Shown here piece by piece: positions 1 to 64,000 of a stretch of DNA of 64,000 nucleotides (within the stretch, counting starts at the first letter, position 1; the number at the start of each line of letters is the position of its first letter). The stretch spans positions 1 through 64,000 of the forward strand of contig JAJFTF010000024.1 of the NCBI GenBank assembly GCA_021373185.1, written 5' to 3'. Made by a program: the position numbers and the translations under genes. The DNA comes from Betaproteobacteria bacterium. GTDB taxonomy: Bacteria > Pseudomonadota > Gammaproteobacteria > Burkholderiales > Sulfuricellaceae. A model generated the notes under the pieces. That model worked only from the letters and a program-made list of their open reading frames with translations. It was not told where the DNA came from and searched no databases.

Positions 1-210
1 ATCCACCCGCGCCAAATCCGGCGCTTCGTTTTTCAGCCGGGACAGCAATGCATCCAGAGCGGACTCGCTGCCCTGCGCCTCGATTTCGACGCCGTCCGCA
101 TCGTTGAGCACCCAGCCGCTCAGGCCCAGTTCCAGCGCCAGACGATAAACAAACGGGCGAAAACCGACGCCCTGAACCTGCCCGCGAACGCGGATGCGTG
201 CCGCAGCCAT
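1..210 (-). CDS. hypF: HypF, carbamoyltransferase for [NiFe]-hydrogenase maturation (N-terminal part only)
   Basis: HypF makes the thiocarbamate from carbamoyl phosphate that HypE turns into the CN ligands of the hydrogenase iron. Only the first 70 codons are in the window; the gene runs off the left edge. The visible part is an acylphosphatase-like domain starting MAAARIRVRG and carrying VQGVGFRPF, the family signature. The ATG lies 8 bases after the hypB stop, so it is the third gene of a hypA-hypB-hypF operon. The later zinc-finger, YrdC and Kae1-like domains cannot be seen, so integrity is unknown. Confidence 0.93.
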   Translation of the reverse strand, partial: MAAARIRVRGQVQGVGFRPFVYRLALELGLSGWVLNDADGVEIEAQGSESALDALLSRLKNEAPDLARVD

Positions 211-218
211 TCTTGCCC

Positions 219-1085
219 TTAGCCTTTGGCAGCCAGCGCGGTCTCCAGTTCGGCAAGCCGTCGCTTCAAGGTCTCCACCTCATTGGCTTTCTGTGCGAAC
301 GCCTGCTTCATCCCTGCATCCAGCCACTCCAGCCATTCGTCCATGCCCTCGCCTGTCGTCGCGGAAGTGAGGATGACGCTGATATACGGGTTAACGCGGC
401 GCGCATATTCGATGCACAGCGGCACGTTGAAATCCAGATAGGGCAACAGGTCGATTTTATTGAGCAACATCACGCCAGCGGCAGCAAACATGTCGGGGTA
501 TTTGAGCGGCTTGTCCTCGCCTTCGGTCACCGACAGGATCGCCACCTTGTGCGCCTCGCCCAAGTCGAAAGCCGCCGGACACACCAGGTTGCCGACATTC
601 TCGATTAGCAGCAGGCTGTCGTCCGGCAATGCCAATTTTTCCAGGGCGTGGCCGACCATGTGCGCATCGAGATGGCAGCCCTTGCCGGTATTGACCTGCA
701 CGGCAGGCGCGCCGGTAGCGCGGATGCGGTCGGCGTCGAGGCTGGTCTGCTGGTCGCCCTCGATCACCGCGATATGGCGCTTGCCCTTGAACCGCTCGAT
801 GGTGCGGGTGAGCAGCGTAGTCTTGCCGGAGCCGGGGCTGGATACCAGGTTGAGGGCGAAGATACCATGCTCGGCGAAACGGCGGCGGTTGGCCGTTGCA
901 TATTGATTGTTCTTGGCGAGGATATCCTGCTCGACCTGCACCATGCGTGTGTCGTGAGCATGCGAATGAGCATGTCCCGAGATCAGGCTGCCGTGGCCAT
1001 GCTCATGAACCGGCGTGTAGGTATGGACATGCGCTTCGCCCTCGATTTTCGTTTCGCCGTCGCCGCAGCCGCAAGTTACGCACAT
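219..1085 (-). CDS. hypB: HypB, nickel-inserting GTPase for hydrogenase maturation
   Basis: HypB is the GTPase that works with HypA to deliver Ni(II) to the hydrogenase large subunit precursor. The 288-residue protein starts MCVTCGCG, the high-affinity CxxCGC nickel site. A His-rich stretch follows at about residues 20-44 (nickel storage or buffering). The P-loop SPGSGKTT is at 83-90. The GTPase-domain metal site (GKGCH) and the NKID guanine-specificity motif are also present. It lies 16 bases after hypA and 8 bases before hypF. Length and motifs are normal for the family. Confidence 0.98.
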
Positions 1086-1101
1086 GATCGGTTCTCCCTG
1101 T

Positions 1102-1443
1102 TCATTCGACTTCCAGTTCCTTTACCCGCATTTCCATGCCGCCTGTCGGCTCCACCGGACAGCCGCCGCACAGCGGGCAAGGGTCATAGCGTAGCTGGAT
1201 CGCTACCGTTTTGCCACAGGAAAAACACCGTCCCTTGCCTTCGGTGGTGACAATTTCCAGGCGGGCGCCGTCCGCCAAGGTGCCTTTCATCACTGCGTCG
1301 AAACAGAAGCGCATCGCCTCTGCCTCCACCCCGGCCAGCTCGCCGATTTCCAGCCACACCGTCTTCACCCGGGAAAAATTATTGGCCTTGGCACTATCCT
1401 CGATCAGCCGGAGTACGCCATCGGCAAGCGACATTTCATGCAT
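1102..1443 (-). CDS. hypA: HypA, nickel metallochaperone for hydrogenase maturation
   Basis: HypA hands nickel to the hydrogenase large subunit with HypB. The start at 1443 (ATG) is preferred over an in-frame TTG at 1449 because it gives MHEMSL; His2 of the conserved Met-His-Glu N-terminus is a nickel ligand. The 113-residue protein has a zinc site made by CFSC (Cys73, Cys76) and CPLC (Cys89, Cys92). A GGGG-containing weak ribosome site lies a few bases upstream. It is first in hypA-hypB-hypF and is divergent from the regulator gene at 1641. Confidence 0.97.
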
Positions 1444-1520
1444 TTGCAACCCCGATCAACATAACAAATAAGCTGACAAAAATCAGCTCGCCGAATAAGC
1501 CTTCACAAGCTTATGTCATA

Positions 1521-1535
1521 TGGCATATCATGCCA
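1521..1535. promoter_or_regulatory. Inverted repeat in the hypA/regulator divergent region
   Basis: TGGCATATCATGCCA has perfect 5-bp arms (TGGCA/TGCCA) around a 5-bp centre. It lies 78 bases upstream of the hypA ATG and 106 bases upstream of the divergent regulator ATG. Its symmetry and place suggest an operator, possibly for the adjacent regulator. No partner protein is shown by the sequence. Confidence 0.35.
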
Positions 1536-1640
1536 AAAACAGGCGATGAACAACCCCCGTCAGCGATATGGCACGGCTCGAATCATAAGCTCTGACAGGC
1601 ACAATAACAACACGAAATCCGCCACATCAATTGAGACTCC

Positions 1641-2474
1641 ATGCGACCGACACGCCAGCGCCTAATCCGTTCACTGTTCGACGAATACATCAAGATGTAC
1701 GCGTCGCGCGATGACCGCCTGACAGCGCACTTCAGCGAAAATTTCAGCGGCTACACGGGTGGAGGCGGTTTTCTTGTCAAGGACAGGGACGAGTGGGTGA
1801 AAATCACCCGGCAGGACTTCGCGCAAGTAACCGGCCATGTCCGCATTGAAATGCTGAACCTTGTGATGCAAGATCTGAGCGAGGAAGTCGTGGTCGCCAC
1901 CGCGCTCTTCCACATTCACCTGCCCATTCCCGAGCAAGTGCTGTCGCGTGAGGCGGTGCGGTTGACGCTGGTTTTCCGGCTGGAAGACGAAGACTGGAAG
2001 ATTGCCCACAGCGGCATCTCCGTTCCGTATTACCTGGTTCGGGAAGGCGAAGTTTATCCGATCAAGGGCTTGTACGAACACAATCACGAGCTAGAGATGT
2101 TGCTCAAAGAGCGCACCCTGGCACTGCAAGAAGCCAATCGCAAACTGGATGCGCTGAACCGGGTGAGCGATCAGGTTCGCCAATATCTTGAGTGTCGATT
2201 GGACGAGGACATCGACCTGCAGACCATTGCGCAAGCACTAAACCAATCAATGCGCACCTTGGGCAGGCGGCTTAAGGAAGAAGGCACGAACTTTCTGCAA
2301 ATCAAGGATAGGCTGCGACGAGATGTCGCCATGCAATTGCTGATTGAGAACAAGAAAACGGTCGAAGCCATCGCTGTGCAGATCGGCTTCTCAAGCGTGA
2401 CAACGTTTCATCGGTCTTTCAAGAAATGGACAGGCACCACACCGCTGGTATATCAACGAACGGTAGGGCAATGA
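1641..2474 (+). CDS. AraC-family transcriptional regulator with N-terminal SnoaL/NTF2-like domain
   Basis: The 277-residue protein has three parts. Residues 1-135 look like a SnoaL/NTF2-like alpha+beta fold (a small ligand-binding cone; fold assignment is inference from the pattern of the sequence). Residues about 145-170 form a charged, probably coiled-coil linker. Residues about 180-273 are a two-helix-turn-helix AraC domain, with VEAIAVQIGFSSVTTFHRSF matching the conserved second helix-turn-helix. It sits between hypA (divergent) and hupS (same direction, 293 bp downstream), so it is the natural candidate for controlling the hydrogenase genes. AraC regulators usually carry cupin-like sensor domains, so this architecture is uncommon. 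Confidence 0.8.
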   Translation: MRPTRQRLIRSLFDEYIKMYASRDDRLTAHFSENFSGYTGGGGFLVKDRDEWVKITRQDFAQVTGHVRIEMLNLVMQDLSEEVVVATALFHIHLPIPEQVLSREAVRLTLVFRLEDEDWKIAHSGISVPYYLVREGEVYPIKGLYEHNHELEMLLKERTLALQEANRKLDALNRVSDQVRQYLECRLDEDIDLQTIAQALNQSMRTLGRRLKEEGTNFLQIKDRLRRDVAMQLLIENKKTVEAIAVQIGFSSVTTFHRSFKKWTGTTPLVYQRTVGQ

Positions 2475-2767
2475 ACTCGCATAGCTACGCAACGAAGCGA
2501 ACCGCTGGCACCTTTTTTTGGCGAGCGCCCCGTCCATCTGATCTTGCCCATGCAAGGCAGTGGCCGCGATGACCCGAAAAATAATTTTGGCGTGAACTGC
2601 GAATCAATTGGCAGAATATGGCAACAACCGCGAGGGAATTTGGCGGAAAATTCTTCCTGTGACATTGCGATATTATAGCCACCCTAAATTTTTGATGTAT
2701 TGGCGTAACACCCAAATTTAGAAAAAAATAAATCCAAAATTAGGCCGATAAAAATCGAGAAAACCCC
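2475..2767 (+). promoter_or_regulatory. Upstream region of the hydrogenase operon with an iterated TTTGGCG motif
   Basis: This 293-bp gene-free stretch precedes hupS. TTTGGCG occurs exactly at 2517-2523, 2586-2592 and 2639-2645, with near matches ATTGGCG at 2699-2705, ATTGGCA at 2607-2613 and TATGGCA at 2618-2624. A TGGCAC at 2506-2511 resembles a sigma-54 -24 element, but the following GC is two bases too far away. No convincing sigma-70 promoter was found. The iterated motif may mark regulator binding, which is inference. Confidence 0.3.
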
Positions 2768-3889
2768 ATGTCGAAACATGAAACTTTTTATGACGTAATC
2801 CGCCAACGCGGCGTCTCCCGCCGCGAGTTCCTGGGGTTTTGCGCCGTCACGGCGACCACGCTGGGGCTGGGACCCGCAGGAGCCATGACGGTAGCACACG
2901 CGATGGAGACCAAGCCGCGCATTCCGGTGCTGTGGTTGCACGGCCTGGAATGCACCTGCTGCTCCGAGAGCTTCCTGCGTTCCGGCCATCCGCAGGCCAG
3001 CGAGATCATCACCAGCATGATTTCGCTCGATTACGACGATGTCATTATGGCGGCAGCGGGCGACCAGGCGGAGGAAATCGTCCACGATATCATTCGGGAT
3101 TACCGGGGCGAGTACATCCTCGCCATCGAGGGCAATATTCCCCTCGCCAACGACGGCATGTGCTGCATCGTTGGCGGACGACCTTTCCGCCAGCAGTTCG
3201 ACGAGGCCGCGAAACACGCCAAAGCCATCATCGCCTGGGGTACCTGCGCTTCCTCCGGCTGCGTGCAGGCGGCGCGCCCCAACCCCACCAAGGCAACGCC
3301 GGTTCATAAGCTGGTCAGCCACGTGCCGGTGATCAACGTACCCGGCTGTCCGCCCATTGCCGAGGTAATGACCGGGGTGCTGTCCTACATCCTGACCTAC
3401 GACCGGCTACCCGAACTCGACAACCAACTGCGCCCCAAGATGTTCTATTCCCAGCGCGTCCACGACAAATGCTACCGCCGCGCCCATTTCGACGCCGGTC
3501 AGTTCGTCGAAAAGTGGGATGACGACGGCGCTCGTCAAGGCTGGTGCCTGTACAAAATGGGCTGCCGCGGTCCGACCACCTACAACGCTTGCGCTTCCAT
3601 GGGCTGGAACGAAGGCACCAGCTTTCCGATCAAATCCGGCCATGGCTGCATCGGCTGTTCGGAGGAGGGATACTTCGATCGCGGGCCATTCTACGAGCGC
3701 CTGCCGGACATGCAGCAATGGGGCGTGGAATCCAACGCCGACAAGATCGCCGTGGCGGGCGCTGCCGTTCTCGGCAGCGCCATTGCTATCCAAACCGGCG
3801 CAACGCTGGTCAAACGCATCCTGACCGGCAAGAGCTTGAAAGACACCCCTATCGAGGACGCACCTGAAACACCAGGAAACCAAAAATAA
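2768..3889 (+). CDS. hupS: Membrane-bound [NiFe] hydrogenase small subunit, oxygen-tolerant (group 1d) type
   Basis: This is the electron-transfer subunit (HupS/HoxK/HyaA) of a periplasmic H2-oxidising enzyme. The twin-arginine signal SRREFLGF has its arginines at 18-19, with likely cleavage after AHA (residue 45). In mature numbering the proximal-cluster cysteines fall at 17, 19, 20, 115, 120 and 149 (precursor 62, 64, 65, 160, 165, 194). Cys19 and Cys120 are the two extra residues that distinguish the oxygen-tolerant [4Fe-3S] cluster. Distal and medial cluster Cys/His residues follow in the C-terminal half. A hydrophobic helix near 325-345 anchors the C-terminus in the membrane. It is separated from hupL by 2 bases. 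Length (373) is normal. Confidence 0.97.
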
Positions 3890-3891
3890 TC

Positions 3892-5694
3892 ATGAGTCAG
3901 ATCATCACACCCAACGGCTTCACTCTCGACAATTCCGGGCGCCGCATCGCCATTGACCCGGTCACCCGTATCGAAGGGCATCTGCGCATCGAGGTCAACG
4001 TCGATGGCAACAACGTCATTCGCAATGCGGTTTCCGTCGGCACCATGTGGCGTGGCCTGGAGCCGATTCTCAAGGGACGCGACCCGCGCGACGCATGGGC
4101 TTTTGTCCAGCGCATCTGCGGGGTTTGCACCGGGGTGCATGCCCTCGCCTCGGTACGCGCAGTGGAAGATGCGCTGGGCATTGCCATTCCGGCGAACGCC
4201 AACACCATCCGCAACATCATGCACCTGGCCCTTTATGTGCATGACCATCTGGTGCATTTTTACCATCTCCACGCCCTTGACTGGGTGGACGTGGTTTCGG
4301 CCCTGTCAGCCTCGCCCAAGGCGACGTCCGAACTGGCACAATCGATCTCGTCGTGGCCCAACTCTTCCCCCGGTTATTTCAGCGACGTCCAGAAAAAAAT
4401 CAAGCAGATGGTCGGCTCCGGCCAACTGGGTCCGTTCCGCAACGGCTACTGGGGGCATTCGGCTTACAAGCTGCCGCCGGAAGCCAACCTGATGGCGGTC
4501 GCACACTATATCGAGGCGCTCAATTTCCAGCGCGAAATCGTCAAGATCCAAGCGGTATTCGGCGGCAAGAACCCCCACCCGATGTGGCTGGTCGGCGGCG
4601 TGCCCTCGGCCATCAACGTGCATGGCGCCGGCGCAACCGGCGCGGTCAACGTCGAGCGCCTCAACCTGGTGGCGGATATCGCCGAACGCACGCTGACCTT
4701 CATTTCGCAGGTCTATATTCCTGACCTGCTGGCCATCGCCTCCTACTACAAGGACTGGTTCAAACTGGGCGGCGGACTGGCCAGCCGCAATCTGCTCTCC
4801 TATGGCGAATTTCCTTCGCTGGCCAATGACGATTCCAACCGCAGCCTGATGTTGCCGCGCGGCGCAATCCTGAACGGCGACCTGACACACTTGCACGAAG
4901 TGGATCTCAGGGACCCGAGCCAGATCCACGAATTCGTCGAGCATTCCTGGTACAGCTATCCCGACGAAAAAGCAGGATTGCACCCCTGGGAAGGAAAGAC
5001 CGACATGACTTTCCGCCTCGGACCAAAATCCGTTGGCGGCAAGAACGGCGAGCGCATCGAATCGATCGACGAAAACGACAAATACAGCTACATCAAGGCG
5101 CCCCGCTGGAAGGGCAACGCCATGGAAGTCGGGCCGCTGGCGCGGATGGTGATTGCCTACGCTGCCGGCGACAAGCGGGTCAAGGAATTGGTCGACGGCA
5201 CCCTGAAAAAACTCGATTTGCCGCTGACGGCATTGTTCTCGACCATGGGGCGCACGGCGGCGCGTGGCCTGGAAGGCCTGTGGGCGGCGGAAAAACTCAA
5301 GGCAGAAATCGCCCTGTTGCAGGCAAACATCAAAGCCGGCAACACCGCCACTGCCAATACCGAGAAATGGGAGCCCAAGACCTGGCCCGCTGAAACCAAG
5401 GGCGTTGGCTACGGCGAAGCGCCACGCGGCGCGCTGGGGCACTGGATCAGGATCAAGGAAGGGAAAATCGACAATTACCAGTGCGTCGTCCCCACCACCT
5501 GGAATGCCAGCCCGCGTGACTCCGCCGGCAACATCGGCCCCTATGAAGCATCGCTGCTCGGCGTACCGATGGCCAATCCGGCCAAGCCGCTGGAAATTCT
5601 GCGCGTGATCCACAGTTTCGACCCCTGCCTGGCTTGCGCCACCCATGTCATCGGCCCGGACGGCGAATTGCTGACCGAAGCAAAAATACTGTAA
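3892..5694 (+). CDS. hupL: Membrane-bound [NiFe] hydrogenase large subunit
   Basis: This is the catalytic subunit that holds the Ni-Fe(CN)2CO centre and splits H2. Ni ligands are the N-terminal RICGVC (Cys76, Cys79) and the C-terminal DPCLAC (Cys579, Cys582). The last 15 residues after His585 are the extension removed by the maturation protease, encoded here by hupD. The N-terminal [10 protein letters not shown] motif is typical. At 600 residues it is the usual length of group 1 enzymes. It has no signal peptide and should be exported with the small subunit through the Tat system. Confidence 0.98.
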
Positions 5695-5703
5695 GGCTAA
5701 GCG

Positions 5704-6402
5704 ATGCCCAAGTTCATCCCTTATCACAGAATGCCCGAAAAAGGCTTGTTGCCGGCGGTGATGGTTTACGGGCCGGGCATTCGCATCTGGCACTGGCTGA
5801 ATGCTTTATCGGTGGTGGTGCTGGCGATAACCGGTTATTTCATCGGCATACCACCGCCATCGGCGATCGGCGACACATCGAGCCTGTACGTGATGGGCTG
5901 GATCAGGCTTTTACACCTGGCATTCGGCTACACCTTCGCGCTGCTCGCAATCATGCGTTTGTGGCTGGTGTTCGCCGAAGGCGGGATATCCCATCAGCTT
6001 TTCCTGCCGGCTATCTGGCGCAAAGTCTGGTTCGATGGCTTCCTGCGCCAGATTCAGTGGAACCTGCTGCTGGGTGGGCCGTTGCGCTACGTCGGGCTTA
6101 ATCCGCTGGCCAACGTCGCCATGCTGACCATGTTCGTCATCCCCGGTGCAATCATTATCCTCACCGGTTTCGCCATGTACGCCGAGGTCACGGGCCACGA
6201 TAGCTGGCAGTATCTCCTGTTCGGCTGGGTAACCATGCTGTTCGGCAATACGCTGGATCTGCACGTGTTTCATCGGCTGGCGATGTGGGTCATGGTGTGG
6301 TTCTCCATGGCACATATCTACATCGCCGTACGCGAAGACATCCTGTCGCGCCAGACGGTGGTCAGCACCATGCTGTCCGGCGAACGGCAGTTCAGGGATT
6401 GA
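5704..6402 (+). CDS. hupC: Hydrogenase b-type cytochrome subunit
   Basis: HupC (HoxZ/HyaC) is the di-haem membrane cytochrome that anchors the hydrogenase and passes electrons to quinone. The 232-residue protein has four predicted membrane helices. Candidate haem histidines lie in RIWHWLNA (first helix), LLHLAFGY (second helix) and HVFHRLAMWV (last helix). It follows hupL by 9 bases and ends 2 bases before the GTG start of hupD, so it is in the same operon. Confidence 0.95.
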   Translation: MPKFIPYHRMPEKGLLPAVMVYGPGIRIWHWLNALSVVVLAITGYFIGIPPPSAIGDTSSLYVMGWIRLLHLAFGYTFALLAIMRLWLVFAEGGISHQLFLPAIWRKVWFDGFLRQIQWNLLLGGPLRYVGLNPLANVAMLTMFVIPGAIIILTGFAMYAEVTGHDSWQYLLFGWVTMLFGNTLDLHVFHRLAMWVMVWFSMAHIYIAVREDILSRQTVVSTMLSGERQFRD

Positions 6403-6404
6403 AG

Positions 6405-6887
6405 GTGACAGCAGCGGACACAGTAGTGCTGGGTGTCGGCAATCTGTTGTGGGCCGACGAAGGTTTCGGCCCCAAGGCGGTTGCCCGGATGATCGCAACG
6501 GAAAAAATTCCCGCTGGCGTCGAAGTATACGATGGCGGCACCCAGGGCATGTATCTACTGCCGATTATCCAGTCGGCGCGGCGCCTGCTGGTATTCGACA
6601 TCGTCGATTTCGGCGCCGAACCGGGGCACATCGTGGTACTGCGCGACGGAGAAATCCCGGCTTTTTTCGGGCAACGCCCGCTGAGCCTGCACCAGACCGC
6701 GTTCACCGACGTGCTGGCGGCAGCGGAGTTGACCGGGGGAATGCCTGAAGCGGTAACGCTGGTGGGCGTGCAACTGGAGGACATCGACGAGTGGGGCGGC
6801 AGTTTGACGCTCACTGTCGCCTGTGCAATGGACGAAGCCATCCGCATCGGGCTTGGCGAACTGGCCGTTTGGGCCGCAAAGAGGTAG
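6405..6887 (+). CDS. hupD: Hydrogenase maturation endopeptidase (HupD/HyaD)
   Basis: This nickel-dependent protease trims the C-terminal tail of HupL once nickel is inserted. The GTG at 6405 is chosen as start because AGGG lies 7 bases upstream and the protein then opens directly with the conserved [16 protein letters not shown] stretch. The nickel-sensing acidic residues are in WADEGFGP and VFDIVDFG, with a downstream His in LSLHQTAF. The length is 161 residues. A TTG at 6399 overlapping the hupC stop is an alternative start. Confidence 0.94.
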
Positions 6888-6892
6888 GCAAA

Positions 6893-8530
6893 ATGAACAA
6901 CAATCTCAGCACCAACGACGATGGTTTGAACACGCTGGGCCGACTGTGCGTGGGCCTGTTCCATGCTGTGGACAACGTCCGCATGTTCCGGGTGGCGCAC
7001 ATTATCACCCTGCTGACATTCCTGATGCTGTTCGCCGGCGTGGGCGCCACGGTACTCACCTTCAAGTCGGTGGTCGAAATCGGCAATGTCTGGCGCAACT
7101 ACGATACCGGGCTGGCGCGTCGCATCGACCTGCTCGGAAACTTCCAGCATCACCTCGGCTATGACGGACTATCCCAGCACTGGCCAGCCGCCGTGGCGGG
7201 CGACCCGGCAGCGCGGCAAGCGGTGAATGGCGACATCGCCAAGGTGCGCGAGGGCATCCCGGCTTTTTTGCTGGCCAAGCCGACTGACAGCGAAAAGGCC
7301 GATCTTGCCATCCTGGAAAAAACGCTGAAAGCTTACGAACAGGCGCTGGCCAGCGGGGAAAAGAAAATCGATGACAGCGCTGCGATTGCGGCGCTGGAGC
7401 ACATCAAGCACGCCCTGCAGGATCAGCGCAAAGCCGGCGCCGATGCGGTTGAGGACGCGATCTGGACACTCTCCGCCACGGTTGGCGGCGTCATGTTCAT
7501 CGCCTGCTTGTTCCTGATCCTCTTCGGCTTGTTCTCGTTCTGGTTCACCCGTTTCCGTGTGGCGCAACCGCTCAAGGAAATCAATTCGACCATGGGTGTG
7601 CTCGCCAACGGCGAAACCAACGTGGCCGTGCCTTTCACCCGCAAGCTCGATGAAATCGGGGAAATGGCGCGCTCCGTCCAGGTGTTCAAGGACAATGCCA
7701 TCGTCAAGGGACGCATGGAAACGCAGAAAAAACTGGTCACGGAAAACGTCAACCGCATCACCCAGGAATTGGCCGGACTGACCAATACGGTGCGCAATCT
7801 GATGAACGAGCAATCGTCGGCAACCGCCAGCATGTCGGCGGCGACCGAACAGCTTTCGGTGAGCATCGACCAGGTTTCCCAGAATGCCGGCAGCGCCCTG
7901 ACGCTGACGCGGGAAACTGCCGACGCGGTCGATCAGGGCACCAAGGCGGTGAATGAAACCATCGTGGCGATGGAAGAAACCTCGCACCTGGTCAGCCTAG
8001 CTGCGGAAAAAGTGCTCGAACTCGGCACCCAGAGCGAGCAGATTCAAGCCATTGTCGGCAGCATCACGGGCATTGCCGAACAGACCAACCTGCTGGCGCT
8101 GAACGCCTCGATTGAAGCGGCACGCGCCGGGGAATCCGGTCGCGGCTTTGCCGTGGTAGCGGATGAAGTGCGCAAACTAGCCGAGAAATCCACCCAATCC
8201 GCCGCCGAAATTGGCGCCATATTAACCAGCGTTCAGGAGCAGGTCGGCATTGTTTCCGGAGAAATCCAATCCGCATCGGGCAAAGCGCAGGACAGTGTGG
8301 CGCAATCGCGCGTAGTCGAACAGGCGCTGAAGCAGATCGAAAATCGCTCCGCCCAGGTGGTTAATGCGGTGGAAGACATCGCCAATGCGGCCAGGGAGCA
8401 AACCAGCGCGGGTTACGACATCGCCCGCAAGGTGGAAACCGTTGCGGCATCGTCGGAAAACACCAATCAACTGATTGGCGACGTGGACAAACTGGCTAAC
8501 GACCTGAATCAGAACGTCTCGAAATTGTAG
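6893..8530 (+). CDS. Methyl-accepting chemotaxis protein encoded in the hydrogenase operon
   Basis: This is a 545-residue chemoreceptor starting at ATG 6893, 5 bases after hupD, behind GAGGTAGG. A first membrane helix lies at about 34-57, followed by a roughly 130-residue periplasmic helical region. The second membrane helix is at about 190-213 and a HAMP domain follows. The long signalling domain has the conserved hairpin tip ([20 protein letters not shown]). It should feed CheA/CheW, which are not in this window. Its tight position between hupD and the nickel permease suggests co-expression with the hydrogenase. What it senses is unknown. Confidence 0.95.
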
Positions 8531-8632
8531 GCGCTTGCAGGAGCCGAGCATCTGCTAAAATGACTTGAGCCACTGCCTTCTGGTTTTGGGCAATGTTCGT
8601 TTTTGGCATGGAAATATTTAAAGGGAATCGGC

Positions 8633-9454
8633 ATGGAAAACCTGCCCCATGACTGGCTGGCGTTGCTGGCTTTGGTGTTCACGCTCGGCATGAAGCACGG
8701 GCTGGATCCCGACCATCTCGCCGCCATCGACGGGCTGACCCGCTTCAACGCCGCCAGCAGCAAGCCACGACTATCGCGCTGGTCTGGCCTGCTGTTTTCT
8801 CTGGGACACGGCACAGTGGTGATGGCGGTAGCGGCGCTGGTCGGCATCTTCGCCAGACATTGGAATATTCCGGTCTGGATCGAGGATCTTGGCGCCTGGA
8901 TTTCCATCCTGTTCCTGCTGGCGCTCGGCACCGTGAATCTGGTTGCCGTATTCAGAACCGCGCCCGACGAAATAGTTAAAATGATCGGTCTGAAAGGCCG
9001 CTGGCTGAAAAAATTGAGCCAGGCCAGCCATCCCGTCTTGATCGCCTGCGTCGGCGCGCTGTTTGCACTTTCCTTCGATACCCTGAGCCAGACCGCGCTG
9101 TTTTCCCTGACCGCGTCCAGCATGGCGGGCTGGATATTCTCGGTGACGCTCGGCATGGTGTTCATGCTCGGCATGATCGCAACCGACGGCATCAACGGGC
9201 TGTGGATCTCGCGCCTGCTCAGCCGTGCCGACCAGCGCGCGCTCATCGCTTCGCGCGTAATGGGATTAGCGGTGGGCGGCTTAAGCATCCTGGTCGGGTT
9301 ATTCGGTATCGCCAAATATTTCGTTCCTGCCGTTGCCGTTCGCAGCGAGGGGCATGAACTGATGATGGGACTGGCCGTGATCGTCATCGTGGCACTGAGT
9401 TTTTATCTTGCCTTGCGGCTGGCGCACAGAGGGTCGCTCGTGCCGCCAAAATAA
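8633..9454 (+). CDS. Nickel/cobalt permease, NiCoT (NicO) family
   Basis: This 273-residue membrane protein with about 7-8 hydrophobic segments imports Ni2+. The family signature HGLDPDHLAAID (H-x4-DH) is near the N-terminus, with a second conserved LGHGTVV segment. ATG 8633 is chosen because AAAGGGA lies 6 bases upstream; a TTG at 8603 has no such support. Its place between hupS-hupL and hypC-hypD-hypE argues that it supplies nickel for the hydrogenase rather than cobalt for cobalamin. Confidence 0.9.
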   Translation: MENLPHDWLALLALVFTLGMKHGLDPDHLAAIDGLTRFNAASSKPRLSRWSGLLFSLGHGTVVMAVAALVGIFARHWNIPVWIEDLGAWISILFLLALGTVNLVAVFRTAPDEIVKMIGLKGRWLKKLSQASHPVLIACVGALFALSFDTLSQTALFSLTASSMAGWIFSVTLGMVFMLGMIATDGINGLWISRLLSRADQRALIASRVMGLAVGGLSILVGLFGIAKYFVPAVAVRSEGHELMMGLAVIVIVALSFYLALRLAHRGSLVPPK

Positions 9455-9528
9455 CGGCAGTGGAAGAATATCGTACTGGAAGAGACTCAACTTCCCGCAA
9501 CAAAAACAACGTGGAGCTGCTTTAACTC

Positions 9529-9765
9529 ATGTGCCTGGCTATTCCCGCCCTGGTGGTGGAATTATTGGAAAACGACATGGCCATGATCGATGTCGGCGGC
9601 GTGCGCAAGGCGATCTCGCTGGCGCTGGTGGATGACGTGTGCGTCGGCGACTATGTCATCGTCCATGTCGGCTTTGCGCTCAACCGTCTCGACCCGGAAG
9701 AGGCGGCAAAGACACTGGCCCTGTTTGCCCAGATCTATGAGGAGTTAGGCGCTTCACCTCAATGA
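9529..9765 (+). CDS. hypC: HypC, hydrogenase maturation chaperone
   Basis: HypC carries the Fe(CN)2CO unit with HypD and docks on the large-subunit precursor. The 78-residue protein begins MCLAIP, where Cys2 is the essential residue. It has the usual OB-like core (MAMIDVGGVRK). Its stop overlaps the hypD start by 4 bases, indicating translational coupling. Only one HypC/HupF-type chaperone gene is seen in the window. Confidence 0.97.
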   Translation: MCLAIPALVVELLENDMAMIDVGGVRKAISLALVDDVCVGDYVIVHVGFALNRLDPEEAAKTLALFAQIYEELGASPQ

Positions 9766-10895
9766 AATACATCGACGAATTCCGCGACGGGACGCTGGCG
9801 AAAAAACTGGCCGCCGACATCCGACGCGAGGCGCAGCCGACCCGCAGCTACAGCCTGATGGAATTCTGCGGCGGCCATACCCATGCCATTTTCCGCTACG
9901 GCATTCAGGATCTGCTGCCGGAAAACGTGCACATGATCCACGGCCCCGGCTGCCCGGTGTGCGTGCTGCCGATCGGGCGGGTGGACAACGCCATTGCGCT
10001 GGCGAACATGCCCGGCGTGATCTTGTGTTCCTACGGCGACATGCTGCGCGTGCCGGGCTCGAACCGGGTAAGCCTGCTCAAGGCCAAGGCCGGCGGCGCG
10101 GATGTGCGCATGATCTACTCCAGCGCCGACGCGCTCAAGATCGCCCAGGACAATCCGGACAAACAGGTGGTGTTCTTCGCCATCGGCTTCGAAACCACCA
10201 CGCCACCCACCGCCGTGGCGATCCTGCAGGCGCAAAAGTTGGGGCTCACCAACTTCTCGGTGTTTTCCAATCACGTGCTGACCCCTTCGGCCATCGCCAA
10301 CATTCTCGAATCGCCCGAAGTGCGCCATCTCGGCCTGCTGCCGCTGGATGGCTTCATCGGCCCGGCGCACGTCTCCACCGTGATCGGCAGCCGCCCCTAT
10401 GAATATTTCGCCTACGAATACCAGCGCCCGGTGGTGATCGCCGGCTTCGAGCCGCTCGACGTGATGCAGGCCATTCTGATGCTGGTGCGCCAGCTCAACG
10501 AAGGGCGCGCCGAAGTCGAAAACGAATTCGCCCGCGCCGTGACGCGGGAGGGCAACCTCAAGGCGCTCGACATGGTGGCGGAAGTGTTCGAACTGCGTCG
10601 CACCTTCGAGTGGCGTGGCCTCGGGCTGGTGCCTTACAGCGGCCTGAAGATCAAGGAAAAATATGCTGCATTCGACGCCGAACGCCGTTTCGAGCTGGTT
10701 TACCGAACCGTGCCCGACAACAAGGCCTGCGAATGCGGCGCGATCATCCGTGGCGTAAAGAAACCGCTGGACTGCAAATTGTTCGGCACGGTGTGCACGC
10801 CGGAAAACCCAATCGGCTCCTGCATGGTGTCGAGCGAGGGAGCTTGCGCGGCTTATTACACTTACGGACGGTATCGTGATGCAAATAATCATTAA
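9762..10895 (+). CDS. hypD: HypD, Fe(CN)2CO assembly scaffold protein
   Basis: HypD is the iron-sulfur scaffold on which the Fe(CN)2CO moiety is built with HypC and HypE. The 377-residue protein has FCGGHTH near residue 30 and GPGCPVC near residue 65. The C-terminal cysteines that bind the [4Fe-4S] cluster are in ACECGAI, LDCKLFGTVC and IGSC. It overlaps hypC by ATGA. The TAA stop runs straight into an intergenic inverted repeat. Confidence 0.98.
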   Translation: MKYIDEFRDGTLAKKLAADIRREAQPTRSYSLMEFCGGHTHAIFRYGIQDLLPENVHMIHGPGCPVCVLPIGRVDNAIALANMPGVILCSYGDMLRVPGSNRVSLLKAKAGGADVRMIYSSADALKIAQDNPDKQVVFFAIGFETTTPPTAVAILQAQKLGLTNFSVFSNHVLTPSAIANILESPEVRHLGLLPLDGFIGPAHVSTVIGSRPYEYFAYEYQRPVVIAGFEPLDVMQAILMLVRQLNEGRAEVENEFARAVTREGNLKALDMVAEVFELRRTFEWRGLGLVPYSGLKIKEKYAAFDAERRFELVYRTVPDNKACECGAIIRGVKKPLDCKLFGTVCTPENPIGSCMVSSEGACAAYYTYGRYRDANNH

Positions 10896-10963
10896 CCGCA
10901 AAGACGCGAAGGCGCGAAGAATTTCAGATTCAGATTTTCTCTGCGCCTTTGCGTCTTTGCGGT
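10895..10963. repeat. Intergenic inverted repeat between hypD and hypE
   Basis: Arms of 21 bp (10895-10915 and 10943-10963; core CCGCAAAGACGC and its complement) match with one mismatch around a 27-base loop. The last base of the hypD stop lies in the left arm. The arms closely resemble those at 12041-12126, so this is a dispersed palindromic repeat family. Confidence 0.85.
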
Positions 10964-10981
10964 GAAAAATCGAAAGAAACC

Positions 10982-12031
10982 ATGACCAAACCCAGAACCG
11001 GCTACATCCACCCCCTCGACCTCAAGCACGGCAAGGTCGACATGACCCACGGCAGCGGCGGACGGGCGATGGCGCAGCTGGTCGAGGAGCTGTTCCTCAC
11101 CGCATTCGACAACGAATATCTCAACCAGCAGAACGACCAGGCGAGTTTCCTCGTTCCCGGCGGACGCATGGTGATGGCTACCGACTCCCATGTGGTTTCG
11201 CCGCTGTTTTTCCCCGGCGGCGACATCGGCTGCCTGTCGGTGCACGGCACCCTCAACGACGTGGCGATGGCGGGCGCTGTGCCGCTCTACCTGTCCGCCG
11301 GTTTCATCCTGGAAGAAGGCTTTCCGCTGGCCGACCTGGCGCGCATCGTCGCCTCCATGGCGCAGGCCGCCAGGGATGCCGGCGTGCCCATCGTGACCGG
11401 CGACACCAAGGTGGTCGAACGCGGCAAGGGCGACGGCGTGTTCATCACCACCACCGGCATCGGCATAGTGCCGGCAGGCATCAACATCTCCGGCGAGCGC
11501 GCCCGACCGGGCGACGCCATCATCGTCAACGGGCCGATCGGCGACCATGGCGTCGCGATCATGTCGCTGCGCGAGAACCTCAGCTTCGGCACCGCCATCC
11601 AGTCCGACACCGCCGCGCTGCATGGGCTGGTGGCAAAAATGGTGGGCGCGGTGCCGGACATCCACGTGCTGCGCGACCCGACGCGCGGTGGCCTCGCCAC
11701 CACCCTCAACGAAATTGCGCGCCAGTCGGGCGTCGGCATGATGCTGCGCGAAACCGCCCTGCCGATCCGCGCCGAAGTCCGCGCCGCCTGCGAATTCCTC
11801 GGCCTCGATCCGCTCTATTCCGCCAACGAGGGCAAGTTGGTCGCCATCTGTCCGCAAGCCGATGCCGACGCCCTGCTGGCGGCCATGCACAAGCACCCAT
11901 TGGGCAAGGAAGCCGCGCTGATCGGCGAAGTAATCGCTGACTCCCACCATTTCGTGCAGATGGAAACCGCCTTCGGTGGCCGCCGTATCGTGGACTGGCT
12001 GACCGGGGAGCAGTTGCCGCGAATATGTTGA
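10982..12031 (+). CDS. hypE: HypE, carbamoyl dehydratase for hydrogenase cyanide ligands
   Basis: HypE takes the carbamoyl group from HypF onto its C-terminal cysteine and dehydrates it with ATP to a thiocyanate. The 349-residue protein ends in PRIC, the essential C-terminal Cys. The N-terminal DMTHGSGGRAM and the Gly-rich GGDIGCLSVHGT segment are typical of the PurM/HypE fold. ATG 10982 is chosen; the upstream in-frame codons lie inside a repeat. It is separated from hypD and hypX by related inverted repeats. Confidence 0.98.
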   Translation: MTKPRTGYIHPLDLKHGKVDMTHGSGGRAMAQLVEELFLTAFDNEYLNQQNDQASFLVPGGRMVMATDSHVVSPLFFPGGDIGCLSVHGTLNDVAMAGAVPLYLSAGFILEEGFPLADLARIVASMAQAARDAGVPIVTGDTKVVERGKGDGVFITTTGIGIVPAGINISGERARPGDAIIVNGPIGDHGVAIMSLRENLSFGTAIQSDTAALHGLVAKMVGAVPDIHVLRDPTRGGLATTLNEIARQSGVGMMLRETALPIRAEVRAACEFLGLDPLYSANEGKLVAICPQADADALLAAMHKHPLGKEAALIGEVIADSHHFVQMETAFGGRRIVDWLTGEQLPRIC

Positions 12032-12040
12032 AAATCTTTT

Positions 12041-12126
12041 ACCGCAGAGGCGCAAAGGCGCAGAGGAAAGCAATTCAAAGGCAAGGCAGAAGAGAGTTTT
12101 TCTTTGCGCCTTTGCGCCTCTGCGGT
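12041..12126. repeat. Intergenic inverted repeat between hypE and hypX
   Basis: Perfect 22-bp arms (12041-12062 and 12105-12126; core ACCGCAGAGGCGC) are separated by a 42-base loop. The arms belong to the same family as the repeat at 10895-10963. A TTTTTTAATTT tract follows at about 12131, so the structure could also end transcription after hypE. Confidence 0.85.
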
Positions 12127-12162
12127 GAAGTTTTTTAATTTTGGTTTATTCAATTTGAAAAT

Positions 12163-13839
12163 ATGCGCATCCTGTTCCTGACCCATTCCTTCAACAGCCT
12201 GGCGCAACGGCTGTATATCGAGCTGGCGGCACGCGGCCACGAGGTGTCGATCGAGTTCGACATCAGCGATGCGGTGACGCAGGAAGCGGTGAGGCTGTAC
12301 CAGCCCGACCTGATCGTTGCGCCTTTCCTCAAACGCGCGATTCCCGAAGCAATCTGGCGCGAGCAGGTTTGCCTGATCGTCCACCCCGGCATCAAGGGCG
12401 ACCGCGGGCCGTCGGCGCTGGATTGGGCGATCATGAACGGCGAAACGGAATGGGGCGTGACGGTGCTGCAGGCCGCCGCCGAAATGGATGCCGGCGATAT
12501 CTGGGCTACTGCGAGCTTTGCGCTACGCACCGCCAGCAAAAGCAGCCTGTACCGCAACGAGGTGACGGAAGCGGCGGTGGTTGCCATGCTGGAGGCCGTG
12601 GCGAAATTCGAAACCGGCGGCTTCGCGCCCGAACCGCTCGATTGCAACCGGCCCGACGTGCGCGGCCAATGGCATCCCATCATGCGCCAGGAAGACCGCG
12701 CCATCGACTGGCAACTGGACGACACCGCCACCGTGCTGCGCAAGATCCGGGCGGCCGACGGCTTTCCCGGCGTGCTCGACGAAGTGCTGGGGCTGCCCTG
12801 CTACCTCTATGATGCCCATCCGACCGATGGCCTGCAAGGCGCGCCGGGCAAAGTGATCGCTCACAACAACAGCGCAATCTGCCGGACGACGACAGATGGC
12901 GCGATATGGATCGGCCACCTCAGGGAAAAGCGCGAAGGCGAGCCGGCCTTCAAGCTGCCGGCGGCGATGGTGCTGGGCGCAAGGCTGACTGGCATCCCGG
13001 TTCTCGCCTCCGCCCAAACCGACATCCGCTATGAAGAGAAAAACGGTGTCGGCTTCCTGCATTTCGATTTCTACAATGGCGCGATGAGCACGGCGCAGTG
13101 CGAGCGCTTGCTTCAGGCCTATCTGGCGGCCACCCGACGCGACACCCAGGTCATCGTGCTGGCGGGCGGGGCGGATTTCTGGTCGAACGGCCTCCACCTC
13201 AACCTGATCGAGGCGGCGGACAGCCCCGCCGATGAATCCTGGGCCAACATCAACGCCATCGACGACCTGGCGCACGCCATCATTGAGACCGACCGCCAGA
13301 TCACCCTCTCCGCCCTGCACGGCAATGCCGGCGCGGGCGGCATGTTCCTCGCGCTGGCCGCAGACCAGGTGGTCGCCCGTGCCGGCACGGTGCTCAACCC
13401 GCATTACAAGGCCATGGGCAACCTGTACGGCTCGGAATACTGGACCTACCTCCTGCCGCGCCGGGTAGGAGCTGAACGCGCCGCCGAGATCACCGACAAT
13501 CGCCTGCCCGTGGGCGCAGCCAGCGCCAAGACGCTCGGCCTGATCGACGATTGCTTTGCAGGAGACAGCGCCGCATTCTGGCATCAGGTGGAAGCGCTTG
13601 CCGGCGACCTCGCAACACAAGCGCCCGGATTGCTCGCCGAAAAACAGGCGCAACGCCAACGCGACGAGGCAATCCGGTCACTGGCGGATTACCGCGCAGA
13701 AGAACTGGCCAACCTGAAGCGCAACTTCTACGGCTTCGACCCCAGCTATCACGTGGCACGCTACAACTTCGTCCACAAGGTGCCGCACTCGCGCACGCCG
13801 CGCCATCTGGCGCTGCATCGCAGGGTTGGGGTGAAATAG
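12163..13839 (+). CDS. hypX: HypX/HoxX, CO-ligand synthesis protein for aerobic hydrogenase maturation
   Basis: HypX makes the active-site CO from formyl-tetrahydrofolate by way of formyl-CoA when cells grow in air. The 558-residue protein has an N-terminal formyltransferase-like domain (about 1-270, with HPGIKGDRGPSALDW) and a C-terminal enoyl-CoA-hydratase-like domain (about 285-520). The latter holds the oxyanion-hole-type segment LHGNAGAGG and GTVLNPHYKAMGNLYGSEYW. It follows hypE after a palindromic repeat. Its presence agrees with the oxygen-tolerant cysteine pattern of HupS. Confidence 0.95.
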   Translation: MRILFLTHSFNSLAQRLYIELAARGHEVSIEFDISDAVTQEAVRLYQPDLIVAPFLKRAIPEAIWREQVCLIVHPGIKGDRGPSALDWAIMNGETEWGVTVLQAAAEMDAGDIWATASFALRTASKSSLYRNEVTEAAVVAMLEAVAKFETGGFAPEPLDCNRPDVRGQWHPIMRQEDRAIDWQLDDTATVLRKIRAADGFPGVLDEVLGLPCYLYDAHPTDGLQGAPGKVIAHNNSAICRTTTDGAIWIGHLREKREGEPAFKLPAAMVLGARLTGIPVLASAQTDIRYEEKNGVGFLHFDFYNGAMSTAQCERLLQAYLAATRRDTQVIVLAGGADFWSNGLHLNLIEAADSPADESWANINAIDDLAHAIIETDRQITLSALHGNAGAGGMFLALAADQVVARAGTVLNPHYKAMGNLYGSEYWTYLLPRRVGAERAAEITDNRLPVGAASAKTLGLIDDCFAGDSAAFWHQVEALAGDLATQAPGLLAEKQAQRQRDEAIRSLADYRAEELANLKRNFYGFDPSYHVARYNFVHKVPHSRTPRHLALHRRVGVK

Positions 13840-13944
13840 CAATATCGCTGCCTCAGCCTGCCTATCAAAGACCTCAAAAGCCGCATTTCCCGGTAAAGGC
13901 GAAATGCCTCTATAATTGGGCCTGCATTATAAAATCAGGGCGAT

Positions 13945-14928
13945 ATGAATCTCATCCTGTTCCTGCAAAAATCATCTGCCGTGCGACTTTGGCTGCTTTC
14001 GACCTGCATTTCCGTTTTAATGACGGAACTTATCGTCTGCGGCATGGAAACGCTGCTGCACGGTGAAATCACTTTCGATTTCCTGTTGACCGGCTTTGTC
14101 GCCTCGCTTTTCGTCGCGTCGATTATCGCTGCCGGCCTGACCTATTTTCTCGATCAACAAAGACTGGCGGCAGAAGCACTGAATCGGCGCGTCACCGAAG
14201 AAGTCGCCAAAAACCGTGAAAAAGATCTCCTGCTGATCCAGCAATCCCGTCTCGCAGCAATGGGCGAAATGATCGGCAATATCGCGCACCAATGGCGCCA
14301 GCCGATCAACGCGCTGACCCTGTTGCTGGCCAACATCAAGGATGCCTACGATTACAAGGAACTGACCGGGGAATATCTCGACAAGGAAGTCGAAATCGGC
14401 CAGGGCTTGATCCAGAAAATGTCCCACACCATCGACGACTTTCGCAACTTCTTCAAACCCAACAAGGAAAAACAGGATTTCAATGTCTGTGATGGCGTGG
14501 AAGAGGCCATCAGGTTAATCGCCGAAAGTTTCAAGAGCCAGCATATCGACATTGCCTTTGAAAAACCCGGCGAATCCTGCACTGTAGCGGGCTATCCCAA
14601 TGAGTTTGCCCAGGTGGTGCTGAATGCCCTGTCCAACGCCAGGGAGGTCATCATCGAAAAAAATATCCCGGGAAAAGTGTCGATCAGGATTGAAAAAGTG
14701 CGCGACACATCTACCGTCGCAATTCGTGACAACGGCGGGGGCATTGCCGAAAAAGTCCTGCCGAAGATATTCGATCCATATTTCACCACCAAGGAAAATG
14801 GGACGGGGATCGGCCTGTATATGTCCAAAATGATCATGAATAACATGAGCGGCGATATTGTCATACGTAATGTCGAGGGGGGTACGGAAGTGCTGCTTAC
14901 GCTGCCGCTGGCCGACCTCACCGTTTGA
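13945..14928 (+). CDS. Membrane-bound sensor histidine kinase (orphan)
   Basis: This 327-residue protein has two membrane helices (about 13-35 and 46-68) with a very short periplasmic loop, then a coiled coil. A HisKA-type domain follows with phospho-acceptor His115 in GNIAHQWRQP. The ATPase domain has an N box (LNALSNAREV), G1 (DNGGGIAE) and G2 (GTGIGLYMSK). No sensory domain of size and no response regulator lies next to it. TATAAT at 13911-13916 may be its -10 element, so it is probably transcribed separately from hypX. Whether it serves the hydrogenase locus is open. Confidence 0.9.
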   Translation: MNLILFLQKSSAVRLWLLSTCISVLMTELIVCGMETLLHGEITFDFLLTGFVASLFVASIIAAGLTYFLDQQRLAAEALNRRVTEEVAKNREKDLLLIQQSRLAAMGEMIGNIAHQWRQPINALTLLLANIKDAYDYKELTGEYLDKEVEIGQGLIQKMSHTIDDFRNFFKPNKEKQDFNVCDGVEEAIRLIAESFKSQHIDIAFEKPGESCTVAGYPNEFAQVVLNALSNAREVIIEKNIPGKVSIRIEKVRDTSTVAIRDNGGGIAEKVLPKIFDPYFTTKENGTGIGLYMSKMIMNNMSGDIVIRNVEGGTEVLLTLPLADLTV

Positions 14929-14952
14929 CACAACCCGTTCGCCGGAGGAGAC

Positions 14953-16011
14953 ATGTCAAAGCACATAAAAAGATCGAAAAAAGCCGGCCTTCCGCCCGGA
15001 ACGCTGGTTCATATCGGCGAAAAACGCAGCGAAAAAAACCGCATCCGGCTAATCAATTACGACGACACCAATTGCATCGACAAAGAGATCGGCACTATCG
15101 CGGACTACTGTGCCGCCAAGACGGCGACCGGCATTACCTGGATCAATATGGAGGGCATCCAGCAGACCGAACCGCTGCTACAGATCGGCGACTGTTTCAA
15201 GCTCCATCCGCTGGTACTGGAAGATGTGATGAACACCGACCAGCGCCCGAAAATGGAGGATTTTGGCGACTACGTCTTTATTGTTTTGAAGATGCTGTCC
15301 TTCGACCAGCAAGGCGGCATTGTCGCCGAGCAGTTGAGCCTGGTTGTCGGGCAGGATTTCCTGCTTTCCTTCCGCGAGCGGGAGAGCGATATTTTCAACC
15401 CGATCATCGAGCGCATCAGGAATGCCAAGGGACTTATCCGCAAGGGCGGCACGGATTATCTGGCCCATGCCCTGCTCGACGCGGTGGTTGACCAGTATTT
15501 CGTCACGCTGGAAAAAGTGGAAGAAGACATCGACCAGCTTGAGGAAGAAGTCAGCGCCGATGCGACGCCAAAGACCTTGCAGAAGATTCACAAACTCAGG
15601 CGCGAGCTGATTTTCCTGCGTAAAGCCGTCCTCCCTTTCCGCAGCGTGATCAGTTCGCTGGAACGCGGCGAATCGCCGTTCTTCAAGCAGGCGTCGCGGG
15701 TTTATTTGCGTGACATCTACGACCATACCATCCACATCATCGACTCGCTTGAAACCCTTCGCGATCTCGCCACCGGCCTGCTCGACATTTACCTGTCCAG
15801 CGTCAGCAACCGCATGAATTCGGTGATGCGGGTACTCACCGTGATTGCCACCATTTTCATGCCGCTGACCTTTCTCGCCGGGCTCTATGGCATGAACTTC
15901 AAGTACATGCCGGAGCTGGAATGGCGCTGGGGCTATCCAGCAGTGCTGCTGCTGATGGCGACTGTCGGCGTCTCGATGCAGCTCTATTTCCGCAAGAAGA
16001 AATGGCTTTAG
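14953..16011 (+). CDS. corA: CorA magnesium/cobalt transporter
   Basis: CorA forms pentameric Mg2+ channels in the inner membrane. The 352-residue protein has the large cytoplasmic funnel domain, a long helix, and two C-terminal membrane helices. The signature YGMNF is at the end of the first. The start at ATG 14953 follows GGAGGAG at good spacing. It lies 24 bases after the histidine kinase stop and may be co-transcribed with it. Confidence 0.96.
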   Translation: MSKHIKRSKKAGLPPGTLVHIGEKRSEKNRIRLINYDDTNCIDKEIGTIADYCAAKTATGITWINMEGIQQTEPLLQIGDCFKLHPLVLEDVMNTDQRPKMEDFGDYVFIVLKMLSFDQQGGIVAEQLSLVVGQDFLLSFRERESDIFNPIIERIRNAKGLIRKGGTDYLAHALLDAVVDQYFVTLEKVEEDIDQLEEEVSADATPKTLQKIHKLRRELIFLRKAVLPFRSVISSLERGESPFFKQASRVYLRDIYDHTIHIIDSLETLRDLATGLLDIYLSSVSNRMNSVMRVLTVIATIFMPLTFLAGLYGMNFKYMPELEWRWGYPAVLLLMATVGVSMQLYFRKKKWL

Positions 16012-16013
16012 CG

Positions 16014-16040
16014 CGCTAGCTGGCCTTTTGCCGGCTAGCG
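16014..16040 (+). terminator. Hairpin after corA without U-tract
   Basis: CGCTAGC and GCTAGCG, joined through GGC-CTTTT-GCC, form a strong near-perfect stem directly after the corA stop. It is not followed by a run of T, so it may be an RNA-stabilising or weak termination structure. Confidence 0.4.
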
Positions 16041-16092
16041 CCGACTAGTCATGCTAGAATAAATCCACTCCTCCGACATACCGACTCAACCC

Positions 16093-17367
16093 ATGCCACA
16101 AACCAGCCACAGCTTGCTTGTCACCTTTCTCGACGATCTGGATGAAACCAAAATTCTGTGGCAATTGCCGGTTCTGATACTGAGCCTGGCGCTCGCCTGG
16201 GGATTCACCCGCCTGCTGAAAAGCTACCTGCCGAAATCGGAAGGCGCATTGAAGATCGGCCTGGGCGGCGTCGCCCGCGTGACGTTCCCGCTGGTCGCGC
16301 TGCTGCTGGTGGTCATCGGCAAAACCGTGCTGAAGAACTGGCATTCCATCCATCTGCTGAATATCGCGGTTTCACTGTTGCTGGCGTTGGCGCTGGTTCG
16401 CCTTGCCGTCTACGCATTGCGCCACATCTTCGCGCCGAGCGGCTGGCTTCAGGGTTCCGAGCGTTTTATCGCCACGGCCATCTGGCTCGGACTCGCCTTG
16501 CACCTCACCGGTTTCCTGCCGGAAATCCTGGAGGCGATGGACGATCTCAGCTTCAATATCGGCAAACAAAAAATTTCGCTGCTCCTTATTCTGAGCGGCA
16601 TTCTCTCCGTCGCCGTCACCTTGCTGGCGGCGATGTGGCTGGGGAGAGTGCTGGAAAACCGGGTCATGAGCGCGGCAAATCTGGAAATGAATTTGCGCGT
16701 GGTGCTGTCCAAGCTGATTCGTGCCGCACTGATCGTGCTCGGCATTCTGGTCGCCCTGCCGCTGGCCGGCATCGACATCACCGTGCTCTCGGTATTCGGC
16801 GGTGCATTGGGCGTGGGCATCGGCTTTGGCCTGCAGAAAATTGCCAGCAATTACGTCAGCGGCTTCATTATTCTGCTCGACAAATCCATCCACCCCGGCG
16901 ACTCCCTCACCGTGGAAGGACGTTTCGGCACGGTTTCCCGGTTGACCGCGCGCTACATGGTGCTGAAGGGGCTGGACGGCACCGAAGCGATCATCCCCAA
17001 TGAAACCCTGATCAGCTCCACGGTCATCAACCATTCCTATTCCGACCGCCAGATACGCATCAACATTCCGCTGCAAATCAGCTATCAAAGCGATCTGCCG
17101 CGAGCCATGACGATCATGAAGGAAGCCGCAGCCAGTCAACCCAGGGTGCTTGCCGACCCGGAACCGAAGGTCTACCTCAAATCATTCGGCGACAACGGCA
17201 TCGACCTGGAACTGGGCCTTTGGATCGACGACCCGGAGGACGGCCAGCTCAACCTGCGATCGGACATCAATCTGGAAATCTGGCGCAAATTTCAAGAAGC
17301 CGGCGTCGAAATTCCTTATCCGCAGCGGGACATCCGCATCATCGGCGGCGGACAACCGCACGCCTGA
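16093..17367 (+). CDS. Mechanosensitive ion channel, MscS family
   Basis: This 424-residue membrane protein has about five or six N-terminal membrane helices. It then has the MscS pore helix and Sm-like beta domain (VLSVFGGALGVGIGFGLQ, then LDKSIHPGDSLTVEG and IPNETLISS). It releases solutes on osmotic down-shock. The extra N-terminal helices make it one of the larger MscS paralogues. It ends just before a strong terminator that also serves rpmG from the other side. Confidence 0.93.
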   Translation: MPQTSHSLLVTFLDDLDETKILWQLPVLILSLALAWGFTRLLKSYLPKSEGALKIGLGGVARVTFPLVALLLVVIGKTVLKNWHSIHLLNIAVSLLLALALVRLAVYALRHIFAPSGWLQGSERFIATAIWLGLALHLTGFLPEILEAMDDLSFNIGKQKISLLLILSGILSVAVTLLAAMWLGRVLENRVMSAANLEMNLRVVLSKLIRAALIVLGILVALPLAGIDITVLSVFGGALGVGIGFGLQKIASNYVSGFIILLDKSIHPGDSLTVEGRFGTVSRLTARYMVLKGLDGTEAIIPNETLISSTVINHSYSDRQIRINIPLQISYQSDLPRAMTIMKEAAASQPRVLADPEPKVYLKSFGDNGIDLELGLWIDDPEDGQLNLRSDINLEIWRKFQEAGVEIPYPQRDIRIIGGGQPHA

Positions 17368-17392
17368 CCCCAGACCCATTTTTAACGGCAAT

Positions 17393-17422
17393 AAAAAAAC
17401 CCGCCGAGGCGGGTTTTTTTAT
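17393..17422. terminator. Bidirectional intrinsic terminator between the MscS gene and rpmG
   Basis: AAAAAACCCGCC-GA-GGCGGGTTTTTTT: a 6-bp GC stem with A-tract and T-tract on either side, placed between convergent genes. Confidence 0.92.
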
Positions 17423-17444
17423 TGGACAGTACAAGAGAAGCCGT

Positions 17445-17612
17445 TTATTTCAGCTTGGTTTCCTTGTAATCCACATGCTTGCGCGCAACCGGATCAAATT
17501 TCTTGATCAGCATCTTTTCCGGCATGGTGCGTTTGTTCTTGGTCGTGGTGTAAAAGTGGCCGGTTCCAGCAGTGGATTCCAGCTTGATCTTCTCGCGTGC
17601 GCCTTTAGCCAT
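17445..17612 (-). CDS. rpmG: 50S ribosomal protein L33
   Basis: This 55-residue protein begins [14 protein letters not shown] and ends VDYKETKLK. It is a basic L33 of the type without the zinc-binding cysteines (no Cys in the protein). It lies 11 bases after rpmB, the usual rpmB-rpmG pair. AGGAG-like bases (TAAGGAGCTGAGAA) precede its ATG. Confidence 0.97.
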
Positions 17613-17623
17613 TTCTCAGCTCC

Positions 17624-17860
17624 TTAAATGGATTCGCCGCGAGCACGCAGCTTGGCCAGCACGGCATCGATGCCGTTCTTGTCGATAGTACGCAGAGCCG
17701 CGCACGAAACGCGCATGCTCACCCAACGATTTTCGCTCTCAACCCAGAACTTGCGGTTTTGCAGGTTCGGCAGAAAACGGCGCTTTGTCCTGTTGTTGGC
17801 GTGGGAAACATTATTCCCGGACATCGGCTTCTTGCCGGTGATCTTGCATACGCGTGCCAT
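17624..17860 (-). CDS. rpmB: 50S ribosomal protein L28
   Basis: This 78-residue protein beginning [20 protein letters not shown] is the standard proteobacterial L28 N-terminus, of normal length. It is first in rpmB-rpmG. A GGAGC ribosome site precedes the ATG, and a likely promoter lies at 17905-17934. Confidence 0.98.
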
Positions 17861-17904
17861 GGTGTTGCTCCAAAAATAGAATAATAGGATTACGAAAAAC
17901 GCGA

Positions 17905-17934
17905 TTTATACCATATTTTCGCGCAACAACTCAA
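17905..17934 (-). promoter_or_regulatory. Probable sigma-70 promoter of rpmB-rpmG
   Basis: Read on the minus strand, TTGAGT and TATAAA are separated by 18 bases, with the -10 ending about 45 bases upstream of the L28 ATG. No other promoter-like pair is as good in this gap. Confidence 0.45.
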
Positions 17935-18031
17935 GACAAAATTTCATCAGGCTTAATAAACTCTGCCCAATCAATGAACTAAAACCCCCGTCAAATCAGA
18001 TTCAGAGCGGAATAGCTGGTAGCCGGATATT

Positions 18032-18487
18032 TTAAAGCAGGTCAACTGCAATCTTGACAACCACCTTGCGGATTGTGCCCGTACCAACCAGCGGCGCATG
18101 CGCGTCTTGCGGGAAAAAGATACAGAAAGCGCCGGGTGGAGTGGCAATCCAGCTTGCTGGCGCATCCCGGAAGAAATGGATATCTCTTTCCGCCAGATAG
18201 TCGGCAACCGGCTGATGACAGTCGTTCAGCGGCTTCCACCCCATCTCGTCGATCCCGTCCAGCACCAGTTGGATGTCGATGTATTTGCGATGGCATTCGA
18301 GTTTGGCGTCTTCCCGGCCACGCGCCGCAGCCGCATCCACAATCGCGAAAAGCGCTTCTCCCTGGATCGGATAACGTCCCGGAGCCAGAGCGGTCAGATC
18401 AGTGTCGCGCAAAAAGGCGAAGGCAGCCGGAAACAGGGGATGAAGCGCGGCATAGCGGTCGGCGTTGGCAAGTGTGTCGAAAATCAT
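18032..18487 (-). CDS. YhcH/YjgK/YiaL family protein (DUF386)
   Basis: This 151-residue protein begins MIFDTLANADRYAALHP and has the cupin-like core of the family (CHRKYIDIQLVLDG and FPQDAHAPL). Relatives are metal-binding and linked to sialic acid or other sugar metabolism; the reaction here is unknown. ATG 18487 is chosen over in-frame upstream codons because the protein then starts at the conserved MIF. AGGAAGGA lies upstream at somewhat long spacing. It follows radC by 34 bases on the same strand. Confidence 0.88.
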   Translation of the reverse strand: MIFDTLANADRYAALHPLFPAAFAFLRDTDLTALAPGRYPIQGEALFAIVDAAAARGREDAKLECHRKYIDIQLVLDGIDEMGWKPLNDCHQPVADYLAERDIHFFRDAPASWIATPPGAFCIFFPQDAHAPLVGTGTIRKVVVKIAVDLL

Positions 18488-18521
18488 GGAATATTTTTTC
18501 CTTCCTATATGAATAAAGCGT

Positions 18522-19196
18522 TTACAGCAAGCCGCGCTCTGCAAACGACAAGAAGCCGCCGCCGGCGACGATGAAATGGTCGAGCACCCGGATATCGACC
18601 AACGTCAGCGCATTTTTTAGCGCCTGCGTCAGCGCCTGGTCGGCATGGCTCGGCTCCGCCACGCCGGAGGGATGGTTGTGCGCCAGGATTACGGCGGCTG
18701 AATTGTGGTGCAACGCGCGCTTGATCACCTCGCGCGGGTAAACGCTGGTTTGCGTGAGCGTGCCGCGAAACAGTTCTTCGCTCGCAACTACCCGGTTCTG
18801 CGCATCCATGAACAGCACCATGAATACCTCGTGAGCCAAGCCCTGCAAGCGGAGGCGCAAGTAATCGCGCACCGCTTGCGGCGAAGACAGCGCATCGCGC
18901 TGCGCCATTTCCTCGTGCAAGGCGCGCTTCGCCATCTCCAGCACCGCCTGCAACTGCGCATATTTCGCGGCGCCCATGCCATGCGTCTGGCAAAACTCCT
19001 TTTCTCCTGCCGCAAACAGCGCGGCCAGGCTGCCAAAGCGGGCAAGCAGGTCGCGCGCCAGATCCACCGCGCTTTTTCCGGTCACGCCGGTGCGCAGAAA
19101 AATCGCCAGCAACTCGGCTTCGGAAAGCGCTGCCGCGCCGCTCTTCAGGAGTTTTTCTCTGGGGCGTTCGCCTTCGGGCCAATCGGTTATCGCCAT
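18522..19196 (-). CDS. radC: RadC family JAB/MPN-domain protein
   Basis: This 224-residue protein has an N-terminal helix-hairpin-helix-like region and a C-terminal MPN/JAMM domain. The metal site is in LAHNHPSG followed by a distal Asp (PSHAD). The family was once linked to DNA repair, but its biochemical role is not settled. It is divergent from coaBC with only 38 bases between the two ATGs, so the promoters must overlap. Confidence 0.95.
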
Positions 19197-19234
19197 GACA
19201 AATTCTTTTTATTTCAAGTAGAATTAAAGCCATT

Positions 19235-20449
19235 ATGATTGATTTGATTACCGAAGTGACAACAAAACGCCTGGTTCTCGGCATCACCGGCGGCGTCGCC
19301 GCCTACAAGGCGGCTGAACTCACGCGCCTGCTGGTAAAAAGCGGCATCGAGGTGCAGGTGGTCATGACCGAGGCTGCGCGCCATTTCGTCGGCCCGGCCA
19401 CGTTTCAGGCGCTCTCCGGCAAACCGGTGCTGACCGACCTGTGGGATAGCGGCAACGGCATGGCGCACATCGACGTCACGCGCAACGCCGATGTCGTGCT
19501 GATCGCCCCCGCCAGCGCCGACTTCATCGCCAAACTGGCGCACGGCGCGGCGGACGACCTGCTTTCCACCCTCTGCCTGGCGCGCTCCTGCCCGCTGCTG
19601 GTAGCGCCGGCGATGAACCTGGAAATGTGGAACAACCCCGCCACCCAGCGCAACATCCTGCAATTGAAGCGCGACGGCGCAACCCTCCTCGGCCCGGCCA
19701 GCGGCTCCCAGGCTTGCGGCGAAACCGGCATGGGGCGCATGGTGGAACCGCAAGCTCTGGTCGAGGACATTGACGCATTTTGGCAGCCCAAACGGCTGCA
19801 AGGCAAGCGCGTGCTGATTACCGCCGGCCCGACCTTCGAAGCCATCGACGCGGTGCGCGGCATCACCAATTTGAGTTCGGGCAAGATGGGCTATGCCATC
19901 GCCCGCGCCGCCATCGAAGCCGGCGCCGCCGTCACCCTGATTTCCGGCCCGACCTGCCTGACGCCGCCGGTTGCGGCAAAAACCCTGGCCGTCACCAGCG
20001 CCCAGCAAATGCTCGAAGCCGTCTACAAAAACGTCGCCGACGCCGACATTTTCATCAGCGTCGCGGCGGTGGCCGACTATTACGTGCTTAACCCGAGCGA
20101 ACAGAAAATCAAGAAGGACGCGCACATCTTCACGCTGGAACTGGCGCCCAACCCGGATATCGTGGCGAACGTGGTGAGCCTGCCCAACCCGCCGTTCTGC
20201 GTCGGCTTCGCAGCGGAAAGCGAAAACCTCTACGAATTCGCCGAGGCCAAGCGCAAGCGCAAAAAACTGCCGCTGCTGGCCGCCAACCTGGTGCAGGACG
20301 CCATCGGCAGCGATGCCAGCGAACTGATCCTGTTCGATGACGGAGGCGCCCACCCGCTGCAGCGCGCGCCAAAAATCGAGCTGGCCCGGCAACTGATCGA
20401 ACACATCGCCAAGCTCCAACACAAGGGAAAAGGGGACAATCCGAAATGA
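19235..20449 (+). CDS. coaBC: CoaBC, bifunctional phosphopantothenoylcysteine decarboxylase/synthase
   Basis: This enzyme carries out two steps of coenzyme A synthesis. The N-terminal flavoprotein half (about 1-190) begins [15 protein letters not shown] and has the APAMN motif ([10 protein letters not shown]). The C-terminal CTP-dependent ligase half begins [20 protein letters not shown]. The 404-residue length is normal. Its stop overlaps dut by ATGA, the usual coaBC-dut pairing. Confidence 0.97.
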
Positions 20450-20907
20450 AAAAAAACCTGAAAACCGTTGACGTCAAAATCCTCGACGACCGCCTCAAGC
20501 AGCACCCGCCCAGCTACGCCACACCGGGCGCGGCAGGCCTGGATCTGCGCGCCTGCACCGAGCATGTGATCACCATCCATCCGGGGCAAACCGAACTCAT
20601 CCCCACCGGCATCGCCATTCACCTGCGCGACCCCGGCATGGCGGCGATGATCCTGCCGCGCTCCGGCTTGGGCCACAAGCACGGCATCGTGCTCGGCAAC
20701 CTGGTCGGCCTGATCGATTCAGACTATCAGGGCCAGCTCTTCGTTTCCTGCTGGAACCGCGGCCAGACGCCCTTCATCCTCAACCCGCTGGAACGCATCG
20801 CACAAATGGTCATCGTGCCGGTGATCCACGCCGAATTCAACGTAGTGGAAAGCTTCGAGGAAAGTGATCGCGGCGAAGGCGGCTTTGGCAGCACCGGCCG
20901 CCACTAG
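20446..20907 (+). CDS. dut: Deoxyuridine 5'-triphosphate nucleotidohydrolase (dUTPase)
   Basis: dUTPase converts dUTP to dUMP, keeping uracil out of DNA. The 153-residue trimeric-type enzyme shows motif 1 ([10 protein letters not shown]), motif 2 ([11 protein letters not shown]), motif 3 ([11 protein letters not shown]), motif 4 (ERIAQMV) and the C-terminal motif 5 ([10 protein letters not shown]). The TAG stop is the first three bases of the MITE-like element that follows, so the insertion lies at the very end of the gene without shortening motif 5. Confidence 0.97.
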
Positions 20908-21070
20908 GAGCCTGTCGGACTTAAAGGAAATCGGCTGCAAATCCGCCAGGACGATCCATATTTCGCCGATTTTTTGGTCAATAGAATAACTATTGGCCTG
21001 CAAAAACAACAAAATCTGTCCTCGCCCAGCCGAATTTTCGCTTCGATTCTTCAACTCCGACAGACTCCTA
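20905..21070. mobile_element. MITE-like element with 18-bp terminal inverted repeats
   Basis: The left end (20905-20922, TAGGAGCCTGTCGGACTT) and the right end (21053-21070, complement TAGGAGTCTGTCGGAGTT) match at 16 of 18 positions. The 166-bp element also has a central imperfect palindrome (GGTCAATAG-AATAA-CTATTGGCC). No open reading frame for a transposase is present, so any movement would need an enzyme from elsewhere. No clear target-site duplication was seen. Confidence 0.7.
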
Positions 21071-21101
21071 GCCGGCAGTTAAAAACCGCCGGCCAGCGTT
21101 T

Positions 21102-21482
21102 CTAGCGTCCTCGGGGGCCGCCACCCATTCCACCGCCGGGGCCCATACCACCACCCTGGCCCATCCCGCCACCGCCTGGCCCCATCATGGCGCCGCCCAT
21201 TGCAGGCGGCGCATCCGGCAAGGTAACGCCTTTTTCCTTGGCGCGCACCTTCATCTGCTCATGGTGTTCGGCACGAACTTTTTCGCGTTCTTCCGGGGTT
21301 TTCGCCGCGCGCATCTTGGCGCGATAAGCCGTGCGCTCTTCCCGCGTCATCAACTGCGAACCGTAAACCTGCTCCTGCTGACGAGCCTGTGCCTGTGGCT
21401 TCGCCGGCTCCTCGGCAACTGCGACCGAAGACGCAACGGCAATCCCCGCCGCCAGAGGCAACAACCATAATATCTTTAACAT
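21102..21482 (-). CDS. Secreted Gly/Met-rich protein of unknown function
   Basis: This 126-residue protein has a signal peptide at about 1-23 (cleavage near SVAVAEE). A charged helical middle follows (LMTREERTAYRAKMRAAKTP, then EEREKVRAEHHEQMK). The tail from about residue 92 is very rich in Gly and Met with repeated GPGGGMG units. The middle resembles an uncharacterised family of proteobacterial periplasmic proteins. The Met/His content would fit metal binding, but that is inference. It is single-cistron, and a TATAAT on the minus strand about 50 bases upstream may be its -10. Confidence 0.75.
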   Translation of the reverse strand: MLKILWLLPLAAGIAVASSVAVAEEPAKPQAQARQQEQVYGSQLMTREERTAYRAKMRAAKTPEEREKVRAEHHEQMKVRAKEKGVTLPDAPPAMGGAMMGPGGGGMGQGGGMGPGGGMGGGPRGR

Positions 21483-21615
21483 CGTCCATCTCCTTATCGT
21501 ACAAAAGTTGATCGGTTCAGTTACCTATTCATTATAGTGACGATTATGAAACCTGCTCCTCGCCTCCTGCGCGAGCCGTAATGGTGGTTCCGGATTCGCT
21601 CCAACAGTTGACAAA

Positions 21616-21629
21616 AGAACGATCGTTCT
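21616..21629. promoter_or_regulatory. Perfect 14-bp palindrome upstream of the BRO gene
   Basis: AGAACGATCGTTCT is its own reverse complement. It lies 85 bases upstream of the BRO-family ATG, in a gap between divergent genes, and is a candidate operator. Confidence 0.35.
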
Positions 21630-21655
21630 CTACGATGAAGTTGCCATTTCGCCAG

Positions 21656-21675
21656 CCGGTGACACAAGTCACCGG
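21656..21675. promoter_or_regulatory. Hairpin/palindrome upstream of the BRO gene
   Basis: CCGGTGAC-ACAA-GTCACCGG has perfect 8-bp arms. It ends 39 bases before the ATG at 21715. It could be an operator or a leader hairpin; no T-run follows it. Confidence 0.4.
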
Positions 21676-21714
21676 TTGAAAACACCCTGCATCCGTAAGC
21701 AAGGAATCCTGACC

Positions 21715-22548
21715 ATGCAACCCCAGTCCGCCCTCTTTGAAGAGCATGAAATACGTCGCGTGTATGACGAGGCGACGGAAATCTGGTGGTTTTCGGTGGT
21801 GGACATTGTGCAGGTGCTCACCCAGCAGCCGGATTATCAGACGGCCAGAAACTACTGGAAGGTGCTGAAGAACCGGCTGAGCAAGGAAGGCAGTGAGTCG
21901 GTTACAAAATGTAACCGACTGAAATTGCCTGCCGCTGATGGCAAAAATTACCTTACCGATGTCGCCACCGCCGAAACGCTGTTACGGCTGGTGCAGTCCG
22001 TGCCCAGCCCGAAGGCCGAGCCGATCAAGCTATGGCTGGCGAAGGTGGGCTATGAGCGGATGCAGGAAATGGCCGACCCGGCCCGCTCGCTGGATCGCGC
22101 CCGCGAGACCTGGCAAAAACACGGGCGCAGCGAGAAGTGGATACAACAGCGCATGACCGGGCAGGAGACGCGCAACAAGCTGACCGATTTTTGGGCGAAC
22201 CACGACATCAAGGAAGGCGAGGAATTCGCGATCCTCACCAATATCATTCATCAGGAGTGGGCCGAGGTGGATGTGAAGGCGCACAAGACGATGAAGGGTT
22301 TGAAGTCGCAAAACCTGCGCGACCACATGAGCGAGGCGGAGCTGATTTTTACCGCACTGGCGGAATTGTCCACGCGCCAAATTGCCGAGAGCATGGGAGC
22401 GACCGGCATGAACGAGAATGAATCGGCAGCGAAAACCGGCGGCGGCATTGCCAAAAAAGCACGGCTGGAGCTGGAAAGCAAGACCGGCAAGAAAGTGGTG
22501 TCGGCAGAGAATTATTTGCCGCCCACCAAGAAGAAATTAGTCAGCTAA
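21715..22548 (+). CDS. BRO-family (Bro-N domain) protein, phage antirepressor-like
   Basis: This 277-residue protein has a Bro-N domain in its first 110 or so residues (IRRVYDEATEIWWFSVVDIV, then DYQTARNYWKVLKNRL). Such domains occur in phage antirepressors and in DinD-like proteins. The remainder is helical and charged, with RMTGQETRNKLTDFW, a segment seen in chromosomal relatives. ATG 21715 follows AAGGAA. No phage genes lie beside it, so it is a solitary accessory gene, perhaps a relic of mobile DNA. The function is not known. Confidence 0.82.
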   Translation: MQPQSALFEEHEIRRVYDEATEIWWFSVVDIVQVLTQQPDYQTARNYWKVLKNRLSKEGSESVTKCNRLKLPAADGKNYLTDVATAETLLRLVQSVPSPKAEPIKLWLAKVGYERMQEMADPARSLDRARETWQKHGRSEKWIQQRMTGQETRNKLTDFWANHDIKEGEEFAILTNIIHQEWAEVDVKAHKTMKGLKSQNLRDHMSEAELIFTALAELSTRQIAESMGATGMNENESAAKTGGGIAKKARLELESKTGKKVVSAENYLPPTKKKLVS

Positions 22549-22555
22549 TCAGGTT

Positions 22556-22855
22556 GGGTGCGCCATGCGCACCGATTTTTAGATGCCGGGCGCAGCCCAC
22601 AAAACCGCCTTTAACCCCCTCTGCACCGCCTCGATTTTCCGCAAAGATCGGGGGCCGTCGGCTGCGGCTGTCTGAGCGCAACGCGCGAGTTTCCGTAGCC
22701 GCCCGATCTTTGCGGAAAATCGAGGGAAGCCCGCAGGGCCGGCGCGGGTGGGTGTCTTTTTGTTTGGTTACTTGTATTTTGGACAAGCAAAATAAAGTAA
22801 CCTGCTGCCGGGCAGCCCCCGGCATCTAAGCATCTGCGCGTAGCGCACAAAACCC
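22556..22855. repeat. 300-bp nested palindromic element between the BRO and FRG genes
   Basis: This gene-free stretch is built of nested inverted repeats. The outer arms are imperfect (22556-22591 against 22818-22855, sharing TTAGATGCCGGG and a GCGCA-type hairpin). The inner arms are 24 bp and perfect (22629-22652 and 22702-22725; core GATTTTCCGCAAAGATC). A further palindrome (GGTTACTT to AAGTAACC) lies at 22766-22802. No protein is encoded in it. It looks like a compound, dispersed extragenic element. Confidence 0.75.
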
Positions 22856-22885
22856 AGCGCCTCTTATGACAACCCGGATAAAGAT

Positions 22886-23743
22886 TTAATATTTCTCAAT
22901 TTCACCAAAGAGATTACAGAATTTTGATGCTCCATATAAATCAGGAAATAACGTTAGATGGTTAATATTCATTCTGTTTAGTGTTTGTAAACATTTTTCT
23001 CGCTCTTTATTTGGAATGAATATTTTAATAAGTGTTAAGCCGTCTCCTTCAGTAGGGTTGGCTTTTACCCAAGAATCGAGAGATTTACCAGAGTAGGCAC
23101 GTGTAAACAATCCCCCTTGATTCACAAGGCGTTGATTTTCATCCGACATCGGACGAATAAATTCAACTTGTGGCGCTGTCTCTTTTTGCGATGCCATATG
23201 AGCAAGATGGTTTATTACTTTTTCCGTCGAAGTGATTTTATGCATACGTACATTCTCTGCATTTTCGACTATCTTTTGTACTTGTTTTTCAATAGTAGGT
23301 CTATGTAGTGCATATATAGCCCGATTTTTCGTTTGCCTAGCCCCATGGTTAATAAAAGCAAAATATGCCGCTACAAATGGGGATGATGTCCAGTCTAGTA
23401 GAGGGGTTGAGAAACCATGGTGTTGACCAAGGGCCCACCACTCATTTTCACTTTCAATAATGCGGGGATTTTGGCCTCTTCTTCCTCTCGCTGCATATTT
23501 AAATCGTTCAAGATGGGAATGTATAAAACCGTATTGTTTGGTTTTTGCGATTTTTGCATTCTTAATAAGTCGATCCAGCGTTGATGCAAGATCCCAGTTT
23601 TCACATCTCTGGCCTCGCCAGACATATTCATCAAATTCACGCATCTCTTCGTGAACAAATGCTGAAAAATCATCCCAAGAGGAAAGATGTACTTCCCCGT
23701 AACCTTTGCTATCATTAGATGCTTTCCAATTTCTTTCAGCCAT
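22886..23743 (-). CDS. FRG-domain protein
   Basis: This 285-residue protein has an FRG domain: FDEYVWRGQRCENWDLASTL near residue 40 holds the conserved Arg-Gly, followed by WWALGQHHGFSTPLLDW. FRG proteins are of unknown biochemical role and often occur in variable or defence-like islands. ATG 23743 is chosen, with an AGG 6 bases upstream. The gene is markedly AT-rich compared with everything around it and has different codon use, suggesting recent horizontal gain. It stands alone between two dispersed repeats. Confidence 0.85.
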   Translation of the reverse strand: MAERNWKASNDSKGYGEVHLSSWDDFSAFVHEEMREFDEYVWRGQRCENWDLASTLDRLIKNAKIAKTKQYGFIHSHLERFKYAARGRRGQNPRIIESENEWWALGQHHGFSTPLLDWTSSPFVAAYFAFINHGARQTKNRAIYALHRPTIEKQVQKIVENAENVRMHKITSTEKVINHLAHMASQKETAPQVEFIRPMSDENQRLVNQGGLFTRAYSGKSLDSWVKANPTEGDGLTLIKIFIPNKEREKCLQTLNRMNINHLTLFPDLYGASKFCNLFGEIEKY

Positions 23744-23777
23744 TGACCTGCTCCCATTAAACCTAGAATCTAATAAG

Positions 23778-23852
23778 GCCCGCGTAGGGCGCAATCCTTA
23801 TTGCGCCGAATGAAAAATCCGGTGCAATGCGCTACGCTTATTGGCACCCTAC
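23778..23852. repeat. Dispersed extragenic repeat unit
   Basis: On the minus strand it reads GTAGGGTGCCAATAAGCGTA, then a GCATTGCACC and GGCGCAATAAGG block, ending in GCGCCCTACGCGGGCC. The two halves (GGTGCAAT... and GGCGCAAT...) form an imperfect inverted repeat. Similar units are known between genes in many proteobacteria. The gap between the FRG gene and the helicase gene is otherwise empty. Confidence 0.6.
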
Positions 23853-23880
23853 ATGATGTCTTACTTGAGTTGCCGACTGA

Positions 23881-26800
23881 CTAATCAACCTCAAACACCA
23901 ACCCATTCCCAAACACCAACACCGCCCTAACCGTTTTGGCCGCAAACACCCCGCCCATGGCGGAAAGATACTCCCGCATCTGCCCCAGATAAGGCTTGGC
24001 GCAAGCCACCAGATTCCCCTCCTCCGCCCGTTCGGCAGCCTTGAAATCCAGAATCCAGACGCTGTCCTCGAACTCAACCAGCCGATCTAGCCGCCGGCTT
24101 TCGCCTGCCGCAGTCCGGTAGGGCAGTTCCTTCCAGGCATTGAGATAACACGCCGGGTCGAAGAAACGCTGCAAATGCGGCGCCTGCATGAGGTGCGTGG
24201 CATCCCGCCAGAGCGCGTCGAACGTGCCTTCATCCACGTCCAGCTTCTCTTGCAGCCAAGCCCGGTCAAACACCGCCGCAGGCGGGGCGATCCATTCCAA
24301 CAGCGCGTGCAGCCGGATACCATGGCGTTGCGCCGCGGTGAGGTTCTGGCTGGTGCGTTTGCCGGTAGGCATAAGCGGCGCAGAGCGGGCATGAGAAACC
24401 GGGGCGGCGGCTTCCGGTGCCGCCGCGCCCGCAGGCAATAACGGCATCTGGCCGAGCTCGCAGATTTCCTTCACTTCTTCGCCGGCCACGGCGTTCCAGA
24501 TTTTTCCGTGCCAGCCCTCCGTCGCGCAACGTGCCGATTCGCAACCGCTGACAATCAGCGCCTGCCGGGCGCGGGTCATGGCGACATACAGCAGGTTGAG
24601 GTCTTCGCGCCGCTCCTGTTCGGCCTCGGCATCGAACACCGGCTGCCACTGCGCGGCGCGTTCACGCTTGCCGGCGTAGAGGAAGAAATTCTGCGGCTTG
24701 GCGCTTGCCGGCGGCCAGTCGAGCATGGCCCGGTAACCGCGCTCGTTGCGGGTTGCGGCATTGGCGTCGAGCAGCCAGACAATCGGCGCTTCCAGCCCCT
24801 TGGAGCCGTGGATAGTGAGGATGCGCAGCGCATTGCCGGCATCGCCGACGATGCCTTCGTCGGGCGCTTCTTCGGCGCGCGCGCGGCGCAACTGCTGGAG
24901 CTCGTTGATGAACTTGGGCAGGCTGGGGTAGCGGCCACTGTCCAGCTTCAGCGCCTGTTCCATGAAGGCATGGAGGTTGGACTGCACCGCGCCGCGCATC
25001 GCTTCCGGCACGGCGGCATGGTAGCGCTGCAGCAGCTCGCCTTCGAAATAGATGCGGTCGAGCAGGTCATGCACCGGCAGCGTGTCGGTCAACGCCAGCC
25101 AGCCTTGCAGCAGATCCAAGGCGCGGCGCAATGCAGGACTGGCCTGCTCGCGCCCGGCCACGGCATGCAGGCGCGCCCACCAGGAACCTTCGGCCTCACT
25201 CGCCAGCGCCATCAAATCCTCGTCGGCGCAGGCGATCAGCGGCGAACGCAGGGTCTGTGCCAGGCACAAGTCGGCGAACGGGGTGATGAGGAAGGTCAGC
25301 AGCGCAATCAGGTCGCGGCATTCCAGCGTTTCCAGCAGGCCGCCCTGACGCGAGCTGACATAGGGGATGCGCGCATCGCGCAGCGCCCTTTCGTAAATAT
25401 CCAGACGGGTGCGGCTGCGCTTCAGCAACAGGATGTCGCGGAATTCCGCCGGGCGCATTTCGCCGTTTTCGCCCGCCACCGCCCAATTGCCGACGATGCT
25501 GCGGATATTGTCCGCCAGTTGCCGCGCCTCGCGCTCGACGCGCTGGTCTTCGACCTCATGCAGCGGCTCAATCAAAGGGTTGCGCAAACTCATCGCCATT
25601 AAAGGCGCTTCGGCATCTTCCCCCGCTACGGCCAAGGGCAACACTTCTACCCGGCCCGGCAGTTCGCCATGAAAAGCCTGATGCGTCTCGAAACCGGTGA
25701 ACGCCGGCTCTTGCTCGAACAGGCTGTTGACCGCCGCCAGCACCGGCATGGCACTACGGCGCGAAACATTCTGCTGCAGCCGGACTGCGCCATAACCCTG
25801 CTCGAGGAAATCGGCGGCAATGCCAAACAGGCGCGCATCGGCGCGGCGAAAACGGTAGATTGCCTGCTTCGGGTCGCCCACCAGAAATACGGTGGGCGCG
25901 CTGCCGGCACCCGCCGAAGCGTCCAGCCACGAGCGCATGATCTGCCATTGCAGCGGATTGGTGTCCTGAAACTCGTCAAGCAGGATGTGGCGGTAGCGCG
26001 CGTCGAGCTTGTACTGCATGTACTCGGCATGATCGGAGCGGTTGAGCAGCTGGTGGACGCGCCATTCGACGTCGGTGAAATCGACCGACCGCCGCTCTTC
26101 CTTGAGACGCTGGTAGGCCGCCAGAAATTCTGCGCCGCAGCGCAGGGCAGCACGGTTGAAGCGATAGGCGGCTTGGGCGGCGAGCTGGTCTTTCACCTCT
26201 CTGATATGCGCGGAAAACGCCCGGTGCAAATCCAGAAAACGTTCGGTATCCGCTCCCATCCTCCCGGCCAGTGCCTTGGTGTATTCACGCTTGCGCGGTT
26301 CGCCTTCCTTGGTCAGGAACACCAGAGAGAACGCCTCGAAATCGTGTCCCGCCCAAGCGTCGCGCAGCTTTGCGGAGCTTTTCAAATCGGTGGCCGTGCC
26401 GCGTTCCAGCAAAGCGGCAAATGCCTCGGAATCGACCGCCAGCGCAGCATTGGCAAACAGCTCGGCAACCACGTCCCGCTCCGGCGCCACACCGAGATCG
26501 CAACGTAGCGCTTCGGCGGCGAAATGCGCCGGGTCGGCGGCCTCTGCGGTATAAGCCCACCATTCGGCGCGCTTGGCGACAAAATCGAGCAGCAGGCTGC
26601 GGGTGTTGTGCAGGCCATGCTCGGCGAACAAAAAATCCAGCGCTTGTGCTGTTTCGCATTCCGGCTCGACGCGCAGTTCTTCGGCAAACAGTTGCCAGGC
26701 CTCTTCCAGCAGGGTGGAGGTCTGATCAAGCAGACCCCAGTCGCCGCCGACGCCGCTGTCCAGCGGCGCACGCTGGAGCAGTTGCAGGAACCAGCCGTGA

Positions 26801-27174
26801 AAAGTGTTGATGGCAATGCCGGGCTGGGCCGTCAGGAAAACCTCGAACAGGCTGTGCGCGCGCGGCAGCAACGACTCGATTTCACCTTCCGGCACGGCAC
26901 GCTCGCGCAGGAATTGCCTGACCTCGTTATCCGGCGCCAGCGCCAGCAAGCGCAGCCAGTCGCGCAAACGCTACGCCATTTCCTGCGCCGCCTTGCGGGT
27001 GAAGGTGATCGCCAGAATTTCGGACGGCGCGGCGCCGGCCAGCAGCAGACGCACGATGCGCGACACCAGCAGCCAGGTCTTGCCGCTGCCGGCGCAGGCT
27101 TCGACTACCGCCGAGCGGGCGGGATCGAGCGCGACGCGGTTAATTTCATTGGATTCACTCGACATCATGGTCAT
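23881..27174 (-). pseudogene. addA: AddA-like UvrD-type helicase/nuclease, interrupted by an in-frame TAG
   Basis: The locus encodes a RecB/AddA-like double-strand-break repair helicase-nuclease of about 1096 codons, broken by TAG at 26971-26973. The first 67 codons (26974-27174) hold the Walker A motif [11 protein letters not shown] and [12 protein letters not shown]. After the stop the same frame continues as RLRDWLRLLALAP to 23881, with no shift. The downstream part has motif II (LLDEFQDTNP), motif III (VGDPKQAIYRFRRAD) and a C-terminal PD-(D/E)XK nuclease (LDRLVEF, WILDFKAAE). A single C-to-T change from CAG (Gln) explains the stop. A protein restarted downstream would lack Walker A. Its start overlaps the end of addB by 20 bases. 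Confidence 0.85.
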
Positions 27175-29884
27175 CCCGGTAATCCTTGCGGCACAGGCCG
27201 CTCATCTCGCACCAGTCGCAGGCTTGTTCGCTGCCATGGGCGGGCAGCGGCGCGGCGCAGTAGAGGGCGTTGAACAGCTCGCGCAGCCGCAGTTCGACCG
27301 CCTGGCTCAGCGCATAAATTTCGTCCTGCGGCACCGCCTTGATCTCGGCCTCTTCGTCCACCGGCACGAACGCCGCCTCGACCACCGCATCGGCCAGCAG
27401 CAGGGCATAGACCGGCAATTGCACATCCTCGCCCGGCTCTTTCAGCTTCTTTTGCAGGCCGGCGCGGCTCTGGGTCTTGTAGTCGAGCACGGCGAAGGCA
27501 ACTTCGCCATCGTCCGAGCGGGTGTCGACGCGGTCGATCCGGCCTTTCAGGGTAAGATTGCGCCCTTCGTCCAGCGCCAGTTCCAATGTGCGTTTCAGCT
27601 CGCCTTCGTGCCAGCGCCAGCCCTCCCGCTCGCGTGCAACCTGCCAGTCGAGATAGGCGGGTATGCACATTTCCCAGCGCAACGCCCAGGCGCGGGCGAG
27701 GTAGTCGGCCTCCAGCGCCTGCTTGAATTCATCCCGGCTGAGGTCGCGTAGCGCCTGTTCCAGTTCGGCACGCTGCTGACCGCCGATGACCGGGTAACGC
27801 CGGTGGAAGGCGTGCAGGATGGCGTGAACATGTTCGCCGTAATCCTTTTTCTCCAGCGCCTGCTGCACTTCGTCCATTTCGTTCAGGTGCAAAGCATGGC
27901 GCGCATAAAACTGGTAGGGGCAGGCCATCAGGCTGTTGTAGCCGCTGGCGGAAATCACCGGAGGGATCAGCTCATGCGGCAAGATCGGGCGCGAGGTCGG
28001 CGGCGGAGAATGGGGAACGCCGTGCTCTTCCGCCATCGCCTCAATCGACAGGCGCGGCAGCGCTGCGCCGTAAGCCAGCTCGTGAAACGCTTCCAGCCTT
28101 TCTATCCAGGGGCTGGCCAGGTTGGGCTCGGCGTTTTTCTGCGCCTGCCAGGTCACCAGCATGGCGCCGCAACTGGCCAGCAGCGCGGCAAAATCCAGCA
28201 TGGTCAGGCGCAACTCCTGCTCAAAGGTCGGCAGCCCCAGTTGCACCCGCACCGACTGGTTGAAAAAGGCGCTTTCCCGCCCCTGCCCCGGAAAGTGGGC
28301 GGCATCGCCGCCGGCGACGATCACGCCGTCGAAACGGCGCAACCGGGTGGCGCCAAGATGGGTGAACACCACCGGACTGCTGATGCCGGTATCGCGGAAG
28401 GTGGCGGCTTCGAGCTGGCCGTCGAGCCAGCGCCGCCATTCGCTCAGGGAGAACACGCCCTGGTCGCTGCCCAGCTCTTTTTGCAGGCGCGCCAGCAGCC
28501 GCAGCAATTGCTCCCCGGCCAAGTCCTGCGCCAAGCCTTGGCGCAGGCCGAGGACATCCAAGGCTTCGAGCAGGCTGGCAAGCCACGCCGAAAGAGGGCG
28601 CTTGCGCCCGCCAAACCCGGCCTGCGCCTGTTCCAGCCGCGCCAGCAGGTCGAGCACTTCAACTTCATCCTCGCGCCGCGCCAGATTGCGGTAATGGTGC
28701 AGCCCCGATACCACGCTGTGGCGGCGCACCAGTTGCTCCAGGCGATAAACGGCACGTTTGCGCGTAGCGGCATCCCAGTCGGAAAAAATCAGCGGCGACT
28801 TGAGCAGATCGAGCAGGTCGAGATGGTGAAAGCGGCTCGCCATGGCATCGAGCCAGCGCATGACGACGGCGCTCGCCGCCACGGTGGAGAATGTCCAGCC
28901 GGTTTCGTCCGCTACCAGGATCTGGCTGCGCTCCAGCAACGCACGGGCGCGCCGCGCCACCAGCCGATCCTGAACGATCACCGCGATGGCGGTTTTGCCC
29001 TGCCGCAACCAATCGCGAATGGTTTCGCTCAGTGCTGCGGCCTCCTGCTCCAGGCTATGTGCAGGGAACAGCGACAAGGTGGAATTCAGCGGGCTTGCCG
29101 GATGGCTGCGGTCAAAATCTGCGGCGCGTTCGCGCAGGCTCGGCGCTGTCTTTTCCGCCGCTGAATCCGGGAGCTGCCAGGCGGTTTTCAGCAATGCGCC
29201 AATCTCGTTAGCGGGAAAACTTTCATCGCAACCGAACAGTTTCACCGGCTGACGCTCGGCGTAACGGCGGAAAAAATCCTGTTCCATCGGCGTTAGGCCG
29301 GACAGGCCGACTGCATACAACGGGGCGCAAGCATCGTCCGCCAGCCGCCCCAGTCGCAGATGGTAAGCGGCGATAGCGTCCACGCTGTCGTCGCCATTCC
29401 GGCTCATGGCGTACCACAGCTCATGCACCAGGCGCGCCTCGAATTGCAGCGGCGTGCCGGCTCGCGCCTGATAGGCGTCCTCCAGCCAAGCCACGAACTC
29501 GGCATAGGAAGCCGGCAGGCTGGCGCCCTGCCGGGCAATATCGTCGAACAGGCTGAGCAGTTCGCGGCTGATATGCCATAAATCGGCGTCGGCAAACCAG
29601 TTGCGGCTGCGCAAGGCCTGATACAGCAGCGCCGCACGACAACTGTCGGGGGTGACGGGGCGATCCAGCGGCGTTGCTGCGGCCCATTCCGTCAGGGTAA
29701 TCATTCGCGGCAACAGCAGCGCTCTGCCAGCAACTGAGCACAGCGCCGCACCCAAGGCATCGGCGGCGTGGAAATTGGGCAGCAAAATAATCAGACGGGA
29801 CATATCCGGCAGGCGCGCCCGCTCGAGTGCGACGATCTCTCGCGCAGCGGCGTGCAGCAGACTGGATTCGGTGGGTTTAAGCAT
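27155..29884 (-). CDS. addB: AddB-like PD-(D/E)XK nuclease/helicase-related subunit
   Basis: AddB is the partner of AddA in resecting broken DNA ends before RecA loading. The 909-residue protein has an inactive-helicase-like body and a C-terminal nuclease domain with LKGRIDRVD and FAVLDYKTQ. An iron-sulfur cysteine set is formed by [11 protein letters not shown] and [10 protein letters not shown], typical of AddB. It is upstream of, and overlaps, the interrupted addA. Its own frame is intact. With AddA broken, the complex may not work as a helicase. Confidence 0.88.
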
Positions 29885-29971
29885 CAGGACAAAGGTGGCG
29901 AGCGCCCGAAAAAAGTGGGGAATGAGCGGATTTTATCCCGAAACCGGAACACATAAACAACACATTCCCCC

Positions 29972-30000
29972 TTGCCGGAATATTTTGGTTGGTATATAAA
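29972..30000 (+). promoter_or_regulatory. Probable sigma-70 promoter of trxA
   Basis: TTGCCG (29972-29977), 17 bases, TATAAA (29995-30000). It would give a leader of about 160 bases before the trxA ATG. The rest of the 284-bp gap after addB holds an A/C-rich tract and no gene. Confidence 0.5.
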
Positions 30001-30168
30001 GTGAAAAGATAAATTTCACACCCGGCCCACGAGCCGGCAGTTCGTCTGTTGCAACGCAACCAAATAAACAAGCAAAACAACCAAAAAAACATATAAAAAT
30101 CATCAATCGGCCGCAGCATTTCACTATTTTTATCCGTTGATTCTCTTTGAAACTGGAGCAAAAACCCC

Positions 30169-30495
30169 ATGAGCGAACATATTCACTACGTCACCGACGA
30201 CACCTTCGAAGCGGAAGTCCTGCAATCCCCATTGCCCGTGCTGGTCGATTACTGGGCGGACTGGTGCGGCCCGTGCAAGATGATTGCGCCGGTGCTCGAC
30301 GAAGTGGCGCAGGAATATGCCGGGCGCCTAAAGGTCGCCAAACTGAATATCGACGAAAACCAGGCCACACCGCCGAAATACGGCATTCGCGGCATTCCGA
30401 CCCTGATGATTTTCAAGAACGGCAACATCGAGGCGACCAAGGTTGGCGCCCTGTCCAAATCGCAACTGACCGCATTTATTGACAGCAACATATAA
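30169..30495 (+). CDS. trxA: Thioredoxin 1
   Basis: This is the cytoplasmic disulfide reductant. The 108-residue protein has [12 protein letters not shown] (active site WCGPC) and the cis-proline segment RGIPTLMIF. Length is normal and there is no signal peptide. It lies directly upstream of rho, as in many proteobacteria, but a strong hairpin between them suggests mostly separate transcripts. Confidence 0.98.
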
Positions 30496-30505
30496 AGCCA
30501 TTAAC

Positions 30506-30543
30506 CTTGCGCCTGACCTGCCCTTTCTGGGCCCAGGCGCAAG
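30506..30543 (+). terminator. Hairpin after trxA
   Basis: CTTGCGCCTG and CAGGCGCAAG form a 10-bp stem, extended by an inner TGCCC/GGGC stem. Only a weak T-rich stretch (TTAGTTC) follows. A terminator or processing site is likely. Confidence 0.55.
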
Positions 30544-30609
30544 TTAGTTCCCGCCGCACTCTTTCCAGATTCACATTCTCATTCTCTTGATTCACTCGAC
30601 CATACCGCC

Positions 30610-31869
30610 ATGCGCTTATCCGATTTAAAACACCTCCCCGTCACCGAACTCGTCGAAATGGCGATCACCAACGAAATCGATGGTGCCAGCCGCCTGCGCA
30701 AACAGGACCTGATCTTTGCCTTGCTGAAGAACCAGGCAAAGAGAGGCGAAAGCATTTACGGCGAAGGCACGCTGGAAGTCCTGCCGGACGGCTTCGGTTT
30801 CCTGCGCTCGCCCGACACTTCTTACCTGGCCGGGCCGGACGACATTTACGTCAGTCCTTCGCAGATCCGCCGCTTCAACCTGCACACTGGCGATTCCATC
30901 GAAGGCGAGATCCGCACCCCCAAGGAAGGTGAGCGTTATTTCGCGCTGGTCAAGGTAGACAAGGTCAACGGCGAACCGCCGGAGAATTCCAAGCATAAAA
31001 TCCTGTTCGAGAACCTGACGCCGCTGTTTCCGAACCAGCCGCTGATTCTGGAACGCGACATCAAGGCCGAGGAAAACATCACCGGCCGCGTGATCGACAT
31101 GGTGGCACCGATCGGCAAGGGCCAGCGCGGCCTGCTGGTGGCCTCGCCGAAATCCGGCAAGACCGTGATGCTGCAGCACATCGCCCACGCCATCACCGCC
31201 AACCACCCTGAAGTGATCCTGATCGTTCTGCTGATCGACGAGCGCCCGGAAGAAGTGACGGAAATGACGCGCACGGTGCGCGGCGAAGTGGTCGCCTCCA
31301 CCTTCGACGAACCGGCCACACGCCACGTTCAGGTCGCCGAAATGGTGCTGGAAAAAGCCAAGCGCCTGGTTGAACACAAAAAAGATGTGGTGATCCTGCT
31401 CGACTCGATCACCCGCCTGGCACGCGCCTACAACACCGTGGTGCCGGCTTCCGGCAAGGTGCTGACCGGCGGCGTGGACGCCAACGCCCTGCAGCGCCCC
31501 AAGCGCTTCTTCGGTGCGGCGCGCAACATCGAGGAAGGCGGCTCGCTGACCATCATCGCGACGGCATTGGTGGACACCGGATCGCGCATGGACGATGTGA
31601 TCTACGAGGAATTCAAGGGTACCGGCAACATGGAAATCCACATGGATCGCAAGATGGCGGAGAAGCGCATTTATCCGGCGATCAACGTCAACCGTTCCGG
31701 CACGCGCAAGGAAGAATTGCTGATCAAGCCCGACATCCTGCAAAAAATCTGGGTGCTGCGTAAGCTGCTATACCCGATGGACGACCTGGAAGCGATGGAG
31801 TTTCTCCTCGACAAGGTGCGTTCCACCAAGAACAATGCCGACTTCTTCGACTCGATGCGCAGAGGCTGA
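30610..31869 (+). CDS. rho: Transcription termination factor Rho
   Basis: Rho is the hexameric RNA helicase that ends untranslated transcripts. The 419-residue protein has the N-terminal Rho_N helices ([11 protein letters not shown]), the RNA-binding cold-shock-like domain (GFGFLRSPD) and an F1-like ATPase with [11 protein letters not shown] and a Q-loop region ([12 protein letters not shown]). Length and order are standard. It is followed by rpmE. Confidence 0.99.
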
Positions 31870-32007
31870 GAAAACATTCCGGTCGTGGCGGTCTGATGAA
31901 CGCCACGATAAATGAACTTGATAACAAGCGATTTTTAAGGGATAATCCCGTTTTTTAAGAATTGGGCTCCCAAAAAGCCGCCAGATTCCCCCTGAGGACT
32001 TTAAAGC

Positions 32008-32211
32008 ATGAAACCGGAAATTCATCCAGAGTACAACGAAATCGATGTAACCTGCAGTTGCGGCACCAAGTTCAAGACCCGCTCCACCATGAGCAAGGCG
32101 CTGAACATCGAAGTTTGCTCAATGTGCCACCCGTTCTACACCGGCAAGCAGAAGACCATCGACACCGCCGGTCGCGTCGAGAAGTTCCGTCAGAAATACG
32201 GCATGAAGTAA
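32008..32211 (+). CDS. rpmE: 50S ribosomal protein L31 (zinc-binding form)
   Basis: This 67-residue protein starts [22 protein letters not shown] at 16-18 and CSMC at 37-40 are the zinc ligands of the C+ form of L31. It lies downstream of rho. An intrinsic terminator follows at 32235-32262. Confidence 0.97.
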
Positions 32212-32234
32212 TTCGACGCATCGCAGCGACATCC

Positions 32235-32262
32235 AAAGGCAGCTTGAGGCTGCCTTTTTTGT
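32235..32262 (+). terminator. Intrinsic terminator of rpmE
   Basis: GGCAGC-TTGAG-GCTGCC stem followed by TTTTTTGTTT. Confidence 0.9.
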
Positions 32263-32296
32263 TTATGTACTGCCGGTTGGTTTAAAATACTCCGTC

Positions 32297-33751
32297 ATGA
32301 AACTCACGCGCGCGTTCAGATTGGTTGTCGGCCTGCTCTGCCTGGCCCCGCTCGCCAATTGCGCCGTCAACCCGGTGACCGGGCAGCAAAACTTCGTCAC
32401 GATGTCCGAAAGCGACGAGGTTCGCACCGGCAAGCAGGCCGATGCAGATGTGCGCAAGGAATACGGGGTCTATGACAACCCGGCGCTGCAACGCTACGTC
32501 AACGAGGTTGGCCAGCGCCTCGCGCAGAAAAGCCATCGCGCCAATCTGGAATACCACTTCACCGTCGTCGACAGCCCGGAAATCAACGCCTTTGCGCTGC
32601 CCGGCGGCTATATCTACATCACCCGCGGCATCATGGCTTACCTGAACACCGAGGCCGAGCTGGCCGCCGTACTGGGGCACGAAATCGGTCACGTCACTGC
32701 GCGCCACGGCGTGCGCCAGCAAAGCGCGTCAATGGCCGCCAACATCGGCATCGTGCTGGGCTCGATCCTGGTGCCGGAATTGCGCTCACAAGGCGCGCAG
32801 GATCTGCTCAACCAGTTCGGCGGGGCGTTGATATCCGGTTACGGACGCGATCACGAACTGGAGGCCGACCGTCTGGGCGCGGAATATCTGGCGCGCGCCG
32901 GTTACAATCCGCAAGCGATGGTGAAGGTGATCGGCATCCTGAAAAACCAGGAACTATTCGATGCCCAGGTCGCCCGCGAAGAAGGCCGCGAACCGAGGCG
33001 CTACCACGGCCTGTTCGCCACTCACCCGGACAACGACACCCGGCTCAGGGAAGTGGTCGGCGAAGCCGACCGCCTGGCGCTGCCCGGAGCTGACAATCGC
33101 CAGGCTGCCTATCTGGCCCAACTCAATGGGCTGATTTTTGGCGACAGTCCGAATCAGGGCATCGTTCGCGGCAACCGCTTCCTGCACGGAGAGCTGGGCT
33201 TTGCACTGGACTTCCCCGCTGGCTGGAAAATCAGGAACCAGCCTGACAAGGTCGCCGCGTTCAGCCCGGCCAACGATGCAGCGATCGAGTTACAGATGGC
33301 CGGCCCCGCACGCGCCACGCCGGCTGACTTCCTGCGCCGTACTTTCCGACTGGACAGCGGCAACGAACTGGATACCGCGCCGATCAACGGTTTGCCCGCT
33401 GCCGTCATCAGCGGCACCCGCCAAGGCAAGCCGATCAAGGTTGGAACCATTTACCTCAAGGAAAAAACCTTCGTCCTGGCCGCCACGGCGAAATCCCCCG
33501 CCGTTTACAACCGCTACCGGGAACCCATATCCGCCGCAATCGCCAGTTTTCACGCCCTGCAGGATGCCGAGCGCAAACTGGCAAAACCCACGCTTATCCA
33601 CATTCGCCCCGCCAAAAAGGGAGAAACCTTCGCCAGCCTGGCGAGCCAGACGCCCCTCGGCAAAAATGCCGATGGCTACCTGCGCCTGATGAACCACGCC
33701 TACCCGACTGGCGAGCCGCAGCCAGGGCAATCGCTTAAAACCATAGAATAA
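32297..33751 (+). CDS. M48-family metalloprotease, probable lipoprotein (BepA-like)
   Basis: This 484-residue envelope protein has the zinc motif HEIGH in VLGHEIGHVTARHG and a downstream conserved ELEADRLG with the third ligand. The N-terminus is a signal peptide ending APLANC; this resembles a lipobox with Cys22, though Asn before Cys is unusual. The C-terminal 150 residues hold a beta-rich domain and end with a LysM-like stretch (RPAKKGETFASLAS). BepA-type proteases watch over outer-membrane protein assembly; that role is inferred from family. The next gene begins 10 bases on. Confidence 0.9.
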   Translation: MKLTRAFRLVVGLLCLAPLANCAVNPVTGQQNFVTMSESDEVRTGKQADADVRKEYGVYDNPALQRYVNEVGQRLAQKSHRANLEYHFTVVDSPEINAFALPGGYIYITRGIMAYLNTEAELAAVLGHEIGHVTARHGVRQQSASMAANIGIVLGSILVPELRSQGAQDLLNQFGGALISGYGRDHELEADRLGAEYLARAGYNPQAMVKVIGILKNQELFDAQVAREEGREPRRYHGLFATHPDNDTRLREVVGEADRLALPGADNRQAAYLAQLNGLIFGDSPNQGIVRGNRFLHGELGFALDFPAGWKIRNQPDKVAAFSPANDAAIELQMAGPARATPADFLRRTFRLDSGNELDTAPINGLPAAVISGTRQGKPIKVGTIYLKEKTFVLAATAKSPAVYNRYREPISAAIASFHALQDAERKLAKPTLIHIRPAKKGETFASLASQTPLGKNADGYLRLMNHAYPTGEPQPGQSLKTIE

Positions 33752-33761
33752 AGCCTTCCCC

Positions 33762-35414
33762 ATGAATCGACCCGCAACTCCCATCCATGCCGACAGCCGC
33801 TTGACCATTTTCATGCTGGCGGCACTTTGCTTGGCCTGGATACTCCCTGGCCTGATCGGCCACCAGCCATGGAAGCCCGACGAAGCTTACAGCTTCGGGC
33901 TGGTTTACCACATTTTACAGAGCGGCGACTGGATCGTACCGACCCTGGGCGGCGAACCGTTCATGGAAAAGCCGCCGCTGTACTACCTCAGCGCGGCACT
34001 ATTCGGAAAAATGTTTTCGCCCTTACTCGCGCCGCACGATGCGGCGCGCCTGGCTACCGGATTTTTCATGGCGCTGACGCTGCTGTTCACCGGCATCACC
34101 GGTAGGGCGTTATGGGGCAAAAGCCATGGCCGCCTCACTGTCCTGATCCTGATCGGTTGCCTCGGCTTGCTGATCCGCGGCCATGAAATGATCACCGACA
34201 TTGCGCAGCTGACCGGCTTTGCCGCAGCCATTTACGGTTTCGCCCTGAGTCGGCGGCGCGTCCTGCTAGCCGGCTTCTGGCTCGGCACCGGCGCCGGCAT
34301 CGGCTTCATGTCCAAGGGACTGCTGGCACCGGGAATCATCGGCGTAACCGCCGTGTTGTTGCCGATCCTGTTCCGCAGTTGGCGCAGCCGAAGCTATGCT
34401 TCCTGCCTGGCGGTCGCGTTCCTCGCGATCCTGCCCTGGCTGATCGTTTGGCCTACCCTGCTCTACCTGCGTTCGCCGGATCTGTTCATGGAATGGTTCT
34501 GGGTCAACAATCTGGGGCGATTCCTCGGCTTTGCCCATCTCGGCCCCGGCAATGGCCACTGGCATTATTTCGAAATCCTGCCCTGGTTTGCCTGGCCAGC
34601 TTGGCCAATTGCACTGTGGACACTGTGGCATGGCAGGCGCGCCGGCCTGGCGCGCCCCGAGATCCAGCTTGCACTGACCCTTTTCCTGGTCATGCTGGCA
34701 GTATTGAGCGCGGCCTCTGACGCACGCGAAGTATATGCCCTGCCGATGCTGCTACCGCTTGCCCTACTTGCCGCGCCGGGCGTCGCCAGCCTGCGACGCG
34801 GTGCCGCCAGCGCGCTGAACTGGTTCAGCATCATGACCTTCGGTTTCTTTGGCGGGCTGTTCTGGTTCTTCTGGTTTGCCATGGTCAGCGGCCACCCTGC
34901 GGCGCGGGCAGAGCATTTGCGCGGATTGCAACCCGGTTATACCCCGGTCTTCGAGCCGCTGCATTTCGCCATCGCCCTGCTGGCAACCATCGCCTGGATA
35001 ATTATCGTATTCCGGGTGAAATCCCTGCCGCGCAACCCGCGCACGGTCATCAACTGGGCTGCCGGCGTTACCCTGGTTTGGGTCATGATCATGACGCTGT
35101 GGCTGCCTTGGCTCGATGCAGGCAAGAGCTACCGCTCCATGTTCGCATCACTGCAGCAGGCGCTACCTGCCCGGCATGCATGCCTCGCCAGCAGCAATCT
35201 GGGCGAACCGCAGCGCGCACTGCTGGAGTACTACACCAACCTCACCACCCGACGGGTCGAGGTTTACAAAGGTATCGAGTGCGATTTGTTGCTGGCACAA
35301 GGCAATGCCAATGACCCGGACACTCCTCCCGGCGCAGACTGGCAAAAGATTTGGCAAGGCAGCCGGCCCGGCGACAAGTCGGAACGCTACCGTCTGTTCC
35401 AGCGCGTGCCTTGA
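33762..35414 (+). CDS. ArnT-like glycosyltransferase (GT39/PMT family) membrane protein
   Basis: This 550-residue protein has about 11-12 membrane helices. The first periplasmic loop carries WKPDEAYSF, the acidic motif of ArnT/PMT-type enzymes that use polyprenyl-phosphate sugars, followed by MEKPPLYYL. It probably transfers a sugar to lipid A or another envelope acceptor; the donor and acceptor cannot be told. No arn biosynthesis genes lie nearby. It is flanked tightly by the M48 protease gene and mobA. Confidence 0.85.
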   Translation: MNRPATPIHADSRLTIFMLAALCLAWILPGLIGHQPWKPDEAYSFGLVYHILQSGDWIVPTLGGEPFMEKPPLYYLSAALFGKMFSPLLAPHDAARLATGFFMALTLLFTGITGRALWGKSHGRLTVLILIGCLGLLIRGHEMITDIAQLTGFAAAIYGFALSRRRVLLAGFWLGTGAGIGFMSKGLLAPGIIGVTAVLLPILFRSWRSRSYASCLAVAFLAILPWLIVWPTLLYLRSPDLFMEWFWVNNLGRFLGFAHLGPGNGHWHYFEILPWFAWPAWPIALWTLWHGRRAGLARPEIQLALTLFLVMLAVLSAASDAREVYALPMLLPLALLAAPGVASLRRGAASALNWFSIMTFGFFGGLFWFFWFAMVSGHPAARAEHLRGLQPGYTPVFEPLHFAIALLATIAWIIIVFRVKSLPRNPRTVINWAAGVTLVWVMIMTLWLPWLDAGKSYRSMFASLQQALPARHACLASSNLGEPQRALLEYYTNLTTRRVEVYKGIECDLLLAQGNANDPDTPPGADWQKIWQGSRPGDKSERYRLFQRVP

Positions 35415-35419
35415 TCGGC

Positions 35420-36022
35420 ATGACCGGGCAAGCCAAAATTTCCGCGGTCATCCTGGCGGGCGGCCAAGCCCGGCGCATGGGCGGCACCGACAAAGGCTTG
35501 GCGTTGCTTGGTGGCCGTCCGCTGCTCGCCTGGGTGCTGGAATGCCTCGCACCGCAAGTCGATGAACTGTTCATCAGCGCCAACCGCAATCTCGACCGAT
35601 ATCGCCAATTCGACCGGCCGGTGCTGACGGATGTCTCGCCGGATTTCCACGGGCCGCTCGCCGGGCTGTGCCGCGCCATGACCGAGGCGACCCATCCGCT
35701 GATTCTGTGTGCGCCGTGCGATACTCCATTTCTCCCCACCGATCTGGCTGAACGCCTGTCCAGTGCGCTGGAAAAAAGTGGCGCGGATATTGCCCTACCG
35801 GTTTGCGGCGGGCAGGTTCACCGTGCAGCCTGTTTGTGCCGGCGCAGCCTGCTGCCCGGCCTGGCGCTTTTCATCGACCAGGGCGGGCGCCGGGTCGGCG
35901 AATGGCAAGCGGGGCTTCGCTGTATTGAGGTGCCCTTCGATGACGAACGCGCGTTTCTCAACTTTAATACGGCGGACGAGTTGGCCGTCGGCGAACGCCT
36001 GATCACTCCTCCCGATAGATAG
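35420..36022 (+). CDS. mobA: MobA, molybdenum cofactor guanylyltransferase
   Basis: MobA attaches GMP to molybdopterin to make the bis-MGD cofactor. The 200-residue protein has the GTP-binding signature LAGGQARRMGG with the following DKGL. Further conserved parts are LCAPCDTPF and FLNFNTADEL. ATG 35420 is chosen because the conserved start follows at once; the longer frame upstream lies inside the preceding gene. A terminator follows. Confidence 0.95.
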   Translation: MTGQAKISAVILAGGQARRMGGTDKGLALLGGRPLLAWVLECLAPQVDELFISANRNLDRYRQFDRPVLTDVSPDFHGPLAGLCRAMTEATHPLILCAPCDTPFLPTDLAERLSSALEKSGADIALPVCGGQVHRAACLCRRSLLPGLALFIDQGGRRVGEWQAGLRCIEVPFDDERAFLNFNTADELAVGERLITPPDR

Positions 36023-36026
36023 AAAT

Positions 36027-36056
36027 AAAAAAAGCCCGGCACGCCGGGCTTTTTTA
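36027..36056. terminator. Bidirectional intrinsic terminator between mobA and pbpG
   Basis: AAAAAAAGCCCGGC-AC-GCCGGGCTTTTTT lies between convergent genes. Confidence 0.93.
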
Positions 36057-36078
36057 TGCTGCGCGGTTGGGATCGCCT

Positions 36079-37071
36079 CTAGCTATCCGATGCGTGGCCA
36101 GCCGCCACGATAGTCTTCCAGCCCTTTTTGGGCGTATTGGCCATGGCCGCGCGAAGCTTGACGCCGCGGCTGCTTTCCATCCATTTCTTGATGCGCTGGG
36201 CATCGCCAATACGCGATTGTTTACCCCACGAATCAAGCAACACGATAATCATCGGCTGATTGGCGATGCTTGCCTGCATCACCAGGCAATGTCCCGCCTC
36301 GTTGATAAAACCGGTTTTGGAAACCCCAATATCCCAAGCCTTGTTTCGCACCAGCAAGTTGGTATTCTTGAATTGCATGCGCTGCGATTTGCCGCGCACC
36401 GCTACGTCATAGGAACCTGTGGTGGTGATATCGCGGATCAAGGGATAGTTGTAAGCGGCATTTACCATCTTGACCAGATCCTGGGCGGTCGAAGTATTGT
36501 CGCTGTTGAGGCCGGTAGAATCGACAAACCGGGTGTGCCTCATATTGAGGTTGGCAGCCTTGCGATTCATGGCGGCGACAAAAGAAGGAAATCCGCCGGG
36601 GTAGGCGCGCGCCAAAGCTGCCGCAGCGCGATTTTCGGAAGACATCAACGCCAGTTGCAGAGCTAGGTGGCGGCTGAGCGTGGTACCCACCTTGAGCCGG
36701 GAATGCGTGCCTTTCAGTGAATCCCTGTCCTCACTGCCGATGGCAATTTTCTCATCCAGCGGCAGTTGCGCATCCAGCACCACCATCGCCGTCATCAATT
36801 TGGTAATAGAGGCAATCGGCATGCGCATGTCGGCATTCTTGCCAAACAATGCACGACCGGTCGTCTGATCGACCACCATCGCCGACGACGAACGCAGATT
36901 AAGGCCGGAATGGCGAAAAGCGGCAGAGGTGCCGTCATTTTCAAATTGCAGTTCGGCCTGAGGTACAAAACCCGTAACTGGTTCGGCCTGGCCTTGCGCT
37001 GTGCCGGTTTCGCCAGCCATAACGGTGGATGCCGCCAGCAATGCGCACCCTGCTATCCAGTTCAACTGCAT
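36079..37071 (-). CDS. pbpG: PbpG-like D-alanyl-D-alanine endopeptidase (PBP7/8)
   Basis: This periplasmic penicillin-binding protein cleaves peptidoglycan cross-links. The 330-residue protein has a signal peptide (cleavage near VMAGE), SxxK in ASITKL, SxN in MSSENR and KTG in VSKTGF. ATG 37071 is chosen because GGGAGGG lies just upstream; an in-frame TTG at 37083 would place that site inside the gene. Length fits PBP7. Confidence 0.95.
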   Translation of the reverse strand: MQLNWIAGCALLAASTVMAGETGTAQGQAEPVTGFVPQAELQFENDGTSAAFRHSGLNLRSSSAMVVDQTTGRALFGKNADMRMPIASITKLMTAMVVLDAQLPLDEKIAIGSEDRDSLKGTHSRLKVGTTLSRHLALQLALMSSENRAAAALARAYPGGFPSFVAAMNRKAANLNMRHTRFVDSTGLNSDNTSTAQDLVKMVNAAYNYPLIRDITTTGSYDVAVRGKSQRMQFKNTNLLVRNKAWDIGVSKTGFINEAGHCLVMQASIANQPMIIVLLDSWGKQSRIGDAQRIKKWMESSRGVKLRAAMANTPKKGWKTIVAAGHASDS

Positions 37072-37246
37072 ATTCCCTCCCAAAGGCCGAAAACCAAAGC
37101 TCTAGCGAAAATTTTATACCTGTCGCCCGACAATGTAAATCCATTTTCTAGATATATCGGCTTATCACCATAATTTATTTAGGTAAATTTAAAATGCATC
37201 TTCCGAAAAACAGCTTGCGCCGTAAATCATTCACGAAAGCCGGAAC

Positions 37247-38497
37247 CTATGCCATCCGCTCCACCATCTCCTGGCCGAAGGCCGAACAGGAAACCTGGGT
37301 TGCGCCGTCCATCAATCGGGCGAAATCATAAGTCACCTTCTTCGCCAGAATCGCCCGTTCCATCGACCTGACGATGAGATCGGCGGCTTCGAGCCATCCC
37401 ATGTGGCGCAACATCATTTCCGCAGACAGGATGATCGAACCGGGATTGACGTAATCCTTGCCGGCATACTTCGGCGCGGTGCCATGAGTCGCTTCGAACA
37501 TCGCCACGCTGTCGGAAAGATTGGCGCCCGGCGCGATGCCGATGCCGCCCACCTGCGCCGCCAGGGCATCGGAAATGTAATCGCCGTTCAGGTTCAGGGT
37601 GGCGATCACGTCATAATCTTCCGGTCGCAACAGAATCTGCTGCAGGAAGGCGTCGGCGATCACGTCCTTGATGACGATGCCGCCGAATTTATCCGAGAGT
37701 TTCATCCATGGGCCGCCGTCCAGCAGTTCAGCGCCGAATTCGCGCCGCGCCAGTTCATAACCCCATTTCTTGAAACCGCCCTCGGTGAATTTCATGATGT
37801 TGCCTTTGTGCACCAGGGTCACAGAGCTGCGCTTATTATCGATGGCGTACTGGATGGCCTTGCGCACCAGACGCTCGGTACCTTCAAGCGATACCGGCTT
37901 GATGCCGATCGACGAGGAATCGGGAAAGCGGATTTTCGTTACGCCCATTTCCTGCTGCAAAAACTGGATTACCTTTTTCACTTCCGGCGAGCCGGCTTCC
38001 CATTCCACGCCGGCATAAATGTCTTCGGTATTTTCGCGGAAAATCACCATGTCGGTTTTCTCCGGCGCTTTCACCGGGCTGGGAACTCCCTGGAAATAGC
38101 GCACCGGGCGCAGGCAGACATAAAGATCGAGCTGCTGGCGCAACGCCACGTTGAGCGAGCGGATGCCGCCCGATACCGGCGTGGTCAGCGGCCCCTTGAT
38201 GGACACCACGTAATCCCTCAGCGCCTGGACAGTTTCCTCTGGCAGCCAGGTGTCGGCGTCATAAACCTTGGTGGCTTTCTCGCCGGCGTAGATTTCCATC
38301 CAGGCAATCTTGCGCTTGCCGCCATAGGCTTTGTCCACCGCCGCATCCACCACTTTGCGCATCACCGGGGTGATATCCACGCCGGTGCCATCGCCCTCGA
38401 TAAAGGGGATAATCGGATTAACCGGGACAGTCAGGGAAAAATCGGCGTTAACCGTGATTTTGCTGCCTTGGGGCGGCACTTGAAATTTTTGCGACAT
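37247..38497 (-). CDS. icd: NADP-dependent isocitrate dehydrogenase
   Basis: This TCA-cycle enzyme makes 2-oxoglutarate. The 416-residue protein has [10 protein letters not shown] at the N-terminus, the phosphorylatable-serine region RSLNVALRQ with its arginines, and the coenzyme loop [10 protein letters not shown]. Length and composition are those of the E. coli-type homodimer. It is divergent from rluE with 33 bases between the ATGs. Confidence 0.98.
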
Positions 38498-38518
38498 GTT
38501 TACTCCGGGTCAGTCCTA

Positions 38519-38524
38519 TATAAT
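38519..38524 (+). promoter_or_regulatory. Possible -10 element of rluE
   Basis: TATAAT sits 6 bases before the rluE ATG. A transcript from it would begin at about the A of the start codon. No good -35 hexamer is seen, which lowers confidence. Confidence 0.35.
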
Positions 38525-38530
38525 ATTTCC

Positions 38531-39073
38531 ATGAGCCGCCTAATCCTGTTCAACAAGCCTTTTGGCGTCATCACCCAATTCAGCAGCGATGGCATGCATG
38601 CCACGCTGAAAGACTTCATACCGCTGCCCGGCGTCTATCCGGCAGGACGCCTGGATACCGACAGTGAAGGGCTGCTTATTTTAACCGATGACGGGCCTTT
38701 GCAACACCGCATTAGCGACCCTCGCCACAAGCTGCCCAAAACTTACTGGGTGCAGGTGGAAGGGGTTCCCGATGAAATGGCGCTGGAACAGCTCAGACAC
38801 GGCGTCGATCTCAACGATTTCGTCACTCTTCCGGCCCAGGCACGGATTATCGACGAGCCCGCCGAGCTGTGGCTGCGCACACCGCCGATCCGCTTCCGCA
38901 AAAACATCCCCACCAGTTGGATTGAACTGATTATCCGGGAAGGCAAAAACCGCCAGGTGCGCCGCATGACGGCAAAAACCGGCATACCCACCCTGCGCTT
39001 GATCCGCTGGCGCATTGGCGACTGGGATCTGGATGGCCTGGCGCCAGGAGAATGGCGAGAAATCAAAGTTTGA
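38531..39073 (+). CDS. rluE: RluE-type 23S rRNA pseudouridine synthase
   Basis: This 180-residue RsuA/RluB-family enzyme, here of the short RluE form without an S4 domain, has the catalytic Asp motif [19 protein letters not shown] at the start and [11 protein letters not shown] near the end. RluE modifies U2457 of 23S rRNA. ATG 38531 is placed only 7 bases after a TATAAT-like hexamer (38519-38524) and has no Shine-Dalgarno sequence, so the mRNA may be leaderless. A much longer open frame upstream on this strand only mirrors icd. Confidence 0.93.
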
Positions 39074-39125
39074 AAATACTTCAATGCGACTGTCAACCGG
39101 GCCAACTATCAGTCGTTACTGGATA

Positions 39126-39171
39126 TGACACGCAAGTCGTGTCAATTGAATTCAACCTTAAACTAGTTTAA
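39126..39171. promoter_or_regulatory. Three palindromes in tandem upstream of the Ala/Lys-rich gene
   Basis: TGACACG-CAAGT-CGTGTCA (39126-39144), TTGAATTCAA (39146-39155) and TTAAACTAGTTTAA (39158-39171) follow each other. All are perfect in their arms and end 12 bases before the ATG at 39184. They could be operators or leader structures. Confidence 0.45.
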
Positions 39172-39183
39172 AAGGAATAAAAA

Positions 39184-39399
39184 ATGAGCAAACTTCTGTC
39201 CGTCCTGATCGCCGCCGCTTTTGCCGTTGTTACCTTCTCCGCTGTTGCTGCTGAAGCCGCCGCTCCTGCTGCCGAAGCTCCTGCTGCTGAAGCCGCCAAA
39301 CCAGCCAAAAAAGCTCACAAAGCCAAAAAAGCCAAGAAGGCCAAGAAAGCCAAAGCTGAAGCCGCTGCTCCTGCTGCTGAAGCCGCTCCTGCCAAGTAA
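39184..39399 (+). CDS. Small secreted Ala/Lys-rich protein
   Basis: This 71-residue protein has a signal peptide at about 1-23 (ending FSAVAAEA). The mature part is low in complexity: an Ala/Pro/Glu-rich stretch, a Lys-Ala core with repeated KKAKKAK, and again Ala/Pro/Glu. The core resembles histone H1-like tails, but the signal peptide argues for the periplasm or outside. AAAGGAATA precedes the ATG and a strong terminator follows, so it is a real single-gene unit. The function is unknown. Confidence 0.8.
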   Translation: MSKLLSVLIAAAFAVVTFSAVAAEAAAPAAEAPAAEAAKPAKKAHKAKKAKKAKKAKAEAAAPAAEAAPAK

Positions 39400-39414
39400 T
39401 TTCGGCACGACAAT

Positions 39415-39444
39415 AAAAAAGGCAGGGCGAACCCTGCCTTTTTT
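39415..39444. terminator. Intrinsic terminator after the Ala/Lys-rich gene
   Basis: AAAAAAGGCAGGG-CGAA-CCCTGCCTTTTTT has a 7-bp stem with A and T runs; it probably works both ways. Confidence 0.93.
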
Positions 39445-39512
39445 ATTTGTGTTTCACCCTGATTCATCCAAACGCACAGTAATTCACTGTCGCCACCCAC
39501 CCAAGAATCCAG

Positions 39513-39986
39513 CTATAAGAATCGATCCAGCAATTTGCGGCTAGCCTTATCCAGCGAATGGATATCGCGCAGCAGAAAATGAATGCCGTGACTATCGGCG
39601 ATGAGCAACGTGGAAAGGGATATCCGTCGGATATCGTCTTCCCCCTTGAGAATGAACGTCGTGGCACCGCGGTCGGTTTCGACCTGCCACGTACTGGGCG
39701 TGGCAAAACTGGAAACATGGCGGATACGGCAAATTTCCGGGATGAATTCCCGCTGTGCCAGTTCCTCTTCCAGCAGGGTACGCACCTCGCCGGGCAAATC
39801 GGCCAAGCAATCGATCCAGGCCAACTCATGCCCGTCGGTGCTCACCAGGGCAATTCCCTCCTCAGGGGCCGTGATGGGGAAAGCATGCACCGGCACCACG
39901 CCATCATGGATATTTCCGTCTGCACCAGTAAGGACCAGCCGACCGAAGGCATTGCGTTGTAATTGGAAACCGATGGGCTGGCTCAT
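39513..39986 (-). CDS. DUF1854 protein associated with cyanophycin metabolism
   Basis: This 157-residue soluble protein starts MSQPIGFQLQRNAFGRLVL and contains VHAFPITAPEEGIALVS, features of the DUF1854 family usually found beside cyanophycin synthetase genes. Its ATG overlaps the stop of the ABC transporter gene by 4 bases, so the two are translationally coupled. The biochemical role is not established. Confidence 0.85.
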   Translation of the reverse strand: MSQPIGFQLQRNAFGRLVLTGADGNIHDGVVPVHAFPITAPEEGIALVSTDGHELAWIDCLADLPGEVRTLLEEELAQREFIPEICRIRHVSSFATPSTWQVETDRGATTFILKGEDDIRRISLSTLLIADSHGIHFLLRDIHSLDKASRKLLDRFL

Positions 39987-42298
39987 ACCGTGCTCTCCTT
40001 GGCCTCGGGTTCTACATTCCAGGTTTCGTCACCCATGTCGGTATCGACGTTGCGCGCCTGAGCCTGATAAAGGCGGTAATAGGCACCCTCGCGCGCCATA
40101 AGCTCGCCATGACTACCCACCTCGACGACCTGCCCACGGTCGAGCACTACCAGTCGGTCAGCCTTGCGCAAGGTGGAAAGGCGGTGGGCGATGGCGATGG
40201 TGGTTCGCCCTTGCACCAGGTTATCCAAGGCTTTCTGGATTTCCTTCTCGGTCGTGGAGTCGACCGACGAAGTGGCCTCGTCGAGAATAAGAATGCGCGG
40301 GTCGATCAGCAACGCCCGTGCGATGGAGATGCGCTGACGCTCGCCGCCAGACAATGCCTGACCGCGCTCCCCGGCCAGCGAATCGTAGCCCTGCGGCAAA
40401 CGCAGGATGAACTCGTGGGCGTGCGCTGCGCGGGCCGCAGCAACGATTTCCGCCCGGCTGGCGTGCGGCTTGCCATAAGCGATATTCTCGGCAATCGTGC
40501 CAAAAAACAGGAAAGGCTCCTGCAACACCAAACCGATATTGCGCCGATATTCGGCGATCGGGAGAGTGCGAATATCCACGCCATCGATGCGAATCGAGCC
40601 CTCGGTCACATCGTAAAAGCGACAGATCAGGTTGACCAGCGTGCTCTTGCCCGACCCGCTGTGGCCGACCAGGCCGATCATTTCGCCGGGCAGGATATTC
40701 AGATCAACACCACGGATGACAGCACGGTTGCCATAACGAAAGCCCGCATTGCATATCTCGATCTGCCCCTTCGCCTGCTCGACATGAACCGGATGAGCCG
40801 ATTCGGGAACGCTGGAAACATGATCGAGAATATCGAAAATGCGCTTCGCTCCGGCTGCAGCCTTCTGCGTCACCGAAACGATACGGCTCATGGAGTCGAG
40901 CCGCGTATAGAAACGACCGATATAGGCCAGGAAGGCAACCAGCACGCCCACGGTGATCTCGTTGCGGGAAACCTGCCAAACGCCAAAAGCCCATACCACC
41001 AGCAAACCGATCTCGGTCAACAAGGTCACGGTCGGCGTAAACAACGACCAGACCTTGTTCAGCCGGTCATTGACAGCGAGGTTGTGCTGGTTGGCTTCGC
41101 GAAAGCGCGAAGCCTCGCGCTTCTCCTGGGCAAAAGCCTTGACCACGCGAATGCCGGGAATGGTGTCGGCCAGCACGTTGGTGACTTGCGACCAGACGCG
41201 ATCGATTTTCTCGAAGCCGGTGCGCAGCTTGTCGCGCACCACATGGATCATCCAGGCGATGAACGGCAACGGCAGCAAGGTCACCAGCGCCAGCGCCGGG
41301 TTGATCGAAAACAGGATCGCCGCCGTCATGATGATCATCAGCACGTCAGTGGCAAAATCCAACAGGTGCAGGGACAAAAAGACGCAGATGCGGTCGGTCT
41401 CGGAACCGACGCGCGTCATCAAATCACCGGTGCGCTTGCCGCCGAAATATTCCAGCGAAAGCCGCAGCAAATGATCGTAGGTGGTGGTGCGAAGGTCGGC
41501 GCCGATGCGCTCGCTCACCAAGGCAAGGATATAGGTGCGCGCCCAGCCGAGGCCCCACGCCAGCAATGCCGACCCCAGCAAGCCGGAGAGCAGCAGCATT
41601 ACCATGCCATAATCGATGGGCGCGCCGTTCTGGTAGGGAATCAGCACCTTGTCCATCAGCGGCATGGTCAGATAAGGCGGCACCAGAGTGGCCGCCGTAG
41701 ACGCCAGCGTCAGCAGAAAGCCGGCAAGCAACTGTCTGTTATAAGGCTTGGCAAAACGCCACAGGCGAAACAGCGTCCATGTCGATGGCGGCACATGCGT
41801 TTCCCTGGTGCAAACCGGACATTCTTCCTGGCCTGCCATGAGCGGCGACTTGCAATTGGGACAAACGGCCTGCTCCGGGCGGGAAGCGGGACGACCGGAG
41901 AGATGACTGTCGAGCTGCCGCTCGAACTGCTCGACCAGTCGCAGCGCCGCACCATTGCGACCCAAGGTGTAGCGCCAGCAGGCGAGGCGAGACGCATCAT
42001 CGGATAATTCGAGACTGCCCACTCCGGCATGATCGTGGCGTTGCAGAGCAAGGCCTTTCCGGTAAGGCCAATCCCGCCACGACTTATTTTCTGCCTCTCT
42101 GGCCAGCAAACGACGGTCGGTTATCACCACCATGCTTTGCATAAAATGCAGCCGGGTATCGAGATCCACCTCCAGCCACGCCAGCACCTCCTCTTTGTCG
42201 CGCAACTGCGATTCAACTTCAGCGCGCCAACTATCGGGCAAAGGCTTGCCTGACAACACGGAAACAAGAGAATCTGAAAGCTTGTAATTGCTATGCAT
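39983..42298 (-). CDS. ABC transporter (fused permease/ATPase) of the cyanophycin-associated type
   Basis: This protein of about 771 residues has an N-terminal soluble region (about 1-190) containing a four-Cys zinc-ribbon (CPNCKS and ECPVC near 145-165). An exporter-type membrane domain with six helices follows. The ATPase domain has VGHSGSGKSTL, signature LSGGERQRISIARAL and DEATSSVD. The substrate is unknown. It overlaps the DUF1854 gene and is divergent from the cyanophycin synthetases. The ATG at 42298 (MHSNYKLSD) is preferred; an in-frame ATG at 42433 adds 45 residues but has no ribosome site. The start is not certain. Confidence 0.82.
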   Translation of the reverse strand: MHSNYKLSDSLVSVLSGKPLPDSWRAEVESQLRDKEEVLAWLEVDLDTRLHFMQSMVVITDRRLLAREAENKSWRDWPYRKGLALQRHDHAGVGSLELSDDASRLACWRYTLGRNGAALRLVEQFERQLDSHLSGRPASRPEQAVCPNCKSPLMAGQEECPVCTRETHVPPSTWTLFRLWRFAKPYNRQLLAGFLLTLASTAATLVPPYLTMPLMDKVLIPYQNGAPIDYGMVMLLLSGLLGSALLAWGLGWARTYILALVSERIGADLRTTTYDHLLRLSLEYFGGKRTGDLMTRVGSETDRICVFLSLHLLDFATDVLMIIMTAAILFSINPALALVTLLPLPFIAWMIHVVRDKLRTGFEKIDRVWSQVTNVLADTIPGIRVVKAFAQEKREASRFREANQHNLAVNDRLNKVWSLFTPTVTLLTEIGLLVVWAFGVWQVSRNEITVGVLVAFLAYIGRFYTRLDSMSRIVSVTQKAAAGAKRIFDILDHVSSVPESAHPVHVEQAKGQIEICNAGFRYGNRAVIRGVDLNILPGEMIGLVGHSGSGKSTLVNLICRFYDVTEGSIRIDGVDIRTLPIAEYRRNIGLVLQEPFLFFGTIAENIAYGKPHASRAEIVAAARAAHAHEFILRLPQGYDSLAGERGQALSGGERQRISIARALLIDPRILILDEATSSVDSTTEKEIQKALDNLVQGRTTIAIAHRLSTLRKADRLVVLDRGQVVEVGSHGELMAREGAYYRLYQAQARNVDTDMGDETWNVEPEAKESTV

Positions 42299-42672
42299 GG
42301 TCACCAATATTCCGAGGGGACGGACTGTCGTATTACTGGGCGCCGAAGCCGAACCCTGATGCAATGCTGCTTCGGTTTCTGCAATTATACCTTGGTCTTT
42401 GAGCAGAATGCCTCGCTCATAATGAGATTGCATTTATTGTCTTGATAAAATCAATCATACGGTATCGACATCACGAACCCCCCGGAAAATCTTTTGCATC
42501 TACGGTAAACTGATGGACTCATGCCGCGTTAATTATTTAAAATGATCTCTGCACTCTCCCGGAGTTACACAAATCAAAATGTGCCCGCTGTGTATCTCCA
42601 GCACAAACTATCGGCCAGCCTGCGTTGAAGCGCGGTTTTCGCCCGGCTTGCCGATAGGCTATTTAGGTTTTT
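42299..42672. other. Gap between the divergent ABC transporter and cphA' genes
   Basis: These 374 bases hold no supported gene. An in-frame extension of the ABC gene reaches 42433. The rest must contain both promoters, though no strong -35/-10 pair was found. A long imperfect hairpin lies at 42608-42657. Confidence 0.5.
42608..42657 (+). promoter_or_regulatory. Hairpin in the cphA' leader
   Basis: CTATCGGCCAGCCTGCG pairs with CGCCCGGCTTGCCGATAG (outer 8 bp perfect, then mismatches) around a loop of about 15 bases. It ends 15 bases before the ATG, and the TTTAGG ribosome site lies just after it. It could influence translation of cphA'. Confidence 0.4.
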
Positions 42673-44880
42673 ATGGAAAATAAAAATATCGAATTTCTCA
42701 GGGTCTTCCCCCTGTGCGGGCCAAATATATGGACATATCGTCCAGCCCTTGAAGCGTGGGTCGACATCGGCGCGCTGGAAGACTCCCCGTCCAACACCAT
42801 TCCCGGTTTCTACGAACGCCTTTCGTCATGGCTGCCCTCGCTGATCGAGCATCATTGCGGCGTCGGCGAACGGGGCGGCTTCCTGCAACGAGTGCAGGAA
42901 GGCACTTGGCCGGGCCACATCCTCGAGCATGTCACCATCGAGCTACAGAACCTGGCCGGCATGCAAACCGGTTTTGGCAAAGCGCGCGAGACCTCGAAAC
43001 GGGGAATTTATAAAGTCGTCGTGCGCTCACGCCACGAAGAAGTCAGCCGGGCCTGTCTGCACGCCGCTCGCGACCTGATCATGGCGGCAATCGAAGACCG
43101 TCCATTCGATACCCAAGCCACGGTCGCACAGTTGCGCACCATGGCCGATTCGCTCCTTCTCGGGCCAAGCACGGCATGCATCGTGGACGCGGCCACCGAC
43201 CGGGGTATCCCGTCGATCCGCCTGTCCGAGGGCAATCTGGTGCAACTGGGCTATGGCGTGCGCCAACACCGCATCTGGACGGCCGAAACCGACCAGACCA
43301 GCGCCATTGCCGAAAGCATTGCGAGCGACAAGGATCTGACGAAAACCCTGCTGCAATCCTGCGGCGTACCGGTTCCGGAAGGCCGGCTGGCCAAAAGCCC
43401 TGAAGATGCCTGGGAGGCCGCAGAGGAAATCGGCATCCCGGTGGTCGTCAAACCCTACGACGGCAATCATGGGCGCGGCGTGTGCGCCAACCTGAAAACC
43501 CGCGAGGAAATCGAGGCCGCCTACAAGGTGGCGCTCGAAGAAGGCAGCGGCGTGCTCGTCGAGCGTTTTGTGCGCGGCAGCGAACACCGCCTGCTGGTGG
43601 TAGGCGGCAAGATGGTGGCTGCCACACGGGGCGAGGAAGCCTGGGTGACCGGCGATGGCCGCTCGACCATCACGGAACTGATCGAAAGCCAGCTCAACAC
43701 CGACCCACGGCGCGGAGAAGAGGAAGATTACCCGCTCAGCCTGATCTATCTTGAGCGCGAGCCCGCCGCCCGGCTGGAAATCGAGCGCCAGGGCTTCAAC
43801 CCCGATTCGAAACCGGTCGACGGTGCACGCGTGCTGATTCAGCGCAACGGCAACGCCACTTTCGACATCACCGACCAGGTTCACCCCGAAACCGCCGAGA
43901 TTGCCGCGCTTGCCGCACGCATCGTGGGGCTCGACATCGCCGGCATCGACCTGGTTGCCGAAGACATTTCGCGTCCGCTCGACGAGCAGCGCGGCGCCAT
44001 TGTCGAGGTCAATGCAGGCCCCGGCCTGCTCATGCACTTGAAACCTGCGATAGGAGAACCACGCCCGGTCGGCAGGGCGATCGTCGACAGCCTTTTCGCC
44101 GAACAGGAAAGCGGGCGCATCCCGGTTGTCGGCATCACCGGAGCAAGAGGAAAAACGGTGGTGGCACGGCTTGTGGCACGGCTGATCCAGTTAAGCGGGA
44201 AATACGTCGGCCTGACCTGCAGCGACGGCCTTTATCTTGACCAGCGGCAGGTCGAAGCCGGCGACCGGGCAAACTGCACGGCTTCCCATAAAATCCTGCT
44301 GAACCGTTCGGTAGAAGCGGCGGTCTTTGAAACCGGCAGCACGGCGATCCTCTCCGAAGGACTTGCCTATGACCGTTGCCAGGTGGCTATCGTCACCAAC
44401 ATCGATCCAACCGCCCTGCTCCCCGAATACTATGTCGAAACACCCGAGCAGCTCTATAACGTGTTGCGCACCCTGGTTGACGTAGTGCTGCCGAATGGAA
44501 CAGCCGTGCTCAATGCCCGTGACCCGCTGGTTCTGAAAATGGCCGAGCTGTGCGATGGCGACGTAATCCTTTTCAGCACCGAAGACGGCACTGCGGCGAT
44601 TGCCGAACATCGCGCCCAAGGGAAACGCGCCGTATTTATCCGCAACCACAAGGTCGTGCTGGCTACGGGCAAGGATGAAGCCCCGCTCACCGATGTGGCA
44701 ACCATTCCGCTTGCCGGCAGCGGACAGAAGGCTTTCCAGATTGAGAATGTGCTGGCCGCAGCCGGGGCGGCGTGGGCTCTCGGCCTGTCGCTCGAATTGA
44801 TCCGCGCGGGAATCGAAACTTTCGGCCTGGATGAGGCTGACAACACCCCCGCCATTAAAGCCGTGCAGCCACAGGCATAA
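42673..44880 (+). CDS. CphA', truncated cyanophycin synthetase paralogue
   Basis: This 735-residue relative of cyanophycin synthetase has the N-terminal domain and an ATP-grasp domain (about 210-470; GIPVVVKPYDGNHGRGV). A Mur-ligase-like central domain follows, but the protein ends about where the Mur C-terminal domain should begin. Its P-loop reads GARGKTV (from residue 490) in place of GTNGKTT. Such shortened CphA'/CphA2 proteins are known beside or apart from cphA, and some cyanobacterial CphA2 joins beta-Asp-Arg dipeptides. Which activity this one has is open. It lies 53 bases upstream of cphA in the same direction. Confidence 0.88.
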   Translation: MENKNIEFLRVFPLCGPNIWTYRPALEAWVDIGALEDSPSNTIPGFYERLSSWLPSLIEHHCGVGERGGFLQRVQEGTWPGHILEHVTIELQNLAGMQTGFGKARETSKRGIYKVVVRSRHEEVSRACLHAARDLIMAAIEDRPFDTQATVAQLRTMADSLLLGPSTACIVDAATDRGIPSIRLSEGNLVQLGYGVRQHRIWTAETDQTSAIAESIASDKDLTKTLLQSCGVPVPEGRLAKSPEDAWEAAEEIGIPVVVKPYDGNHGRGVCANLKTREEIEAAYKVALEEGSGVLVERFVRGSEHRLLVVGGKMVAATRGEEAWVTGDGRSTITELIESQLNTDPRRGEEEDYPLSLIYLEREPAARLEIERQGFNPDSKPVDGARVLIQRNGNATFDITDQVHPETAEIAALAARIVGLDIAGIDLVAEDISRPLDEQRGAIVEVNAGPGLLMHLKPAIGEPRPVGRAIVDSLFAEQESGRIPVVGITGARGKTVVARLVARLIQLSGKYVGLTCSDGLYLDQRQVEAGDRANCTASHKILLNRSVEAAVFETGSTAILSEGLAYDRCQVAIVTNIDPTALLPEYYVETPEQLYNVLRTLVDVVLPNGTAVLNARDPLVLKMAELCDGDVILFSTEDGTAAIAEHRAQGKRAVFIRNHKVVLATGKDEAPLTDVATIPLAGSGQKAFQIENVLAAAGAAWALGLSLELIRAGIETFGLDEADNTPAIKAVQPQA

Positions 44881-44933
44881 AATATCGCATCTACGGTCGC
44901 CAAGGCGTCCTGGTTTAACAGGGAATTTTGTTC

Positions 44934-47504
44934 ATGGAAGTATCACGGATTCGAGCACTGCGCGGCCCCAACCTCTGGAGCCGCCATACCGCCATTGAGG
45001 CCATCGTCGCCTGTAGCGAGAATGAGCGCTCCATCGACGAGCAACCAGGTTTCGAAGCGCGGCTTCGCGCACGCTTTCCTGAAATCGGCAGCCTGCAACC
45101 AGCCGGGCACAAGGACGCCATTTCATTGGCGCACGCACTGGAGCTCGCCACACTCGGACTGCAAGCTCATGCGGGATGCCCGGTGACCTTCAGCCGCACG
45201 TCCCAGACAGTAGAGACCGGCATTTACCAGGTGGTGGTCGAATACAGCGAAGAGGAAGTCGGGCGTCTGGCTCTGGAACTCGCCGAAAACCTGTGCCGCT
45301 CCGCGCTCAATGACACCCCGTTCGATCTGACCGGCGCGCTCGCCAGCCTGCGCGAACTGGATGAAGATGTGCGCTTCGGCCCCAGCACCGGCGCCATCGT
45401 TCAGGCCGCCACGGCACGCAGCATACCCTGCCGTCGCCTGACGGCGGGGAGCCTGGTTCAATTCGGCTGGGGCAGCCGACAGCGCCGCATTCAGGCAGCA
45501 GAAACCGACCAGACCAGCGCCATCGCCGAAGCCATCGCCCAGGACAAGGATTTGACCAAGAAACTGCTGGACGCAGCCGGCGTTCCGGTGCCCATCGGGC
45601 GGCAGGCTGAGGATATCGATGAAGCATGGACGGCTGCCTGCGAAATCGGCTTGCCGGTCGTGGTCAAACCCAGTGACGGCAATCAGGGAAAAGGCGTTAC
45701 CGTCAACGTCGCAACCCGCGAGCAGCTCCAAGTTGCTTATGCCGCCGCCGCTGAAATCAGCCCGAACGTCATGATCGAACGGTACATTCCAGGCTACGAC
45801 TTCCGCCTGCTGGTGATCGGGAAAAATGTGGTCGCCGCCGCTCGCCGCGATCCGCCTCATGTCATCGGCGATGGCGTCCACACCATTCGCGAACTGGTTG
45901 ACCTGGTCAACAGCGACCCCCGCCGCGGAGTGGGGCATGCGACCTCGCTGACCAAGATCCGCTTCGACGACATCGCCATCGCTCGCCTGGCGGTTCAGAA
46001 CTTGACCGCAGACTCGATACCCGCACAGGGCGCACGCATCATCCTGCGCAACAACGCCAACCTGAGTACCGGCGGAACGGCAACCGACGTGACCGACGAT
46101 GTGCATCCCGAACTGGCGGCGCGTGCAGTGGCTACCGCCCAGATGGTCGGTCTCGACATCTGCGGCATCGACGTGGTCTGCGACGACGTCAACAAGCCGC
46201 TTGAAGATCAGGGCGGCGCAGTCATCGAAACCAACGCCGCCCCCGGCCTGCGCATGCATCTCGACCCCTCGTTCGGCAAAGGCCGCGCCGTCGGCGAGGC
46301 AATCATCGCCAACATGTTTGCCGATGGCAACGATGGCCGCATTCCGATTGTCGCCGTCGCCGGCACCAACGGCAAAACCACCACGGTGCGCCTGATCGCG
46401 CACCTGCAGACCCTGAGCGGCCTGCGCGTCGGCATGACCAACTCGGACGGCGTCTACATCGGGCAGCGCCGCATCGATACCGGCGACTGCAGCGGCCCCA
46501 AGAGCGCCCGCAACGTGCTGCTCCACCCGGACGTCGACGCCGCCGTACTGGAAACCGCCCGTGGCGGCGTGCTGCGCGAGGGGCTGGCTTTCGATCGCTG
46601 CAACGTGGCCGTCGTCACCAACATCGGCATCGGCGACCACCTCGGCCTCAGCTACATCAGCACAGTCGAAGACCTCGCGGTAGTAAAACGGGTCATCGTC
46701 CAGAACGTCGCACCCAACGGCACCGCCGTCCTTAATGCCACCGACCCGATGGTCGCCCGCATGGCCACCGCCTGCCCCGGTTCAGTGACTTATTTCGCCC
46801 ATGATCGCCATCATCCGATCATGTCCACCCATTGCGCGCAGGGTCATCGCGTGGTCTATCAGGACGGCGATGCCATCGTCGCCAGCGAAGGCAGTTTTGA
46901 GCAGCGCATTGCCCTGGCGGACATCCCGATCACACGGAATGGCACTATCGGTTTCCAGATCGAAAATGCGATGGCGGCGACTGCCGCTGCCTGGGCCTTG
47001 GGGCTGGACTGGCAGATCATCCGTAAAGGGCTAGTTACCTTCGTCAACGACGCCCAGACTGCCCCCGGGCGCTTCAATGTCTTCGACTATCGCGGCGCAA
47101 CCCTGATCGCCGATTACGGCCACAACCCGGATGCCATGCAAGCCTTGGTGAAGGCCGTCGACGCCATGCCGGCAAAGAAGCGAATGGTGGTGATCAGCGG
47201 CGCGGGAGACCGGCGCGATGTCGATATCAGCCACCAGACGCAGATACTCGGCGATGCTTTCGACGAAGTGCTGCTGTATCAGGATCAATGCCAGCGTGGG
47301 CGCGCCGATGGCGAGGTGCTGGCGCTTCTCCAGCAAGGCTTGGTGAACGCCAGGCGCGTCAAATCAATCGAGGAAATCCGTGGCGAATTTCTGGCCATCG
47401 ACACCGCTTTAGCGCGCCTCAAACCCGGCGATTTGTGCCTGATTCTGATCGACCAGGTTGATGAAGCGCTGGCTCATATTGCCAAGCGGGTTGCCGAAGG
47501 CTGA
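44934..47504 (+). CDS. cphA: Cyanophycin synthetase CphA
   Basis: CphA polymerises L-aspartate and L-arginine into cyanophycin, a nitrogen store. The 856-residue protein has the N-terminal domain, ATP-grasp domain (LPVVVKPSDGNQGKGV) and a complete Mur-ligase half with P-loop AGTNGKTTT (GTNGKT at about 477-482). The C-terminal domain begins near APGRFNVFDYRG, with IADYGHNPDAM. ATG 44934 follows AGGGA; a TTG at 44928 is in frame. It is downstream of cphA', probably in one transcript. No cyanophycinase gene is in the window. Confidence 0.97.
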   Translation: MEVSRIRALRGPNLWSRHTAIEAIVACSENERSIDEQPGFEARLRARFPEIGSLQPAGHKDAISLAHALELATLGLQAHAGCPVTFSRTSQTVETGIYQVVVEYSEEEVGRLALELAENLCRSALNDTPFDLTGALASLRELDEDVRFGPSTGAIVQAATARSIPCRRLTAGSLVQFGWGSRQRRIQAAETDQTSAIAEAIAQDKDLTKKLLDAAGVPVPIGRQAEDIDEAWTAACEIGLPVVVKPSDGNQGKGVTVNVATREQLQVAYAAAAEISPNVMIERYIPGYDFRLLVIGKNVVAAARRDPPHVIGDGVHTIRELVDLVNSDPRRGVGHATSLTKIRFDDIAIARLAVQNLTADSIPAQGARIILRNNANLSTGGTATDVTDDVHPELAARAVATAQMVGLDICGIDVVCDDVNKPLEDQGGAVIETNAAPGLRMHLDPSFGKGRAVGEAIIANMFADGNDGRIPIVAVAGTNGKTTTVRLIAHLQTLSGLRVGMTNSDGVYIGQRRIDTGDCSGPKSARNVLLHPDVDAAVLETARGGVLREGLAFDRCNVAVVTNIGIGDHLGLSYISTVEDLAVVKRVIVQNVAPNGTAVLNATDPMVARMATACPGSVTYFAHDRHHPIMSTHCAQGHRVVYQDGDAIVASEGSFEQRIALADIPITRNGTIGFQIENAMAATAAAWALGLDWQIIRKGLVTFVNDAQTAPGRFNVFDYRGATLIADYGHNPDAMQALVKAVDAMPAKKRMVVISGAGDRRDVDISHQTQILGDAFDEVLLYQDQCQRGRADGEVLALLQQGLVNARRVKSIEEIRGEFLAIDTALARLKPGDLCLILIDQVDEALAHIAKRVAEG

Positions 47505-47510
47505 CGCAAA

Positions 47511-47540
47511 AAAACCGGCGTTACTATCTGCCGGTTATTC
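47511..47540 (+). terminator. Possible terminator after cphA
   Basis: AACCGGC (47513-47519) and GCCGGTT (47530-47536) form a 7-bp stem with a 10-base loop, preceded by an A-run and followed by ATTCG. The U-tract is poor. Confidence 0.5.
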
Positions 47541-47555
47541 GATCTAAAAACAATT

Positions 47556-47722
47556 AGCCACAGAGAACACAAAGTTCACAGAGAAACGGGGGTAAGCAAA
47601 GATGGGCGACCTTATCTCCAAACCAATAAGAAATAATAGCTTGGCGCAGTGTCGCCAAGCACCTGCCGGGTGCAGCGGGAATGGGTCGTAATGCCTTGCT
47701 CTCTCTGTGAACTCTGTGGCTT
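47556..47722. repeat. Long inverted repeat between cphA and queE
   Basis: AGCCACAGAG...TTCACAGAGA (47556-47585) is the inverse of TCTCTCTGTGAACTCTGTGGCTT (47700-47722), the left arm carrying a 9-base insertion. The centre includes the hairpin TTGGCG-CAGTGT-CGCCAA (47641-47658). It resembles other CCACAGAG-type dispersed repeats. The remaining 263-bp gap shows no gene. Confidence 0.7.
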
Positions 47723-47767
47723 GAACTACGGTTTTCAGGTTCAATTCTGAGTGGCTTGGCTGTCCTG

Positions 47768-48415
47768 TTACTTCCCCCGACCCTCGCCCCACAATAATTT
47801 GTGGAGCTGTATCTGCAAGCGCACAGGCAAGTTGTCGCGCAGTATCCACTGCGCCAGCAACGCCGGTTCAAGCCGCCCCTGACAGGCGGAAAACAGCACC
47901 GGGCAACGTTCGGCAAGGCGACGCTCGCTCAGTACCTGTTTCGCCCAAAGATAATCTTCCTCGCCGCACAGCACGAATTTCACCTCGTCCTGCGGCGTCA
48001 GCCATTCCAGGTTTTCCCAACGGTTTCTTTCGACTTCGCCCGAGCCCGGCGTTTTGATATCCAGGATTCTGGAAACACGCGGATCGACTTTGGCAATATC
48101 CAGCGCACCGCCGGTTTCCAGCGACACCGAATAGCCCGCATCGCATAACTGCCGCAACAGTACCAGGCAATCCTTCTGCGCCAGCGGCTCGCCGCCGGTC
48201 ACCGTGACATAGTGCGCATGATATTGCGCCACCTTGTCGAGAATTTCGGGCAGCGCAAGGGTGATCCCTTCCTGAAAGGCGTAGGTGGTATCGCAGTAGG
48301 TGCAGCGGAGCGGGCAACCGGTCAGGCGGATGAACGCCGTAGGCAAGCCGACACGGCTGGTTTCGCCTTGCAGGGAATAAAATATTTCGTTGATGCGCAG
48401 GGCGGGTGACGGCAC
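47768..48415 (-). CDS. queE: QueE, 7-carboxy-7-deazaguanine synthase
   Basis: This radical-SAM enzyme of queuosine/preQ0 synthesis is 215 residues long. CPLRCTYC holds the CxxxCxxC cluster ligands and TVTGGEPLAQ the SAM-binding GGE motif. A GTG start at 48415 gives MPSPALRINEIFYSLQGE, the conserved N-terminus. It lies 6 bases after cpoB at the end of the tol-pal run, a common betaproteobacterial order. Confidence 0.96.
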   Translation of the reverse strand: MPSPALRINEIFYSLQGETSRVGLPTAFIRLTGCPLRCTYCDTTYAFQEGITLALPEILDKVAQYHAHYVTVTGGEPLAQKDCLVLLRQLCDAGYSVSLETGGALDIAKVDPRVSRILDIKTPGSGEVERNRWENLEWLTPQDEVKFVLCGEEDYLWAKQVLSERRLAERCPVLFSACQGRLEPALLAQWILRDNLPVRLQIQLHKLLWGEGRGK

Positions 48416-48421
48416 TACAGG

Positions 48422-49216
48422 CTATTTGATCTTGGTCAGGCGGTTCTTGGCACTGATCGCGGCATTGCTGAGCGGATGTTTCGCCACGATGCTTTCCAGC
48501 GTTTTCCTTGCTGCCGCCGCATCGCCCAAGCCCTGCTGGCAACTGGCGATATTCAACAAGGCATCCGGCACCTTGGCGCTGTCGGGAAACTGGCTGACCA
48601 GATTTTGCTGGCTGGCGATCGCATTTTTATAATCGCGCAGGTTGAAATAGGAATTACCGATCCAGTAATGGGCGCTGGGCGCCAACTGGCCGTTGGGGTG
48701 AATGCTGATGAAGCGCTGAAAGCCGGCGATGGCGCCCTGGTAATTTCCGGCCTTGAACAAGGCCAGAGCGGCGTCATACTCTTTGGGTTCATCGACAACG
48801 ACAACGATGGATTGGCTCGCTTGGGCCGATTCAGGAACTGCCTGCTTGCCTGGGTCAGCCTGAGCCGGCGCATCCGCAGCAGACCCGCCAGTGCGTTCCA
48901 ATTTGCGCAGGCGACTGTCGAGATCGACATACAGGTCGCGCTGCCGCTTCTGTGTGATTTCAATATCGTGGGCATGTACTTCAATCTGTCCGCGTAGCGC
49001 GGCCAGGTCGGATTTGAGCGCATCCAACTGGGACAATAGCCCCACGCCCTGGGAGCGCGCAATACCTTCCATTTGCGCAACGCGCCCTTCCATCCCCTGA
49101 ATCTGCTGCTGCAACGCAGCAATTTTTTGATGGGCTTCGTCATCCGTAAACAAACCGGCAAAACATAGCGAAGACCCGCCAAGAAACAGGATCAGGAAAA
49201 GCGCGAGGCGATTCAT
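48422..49216 (-). CDS. cpoB: CpoB (YbgF), Tol-Pal-associated cell division coordinator
   Basis: This periplasmic protein ties outer-membrane constriction to peptidoglycan synthesis. The 264-residue protein has a signal peptide (cleavage near CFAGLF), a coiled-coil trimerisation region (about 30-110, with several IAALQQQIQG-type heptads) and C-terminal tetratricopeptide repeats (YDAALALFKAGNYQGAI, then HYWIGNSYFNLRDYKNAI). It lies 3 bases after pal. Confidence 0.95.
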   Translation of the reverse strand: MNRLALFLILFLGGSSLCFAGLFTDDEAHQKIAALQQQIQGMEGRVAQMEGIARSQGVGLLSQLDALKSDLAALRGQIEVHAHDIEITQKRQRDLYVDLDSRLRKLERTGGSAADAPAQADPGKQAVPESAQASQSIVVVVDEPKEYDAALALFKAGNYQGAIAGFQRFISIHPNGQLAPSAHYWIGNSYFNLRDYKNAIASQQNLVSQFPDSAKVPDALLNIASCQQGLGDAAAARKTLESIVAKHPLSNAAISAKNRLTKIK

Positions 49217-49219
49217 GGT

Positions 49220-49732
49220 TTATTCGCCGTGATAAACGATATCAGCGCGGCGATTTTCCTTCCAACAAGACTCGTCATGACAGGCAGCGCGAGGCTTTTC
49301 TTCGCCAAAGCTGACCGTTTCGATCTGGCTGTCCGATACGCCCAGCACGTTCATCATTTTCCTGACGCTGTCGGCACGACGATTGCCGAGGGAAAGGTTG
49401 TATTCACGGCTGCCGCGCTCGTCGCAATTGCCCTGCACCGCGATCTTGGCATCCTTGTGGCCGGTCAGATACCCGGAATGCGCTTCAACCATCGGCTTGT
49501 ATTCGCCTTTGACATCGTATTTGTCGAAATCATAAAAAACGCTACGCTTGGAAAGAATGTTGTTGGGATCTTTCAAAGGATTGGCGCCAACGGCCTTCTG
49601 ATCCGACGGTGCGGTCTGTGCGCCCTGGCCGGCTCTGTCTTCAACCTGAGCATTGGATTGGTCTTTCACGTCCTGTCCTGCGCAAGCGGCCAGCAAGCTG
49701 ACCAATAAAGTGCTAAGCAATATTTTATTCAA
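49220..49732 (-). CDS. pal: Pal, peptidoglycan-associated lipoprotein
   Basis: This outer-membrane lipoprotein binds peptidoglycan and TolB. The 170-residue protein has lipobox LLAAC, a low-complexity linker and an OmpA-like domain with VQGNCDERGSREYNLSLGNR. Length is typical. It lies between tolB and cpoB. Confidence 0.98.
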   Translation of the reverse strand: MNKILLSTLLVSLLAACAGQDVKDQSNAQVEDRAGQGAQTAPSDQKAVGANPLKDPNNILSKRSVFYDFDKYDVKGEYKPMVEAHSGYLTGHKDAKIAVQGNCDERGSREYNLSLGNRRADSVRKMMNVLGVSDSQIETVSFGEEKPRAACHDESCWKENRRADIVYHGE

Positions 49733-49763
49733 TTTCTCTTCTCCTTATGGAATAACGATTAAC

Positions 49764-51047
49764 TTACTGACTCTTCAACAACGGCCCCCATTCGGGTTCG
49801 CGTACATCGCCCGACTGGGTGGACAGCCGCTGCTTTACCCGGCCATCGCTCGAAACGGCGGCCAATATCCCGCGCCCCCCAATTTCAGTGGCATAGAGTA
49901 ACATTTTCCCGTTAGGCGCGAAACTGGGAGATTCATCCATGCGCGTATCGGTCAACACTTGCACCTGGCCAGACGCGATATCCTGCAGCGCGACATTGAA
50001 GGAAGAACCGTTCATGCGCTGGATGAAGGTAAAGCTCTTTCCATCCGGGCTGTAATGCGGGGAAACGTTGTAATTCCCCTCGAAAGTCAGGCGCTGCGCG
50101 CCATTGCCGCTGACGGCCATGCGGTAAATCTGCGGGCTGCCGCCGCGATCCGAGGTGAAGATGATGAATGCGCCGTCCGGCGAAAAGCAAGGCTCGGTAT
50201 CGATGGAGGAACTATAGCTCAAGCGCTTCACGCCGCTGCCGTCGGCATTGACCAGGTAAATCTGCGAACTGCCGTCCTTGGTCAGCACGATGGCAAGCTG
50301 CTTGCCATCCGGCGACCAGGCTGGCGCACTGTTGTTGCCTTTGAACTCGGCCAGCACCTGGCGATGGCTGCTGACCAGCGACTGGATATAAACAATCGGT
50401 TTTTTGCGCTCGAACGACACGTAAGCCAGCTTGCTGCCGTCCGGCGACCAGGACGGGGAAATGATCGGTTCGTTTGACGCCAGCACGGTCTGTGCGCCGA
50501 AGCCGTCCGCATCCGCCACCTGCAACTCATAACGCTTGCCGCTCTTGACGATGTAAGCGATGCGGGTGCTGAACACGCCGACATCGCCGGTCAGTTTTTC
50601 GTAAATCAGATCGGCGATCTTGTGCGCGGTGGCGCGCAACTGGGCCGCATCGACAATATAGCTATAACCGGCAAGCTGCGTTTGCTTCACCGCATCCAGC
50701 AGGCGGAAACGCACTTCCAGTTTGCCGTCCGAACGACTCAAAACACTGCCTATCGCCAGTGCCTCGGCGCTACGAGCGCGCCAATCCTGGTAATTCACCT
50801 CGGCGGGTTCATGCGGCACAGGCGTTATCCCGACGGAATCGACCATCTTGAACAAACCGCTGCGCTGCAAATCGGCGGCAACCACGGTAGTAATCGCCTG
50901 CGGCATCTGGCTTTCACCGGCAAACGGCACGATGGCAACCGGGATCTGATTGGCGCCGCTGCCAACGATCTCGATAGTCAGCGCCGCATGGGCCAATGGC
51001 GCAAGCAACAGCCACACCGCACCTATAAATAACTTTCTGAATCTCAT
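49764..51047 (-). CDS. tolB: TolB, periplasmic Tol-Pal protein
   Basis: This 427-residue protein has a signal peptide (LLAPLAHAA), an N-terminal alpha/beta domain and a C-terminal six-bladed propeller. The blades show the repeated pattern SPSWSPDGSKLAYVS, APAWSPDGKQLAIV and so on. It bridges Pal and TolA. It lies 55 bases after tolA and 31 before pal. Confidence 0.98.
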   Translation of the reverse strand: MRFRKLFIGAVWLLLAPLAHAALTIEIVGSGANQIPVAIVPFAGESQMPQAITTVVAADLQRSGLFKMVDSVGITPVPHEPAEVNYQDWRARSAEALAIGSVLSRSDGKLEVRFRLLDAVKQTQLAGYSYIVDAAQLRATAHKIADLIYEKLTGDVGVFSTRIAYIVKSGKRYELQVADADGFGAQTVLASNEPIISPSWSPDGSKLAYVSFERKKPIVYIQSLVSSHRQVLAEFKGNNSAPAWSPDGKQLAIVLTKDGSSQIYLVNADGSGVKRLSYSSSIDTEPCFSPDGAFIIFTSDRGGSPQIYRMAVSGNGAQRLTFEGNYNVSPHYSPDGKSFTFIQRMNGSSFNVALQDIASGQVQVLTDTRMDESPSFAPNGKMLLYATEIGGRGILAAVSSDGRVKQRLSTQSGDVREPEWGPLLKSQ

Positions 51048-51102
51048 ACCAATTCCTTTAAATCGCGTAATTCGTAATTATTCATCTCAAAAACCCCATC
51101 TC

Positions 51103-51897
51103 TCAATCATTAGGTCGAAGTTCCAGGTGAAGCTCCCTGAACGCCCCGAACAGGCCCGATTCAGCCGGAGGCAACGGCAACGGCTGCGCCAGCAAAATCG
51201 CTTTCTCGATGGCCTGGTCGCACAAGGCATTACCGCTCGATTTCCTGAGCCTCGGTTCCATCAACAACTGGCCGGTAGGCATCAACGTCACATCGAATTC
51301 CACGACGGGATTATTCAGCGGCTGGCAAGGCTGATTATTGATGAAGCGCTTGACCTTGTCGCTGATCTTCCGCCGGTAACCATCCACCTCACGCTGCCGG
51401 GCCGATGCTTGCTGCCGGGCAACAGCCTGCGCCAAATCCTGCTGCTGGCGCATTGCCTCGCGCTGTTGCTCCTGCACGAGCCGTTCCTGCTTCAATTTTT
51501 CCTGCTCCTGGCGCTTCAGTTCCGCCTGCTTTTGCTTCTCCGCTTCGACTTTTTTCTGTTGCTCTTCCTTGAGCTTCTTTTCCTTTTCCTTCGCTTTCAG
51601 CTCGATATCGACCTTGGGCGGTTTGGGCTGCTCGACTTTGGGCTCCGGTTTCGGTTCCGGCTTGGGCGCTGGCTTTGGTTCAGGTTTTGGCTCCGGCCTA
51701 GGCTCCGGCTCTCGTTTTGGCGCCGCCTTTTGCGCTGGCGCAGGCAAGCTGGGCCACAATTCCGCCATCACCGGCCCGGCTTCCCTAGTCTGCCAACTGA
51801 CGCCGAACACCAGCACCGCGACAAAAATCAGGTGCACCAGAACGGCCAGAACAGCCGCCCACTTCCTGCCCGGCTCCTTGCGATCTGTCGGCGGCAT
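51103..51897 (-). CDS. tolA: TolA, envelope-spanning protein of the Tol-Pal system
   Basis: This 264-residue protein has one N-terminal membrane helix (about 12-34), a Pro/Lys/Glu repeat (PEPKPEPKPAPKPEPKPEPK and on) and a long Lys/Glu/Gln helical domain. The C-terminal TonB/TolA-like domain (about 190-264) ends LHLELRPND. It couples TolQR proton-motive force to the outer membrane. Its ATG overlaps the tolR stop by one base (TAATG). Confidence 0.95.
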   Translation of the reverse strand: MPPTDRKEPGRKWAAVLAVLVHLIFVAVLVFGVSWQTREAGPVMAELWPSLPAPAQKAAPKREPEPRPEPKPEPKPAPKPEPKPEPKVEQPKPPKVDIELKAKEKEKKLKEEQQKKVEAEKQKQAELKRQEQEKLKQERLVQEQQREAMRQQQDLAQAVARQQASARQREVDGYRRKISDKVKRFINNQPCQPLNNPVVEFDVTLMPTGQLLMEPRLRKSSGNALCDQAIEKAILLAQPLPLPPAESGLFGAFRELHLELRPND

Positions 51898-52316
51898 TAT
51901 CCAGCCCGGGGCTTCGCCAGCAGCCCGACTTTCTTCACCTGGTTGCTTTGCAGCTTGTCCATCACGTTCAGCACCATCTCGTAGCGCACGTTCTTGTCCG
52001 CCGAAATCACCACGGCCTGCTCGGGGTTGCGCTGCTGCTGTTCCTTGACCGCATCGACCAGTTCGTCCAGCGTGACTTTACGCTCCGCATTGGACTGTGC
52101 GCGGTCGCGCAAACGCAGGCTGTTGTCGGTGCGGATTTCCACTTCCAGCGGCGCCATCGGCGGCTTGAGCGACTGGCCCACGGAAGGCAGCTCGATCTGA
52201 CCCGGATTAACCAACGGCGCGGTGACCATGAAAATAATCAGCAACACCAGCATCACGTCGATATAAGGCACGACGTTGATCTGGTTCATGAAGCGGCGAG
52301 GGCGGCGATTCATCAA
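51897..52316 (-). CDS. tolR: TolR, inner-membrane component of Tol-Pal
   Basis: This 139-residue ExbD-like protein has one membrane helix carrying the ion-path Asp in NVVPYIDVMLVLLIIFMV, then a periplasmic domain. Its ATG overlaps the tolQ stop by 4 bases. Confidence 0.97.
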   Translation of the reverse strand: MMNRRPRRFMNQINVVPYIDVMLVLLIIFMVTAPLVNPGQIELPSVGQSLKPPMAPLEVEIRTDNSLRLRDRAQSNAERKVTLDELVDAVKEQQQRNPEQAVVISADKNVRYEMVLNVMDKLQSNQVKKVGLLAKPRAG

Positions 52317-52993
52317 GTGTTGGCCTGCCTTTGCAGGATATTGGAAAACTCCTCCATGAAGCTGTCGAAACGAGTCGCCAGCCGATCCACGTCATGGGAG
52401 AAATGATTGTAGGCAAGCACCGCCGGAATCGCCGCGAACAAGCCCATCGCCGTGGCGATCAGCGCTTCGGCGATGCCCGGTGCAACGTGCGCCAGAGTCG
52501 CCTGCACCACATTGGACAGGCTGCGGAACGCATTCATGATGCCCCATACCGTGCCGAACAGCCCGATGTAAGGGCTGACCGAACCGACCGAAGCGAGGAA
52601 GGCGAGGTGCTGCTCGAGCGCATCCAGTTCGCGCTGGCAAGCCGCGCGCATGGCGCGGCGAGTGCCTTCCATGACGGCTGAGATGTCCATCCTCCCCTGC
52701 CGCTTGAGCTTGAGAAACTCCCGGAAACCGGCCTCGAAAATCTTTTCCATCCCCACTATTTGCGTCCGGCCCGAACTGACGCGCTGATACAGGCTGTTAA
52801 GATCGGCGCCGCTCCAGAATTCATCTTCGAACTTGTCCGCCTCGCGCACTGCATCGCGGATGGCGAACAGCTTGCCGAAAATGAAATACCAGGACAGGCC
52901 CGAGGCCAGCAGCAGGATCAGCAGCACCATTTGCACCAGCACGCTGGCGTTGGTGATCAGGCTCAAAAAAGACAGGTCATGCGTAACGTTCAC
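52313..52993 (-). CDS. tolQ: TolQ, inner-membrane motor protein of Tol-Pal
   Basis: This 226-residue ExbB/MotA-like protein has three membrane helices. The conserved loop region ends VSPYIGLFGTVWGIMNAF and the last helix ALIATAMGLFAAIPAVLAY has the expected Thr/Ala pattern. It is coupled to ybgC and tolR by 4-base overlaps. Confidence 0.98.
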   Translation of the reverse strand: MNVTHDLSFLSLITNASVLVQMVLLILLLASGLSWYFIFGKLFAIRDAVREADKFEDEFWSGADLNSLYQRVSSGRTQIVGMEKIFEAGFREFLKLKRQGRMDISAVMEGTRRAMRAACQRELDALEQHLAFLASVGSVSPYIGLFGTVWGIMNAFRSLSNVVQATLAHVAPGIAEALIATAMGLFAAIPAVLAYNHFSHDVDRLATRFDSFMEEFSNILQRQANT

Positions 52994-53433
52994 GATATCC
53001 TTTCAAGTTTCTCTCTAACAGGGACGGGAATTTGCACCGGTTTGAAGGTGTTCCCGTTGACACAAACAATCTTGACCCGCGCCTTCACCAGCGCCTCGCC
53101 GCGCAGCTCCCCTTCGGGATACTCCGCCGTCTGGTCCAGTTCGATCCAGCTACGACCGGCAGCGTGCAAGCGCACGCTTACCGTCAGCAGATCGTTGAAC
53201 CGCGCAGGACGGAGATATTCTATCTGCACGGCTCTCACCACGAACATCACCAGATGGTCGCGCAGCAATTCCGGTTGCTCGAAGCCCTTTGCGCGCAGCC
53301 ATTCGGTGCGGGCGCGCTCCATGAATTTCAGGTAGTTGGTGTAATACACTACGCCGCCGGCATCGGTATCTTCATAATAAACCCGTACCGGCCAGGTGAA
53401 TGCCTTGGCTCCTGTCTGGCCCCCAGCGGTCAC
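52990..53433 (-). CDS. ybgC: YbgC, Tol-Pal-associated acyl-CoA thioesterase
   Basis: This hot-dog fold thioesterase has [13 protein letters not shown], which contains the catalytic Asp, and about 147 residues. GTG 53433 is chosen: it overlaps the ruvB stop (GTGA) and has GGGAGG at good spacing upstream. A GTG at 53448 would add five residues. It is the first gene of the tol-pal set and is coupled to ruvB on one side and tolQ on the other. Confidence 0.95.
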
Positions 53434-54488
53434 TGCGCGCCTCCCCACAGATCGCCTGTCGCCGAGTTGGGCAAGGCAAGACCGAAGTGCAGGTAAGCCA
53501 TTTGCGTTGCCACCCGTCCGCGCGGCGTGCGCATCAGATAACCCTGCTGGATCAGGTAAGGCTCGAGCACGTCCTCGATGGTGTCGCGCTCCTCGCCGAT
53601 GGCCGCCGCCAGGTTTTCCACGCCGACCGGGCCGCCGCCGAATTTTTCCAGCACCGCCTGCAACAGTTTGCGATCCATCATGTCGAGTCCGACCTTGTCG
53701 ACATCGAGCATGATCAGCGCGGCATCCGCTACATCCCGCGTCACTTTGCCATCCGCCTTGACCTCGGCATAATCGCGCACCCGGCGCAGCAGCCGGTTGG
53801 CGATCCGTGGCGTGCCACGCGAGCGTTTGGCGACTTCCGCCGCACCGTCGTCAGAAAGCTCGACCTCCATCAGCCGGGCGGAACGAGCCACAATCTGCCC
53901 CAACTCGGCGTGGGAATAAAATTCCAGCCGCGCGACGATGCCGAAACGGTCGCGCAGCGGGTTGGTCAGCATGCCGGCGCGGGTGGTGGCACCGACCAGC
54001 GTGAAGGGCGGCAGATCGAGCTTCACCGAGCGCGCTGCCGGCCCTTCGCCGATCATGATATCGAGCTGAAAATCTTCCAGCGCCGGGTAGAGGATTTCCT
54101 CGACCACCGGCGAAAGGCGATGAATTTCGTCGATGAACAGGACGTCGTTCGGCTCCAGATTGGTGAGCAGCGCGGCCAGATCGCCGGGGCGTTCCAGCAC
54201 CGGGCCGCTGGTCTGGCGCAGGTTGACTCCCATTTCGCGGGCAATGATGTGCGCCAGGGTAGTCTTGCCCAGCCCCGGCGGGCCGAACAGCAGCACGTGA
54301 TCGAGCGACTCGCTGCGACCGCGGGCTGCCTGGATGAATATTTCCAGTTGTTCGCGCGCCTTCTCCTGGCCGACATATTCCTCCAACAGCTTGGGGCGCA
54401 ATGCGCGTTCCACGGCCTCTTCCTGGGAGGAAATCGGCGCAGCGGAGATCAGGCGGCTGCCAGCTTGGAGATCGTCGGTTTCGATCAT
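53430..54488 (-). CDS. ruvB: RuvB, Holliday junction branch-migration ATPase
   Basis: This 352-residue AAA+ motor has [15 protein letters not shown] (Walker A), LFIDEIHRL (Walker B) and a C-terminal winged helix with RTPRGRVAT. The length is usual. Its ATG overlaps the ruvA stop by 4 bases. Confidence 0.98.
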
Positions 54489-55075
54489 GCTTTGGAGGAT
54501 AACAATTTAAGAGACTGGCGAATGCTGTCGGAAACATTCAGGTCGCCGGGCAACTGCTTGATCGCCCAACCCGCTTCGCGCTCATTATAACCCAGCGCCA
54601 GCAGCGCCTCCAGAACGTCGTTGCGCGCAACCGGCGCCTGCCCACCGCCTGACGACAGCAGCGCCACCCCCGCGCCCGGCAGCTTGTCGCGCAATTCCAG
54701 CAGCAAGCGTTCGGCAGTCTTCTGGCCGATGCCCGGAATTTTGACCAGCCGTCCCACTTCCTGGGCAGCGACCACTTGGGACAACTCGGCGACCGACATG
54801 CCGCTGAGGATAGTCAGCGCCAATTTCGGCCCGACGCCGCTGATCTTGAGCAACTGCCGGAAGGCCGCACGTTCATCGAGGGTAGCGAACCCGTAAAGTT
54901 GATGCGCGTCCTCGCGCACGATCAACTGGGTATGCAATGCGAGCTTCTCGCCGAGAGCGGGAAGGTTGTAGAAAGTACTCATCGGCACGTCGATCTCATA
55001 GCCGACGCCACCGACATCCACCAACACCAAGGGGGGGTGTTTTTCGAGCAGGGTGCCGGCAATTCTTCCGATCAT
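54485..55075 (-). CDS. ruvA: RuvA, Holliday junction-binding protein
   Basis: This 196-residue protein has an N-terminal OB domain starting [15 protein letters not shown], helix-hairpin-helix motifs ([15 protein letters not shown] and [16 protein letters not shown]) and the C-terminal RuvB-binding domain. ATG 55075 overlaps the ruvC stop (ATGA). An open frame continuing upstream only mirrors ruvC. Confidence 0.98.
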
Positions 55076-55593
55076 TTCACGAGCCTTCCATTTTTCATCC
55101 GAAATCCGGCTGTTGCCAGCTTGCCCAGCCCCTGCCCGCCATGCGCGTGGCAAATGGCGCAAGCCAGCGCATCCGCCGCGTCCGCCTGGGGATCGCCTTC
55201 GAGATGCAGCAGACGCTTGACCATCTCCTGCACCTGCTCCTTGGCGGCCTTGCCATGACCGACCACCGCCTGCTTCACCTGCAAGGCGGTGTATTCCGCC
55301 ACCGGCAAATCCTGCAGGATCGCCGCGCAAATCGCCGCGCCGCGCGCCTGTCCGAGCAACAGCGTGGACTGCGGATTGACGTTGACGAACACCTTTTCCA
55401 CCGCCACTTGCGTCGGGCTGTAAGTGGCGATCACCTCCGCCAGCCCTTCGACGATCACTTTCAGCCGCTGCGGCAATTCCCCGCTCGGCGTGCGGATGCA
55501 ACCGCTGGCGACATAGACCAGTTGCTGGCCGATTTTTTCGATCAAGCCGAACCCGGTTACGCGCAACCCGGGGTCTATGCCGAGGATACGGAT
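55072..55593 (-). CDS. ruvC: RuvC, Holliday junction resolvase, apparently with an ATC start codon
   Basis: RuvC cuts Holliday junctions. The conserved N-terminus (M)[15 protein letters not shown], which carries the first catalytic Asp, is encoded from 55593, but its first codon is ATC. No in-frame ATG, GTG or TTG exists there or just upstream. The nearest TTG (55566) would delete that Asp. From the ATC the protein is 173 residues, the same as E. coli RuvC, and GAGGAA lies about 7 bases upstream. The ATC is 2 bases after the yebC stop. ATA at 55599 is another rare-start option. Other catalytic residues downstream (VEKVFV, DAADALA) are present. Confidence 0.9.
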
Positions 55594-55595
55594 TT

Positions 55596-56324
55596 CTATT
55601 CCTCGTCCATGACGGCAGTGGTATAGACTTCCTGCACGTCGTCGAGGCTTTCCAAGGCATCGATCAGCTTGACCATTTTCGCCGCATCGTCGCCGGTGAG
55701 TTCGGCTTCATTGGCCGGCTTCATGGTCACTTCACCGAGTTCCGGCTGGAATCCGGCTTTGATCAGAGCTTCCTTGACGGCGGCGAAGCCGTACGGATCG
55801 GTGATCACCTCGATGCTGCCGTCGTCGTTCGTCACCACGTCCTCCGCGCCAGCTTCCAGCGCCGCTTCCATCAGCCTGTCCTCGTCGGTGCCGGGGGCAA
55901 ACAACATTTGTCCGCAGTGCTTGAACAGGAATGCGACCGAACCGTCGGTGCCGAGGTTGCCGCCATGCTTGGCGAAAGCGTGGCGCACATCGGCCACGGT
56001 GCGGGTCTTGTTGTCGGTCAGACAGTCCACCATCACCGCAGCGCCTGCCGGGCCGTAACCCTCGTAGCGCAGCTCCTCGTAGTTCACGCCCTCGAGGTCG
56101 CCGGTGCCGCGCTTGATCGCGCGTTCGACGTTATCTTTCGGCATGTTGTTTTCATACGCCTTGTCCACCGCCAGACGCAGGCGCGGATTGCAGGAAATAT
56201 CGCCGCCGCCCATCTTGGCCGCCACGGTGATTTCCTTGATCAGACGAGTGAAAATCTTGCCGCGCTTGGCGTCCGTTGCGGCTTTCTTGTGCTTGATGTT
56301 AGCCCACTTGCTATGACCTGCCAT
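55596..56324 (-). CDS. yebC: YebC/PmpR family protein
   Basis: This 242-residue protein starts [20 protein letters not shown], the invariant YebC N-terminus. The family includes DNA-binding regulators (PmpR) and, in some members, a factor relieving ribosome stalling at prolines. Its TAG stop is 2 bases from the ruvC start, giving the familiar yebC-ruvC-ruvA-ruvB order. Confidence 0.97.
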
Positions 56325-56388
56325 AACTTCCTCGGTATTCTTTGCAAAAGATTGATATTAACATTCCGTCCCCATCATATAAAGGCGC

Positions 56389-57555
56389 TCAGCTTTCCTC
56401 ATAACGACGCGCATAGCCCGCCACTCCCATCAGGAATCGCACCATGCCATAGCTCGCCCATGCCAGGAACCTGCTATAAAACGATTGCTGACGCCAGCGA
56501 TCGGGGGCAACTTGCTGTGCGCCCTCGCCGATAGCCTTTAGCAAACTCTCCCTGAGCGCACCGGCAAATACGCCATCAAGCGCGACGATATTGGCTTCCA
56601 GCGCCAGCATCAGGCTGAACGGATCGATGTTGGAAGACCCCACTGTCGCCCAGCGCCGATCGATGACCGCCACCTTGGCATGCAGAAAACTCTTGTTGTA
56701 ACTATAGATTTCGATACCCGCATCGAGCAGGACGCCATACAGGGCGCGCGAAGCATAATGCAGCAGGACATATTCCACCCGCCCCTGCAGCAGCAGCACC
56801 ACCCGCACCCCGCGTGCGGCAGCCTGAATCAATGCCTGCCGGAAATGCCTGCCGGGCAGAAAATAGGCATTGGCAATGACAATCTCTTCCGTCGCCGAAG
56901 CGATGGCATCCAGATAAGCGCGCTCGATATCGCGCCGATGTCGGATATTGTCGCGCCTGACGAAAGCCGCTTCGGTGTCGCCGCAAGGTGCAAGGCGCAA
57001 AGATTCGCCTTGCTTCCGGCTGCGATAACCGCGAATTTTCCGCCAGGCCACCAGAGACCAGACACGCTTCGCCGACCGGTGGATTTCCGCCAGCAACGGC
57101 CCCTCGACCGCAACCGCATAATCAAAACGCGGCGGAATCTGGTGGGGGGTATCCATGTCGTCGATCACGTTGATGCCGCCGACGAACGCGATGCGCGTGT
57201 CGATCACTGCAATTTTGCGGTGCAAGCGCCGCAGCCGGTGACGCCTGAAGCGCCAGGGCGAAATTTCACGGCGATAAAACAGCAGTTGCACGCCCGCCAC
57301 GCGCAAATCCTCGGCAAAATATTCCGGCAATGTTCTTGAGCCGAAGCCGTCAAGCAGCAGGTGCACTGTCACGCCCCGCCGCACCGCCCGTTTCAGCGCC
57401 TCGCCAATTTGCCTGCCGGTTTCGTCGTACTCGTAAATATACGATTCCAGAAAAATTTCACGGCGCGCGCTGTCGATAGCGGTCTCCAGCGCTGGAAAAT
57501 ATTCAGCGCCATTCTTGAGCAGGGTCAGGCGATTGCCGGCGGCCAGATCGATCAT
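56389..57555 (-). CDS. clsB: ClsB-type cardiolipin synthase (phospholipase D family)
   Basis: This 388-residue enzyme has two HKD motifs, HRKIAVIDTRIAFVGG and HAKVAVIDRRWATVGSSN, each with HxKxxxxD. It joins phospholipids to make cardiolipin at the inner membrane. The C-terminus has a hydrophobic stretch (ASYGMVRFLMGVAG). ATG 57555 overlaps the stop of the EEP-family gene by 4 bases. An upstream frame continuation mirrors that gene. Confidence 0.94.
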   Translation of the reverse strand: MIDLAAGNRLTLLKNGAEYFPALETAIDSARREIFLESYIYEYDETGRQIGEALKRAVRRGVTVHLLLDGFGSRTLPEYFAEDLRVAGVQLLFYRREISPWRFRRHRLRRLHRKIAVIDTRIAFVGGINVIDDMDTPHQIPPRFDYAVAVEGPLLAEIHRSAKRVWSLVAWRKIRGYRSRKQGESLRLAPCGDTEAAFVRRDNIRHRRDIERAYLDAIASATEEIVIANAYFLPGRHFRQALIQAAARGVRVVLLLQGRVEYVLLHYASRALYGVLLDAGIEIYSYNKSFLHAKVAVIDRRWATVGSSNIDPFSLMLALEANIVALDGVFAGALRESLLKAIGEGAQQVAPDRWRQQSFYSRFLAWASYGMVRFLMGVAGYARRYEES

Positions 57556-58304
57556 GCGCGATGGACGGTGGCGGACAAAGCGGCGTGGTCGGAAATCTTC
57601 GACCACGGCCTGCCGCTGTGCACCTCGGCGGCGGTCACGCGCAACCCGCGCACGTAAATGCGGTCGAGCCGGAACATCGGCAGCGCCGCCGGGTAGCTGC
57701 GGGCGGGGCGGCCATTGGTCACGCCGAACGCTTCTTTCAGATGCATCTGGCTGGCCAGCGTATCGCACGCCTCGTTGCGCCAATCGTTGAAATCGCCGGC
57801 GATGATCAGCGGCGCATGAGGCGGCACCAGCTTCTCTATCCTGTCGCGCAACGCCGACAACTGCATGCGGCGGCCACGTGAAAACAGGCCGAAGTGGATA
57901 CAGACGCAATGCAGGTTCTCGTCCCAGCCCGGCATGGCCATTTCGCAGTGCAGCAAACCGCGCTGCTCGAAACGATGGGCGGAGACATCGATATTTTCCG
58001 AGCTGGCAATCGGGAAGCGGCTCAGGATCGCATTGCCGTGATGCCCCTCGGGATAGACGGCATTTTTGCCATAGGCGAAATCGTCCCAGATGGAATCGGC
58101 GAGGAACTCGTACTGGGAAGTGGCAGGCCAGTTCAAGTGCTGCTTCGCATGGAGATCGTGAGCGCCCACCACTTCCTGCAGGAAGACGATATCGGCCTGG
58201 ATGCCGCGCAACTGGTCGCGCAAGTCGTGCAACACCATGCGCTGGTTGAACTGGGAAAAACCCTTGTGGATGTTATAGGTGACGATCCGTATCGGATGGG
58301 TCAT
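57552..58304 (-). CDS. Endonuclease/exonuclease/phosphatase family protein (YbhP-like)
   Basis: This 250-residue EEP-fold hydrolase has VTYNIHKG, the metal-binding Glu in FLQEVVG, IAGDFNDWR and the final SDHAAL motif. It lies directly upstream of clsB with an ATGA overlap, the arrangement of ybhP and clsB in E. coli, so a role near phospholipids is possible. The exact substrate is unknown. Confidence 0.9.
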   Translation of the reverse strand: MTHPIRIVTYNIHKGFSQFNQRMVLHDLRDQLRGIQADIVFLQEVVGAHDLHAKQHLNWPATSQYEFLADSIWDDFAYGKNAVYPEGHHGNAILSRFPIASSENIDVSAHRFEQRGLLHCEMAMPGWDENLHCVCIHFGLFSRGRRMQLSALRDRIEKLVPPHAPLIIAGDFNDWRNEACDTLASQMHLKEAFGVTNGRPARSYPAALPMFRLDRIYVRGLRVTAAEVHSGRPWSKISDHAALSATVHRA

Positions 58305-58319
58305 TTTGGATCGGTGAAT

Positions 58320-59435
58320 TTAAGAAGCATCCAGCATGCGTTGCAATGCCACCCGCGCCAGTACGGCCTCTTCGATCGGCACCTTGATCTGGTTCACGAC
58401 ATGGCCGGCCACCAGATTTTCCAGGCACCAAGCCAGATGTTGCGGATCGATGCGCGCCATGGTCGAGCACATGCACACGGTAGGAGCCATGAACTGGACA
58501 ATTTTGCCCTGCGCCTTGAACTGCTCGGCGAGGCGGTTCACCAGATTCAGCTCAGTGCCCACCAGCCAGCGCGTGCCAGGCTCGGCCTCGGCGATGACCT
58601 TGATGATGTATTCGGTGGAGCCGACGAAATCGGACTGCTCGCACACCTCGAAACTGCATTCCGGGTGGGAGATCACGAAGCCGTCAGGATGTTCTTGGCG
58701 GAAGCGCTGGATGTGCGATGGCTGGAACATCATGTGCACCGAGCACAGGCCGTTCCACAGGATGATTCTGGCTTTGCGTATCTGCTCCGGGGTGAGGCCG
58801 CCGAGCGGCTGATCCCAGTCCCACAGCACCATTTCGTCGAGCGGGATGCCCATCTTGTGGCCGCTCCAGCGACCCAGGTGCTGGTCGGGAAAGAACAGCA
58901 CCTTGTCGCGCTGGGCGAACGACCATTCGAGAATTTTCGGTGCGTTGCTGGAAGTGCAGACGATGCCGCCATGCTCACCGCAGAAGGCTTTCAGGTCGGC
59001 TGCCGAATTGATGTAGGTTACCGGCGTGAAGGTCGCATCGGGGTCGCACACCGCTTTCAGTTCGCGCCAAGCCCGCTCGACCCGCGCCAGCGTCGCCATG
59101 TCCGCCATCGAACAGCCCGCCGCCAGATCTGGCAGAATAGCAATTTGCTCGGGGCGCGACAGGATATCCGCCACCTCGGCCATGAAATGGACACCGCAGA
59201 ACACGATGTAGTCCGCTTCCGAGTCGGCGGCGAGACGCGACAGCTTGAGCGAGTCGCCGGTGAAATCGGCATGCTGGAATACGTCGGAACGCTGGTAATG
59301 ATGGCCCAGCATCACCATGCGTTTGCCAAGCTGCGCCTTGGCAGCCCGGATGCGCTGCTGGCACGCCTCATCCGGCAACGACTGATAGTCGGAAAAAGGC
59401 AATGCGGCAGAAGACGAGGAATCTTTCTCGGACAT
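58320..59435 (-). CDS. nadA: NadA, quinolinate synthase
   Basis: This [4Fe-4S] enzyme condenses iminoaspartate and dihydroxyacetone phosphate in NAD synthesis. The 371-residue protein has MLGHHYQRSDV, FCGVHFMAE, CTSSNA and PTVCMCSTMARI, with the cluster cysteines among them. Length is normal. It lies between thrH and the EEP gene. Confidence 0.97.
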   Translation of the reverse strand: MSEKDSSSSAALPFSDYQSLPDEACQQRIRAAKAQLGKRMVMLGHHYQRSDVFQHADFTGDSLKLSRLAADSEADYIVFCGVHFMAEVADILSRPEQIAILPDLAAGCSMADMATLARVERAWRELKAVCDPDATFTPVTYINSAADLKAFCGEHGGIVCTSSNAPKILEWSFAQRDKVLFFPDQHLGRWSGHKMGIPLDEMVLWDWDQPLGGLTPEQIRKARIILWNGLCSVHMMFQPSHIQRFRQEHPDGFVISHPECSFEVCEQSDFVGSTEYIIKVIAEAEPGTRWLVGTELNLVNRLAEQFKAQGKIVQFMAPTVCMCSTMARIDPQHLAWCLENLVAGHVVNQIKVPIEEAVLARVALQRMLDAS

Positions 59436-59448
59436 GATTTACGCTTCT

Positions 59449-60063
59449 TTATTCGCCGATGCGGGCGCTGGCTTCGAGGATCGCCGCCTTGAGCGCCTCG
59501 TAATCCCGCGTCACGGGGAATTGGGGGAATTCCCGCACCACGTTTTCCGGCGGACGGAACAGGATGCCGGCATGGGCTTCGGCCAGCATCGAGGTATCGT
59601 TGTAAGAATCGCCTGCGGCAATCGTCCTGAAATTAAGCGCCTTGAACGCCTTCACCGATTCCCGCTTCTGCTCCGGCATGCGCAGGTGATAATTCACCAG
59701 CATGCCCTTGTCGTCGGCCTCCATACGGTGGCAAAACAAGGTAGGCATGCCCAGTTGCTTCATCAGCGGCATGGCGAATTCGTAGAAAGTGTCGGACAGG
59801 ATCACCACCTGAAAACGGCTGCGCAGCCAGTCGAGGCACTCGCGCGCGCCGGGCATCGGTTCCAGGCCGGCAATCACTTCCTGGATGTCGGGCAACCCGA
59901 GTTTTTTCTCGGCCAGGATGCCGAGGCGATACTTCATCAGCTTGTCGTAATCGGGCTCGTCGCGGGTGGTGAGGCGCAGCTCGGGGATGCCGGTGCGTTC
60001 GGCAAAGGCGATCCATATCTCGGGAACCAATACGCCTTCAAGATCTAGGCAAACGATTTGCAT
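59449..60063 (-). CDS. thrH: ThrH, bifunctional phosphoserine phosphatase/homoserine phosphotransferase
   Basis: This HAD-family enzyme of 204 residues has the nucleophile motif CLDLEGVLVPEIW, in which Glu replaces the usual second Asp, a hallmark of ThrH. IAAGDSYNDT carries the last HAD motif. ATG 60063 (MQIVCLDLEG) is chosen by family N-terminus; ATG 60078 adds five residues, and neither has a clear ribosome site. It lies 13 bases upstream of nadA. Confidence 0.92.
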   Translation of the reverse strand: MQIVCLDLEGVLVPEIWIAFAERTGIPELRLTTRDEPDYDKLMKYRLGILAEKKLGLPDIQEVIAGLEPMPGARECLDWLRSRFQVVILSDTFYEFAMPLMKQLGMPTLFCHRMEADDKGMLVNYHLRMPEQKRESVKAFKALNFRTIAAGDSYNDTSMLAEAHAGILFRPPENVVREFPQFPVTRDYEALKAAILEASARIGE

Positions 60064-60146
60064 GGGAAGGAAATCCATTCATGTTGAGTGAAGTAACCCC
60101 GGCATTTTATCACTTTCTCGTGGCAGGGTTGCTGGTGCGGCAAGAT

Positions 60147-60578
60147 TCAGGAATGCAAACGTTCGATTGCCGCCGCATTGGTCCAGGAAAAAACTTTTTT
60201 TGCGGCTTCCTGGTGCGGCATCCAGATGAAGTTCAGGTGCTCGCGCGGCTCCAGTTTGATCGGCACCGGCTGCGGCAGCTCCAGCCCGAACACATGTTCG
60301 GCATTGTGCGTCACGCCGGGTGCATAGCGATGGCGCCACTCGGCGAAAATCTCGAAGTCGAACTGCAAATCCCAGTCGGTCAGCGGGTACTGCTCCGCAT
60401 CCAGTCCGGTTTCTTCGCGCACTTCGCGCACAGCCGTCTGACGCAAACTTTCGCCCGGTTCGCTGCTGCCGGTCACCGATTGCCAGTAACCGGGATGATC
60501 CGCGCGCTCCAGCAACAGCACCTGCCGATCCGACGTGTAGATCACCACCAGGACGGATACGGGAATTTTATAAGACAT
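60147..60578 (-). CDS. nudB: NudB, dihydroneopterin triphosphate diphosphatase (Nudix)
   Basis: This folate-pathway Nudix hydrolase of 143 residues has the Nudix box GESLRQTAVREVREETG and the NudB-typical WQSVTGSSEPGE. ATG 60578 gives MSYKIPVSVLVVIY, as expected for the family; a GTG at 60599 is in frame. Its start is followed upstream by the plus-strand LuxR gene rather than by aspS, its usual neighbour in related bacteria. Confidence 0.93.
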   Translation of the reverse strand: MSYKIPVSVLVVIYTSDRQVLLLERADHPGYWQSVTGSSEPGESLRQTAVREVREETGLDAEQYPLTDWDLQFDFEIFAEWRHRYAPGVTHNAEHVFGLELPQPVPIKLEPREHLNFIWMPHQEAAKKVFSWTNAAAIERLHS

Positions 60579-60701
60579 GCCGTATTGTTTCAGTTCCACG
60601 CTGCCGCGACAAGCGCCGCCCAACAAGCCCATTATGAATAGGTCTATTCAAATCGGATTTTTTGTTTATAATTTATGCACTTCCCCTTTAGCATAAACCT
60701 C

Positions 60702-61487
60702 ATGTCATCTGCCGAATTGTTCCATGAACATGCCCATACCCTGTGGGACGAACTCGCCGATTTCGAGGCTTCGCAAGCCGATGAAGCCCTTCATCACCTG
60801 ATGAAAAAGCTGTGCGAATTGGTTGGTGCCCAAAATGCCTGCTGGGTGGGCGCGGTGCGCTTGTCGGGCAATTTTCCCGGCGATCCGGTGAAGGGCTGGC
60901 GGCCACGTCTTGTCCGCTTCCTCCATCCCTCGCCGCCGCTGGACGATGGGGTGCGGGAAGAGATGAAAAAGCTGGAAGAGGGCTGCGTGGATGAAACCAC
61001 GGTGCAAAACGTCGCCGGGGCAGGAACGTTCCGGGTCAACCGTCTGGCGGATCTGGTGCCTGCCGAATGGTTCGACTCCCCCTATTATCACCGCCATTAT
61101 CGCGGGCTGGGGCACGCGGATGCCATATGGGCGGGATTTCCGATCAACGCGGATACCGAAACCTATTTCGGCATTCACCGTGACGAAGAACACCCCCGCT
61201 TCACGGTCGAGGAGCGGGACACGCTCGCTTATGCCCTGCGCGGACTCAAATGGTTCCACCGCCAGCAGATGTTGAACCACGGCCTGCTGGTGGCCAGTTC
61301 GCCCCTGACCCCGGTAGAGCGGCAGGTATTAAACGGCCTGCTGACCGGGCTATCCGAAAAGGAAATCGCCGCAGCCCAAGGCCAAAGCTATCACACCACC
61401 CACGAATACGTTAGCGCCATTTACCGCAAGTTCGGCGTCAATAACCGTTCCGCCTTGATGGCCTTGTGGCTAGGCAAGACCTCCTGA
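60702..61487 (+). CDS. LuxR-type transcriptional regulator
   Basis: This protein of about 261 residues has a GAF-like or autoinducer-domain-like N-terminal half (about 25-190, many aromatic and His residues). A C-terminal LuxR helix-turn-helix follows (LTPVERQVLNGLLTGLSEKE, then SYHTTHEYVSAIYRKFGV). ATG 60702 is preferred because a TATAAT at 60667-60672 would put transcription start after the in-frame ATG at 60675; neither start has a good ribosome site. No LuxI gene is near. It lies 110 bases upstream of the outer-membrane protein gene, its likely target. Confidence 0.8.
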   Translation: MSSAELFHEHAHTLWDELADFEASQADEALHHLMKKLCELVGAQNACWVGAVRLSGNFPGDPVKGWRPRLVRFLHPSPPLDDGVREEMKKLEEGCVDETTVQNVAGAGTFRVNRLADLVPAEWFDSPYYHRHYRGLGHADAIWAGFPINADTETYFGIHRDEEHPRFTVEERDTLAYALRGLKWFHRQQMLNHGLLVASSPLTPVERQVLNGLLTGLSEKEIAAAQGQSYHTTHEYVSAIYRKFGVNNRSALMALWLGKTS

Positions 61488-61492
61488 CCCTT

Positions 61493-61508
61493 CCCCCTGA
61501 TTAGGGGG
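61493..61508. promoter_or_regulatory. 16-bp inverted repeat between the LuxR and autotransporter genes
   Basis: CCCCCT-GATT-AGGGGG has perfect 6-bp arms. It lies 89 bases upstream of the autotransporter-like ATG and 5 bases after the luxR stop. The position and symmetry fit a LuxR-family operator. It lacks the T-run of a terminator. Confidence 0.5.
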
Positions 61509-61597
61509 TACAACAAAAACAAGCACATAGGCATAATTGACAATTCTCAATCTCGGAGTGCTTCCGAGAGGAAACAGACTTGTTCAGGAGCGGTACT

Positions 61598-63244
61598 ATG
61601 GCGGGGATCGGGTATTGGCGCGGCATCGGGCTATGCGGGCTGGCGGCGCTTTCTTTTGGCGCGCTGGCCAATGAGCAGACCCAAGCGCAGCCGTCCGGCG
61701 ACCTTGGCCCCAAATGGGGCCCGCACATCGACTTCGAAGCCAAACTCGGCAGCAAGCGCAACCTCGGCGAAGCGGATTTACTCCTGCCCATCGCTCAGGA
61801 CGCGCGCACCCTGGTCTTCTCCAGCCTGCGCGGACGCTTCGACGACAACTCCAGCCTCGAAGGCAACTTCGGCCTCGGCGTGCGGCGCATGCTGGAGAGC
61901 GGCTGGAATCTGGGCGCTTACGGTTATTTCGACCGCCGCCGCTCAGATACGGGCAACTTCTTCAATCAGGGCACTTTGGGCGTTGAGGCGCTGGGGCGCG
62001 ATTGGGATTTCCGCGCCAACGGCTATCTCCCCATCGGCACGCGGGTGCGTGATCTCGGCGAGACCAGCAGCGCCGCCCTGTCTGGCGCTGCGGTTCAGGT
62101 CACCTCCACCACACGTGAGGAGCGCGCCCTCAAGGGCTTCGATGCAGAAATGGGCTGGCGTGCGCCGCTGTTCGACAGCGAGGCCGCCCGCCAGTTGCGC
62201 CTCTACCTCGGCGGCTATCGCTTCAACGACGACGTGATAAAAGTAGTGGGCCCCCGCGTCCGCGCCGAGCTGGCGATGGAAGAGCTGCCCTGGTTCGGCA
62301 AGGGCACGAAGCTGTTCCTCGGTGCTGAAGCCCAGGACGACAGCGCCCGCGGCAGCCAGACCTTCCTCTCCGTGCGCCTGCGCATCCCCCTCGGCAAGGA
62401 AAGCTCGGCCCCCAGCACGCTCAATGCCCAAGAGCGGCGCATGACCGCGCCGGTGATGCGCGATGTGGATATCGTGACCCAGAGCCGGGTATCCTCGACG
62501 CTGACGGAAGCCGCCACCCAGACGGCTGGCGGACAAACGATCACCGTGCTGAACAGCGCCACCACCACCGGCGCGGCCCTGCCGGGCGCGGTGACCGGGC
62601 TGGCAAACGGATCGACGATCCTGCTGTCCGGCACGTTCAATACCACCGCCTCCGTCGATCTCACCGGCAACAAGAGCCTCATCGCCGGAAACGTCACCGT
62701 CCTTACCCCGTCCGGCCGTACCGCAGTGCTGAGTTCCCCGGCCACCATTTCCAATTCGAACAACGCCCTCAATTTCATCATCGCGGCCCCGGGCAACAAC
62801 ACCATCTCGGGCCTGACGATCAGCGGGACGCGCGCCGGCGGCAGCGGCTACGGTATCCACATCAATGACACTGCGGGCAACGTCAGCATCCTCAACAACA
62901 CCATCACCATGACGCAGACAGGGAACAACGCCATCCTCGGCATTGCTGCCGCCCAACAAAACCAAAACCTGACGATCAGCGGCAATACCGTCACCGTCGT
63001 CGGGAAGGCCGGTCAAACTGCGACAGGTCTGGGCCTTTTAGGCACTACCGGCCCCGCCAGCGCGACCGTCAGCGGCAATACGCTGAACGTGTCCGGCGGC
63101 GGCAACAACTATGCCGTGTGGGTCGATAACCAGACCACGATCAATGCCGGTTCCACCGGCAACGTGCTGGTCAGCGGCACCTGCAACGGCGGCCCCACCG
63201 CATCCGGGTCGGTCGGCTTCACCAACGGCACCACCTGCCCGTAG
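61598..63244 (+). CDS. Inverse-autotransporter-like outer-membrane protein with beta-helix-like passenger
   Basis: This 548-residue protein has a signal peptide (cleavage near GALANEQ). Residues about 35-275 look like an intimin/invasin-type beta-barrel (ARTLVFSSLRGRFDDNSSLE, NFGLGVRRML and LGAYGYFDRRRSDTGNFFNQ match the pattern). The C-terminal 240 residues are rich in Asn, Thr, Ser and Gly with repeated strands (NTISGLTISGTRAG, NVSILNNTITMTQ, NLTISGNTVTVVG), as in right-handed beta-helices. Two Cys are near the end. ATG 61598 follows CAGGAG; an in-frame TTG is at 61580. The C-terminal passenger order fits type Ve secretion. The function, perhaps adhesion, is not known. Confidence 0.82.
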   Translation: MAGIGYWRGIGLCGLAALSFGALANEQTQAQPSGDLGPKWGPHIDFEAKLGSKRNLGEADLLLPIAQDARTLVFSSLRGRFDDNSSLEGNFGLGVRRMLESGWNLGAYGYFDRRRSDTGNFFNQGTLGVEALGRDWDFRANGYLPIGTRVRDLGETSSAALSGAAVQVTSTTREERALKGFDAEMGWRAPLFDSEAARQLRLYLGGYRFNDDVIKVVGPRVRAELAMEELPWFGKGTKLFLGAEAQDDSARGSQTFLSVRLRIPLGKESSAPSTLNAQERRMTAPVMRDVDIVTQSRVSSTLTEAATQTAGGQTITVLNSATTTGAALPGAVTGLANGSTILLSGTFNTTASVDLTGNKSLIAGNVTVLTPSGRTAVLSSPATISNSNNALNFIIAAPGNNTISGLTISGTRAGGSGYGIHINDTAGNVSILNNTITMTQTGNNAILGIAAAQQNQNLTISGNTVTVVGKAGQTATGLGLLGTTGPASATVSGNTLNVSGGGNNYAVWVDNQTTINAGSTGNVLVSGTCNGGPTASGSVGFTNGTTCP

Positions 63245-63320
63245 ACGCCGACAGCCAGAAATGGATTCACGGGGGCGGCACGGGATCGTCCTTGCATCCC
63301 GGCCAAGGAAAAAGATAGAC

Positions 63321-63348
63321 AAAAAAAGGGCGGCCTAGCCGCCCTTTT
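63321..63348. terminator. Bidirectional terminator between the autotransporter gene and aspS
   Basis: AAAAAAAGGGCGGC-CTA-GCCGCCCTTTT lies between convergent genes: a 7-bp GC-rich stem with A-run and short T-run. Confidence 0.85.
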
Positions 63349-63369
63349 CCTTATGCGAACCAGCGCAGG

Positions 63370-64000
63370 TCAAACCTTCTCCACCTCGACCGAGGTCTGT
63401 ACCTGCTGGCGCAGGCGGATGTGCAGTTCGCGCAACTGCTTCTCGTCCACCGCGTTCGGCGCCCGAGTGAGCAGGCAGGAAGCACGCTGGGTCTTGGGGA
63501 AGGCGATCACGTCGCGGATCGATTCCGCGCCCGCCATCATCGTGACCAGGCGATCCAGTCCGAGCGCCAAGCCGCCGTGGGGCGGCGCGCCGAATTGCAG
63601 CGCTTCGAGCAGGAAGCCGAATTTCTCCTGGGCTTCTTCGGCGCTGATGTTGAGCGCACTGAACACCTTGGACTGAACTTCCTGGCGGTGGATACGGATT
63701 GAACCGCCGCCCAGTTCCCAGCCGTTCAGCACGAAGTCGTAAGCCTTCGACAAGGCCTTGCCGGGATCGCTCGACAGCAATTCCTCGTGGCCTTCCGCCG
63801 GGGCAGTGAAGGGATGATGCAACGCCTGCCAGCGATTGCCTTCCTCGTCGAATTCGAACATCGGGAAATCCACTACCCACAGCGGCTTCCAGGCGCCCTC
63901 GGCAAAGCCGCGCTCATGGCCGATCTTGGCGCGCAACGCGCCGAGCGCCTCGTTCACCACTTTCGCCTTGTCGGCACCGAAGAAAATCAGGTCGCCGTCG
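63370..64000 (-). CDS. aspS: Aspartyl-tRNA synthetase (C-terminal part)
   Basis: The last 210 codons of AspRS are in the window; the gene begins beyond the right edge. The visible part includes the GAD-domain end ([19 protein letters not shown]) and the class II catalytic core: motif 2-side segment [33 protein letters not shown] and motif 3 [12 protein letters not shown]. It is complete to the stop codon with no sign of damage. Confidence 0.97.

Follow-up and report, generated by a model that had tools for sequence, protein, structure and literature searches.

The question raised by this locus is why a gene for a methyl-accepting chemotaxis protein (MCP) should lie within the structural operon of a [NiFe] hydrogenase. 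Movement toward hydrogen is often assumed, and to our knowledge no receptor for such movement is known in bacteria. A text search for a bacterial hydrogen-taxis receptor returned passing mentions only, and a literature search, which left subscription journals mostly uncovered, found no published account of a chemoreceptor in a hydrogenase operon; in one paper the terms 'hydrogenase operon' and 'methyl-accepting chemotaxis' both occur, unrelated to each other (PMC2628731). A receptor that is locked to one hydrogenase clade would make the hydrogen-taxis question directly testable, and would connect the energy metabolism of chemolithotrophs with their behaviour in habitats where H2/O2 gradients are steep.

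Operon layout and receptor architecture

The window, by which is meant the whole 64,000-nucleotide stretch of DNA that was analysed, carries five closely packed genes on the forward strand. The first, hupS (2768..3889), encodes the hydrogenase small subunit (Pfam), which has a Tat signal and the six-cysteine site of a proximal (4Fe-3S type) cluster. It is followed by hupL (3892..5694) for the [NiFe] hydrogenase large subunit, recognised by Pfam and by its RICGVC and DPCLAC motifs, hupC (5704..6402) for the b-type cytochrome membrane anchor (Pfam, TIGR02125), hupD (6405..6887) for a maturation protease of the HycI/HupD type (Pfam, NCBIfam) and finally the MCP gene (6893..8530), whose product of 545 amino acids was characterised by Pfam, hydropathy and AlphaFold2. 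The successive gaps are only 2, 9, 2 and 5 nt. The hupD gene has a GTG start at 6405 and a TAG stop at 6885-6887, after which the five nucleotides gcaaa lead into the ATG of the MCP gene at 6893, with the MCP TAG stop ending at 8530. A separate promoter for the MCP gene in the 5 nt behind hupD was considered and rejected, since so short a gap cannot hold one, and a sequence scan, which is a weak test, revealed neither a promoter-like site inside hupD nor a terminator-like site in the interval that follows the MCP gene (8531-8632).

Beyond this interval, and on the same strand, lie a gene for a NicO-type nickel/cobalt permease (8633..9454, Pfam) and then hypC (9529..9765, Pfam), the first of the hypC-hypD-hypE-hoxX maturation genes. 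The most likely NicO start is the ATG at 8633, 102 nt past the MCP stop, the mechanical list of open reading frames having placed it at a TTG at 8603 (72 nt). Immediately 5' of hupS, at 1641-2474, the window encodes a regulator with SnoaL-like and AraC-type HTH regions (Pfam), of which no counterpart lies close to the operon in the relatives examined.

The MCP has a short cytoplasmic N-terminus, a first transmembrane helix at residues ~32-57 (hydropathy peak ~30-57), a periplasmic part of about 137 residues (58-194), a second transmembrane helix at ~195-219 (hydropathy peak ~190-220), a HAMP domain (residues 222-268, E=4e-6) and an MCPsignal domain (residues 342-519, E=3e-38) with a canonical hairpin tip that is near-identical among the orthologs. 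Both hallmarks of a transmembrane MCP are thus present, namely the signalling tip and a periplasmic domain flanked by two membrane helices ahead of a HAMP domain. The claim of an earlier note, that a complete membrane MCP begins 5 bases past the hydrogenase protease gene, agrees with the coordinates, Pfam and hydropathy alike. In its arrangement of TM1, periplasmic helical bundle, TM2, HAMP and signalling domain the protein resembles the Tar/Tsr-type receptors, from which it differs in having no named sensor domain and no C-terminal NWETF-like pentapeptide, and in being encoded within a hydrogenase structural operon. Neither Pfam (at E<=0.1) nor NCBIfam assigns a sensor family to residues 58-194, and Pfam finds no PAS domain in the protein, which therefore does not qualify as an Aer-type PAS-FAD receptor. 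The window genome has 21 matches to the MCP signalling domain, and CheA and flagellin are encoded in all six genomes that bear the hydrogenase-linked MCP, which would be expected to couple to CheW/CheA and the flagellar motor.

A receptor tied to one hydrogenase lineage

The hydrogenase is predicted to be a membrane-bound uptake enzyme of the O2-tolerant type. The best PDB matches of HupS are R. eutropha HoxK and E. coli Hyd-1, and the six proximal-cluster cysteines of O2-tolerant enzymes are present in HupS of the window and of four relatives, at mature positions 17, 19, 20, 115, 120 and 149. The host genome also encodes another hydrogenase, of more distant kinship (61% HupL identity), in which ~2 kb separates the small and large subunit genes.

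Full-length orthologs of the MCP are found in six genomes (G000, G008, G013, G015, G055 and G203) from three families (f1, f35 and f20), the MCP-bearing genomes being few and mostly drafts or metagenome-assembled genomes (MAGs). When 61 relatives were searched with the complete MCP, five genomes, one of them the host's, had full-length matches (67-100% identity), and the remaining relatives matched over the generic signalling half only, at 42% or less. A profile of the sensor half (A2), run against 399 genomes of the order, added one ortholog, in G203, which belongs to a different family and has 59% identity; within the window's own family orthologs occur in 4 of 22 genomes. The same profile gave no further ortholog among 369 genomes of the class, and none was found in the viral contigs or plasmids searched. 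Those relatives that have public names are MAGs under the label Gallionellaceae, and the parts consulted of a pangenome paper on that family list HyaAB hydrogenases and do not mention linkage with a chemoreceptor (PMC10734462).

In all six genomes the MCP gene stands directly behind hupD and in the same direction. The spacing is 5 nt in the window, 6 nt in L054 (a short contig that starts within hupC, with hupSL outside it), 4 nt in L055, 9 nt in L056 and 5 nt in L057, and in L064 the two genes overlap by 28 nt. What comes after the MCP gene varies, and a NicO gene is found there in the window only. The occurrence of the block in three families with a rearranged downstream context means that the hupD-MCP linkage has outlasted the loss of other neighbours, and on this comparison of gene order the conserved unit is hupSLCD-MCP, with NicO and hypC outside it. 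The lack of conservation that might have counted against the linkage was accordingly not seen, whilst the hupD-MCP-NicO order anticipated in the earlier note is not kept, NicO being absent beside the MCP gene in all five other genomes. Its description of a receptor embedded in the operon, with the nickel permease and hypC after it, holds for the window and fails in the other five genomes, where another gene follows.

These neighbourhoods also bear on a nickel-sensing reading, in which the MCP would detect Ni2+ on behalf of a nickel enzyme and belong with the NicO and hyp genes that follow it on the same strand in the window. As that neighbourhood is not conserved (NicO beside the MCP in 0/5 other genomes), and no histidine or cysteine in the periplasmic part is invariant across the six sequences, the reading was rejected as very improbable, and the nickel-tuned taxis suggested earlier is disfavoured. 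In the genome from the third family (G203; L064, 9802-11590) a second MCP gene, convergently oriented, comes after the hup-linked one, together with a gene for a stand-alone Aer-like protein of the PAS type; these two are possibly a split aerotaxis receptor beside the hydrogenase receptor.

The association extends to the identity of the hydrogenase itself. A strong HupL match is present in 85 of the 399 genomes of the order, and the four in which HupL identity is at least 82% are exactly the four with the MCP, the next best being 71%. No MCP accompanies HupL at any of 60 further loci, 40 taken from the order search and 20 from the class search, which were examined for up to ~8 kb past HupL as far as each contig extended, some contigs ending early so that absence is unequally tested. 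Because 6/6 ortholog genomes have the MCP behind hupD and 0/60 other HupL loci have one, its placement is, on these counts, beyond chance. In a HupL tree of 65 rows the five MCP-bearing HupL sequences form one clade with 100/100 support and a long stem, on which the presence of the MCP is a single label change. The tree built from the MCP sequences is compatible with this one. The f35 member (G055), placed in another family by genome taxonomy, nests among the f1 members of the window family on the HupL tree, which suggests that the hupSLCD-MCP block has moved as a unit. The predicted co-expression of the MCP with the hydrogenase, put forward in the earlier note, is well supported by the tight conserved spacing and by the single origin with one hydrogenase clade.

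A single origin and a small number of genomes would also be compatible with inertia, the MCP gene having been inserted once behind hupD and kept by descent, functionally unconnected with the hydrogenase. Such hitchhiking is improbable, given that all six genomes retain a full-length, intact MCP, down to 59% identity, that the spacing has been kept when everything downstream has changed, and that the block is present in three families, with f35 nested inside f1 on the HupL tree.

The MCP-bearing hydrogenases share with the O2-tolerant membrane-bound enzymes R. eutropha HoxKGZ and E. coli Hyd-1 the six-cysteine HupS, the HupC cytochrome and the HupD protease, and differ from them in their separate position on the HupL tree and in other respects. 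At an equal HupL identity of 68-71%, comparison of MCP-bearing with MCP-less operons gives 43% identity for HupC, as against 59% among the MCP-less, and the corresponding values for HupS are 66% and 81%. A HyaE-type maturation chaperone is a usual, though not strictly defining, companion of an O2-tolerant membrane-bound [NiFe] hydrogenase. HyaE (PF07449) was found in both comparators and, genome-wide, in none of the six MCP-bearing genomes, two of which are only 80-89% complete. Moreover, where other operons have accessory maturation genes after hupD, this clade has the MCP. The low HupS and HupC identities at equal HupL, together with the absence of HyaE, indicate that the MCP-bearing clade is a distinct hydrogenase lineage in which the electron-output and membrane subunits have diverged. 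This divergence would be compatible with contact between HupS/HupC and the MCP, other causes being possible.

The periplasmic sensor domain

AlphaFold2, run with three sequences, predicts that the periplasmic part is a four-helix bundle, with pLDDT of ~78-88 over most of residues 70-180 and an overall mean of 66.5. By Foldseek and VIA the modelled bundle resembles the sensor domains of Tar, NarQ, PcaY and LytSN, which is a common fold. Assignment of a ligand class from the fold was rejected, since Foldseek and VIA match four-helix bundles in general and Z scores of ~11-13 are within the range that helical bundles reach through their common arrangement. A search of PDB sequences with the sensor profile gave only chance-level matches to ATP synthase epsilon.

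The sensor profile also matched three distant members of the class, one histidine kinase and two MCPs (L135, L136 and L137), which have a GYGGxIHxFKN motif. The recurrent helical sensor domain with GYGGxIHxFKNxVLR found in these kinases and receptors is without a Pfam model. Aligned by hhalign across 145 columns, the hydrogenase-MCP sensor and this domain are related with E=5e-13 and a probability of 97.9. The two share the W..Y, R..LL, GYGG-like and DD..A..AL positions, but the hydrogenase MCP is ~15 residues shorter ahead of its final periplasmic helix and has an (S/A)QHWPA-type sequence in place of IHxFKNxVLR. The IHxFKN motif itself is missing from the hydrogenase MCPs, which have LSQHWPA, LAQHWPA or LALQLPA instead, and with this replacement the sensor is, from its alignment, a divergent relative of the GYGGxIHxFKN family and no canonical member. 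Of the earlier description of a plain helical domain of about 130 residues with no named sensor domain, the helical character and the lack of a Pfam family stand, to which a distant relationship with an unnamed helical sensor family has now to be added.

The four-helix-bundle sensor domains of Tar, PcaY and NarQ bind small ligands, and the likeness of the modelled bundle to them favours a reading in which the MCP binds a periplasmic small molecule or ion relevant to life on H2, for example a respiratory electron acceptor or protons, co-expression with the hydrogenase only timing its appearance. The GYGGxIHxFKN relatives, which have no hydrogenase gene beside them in the short stretches examined, point the same way. 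A small ligand of this kind is nonetheless unlikely, for the MCP is tied one-to-one to a single hydrogenase clade and has lost IHxFKN, the most conserved site of the relatives, whose ligand it need not share. A bundle can also be read through a protein, for which LytSN offers a precedent, the title of its PDB entry naming a complex with the partner protein XylFII.

Special conservation of the sensor as a sign of a protein partner was rejected. In one pair of hydrogenase-linked MCP orthologs the sensor and signalling parts are 84% and 84% identical, and in three comparator MCP pairs from the same two genomes they are 86-90% and 90-92% identical, so that the sensor is not conserved above ordinary MCP orthologs and no special partner-protein constraint is visible. 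The second transmembrane helix is among the most conserved regions of the MCP (76-96%).

Proposed function and known systems

We favour, as somewhat more probable than the contrary, a role for the MCP as a transducer that is expressed with the hydrogenase and serves energy taxis linked to H2 or to the enzyme, with hupSLCD-MCP read as one inherited transcription unit. Such taxis would be the most economical function for an MCP made together with a hydrogenase. From the constant co-occurrence of the sensor and hydrogenase genes in the six related bacteria it is proposed that the MCP-bearing cells probably steer toward conditions where hydrogen is usable.

The five genes from hupS to the MCP would be transcribed as one unit and passed on as a block, to give a membrane-bound H2-uptake hydrogenase of the O2-tolerant type along with a dedicated transmembrane chemoreceptor. 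The periplasmic four-helix bundle, predicted to be on that side of the membrane where HupSL also lies, may receive hydrogenase-linked information in the form of H2 supply, the redox state of the hydrogenase or the delivery of electrons to quinone, and contact with HupS/HupC at the membrane is a possible route. The input would be signalled through HAMP to alter the activity of CheA, and motile cells would then steer along H2/O2 counter-gradients whilst the hydrogenase is being made. In a stronger form, which is offered tentatively and is less probable than not, the MCP would be a dedicated bacterial H2 chemoreceptor that reads a working respiratory hydrogenase by direct contact with the small subunit and the membrane cytochrome, enzyme and sensor making up one inherited module.

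In R. eutropha a [NiFe] enzyme is already known to work with a sensory transducer, the regulatory hydrogenase HoxBC being tied to the sensory kinase HoxJ (PMC6978683). Unlike that cytoplasmic sensor hydrogenase, which controls transcription, the enzyme in the window is a respiratory-type membrane hydrogenase linked to a chemoreceptor. The proposed output, motility steered by respiratory state, is that of the energy-taxis receptors Aer and TlpD (PMC6978683), although these sense in the cytoplasm whereas the window MCP lacks a PAS domain and has its bundle in the periplasm.

Elsewhere in the window are two candidate anti-phage defence genes, one for a Bro-N protein (21676-22548) matching the PADLOC candidate PDC-S13 (E=5e-119) and one for an FRG-domain protein (22886-23794) matching the PADLOC candidate PDC-S15 (E=5e-92). 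Their neighbours encode a UvrD-like helicase (23881-26967) and a PD-(D/E)XK protein (27155-29884), which together look like an AddAB-type pair.
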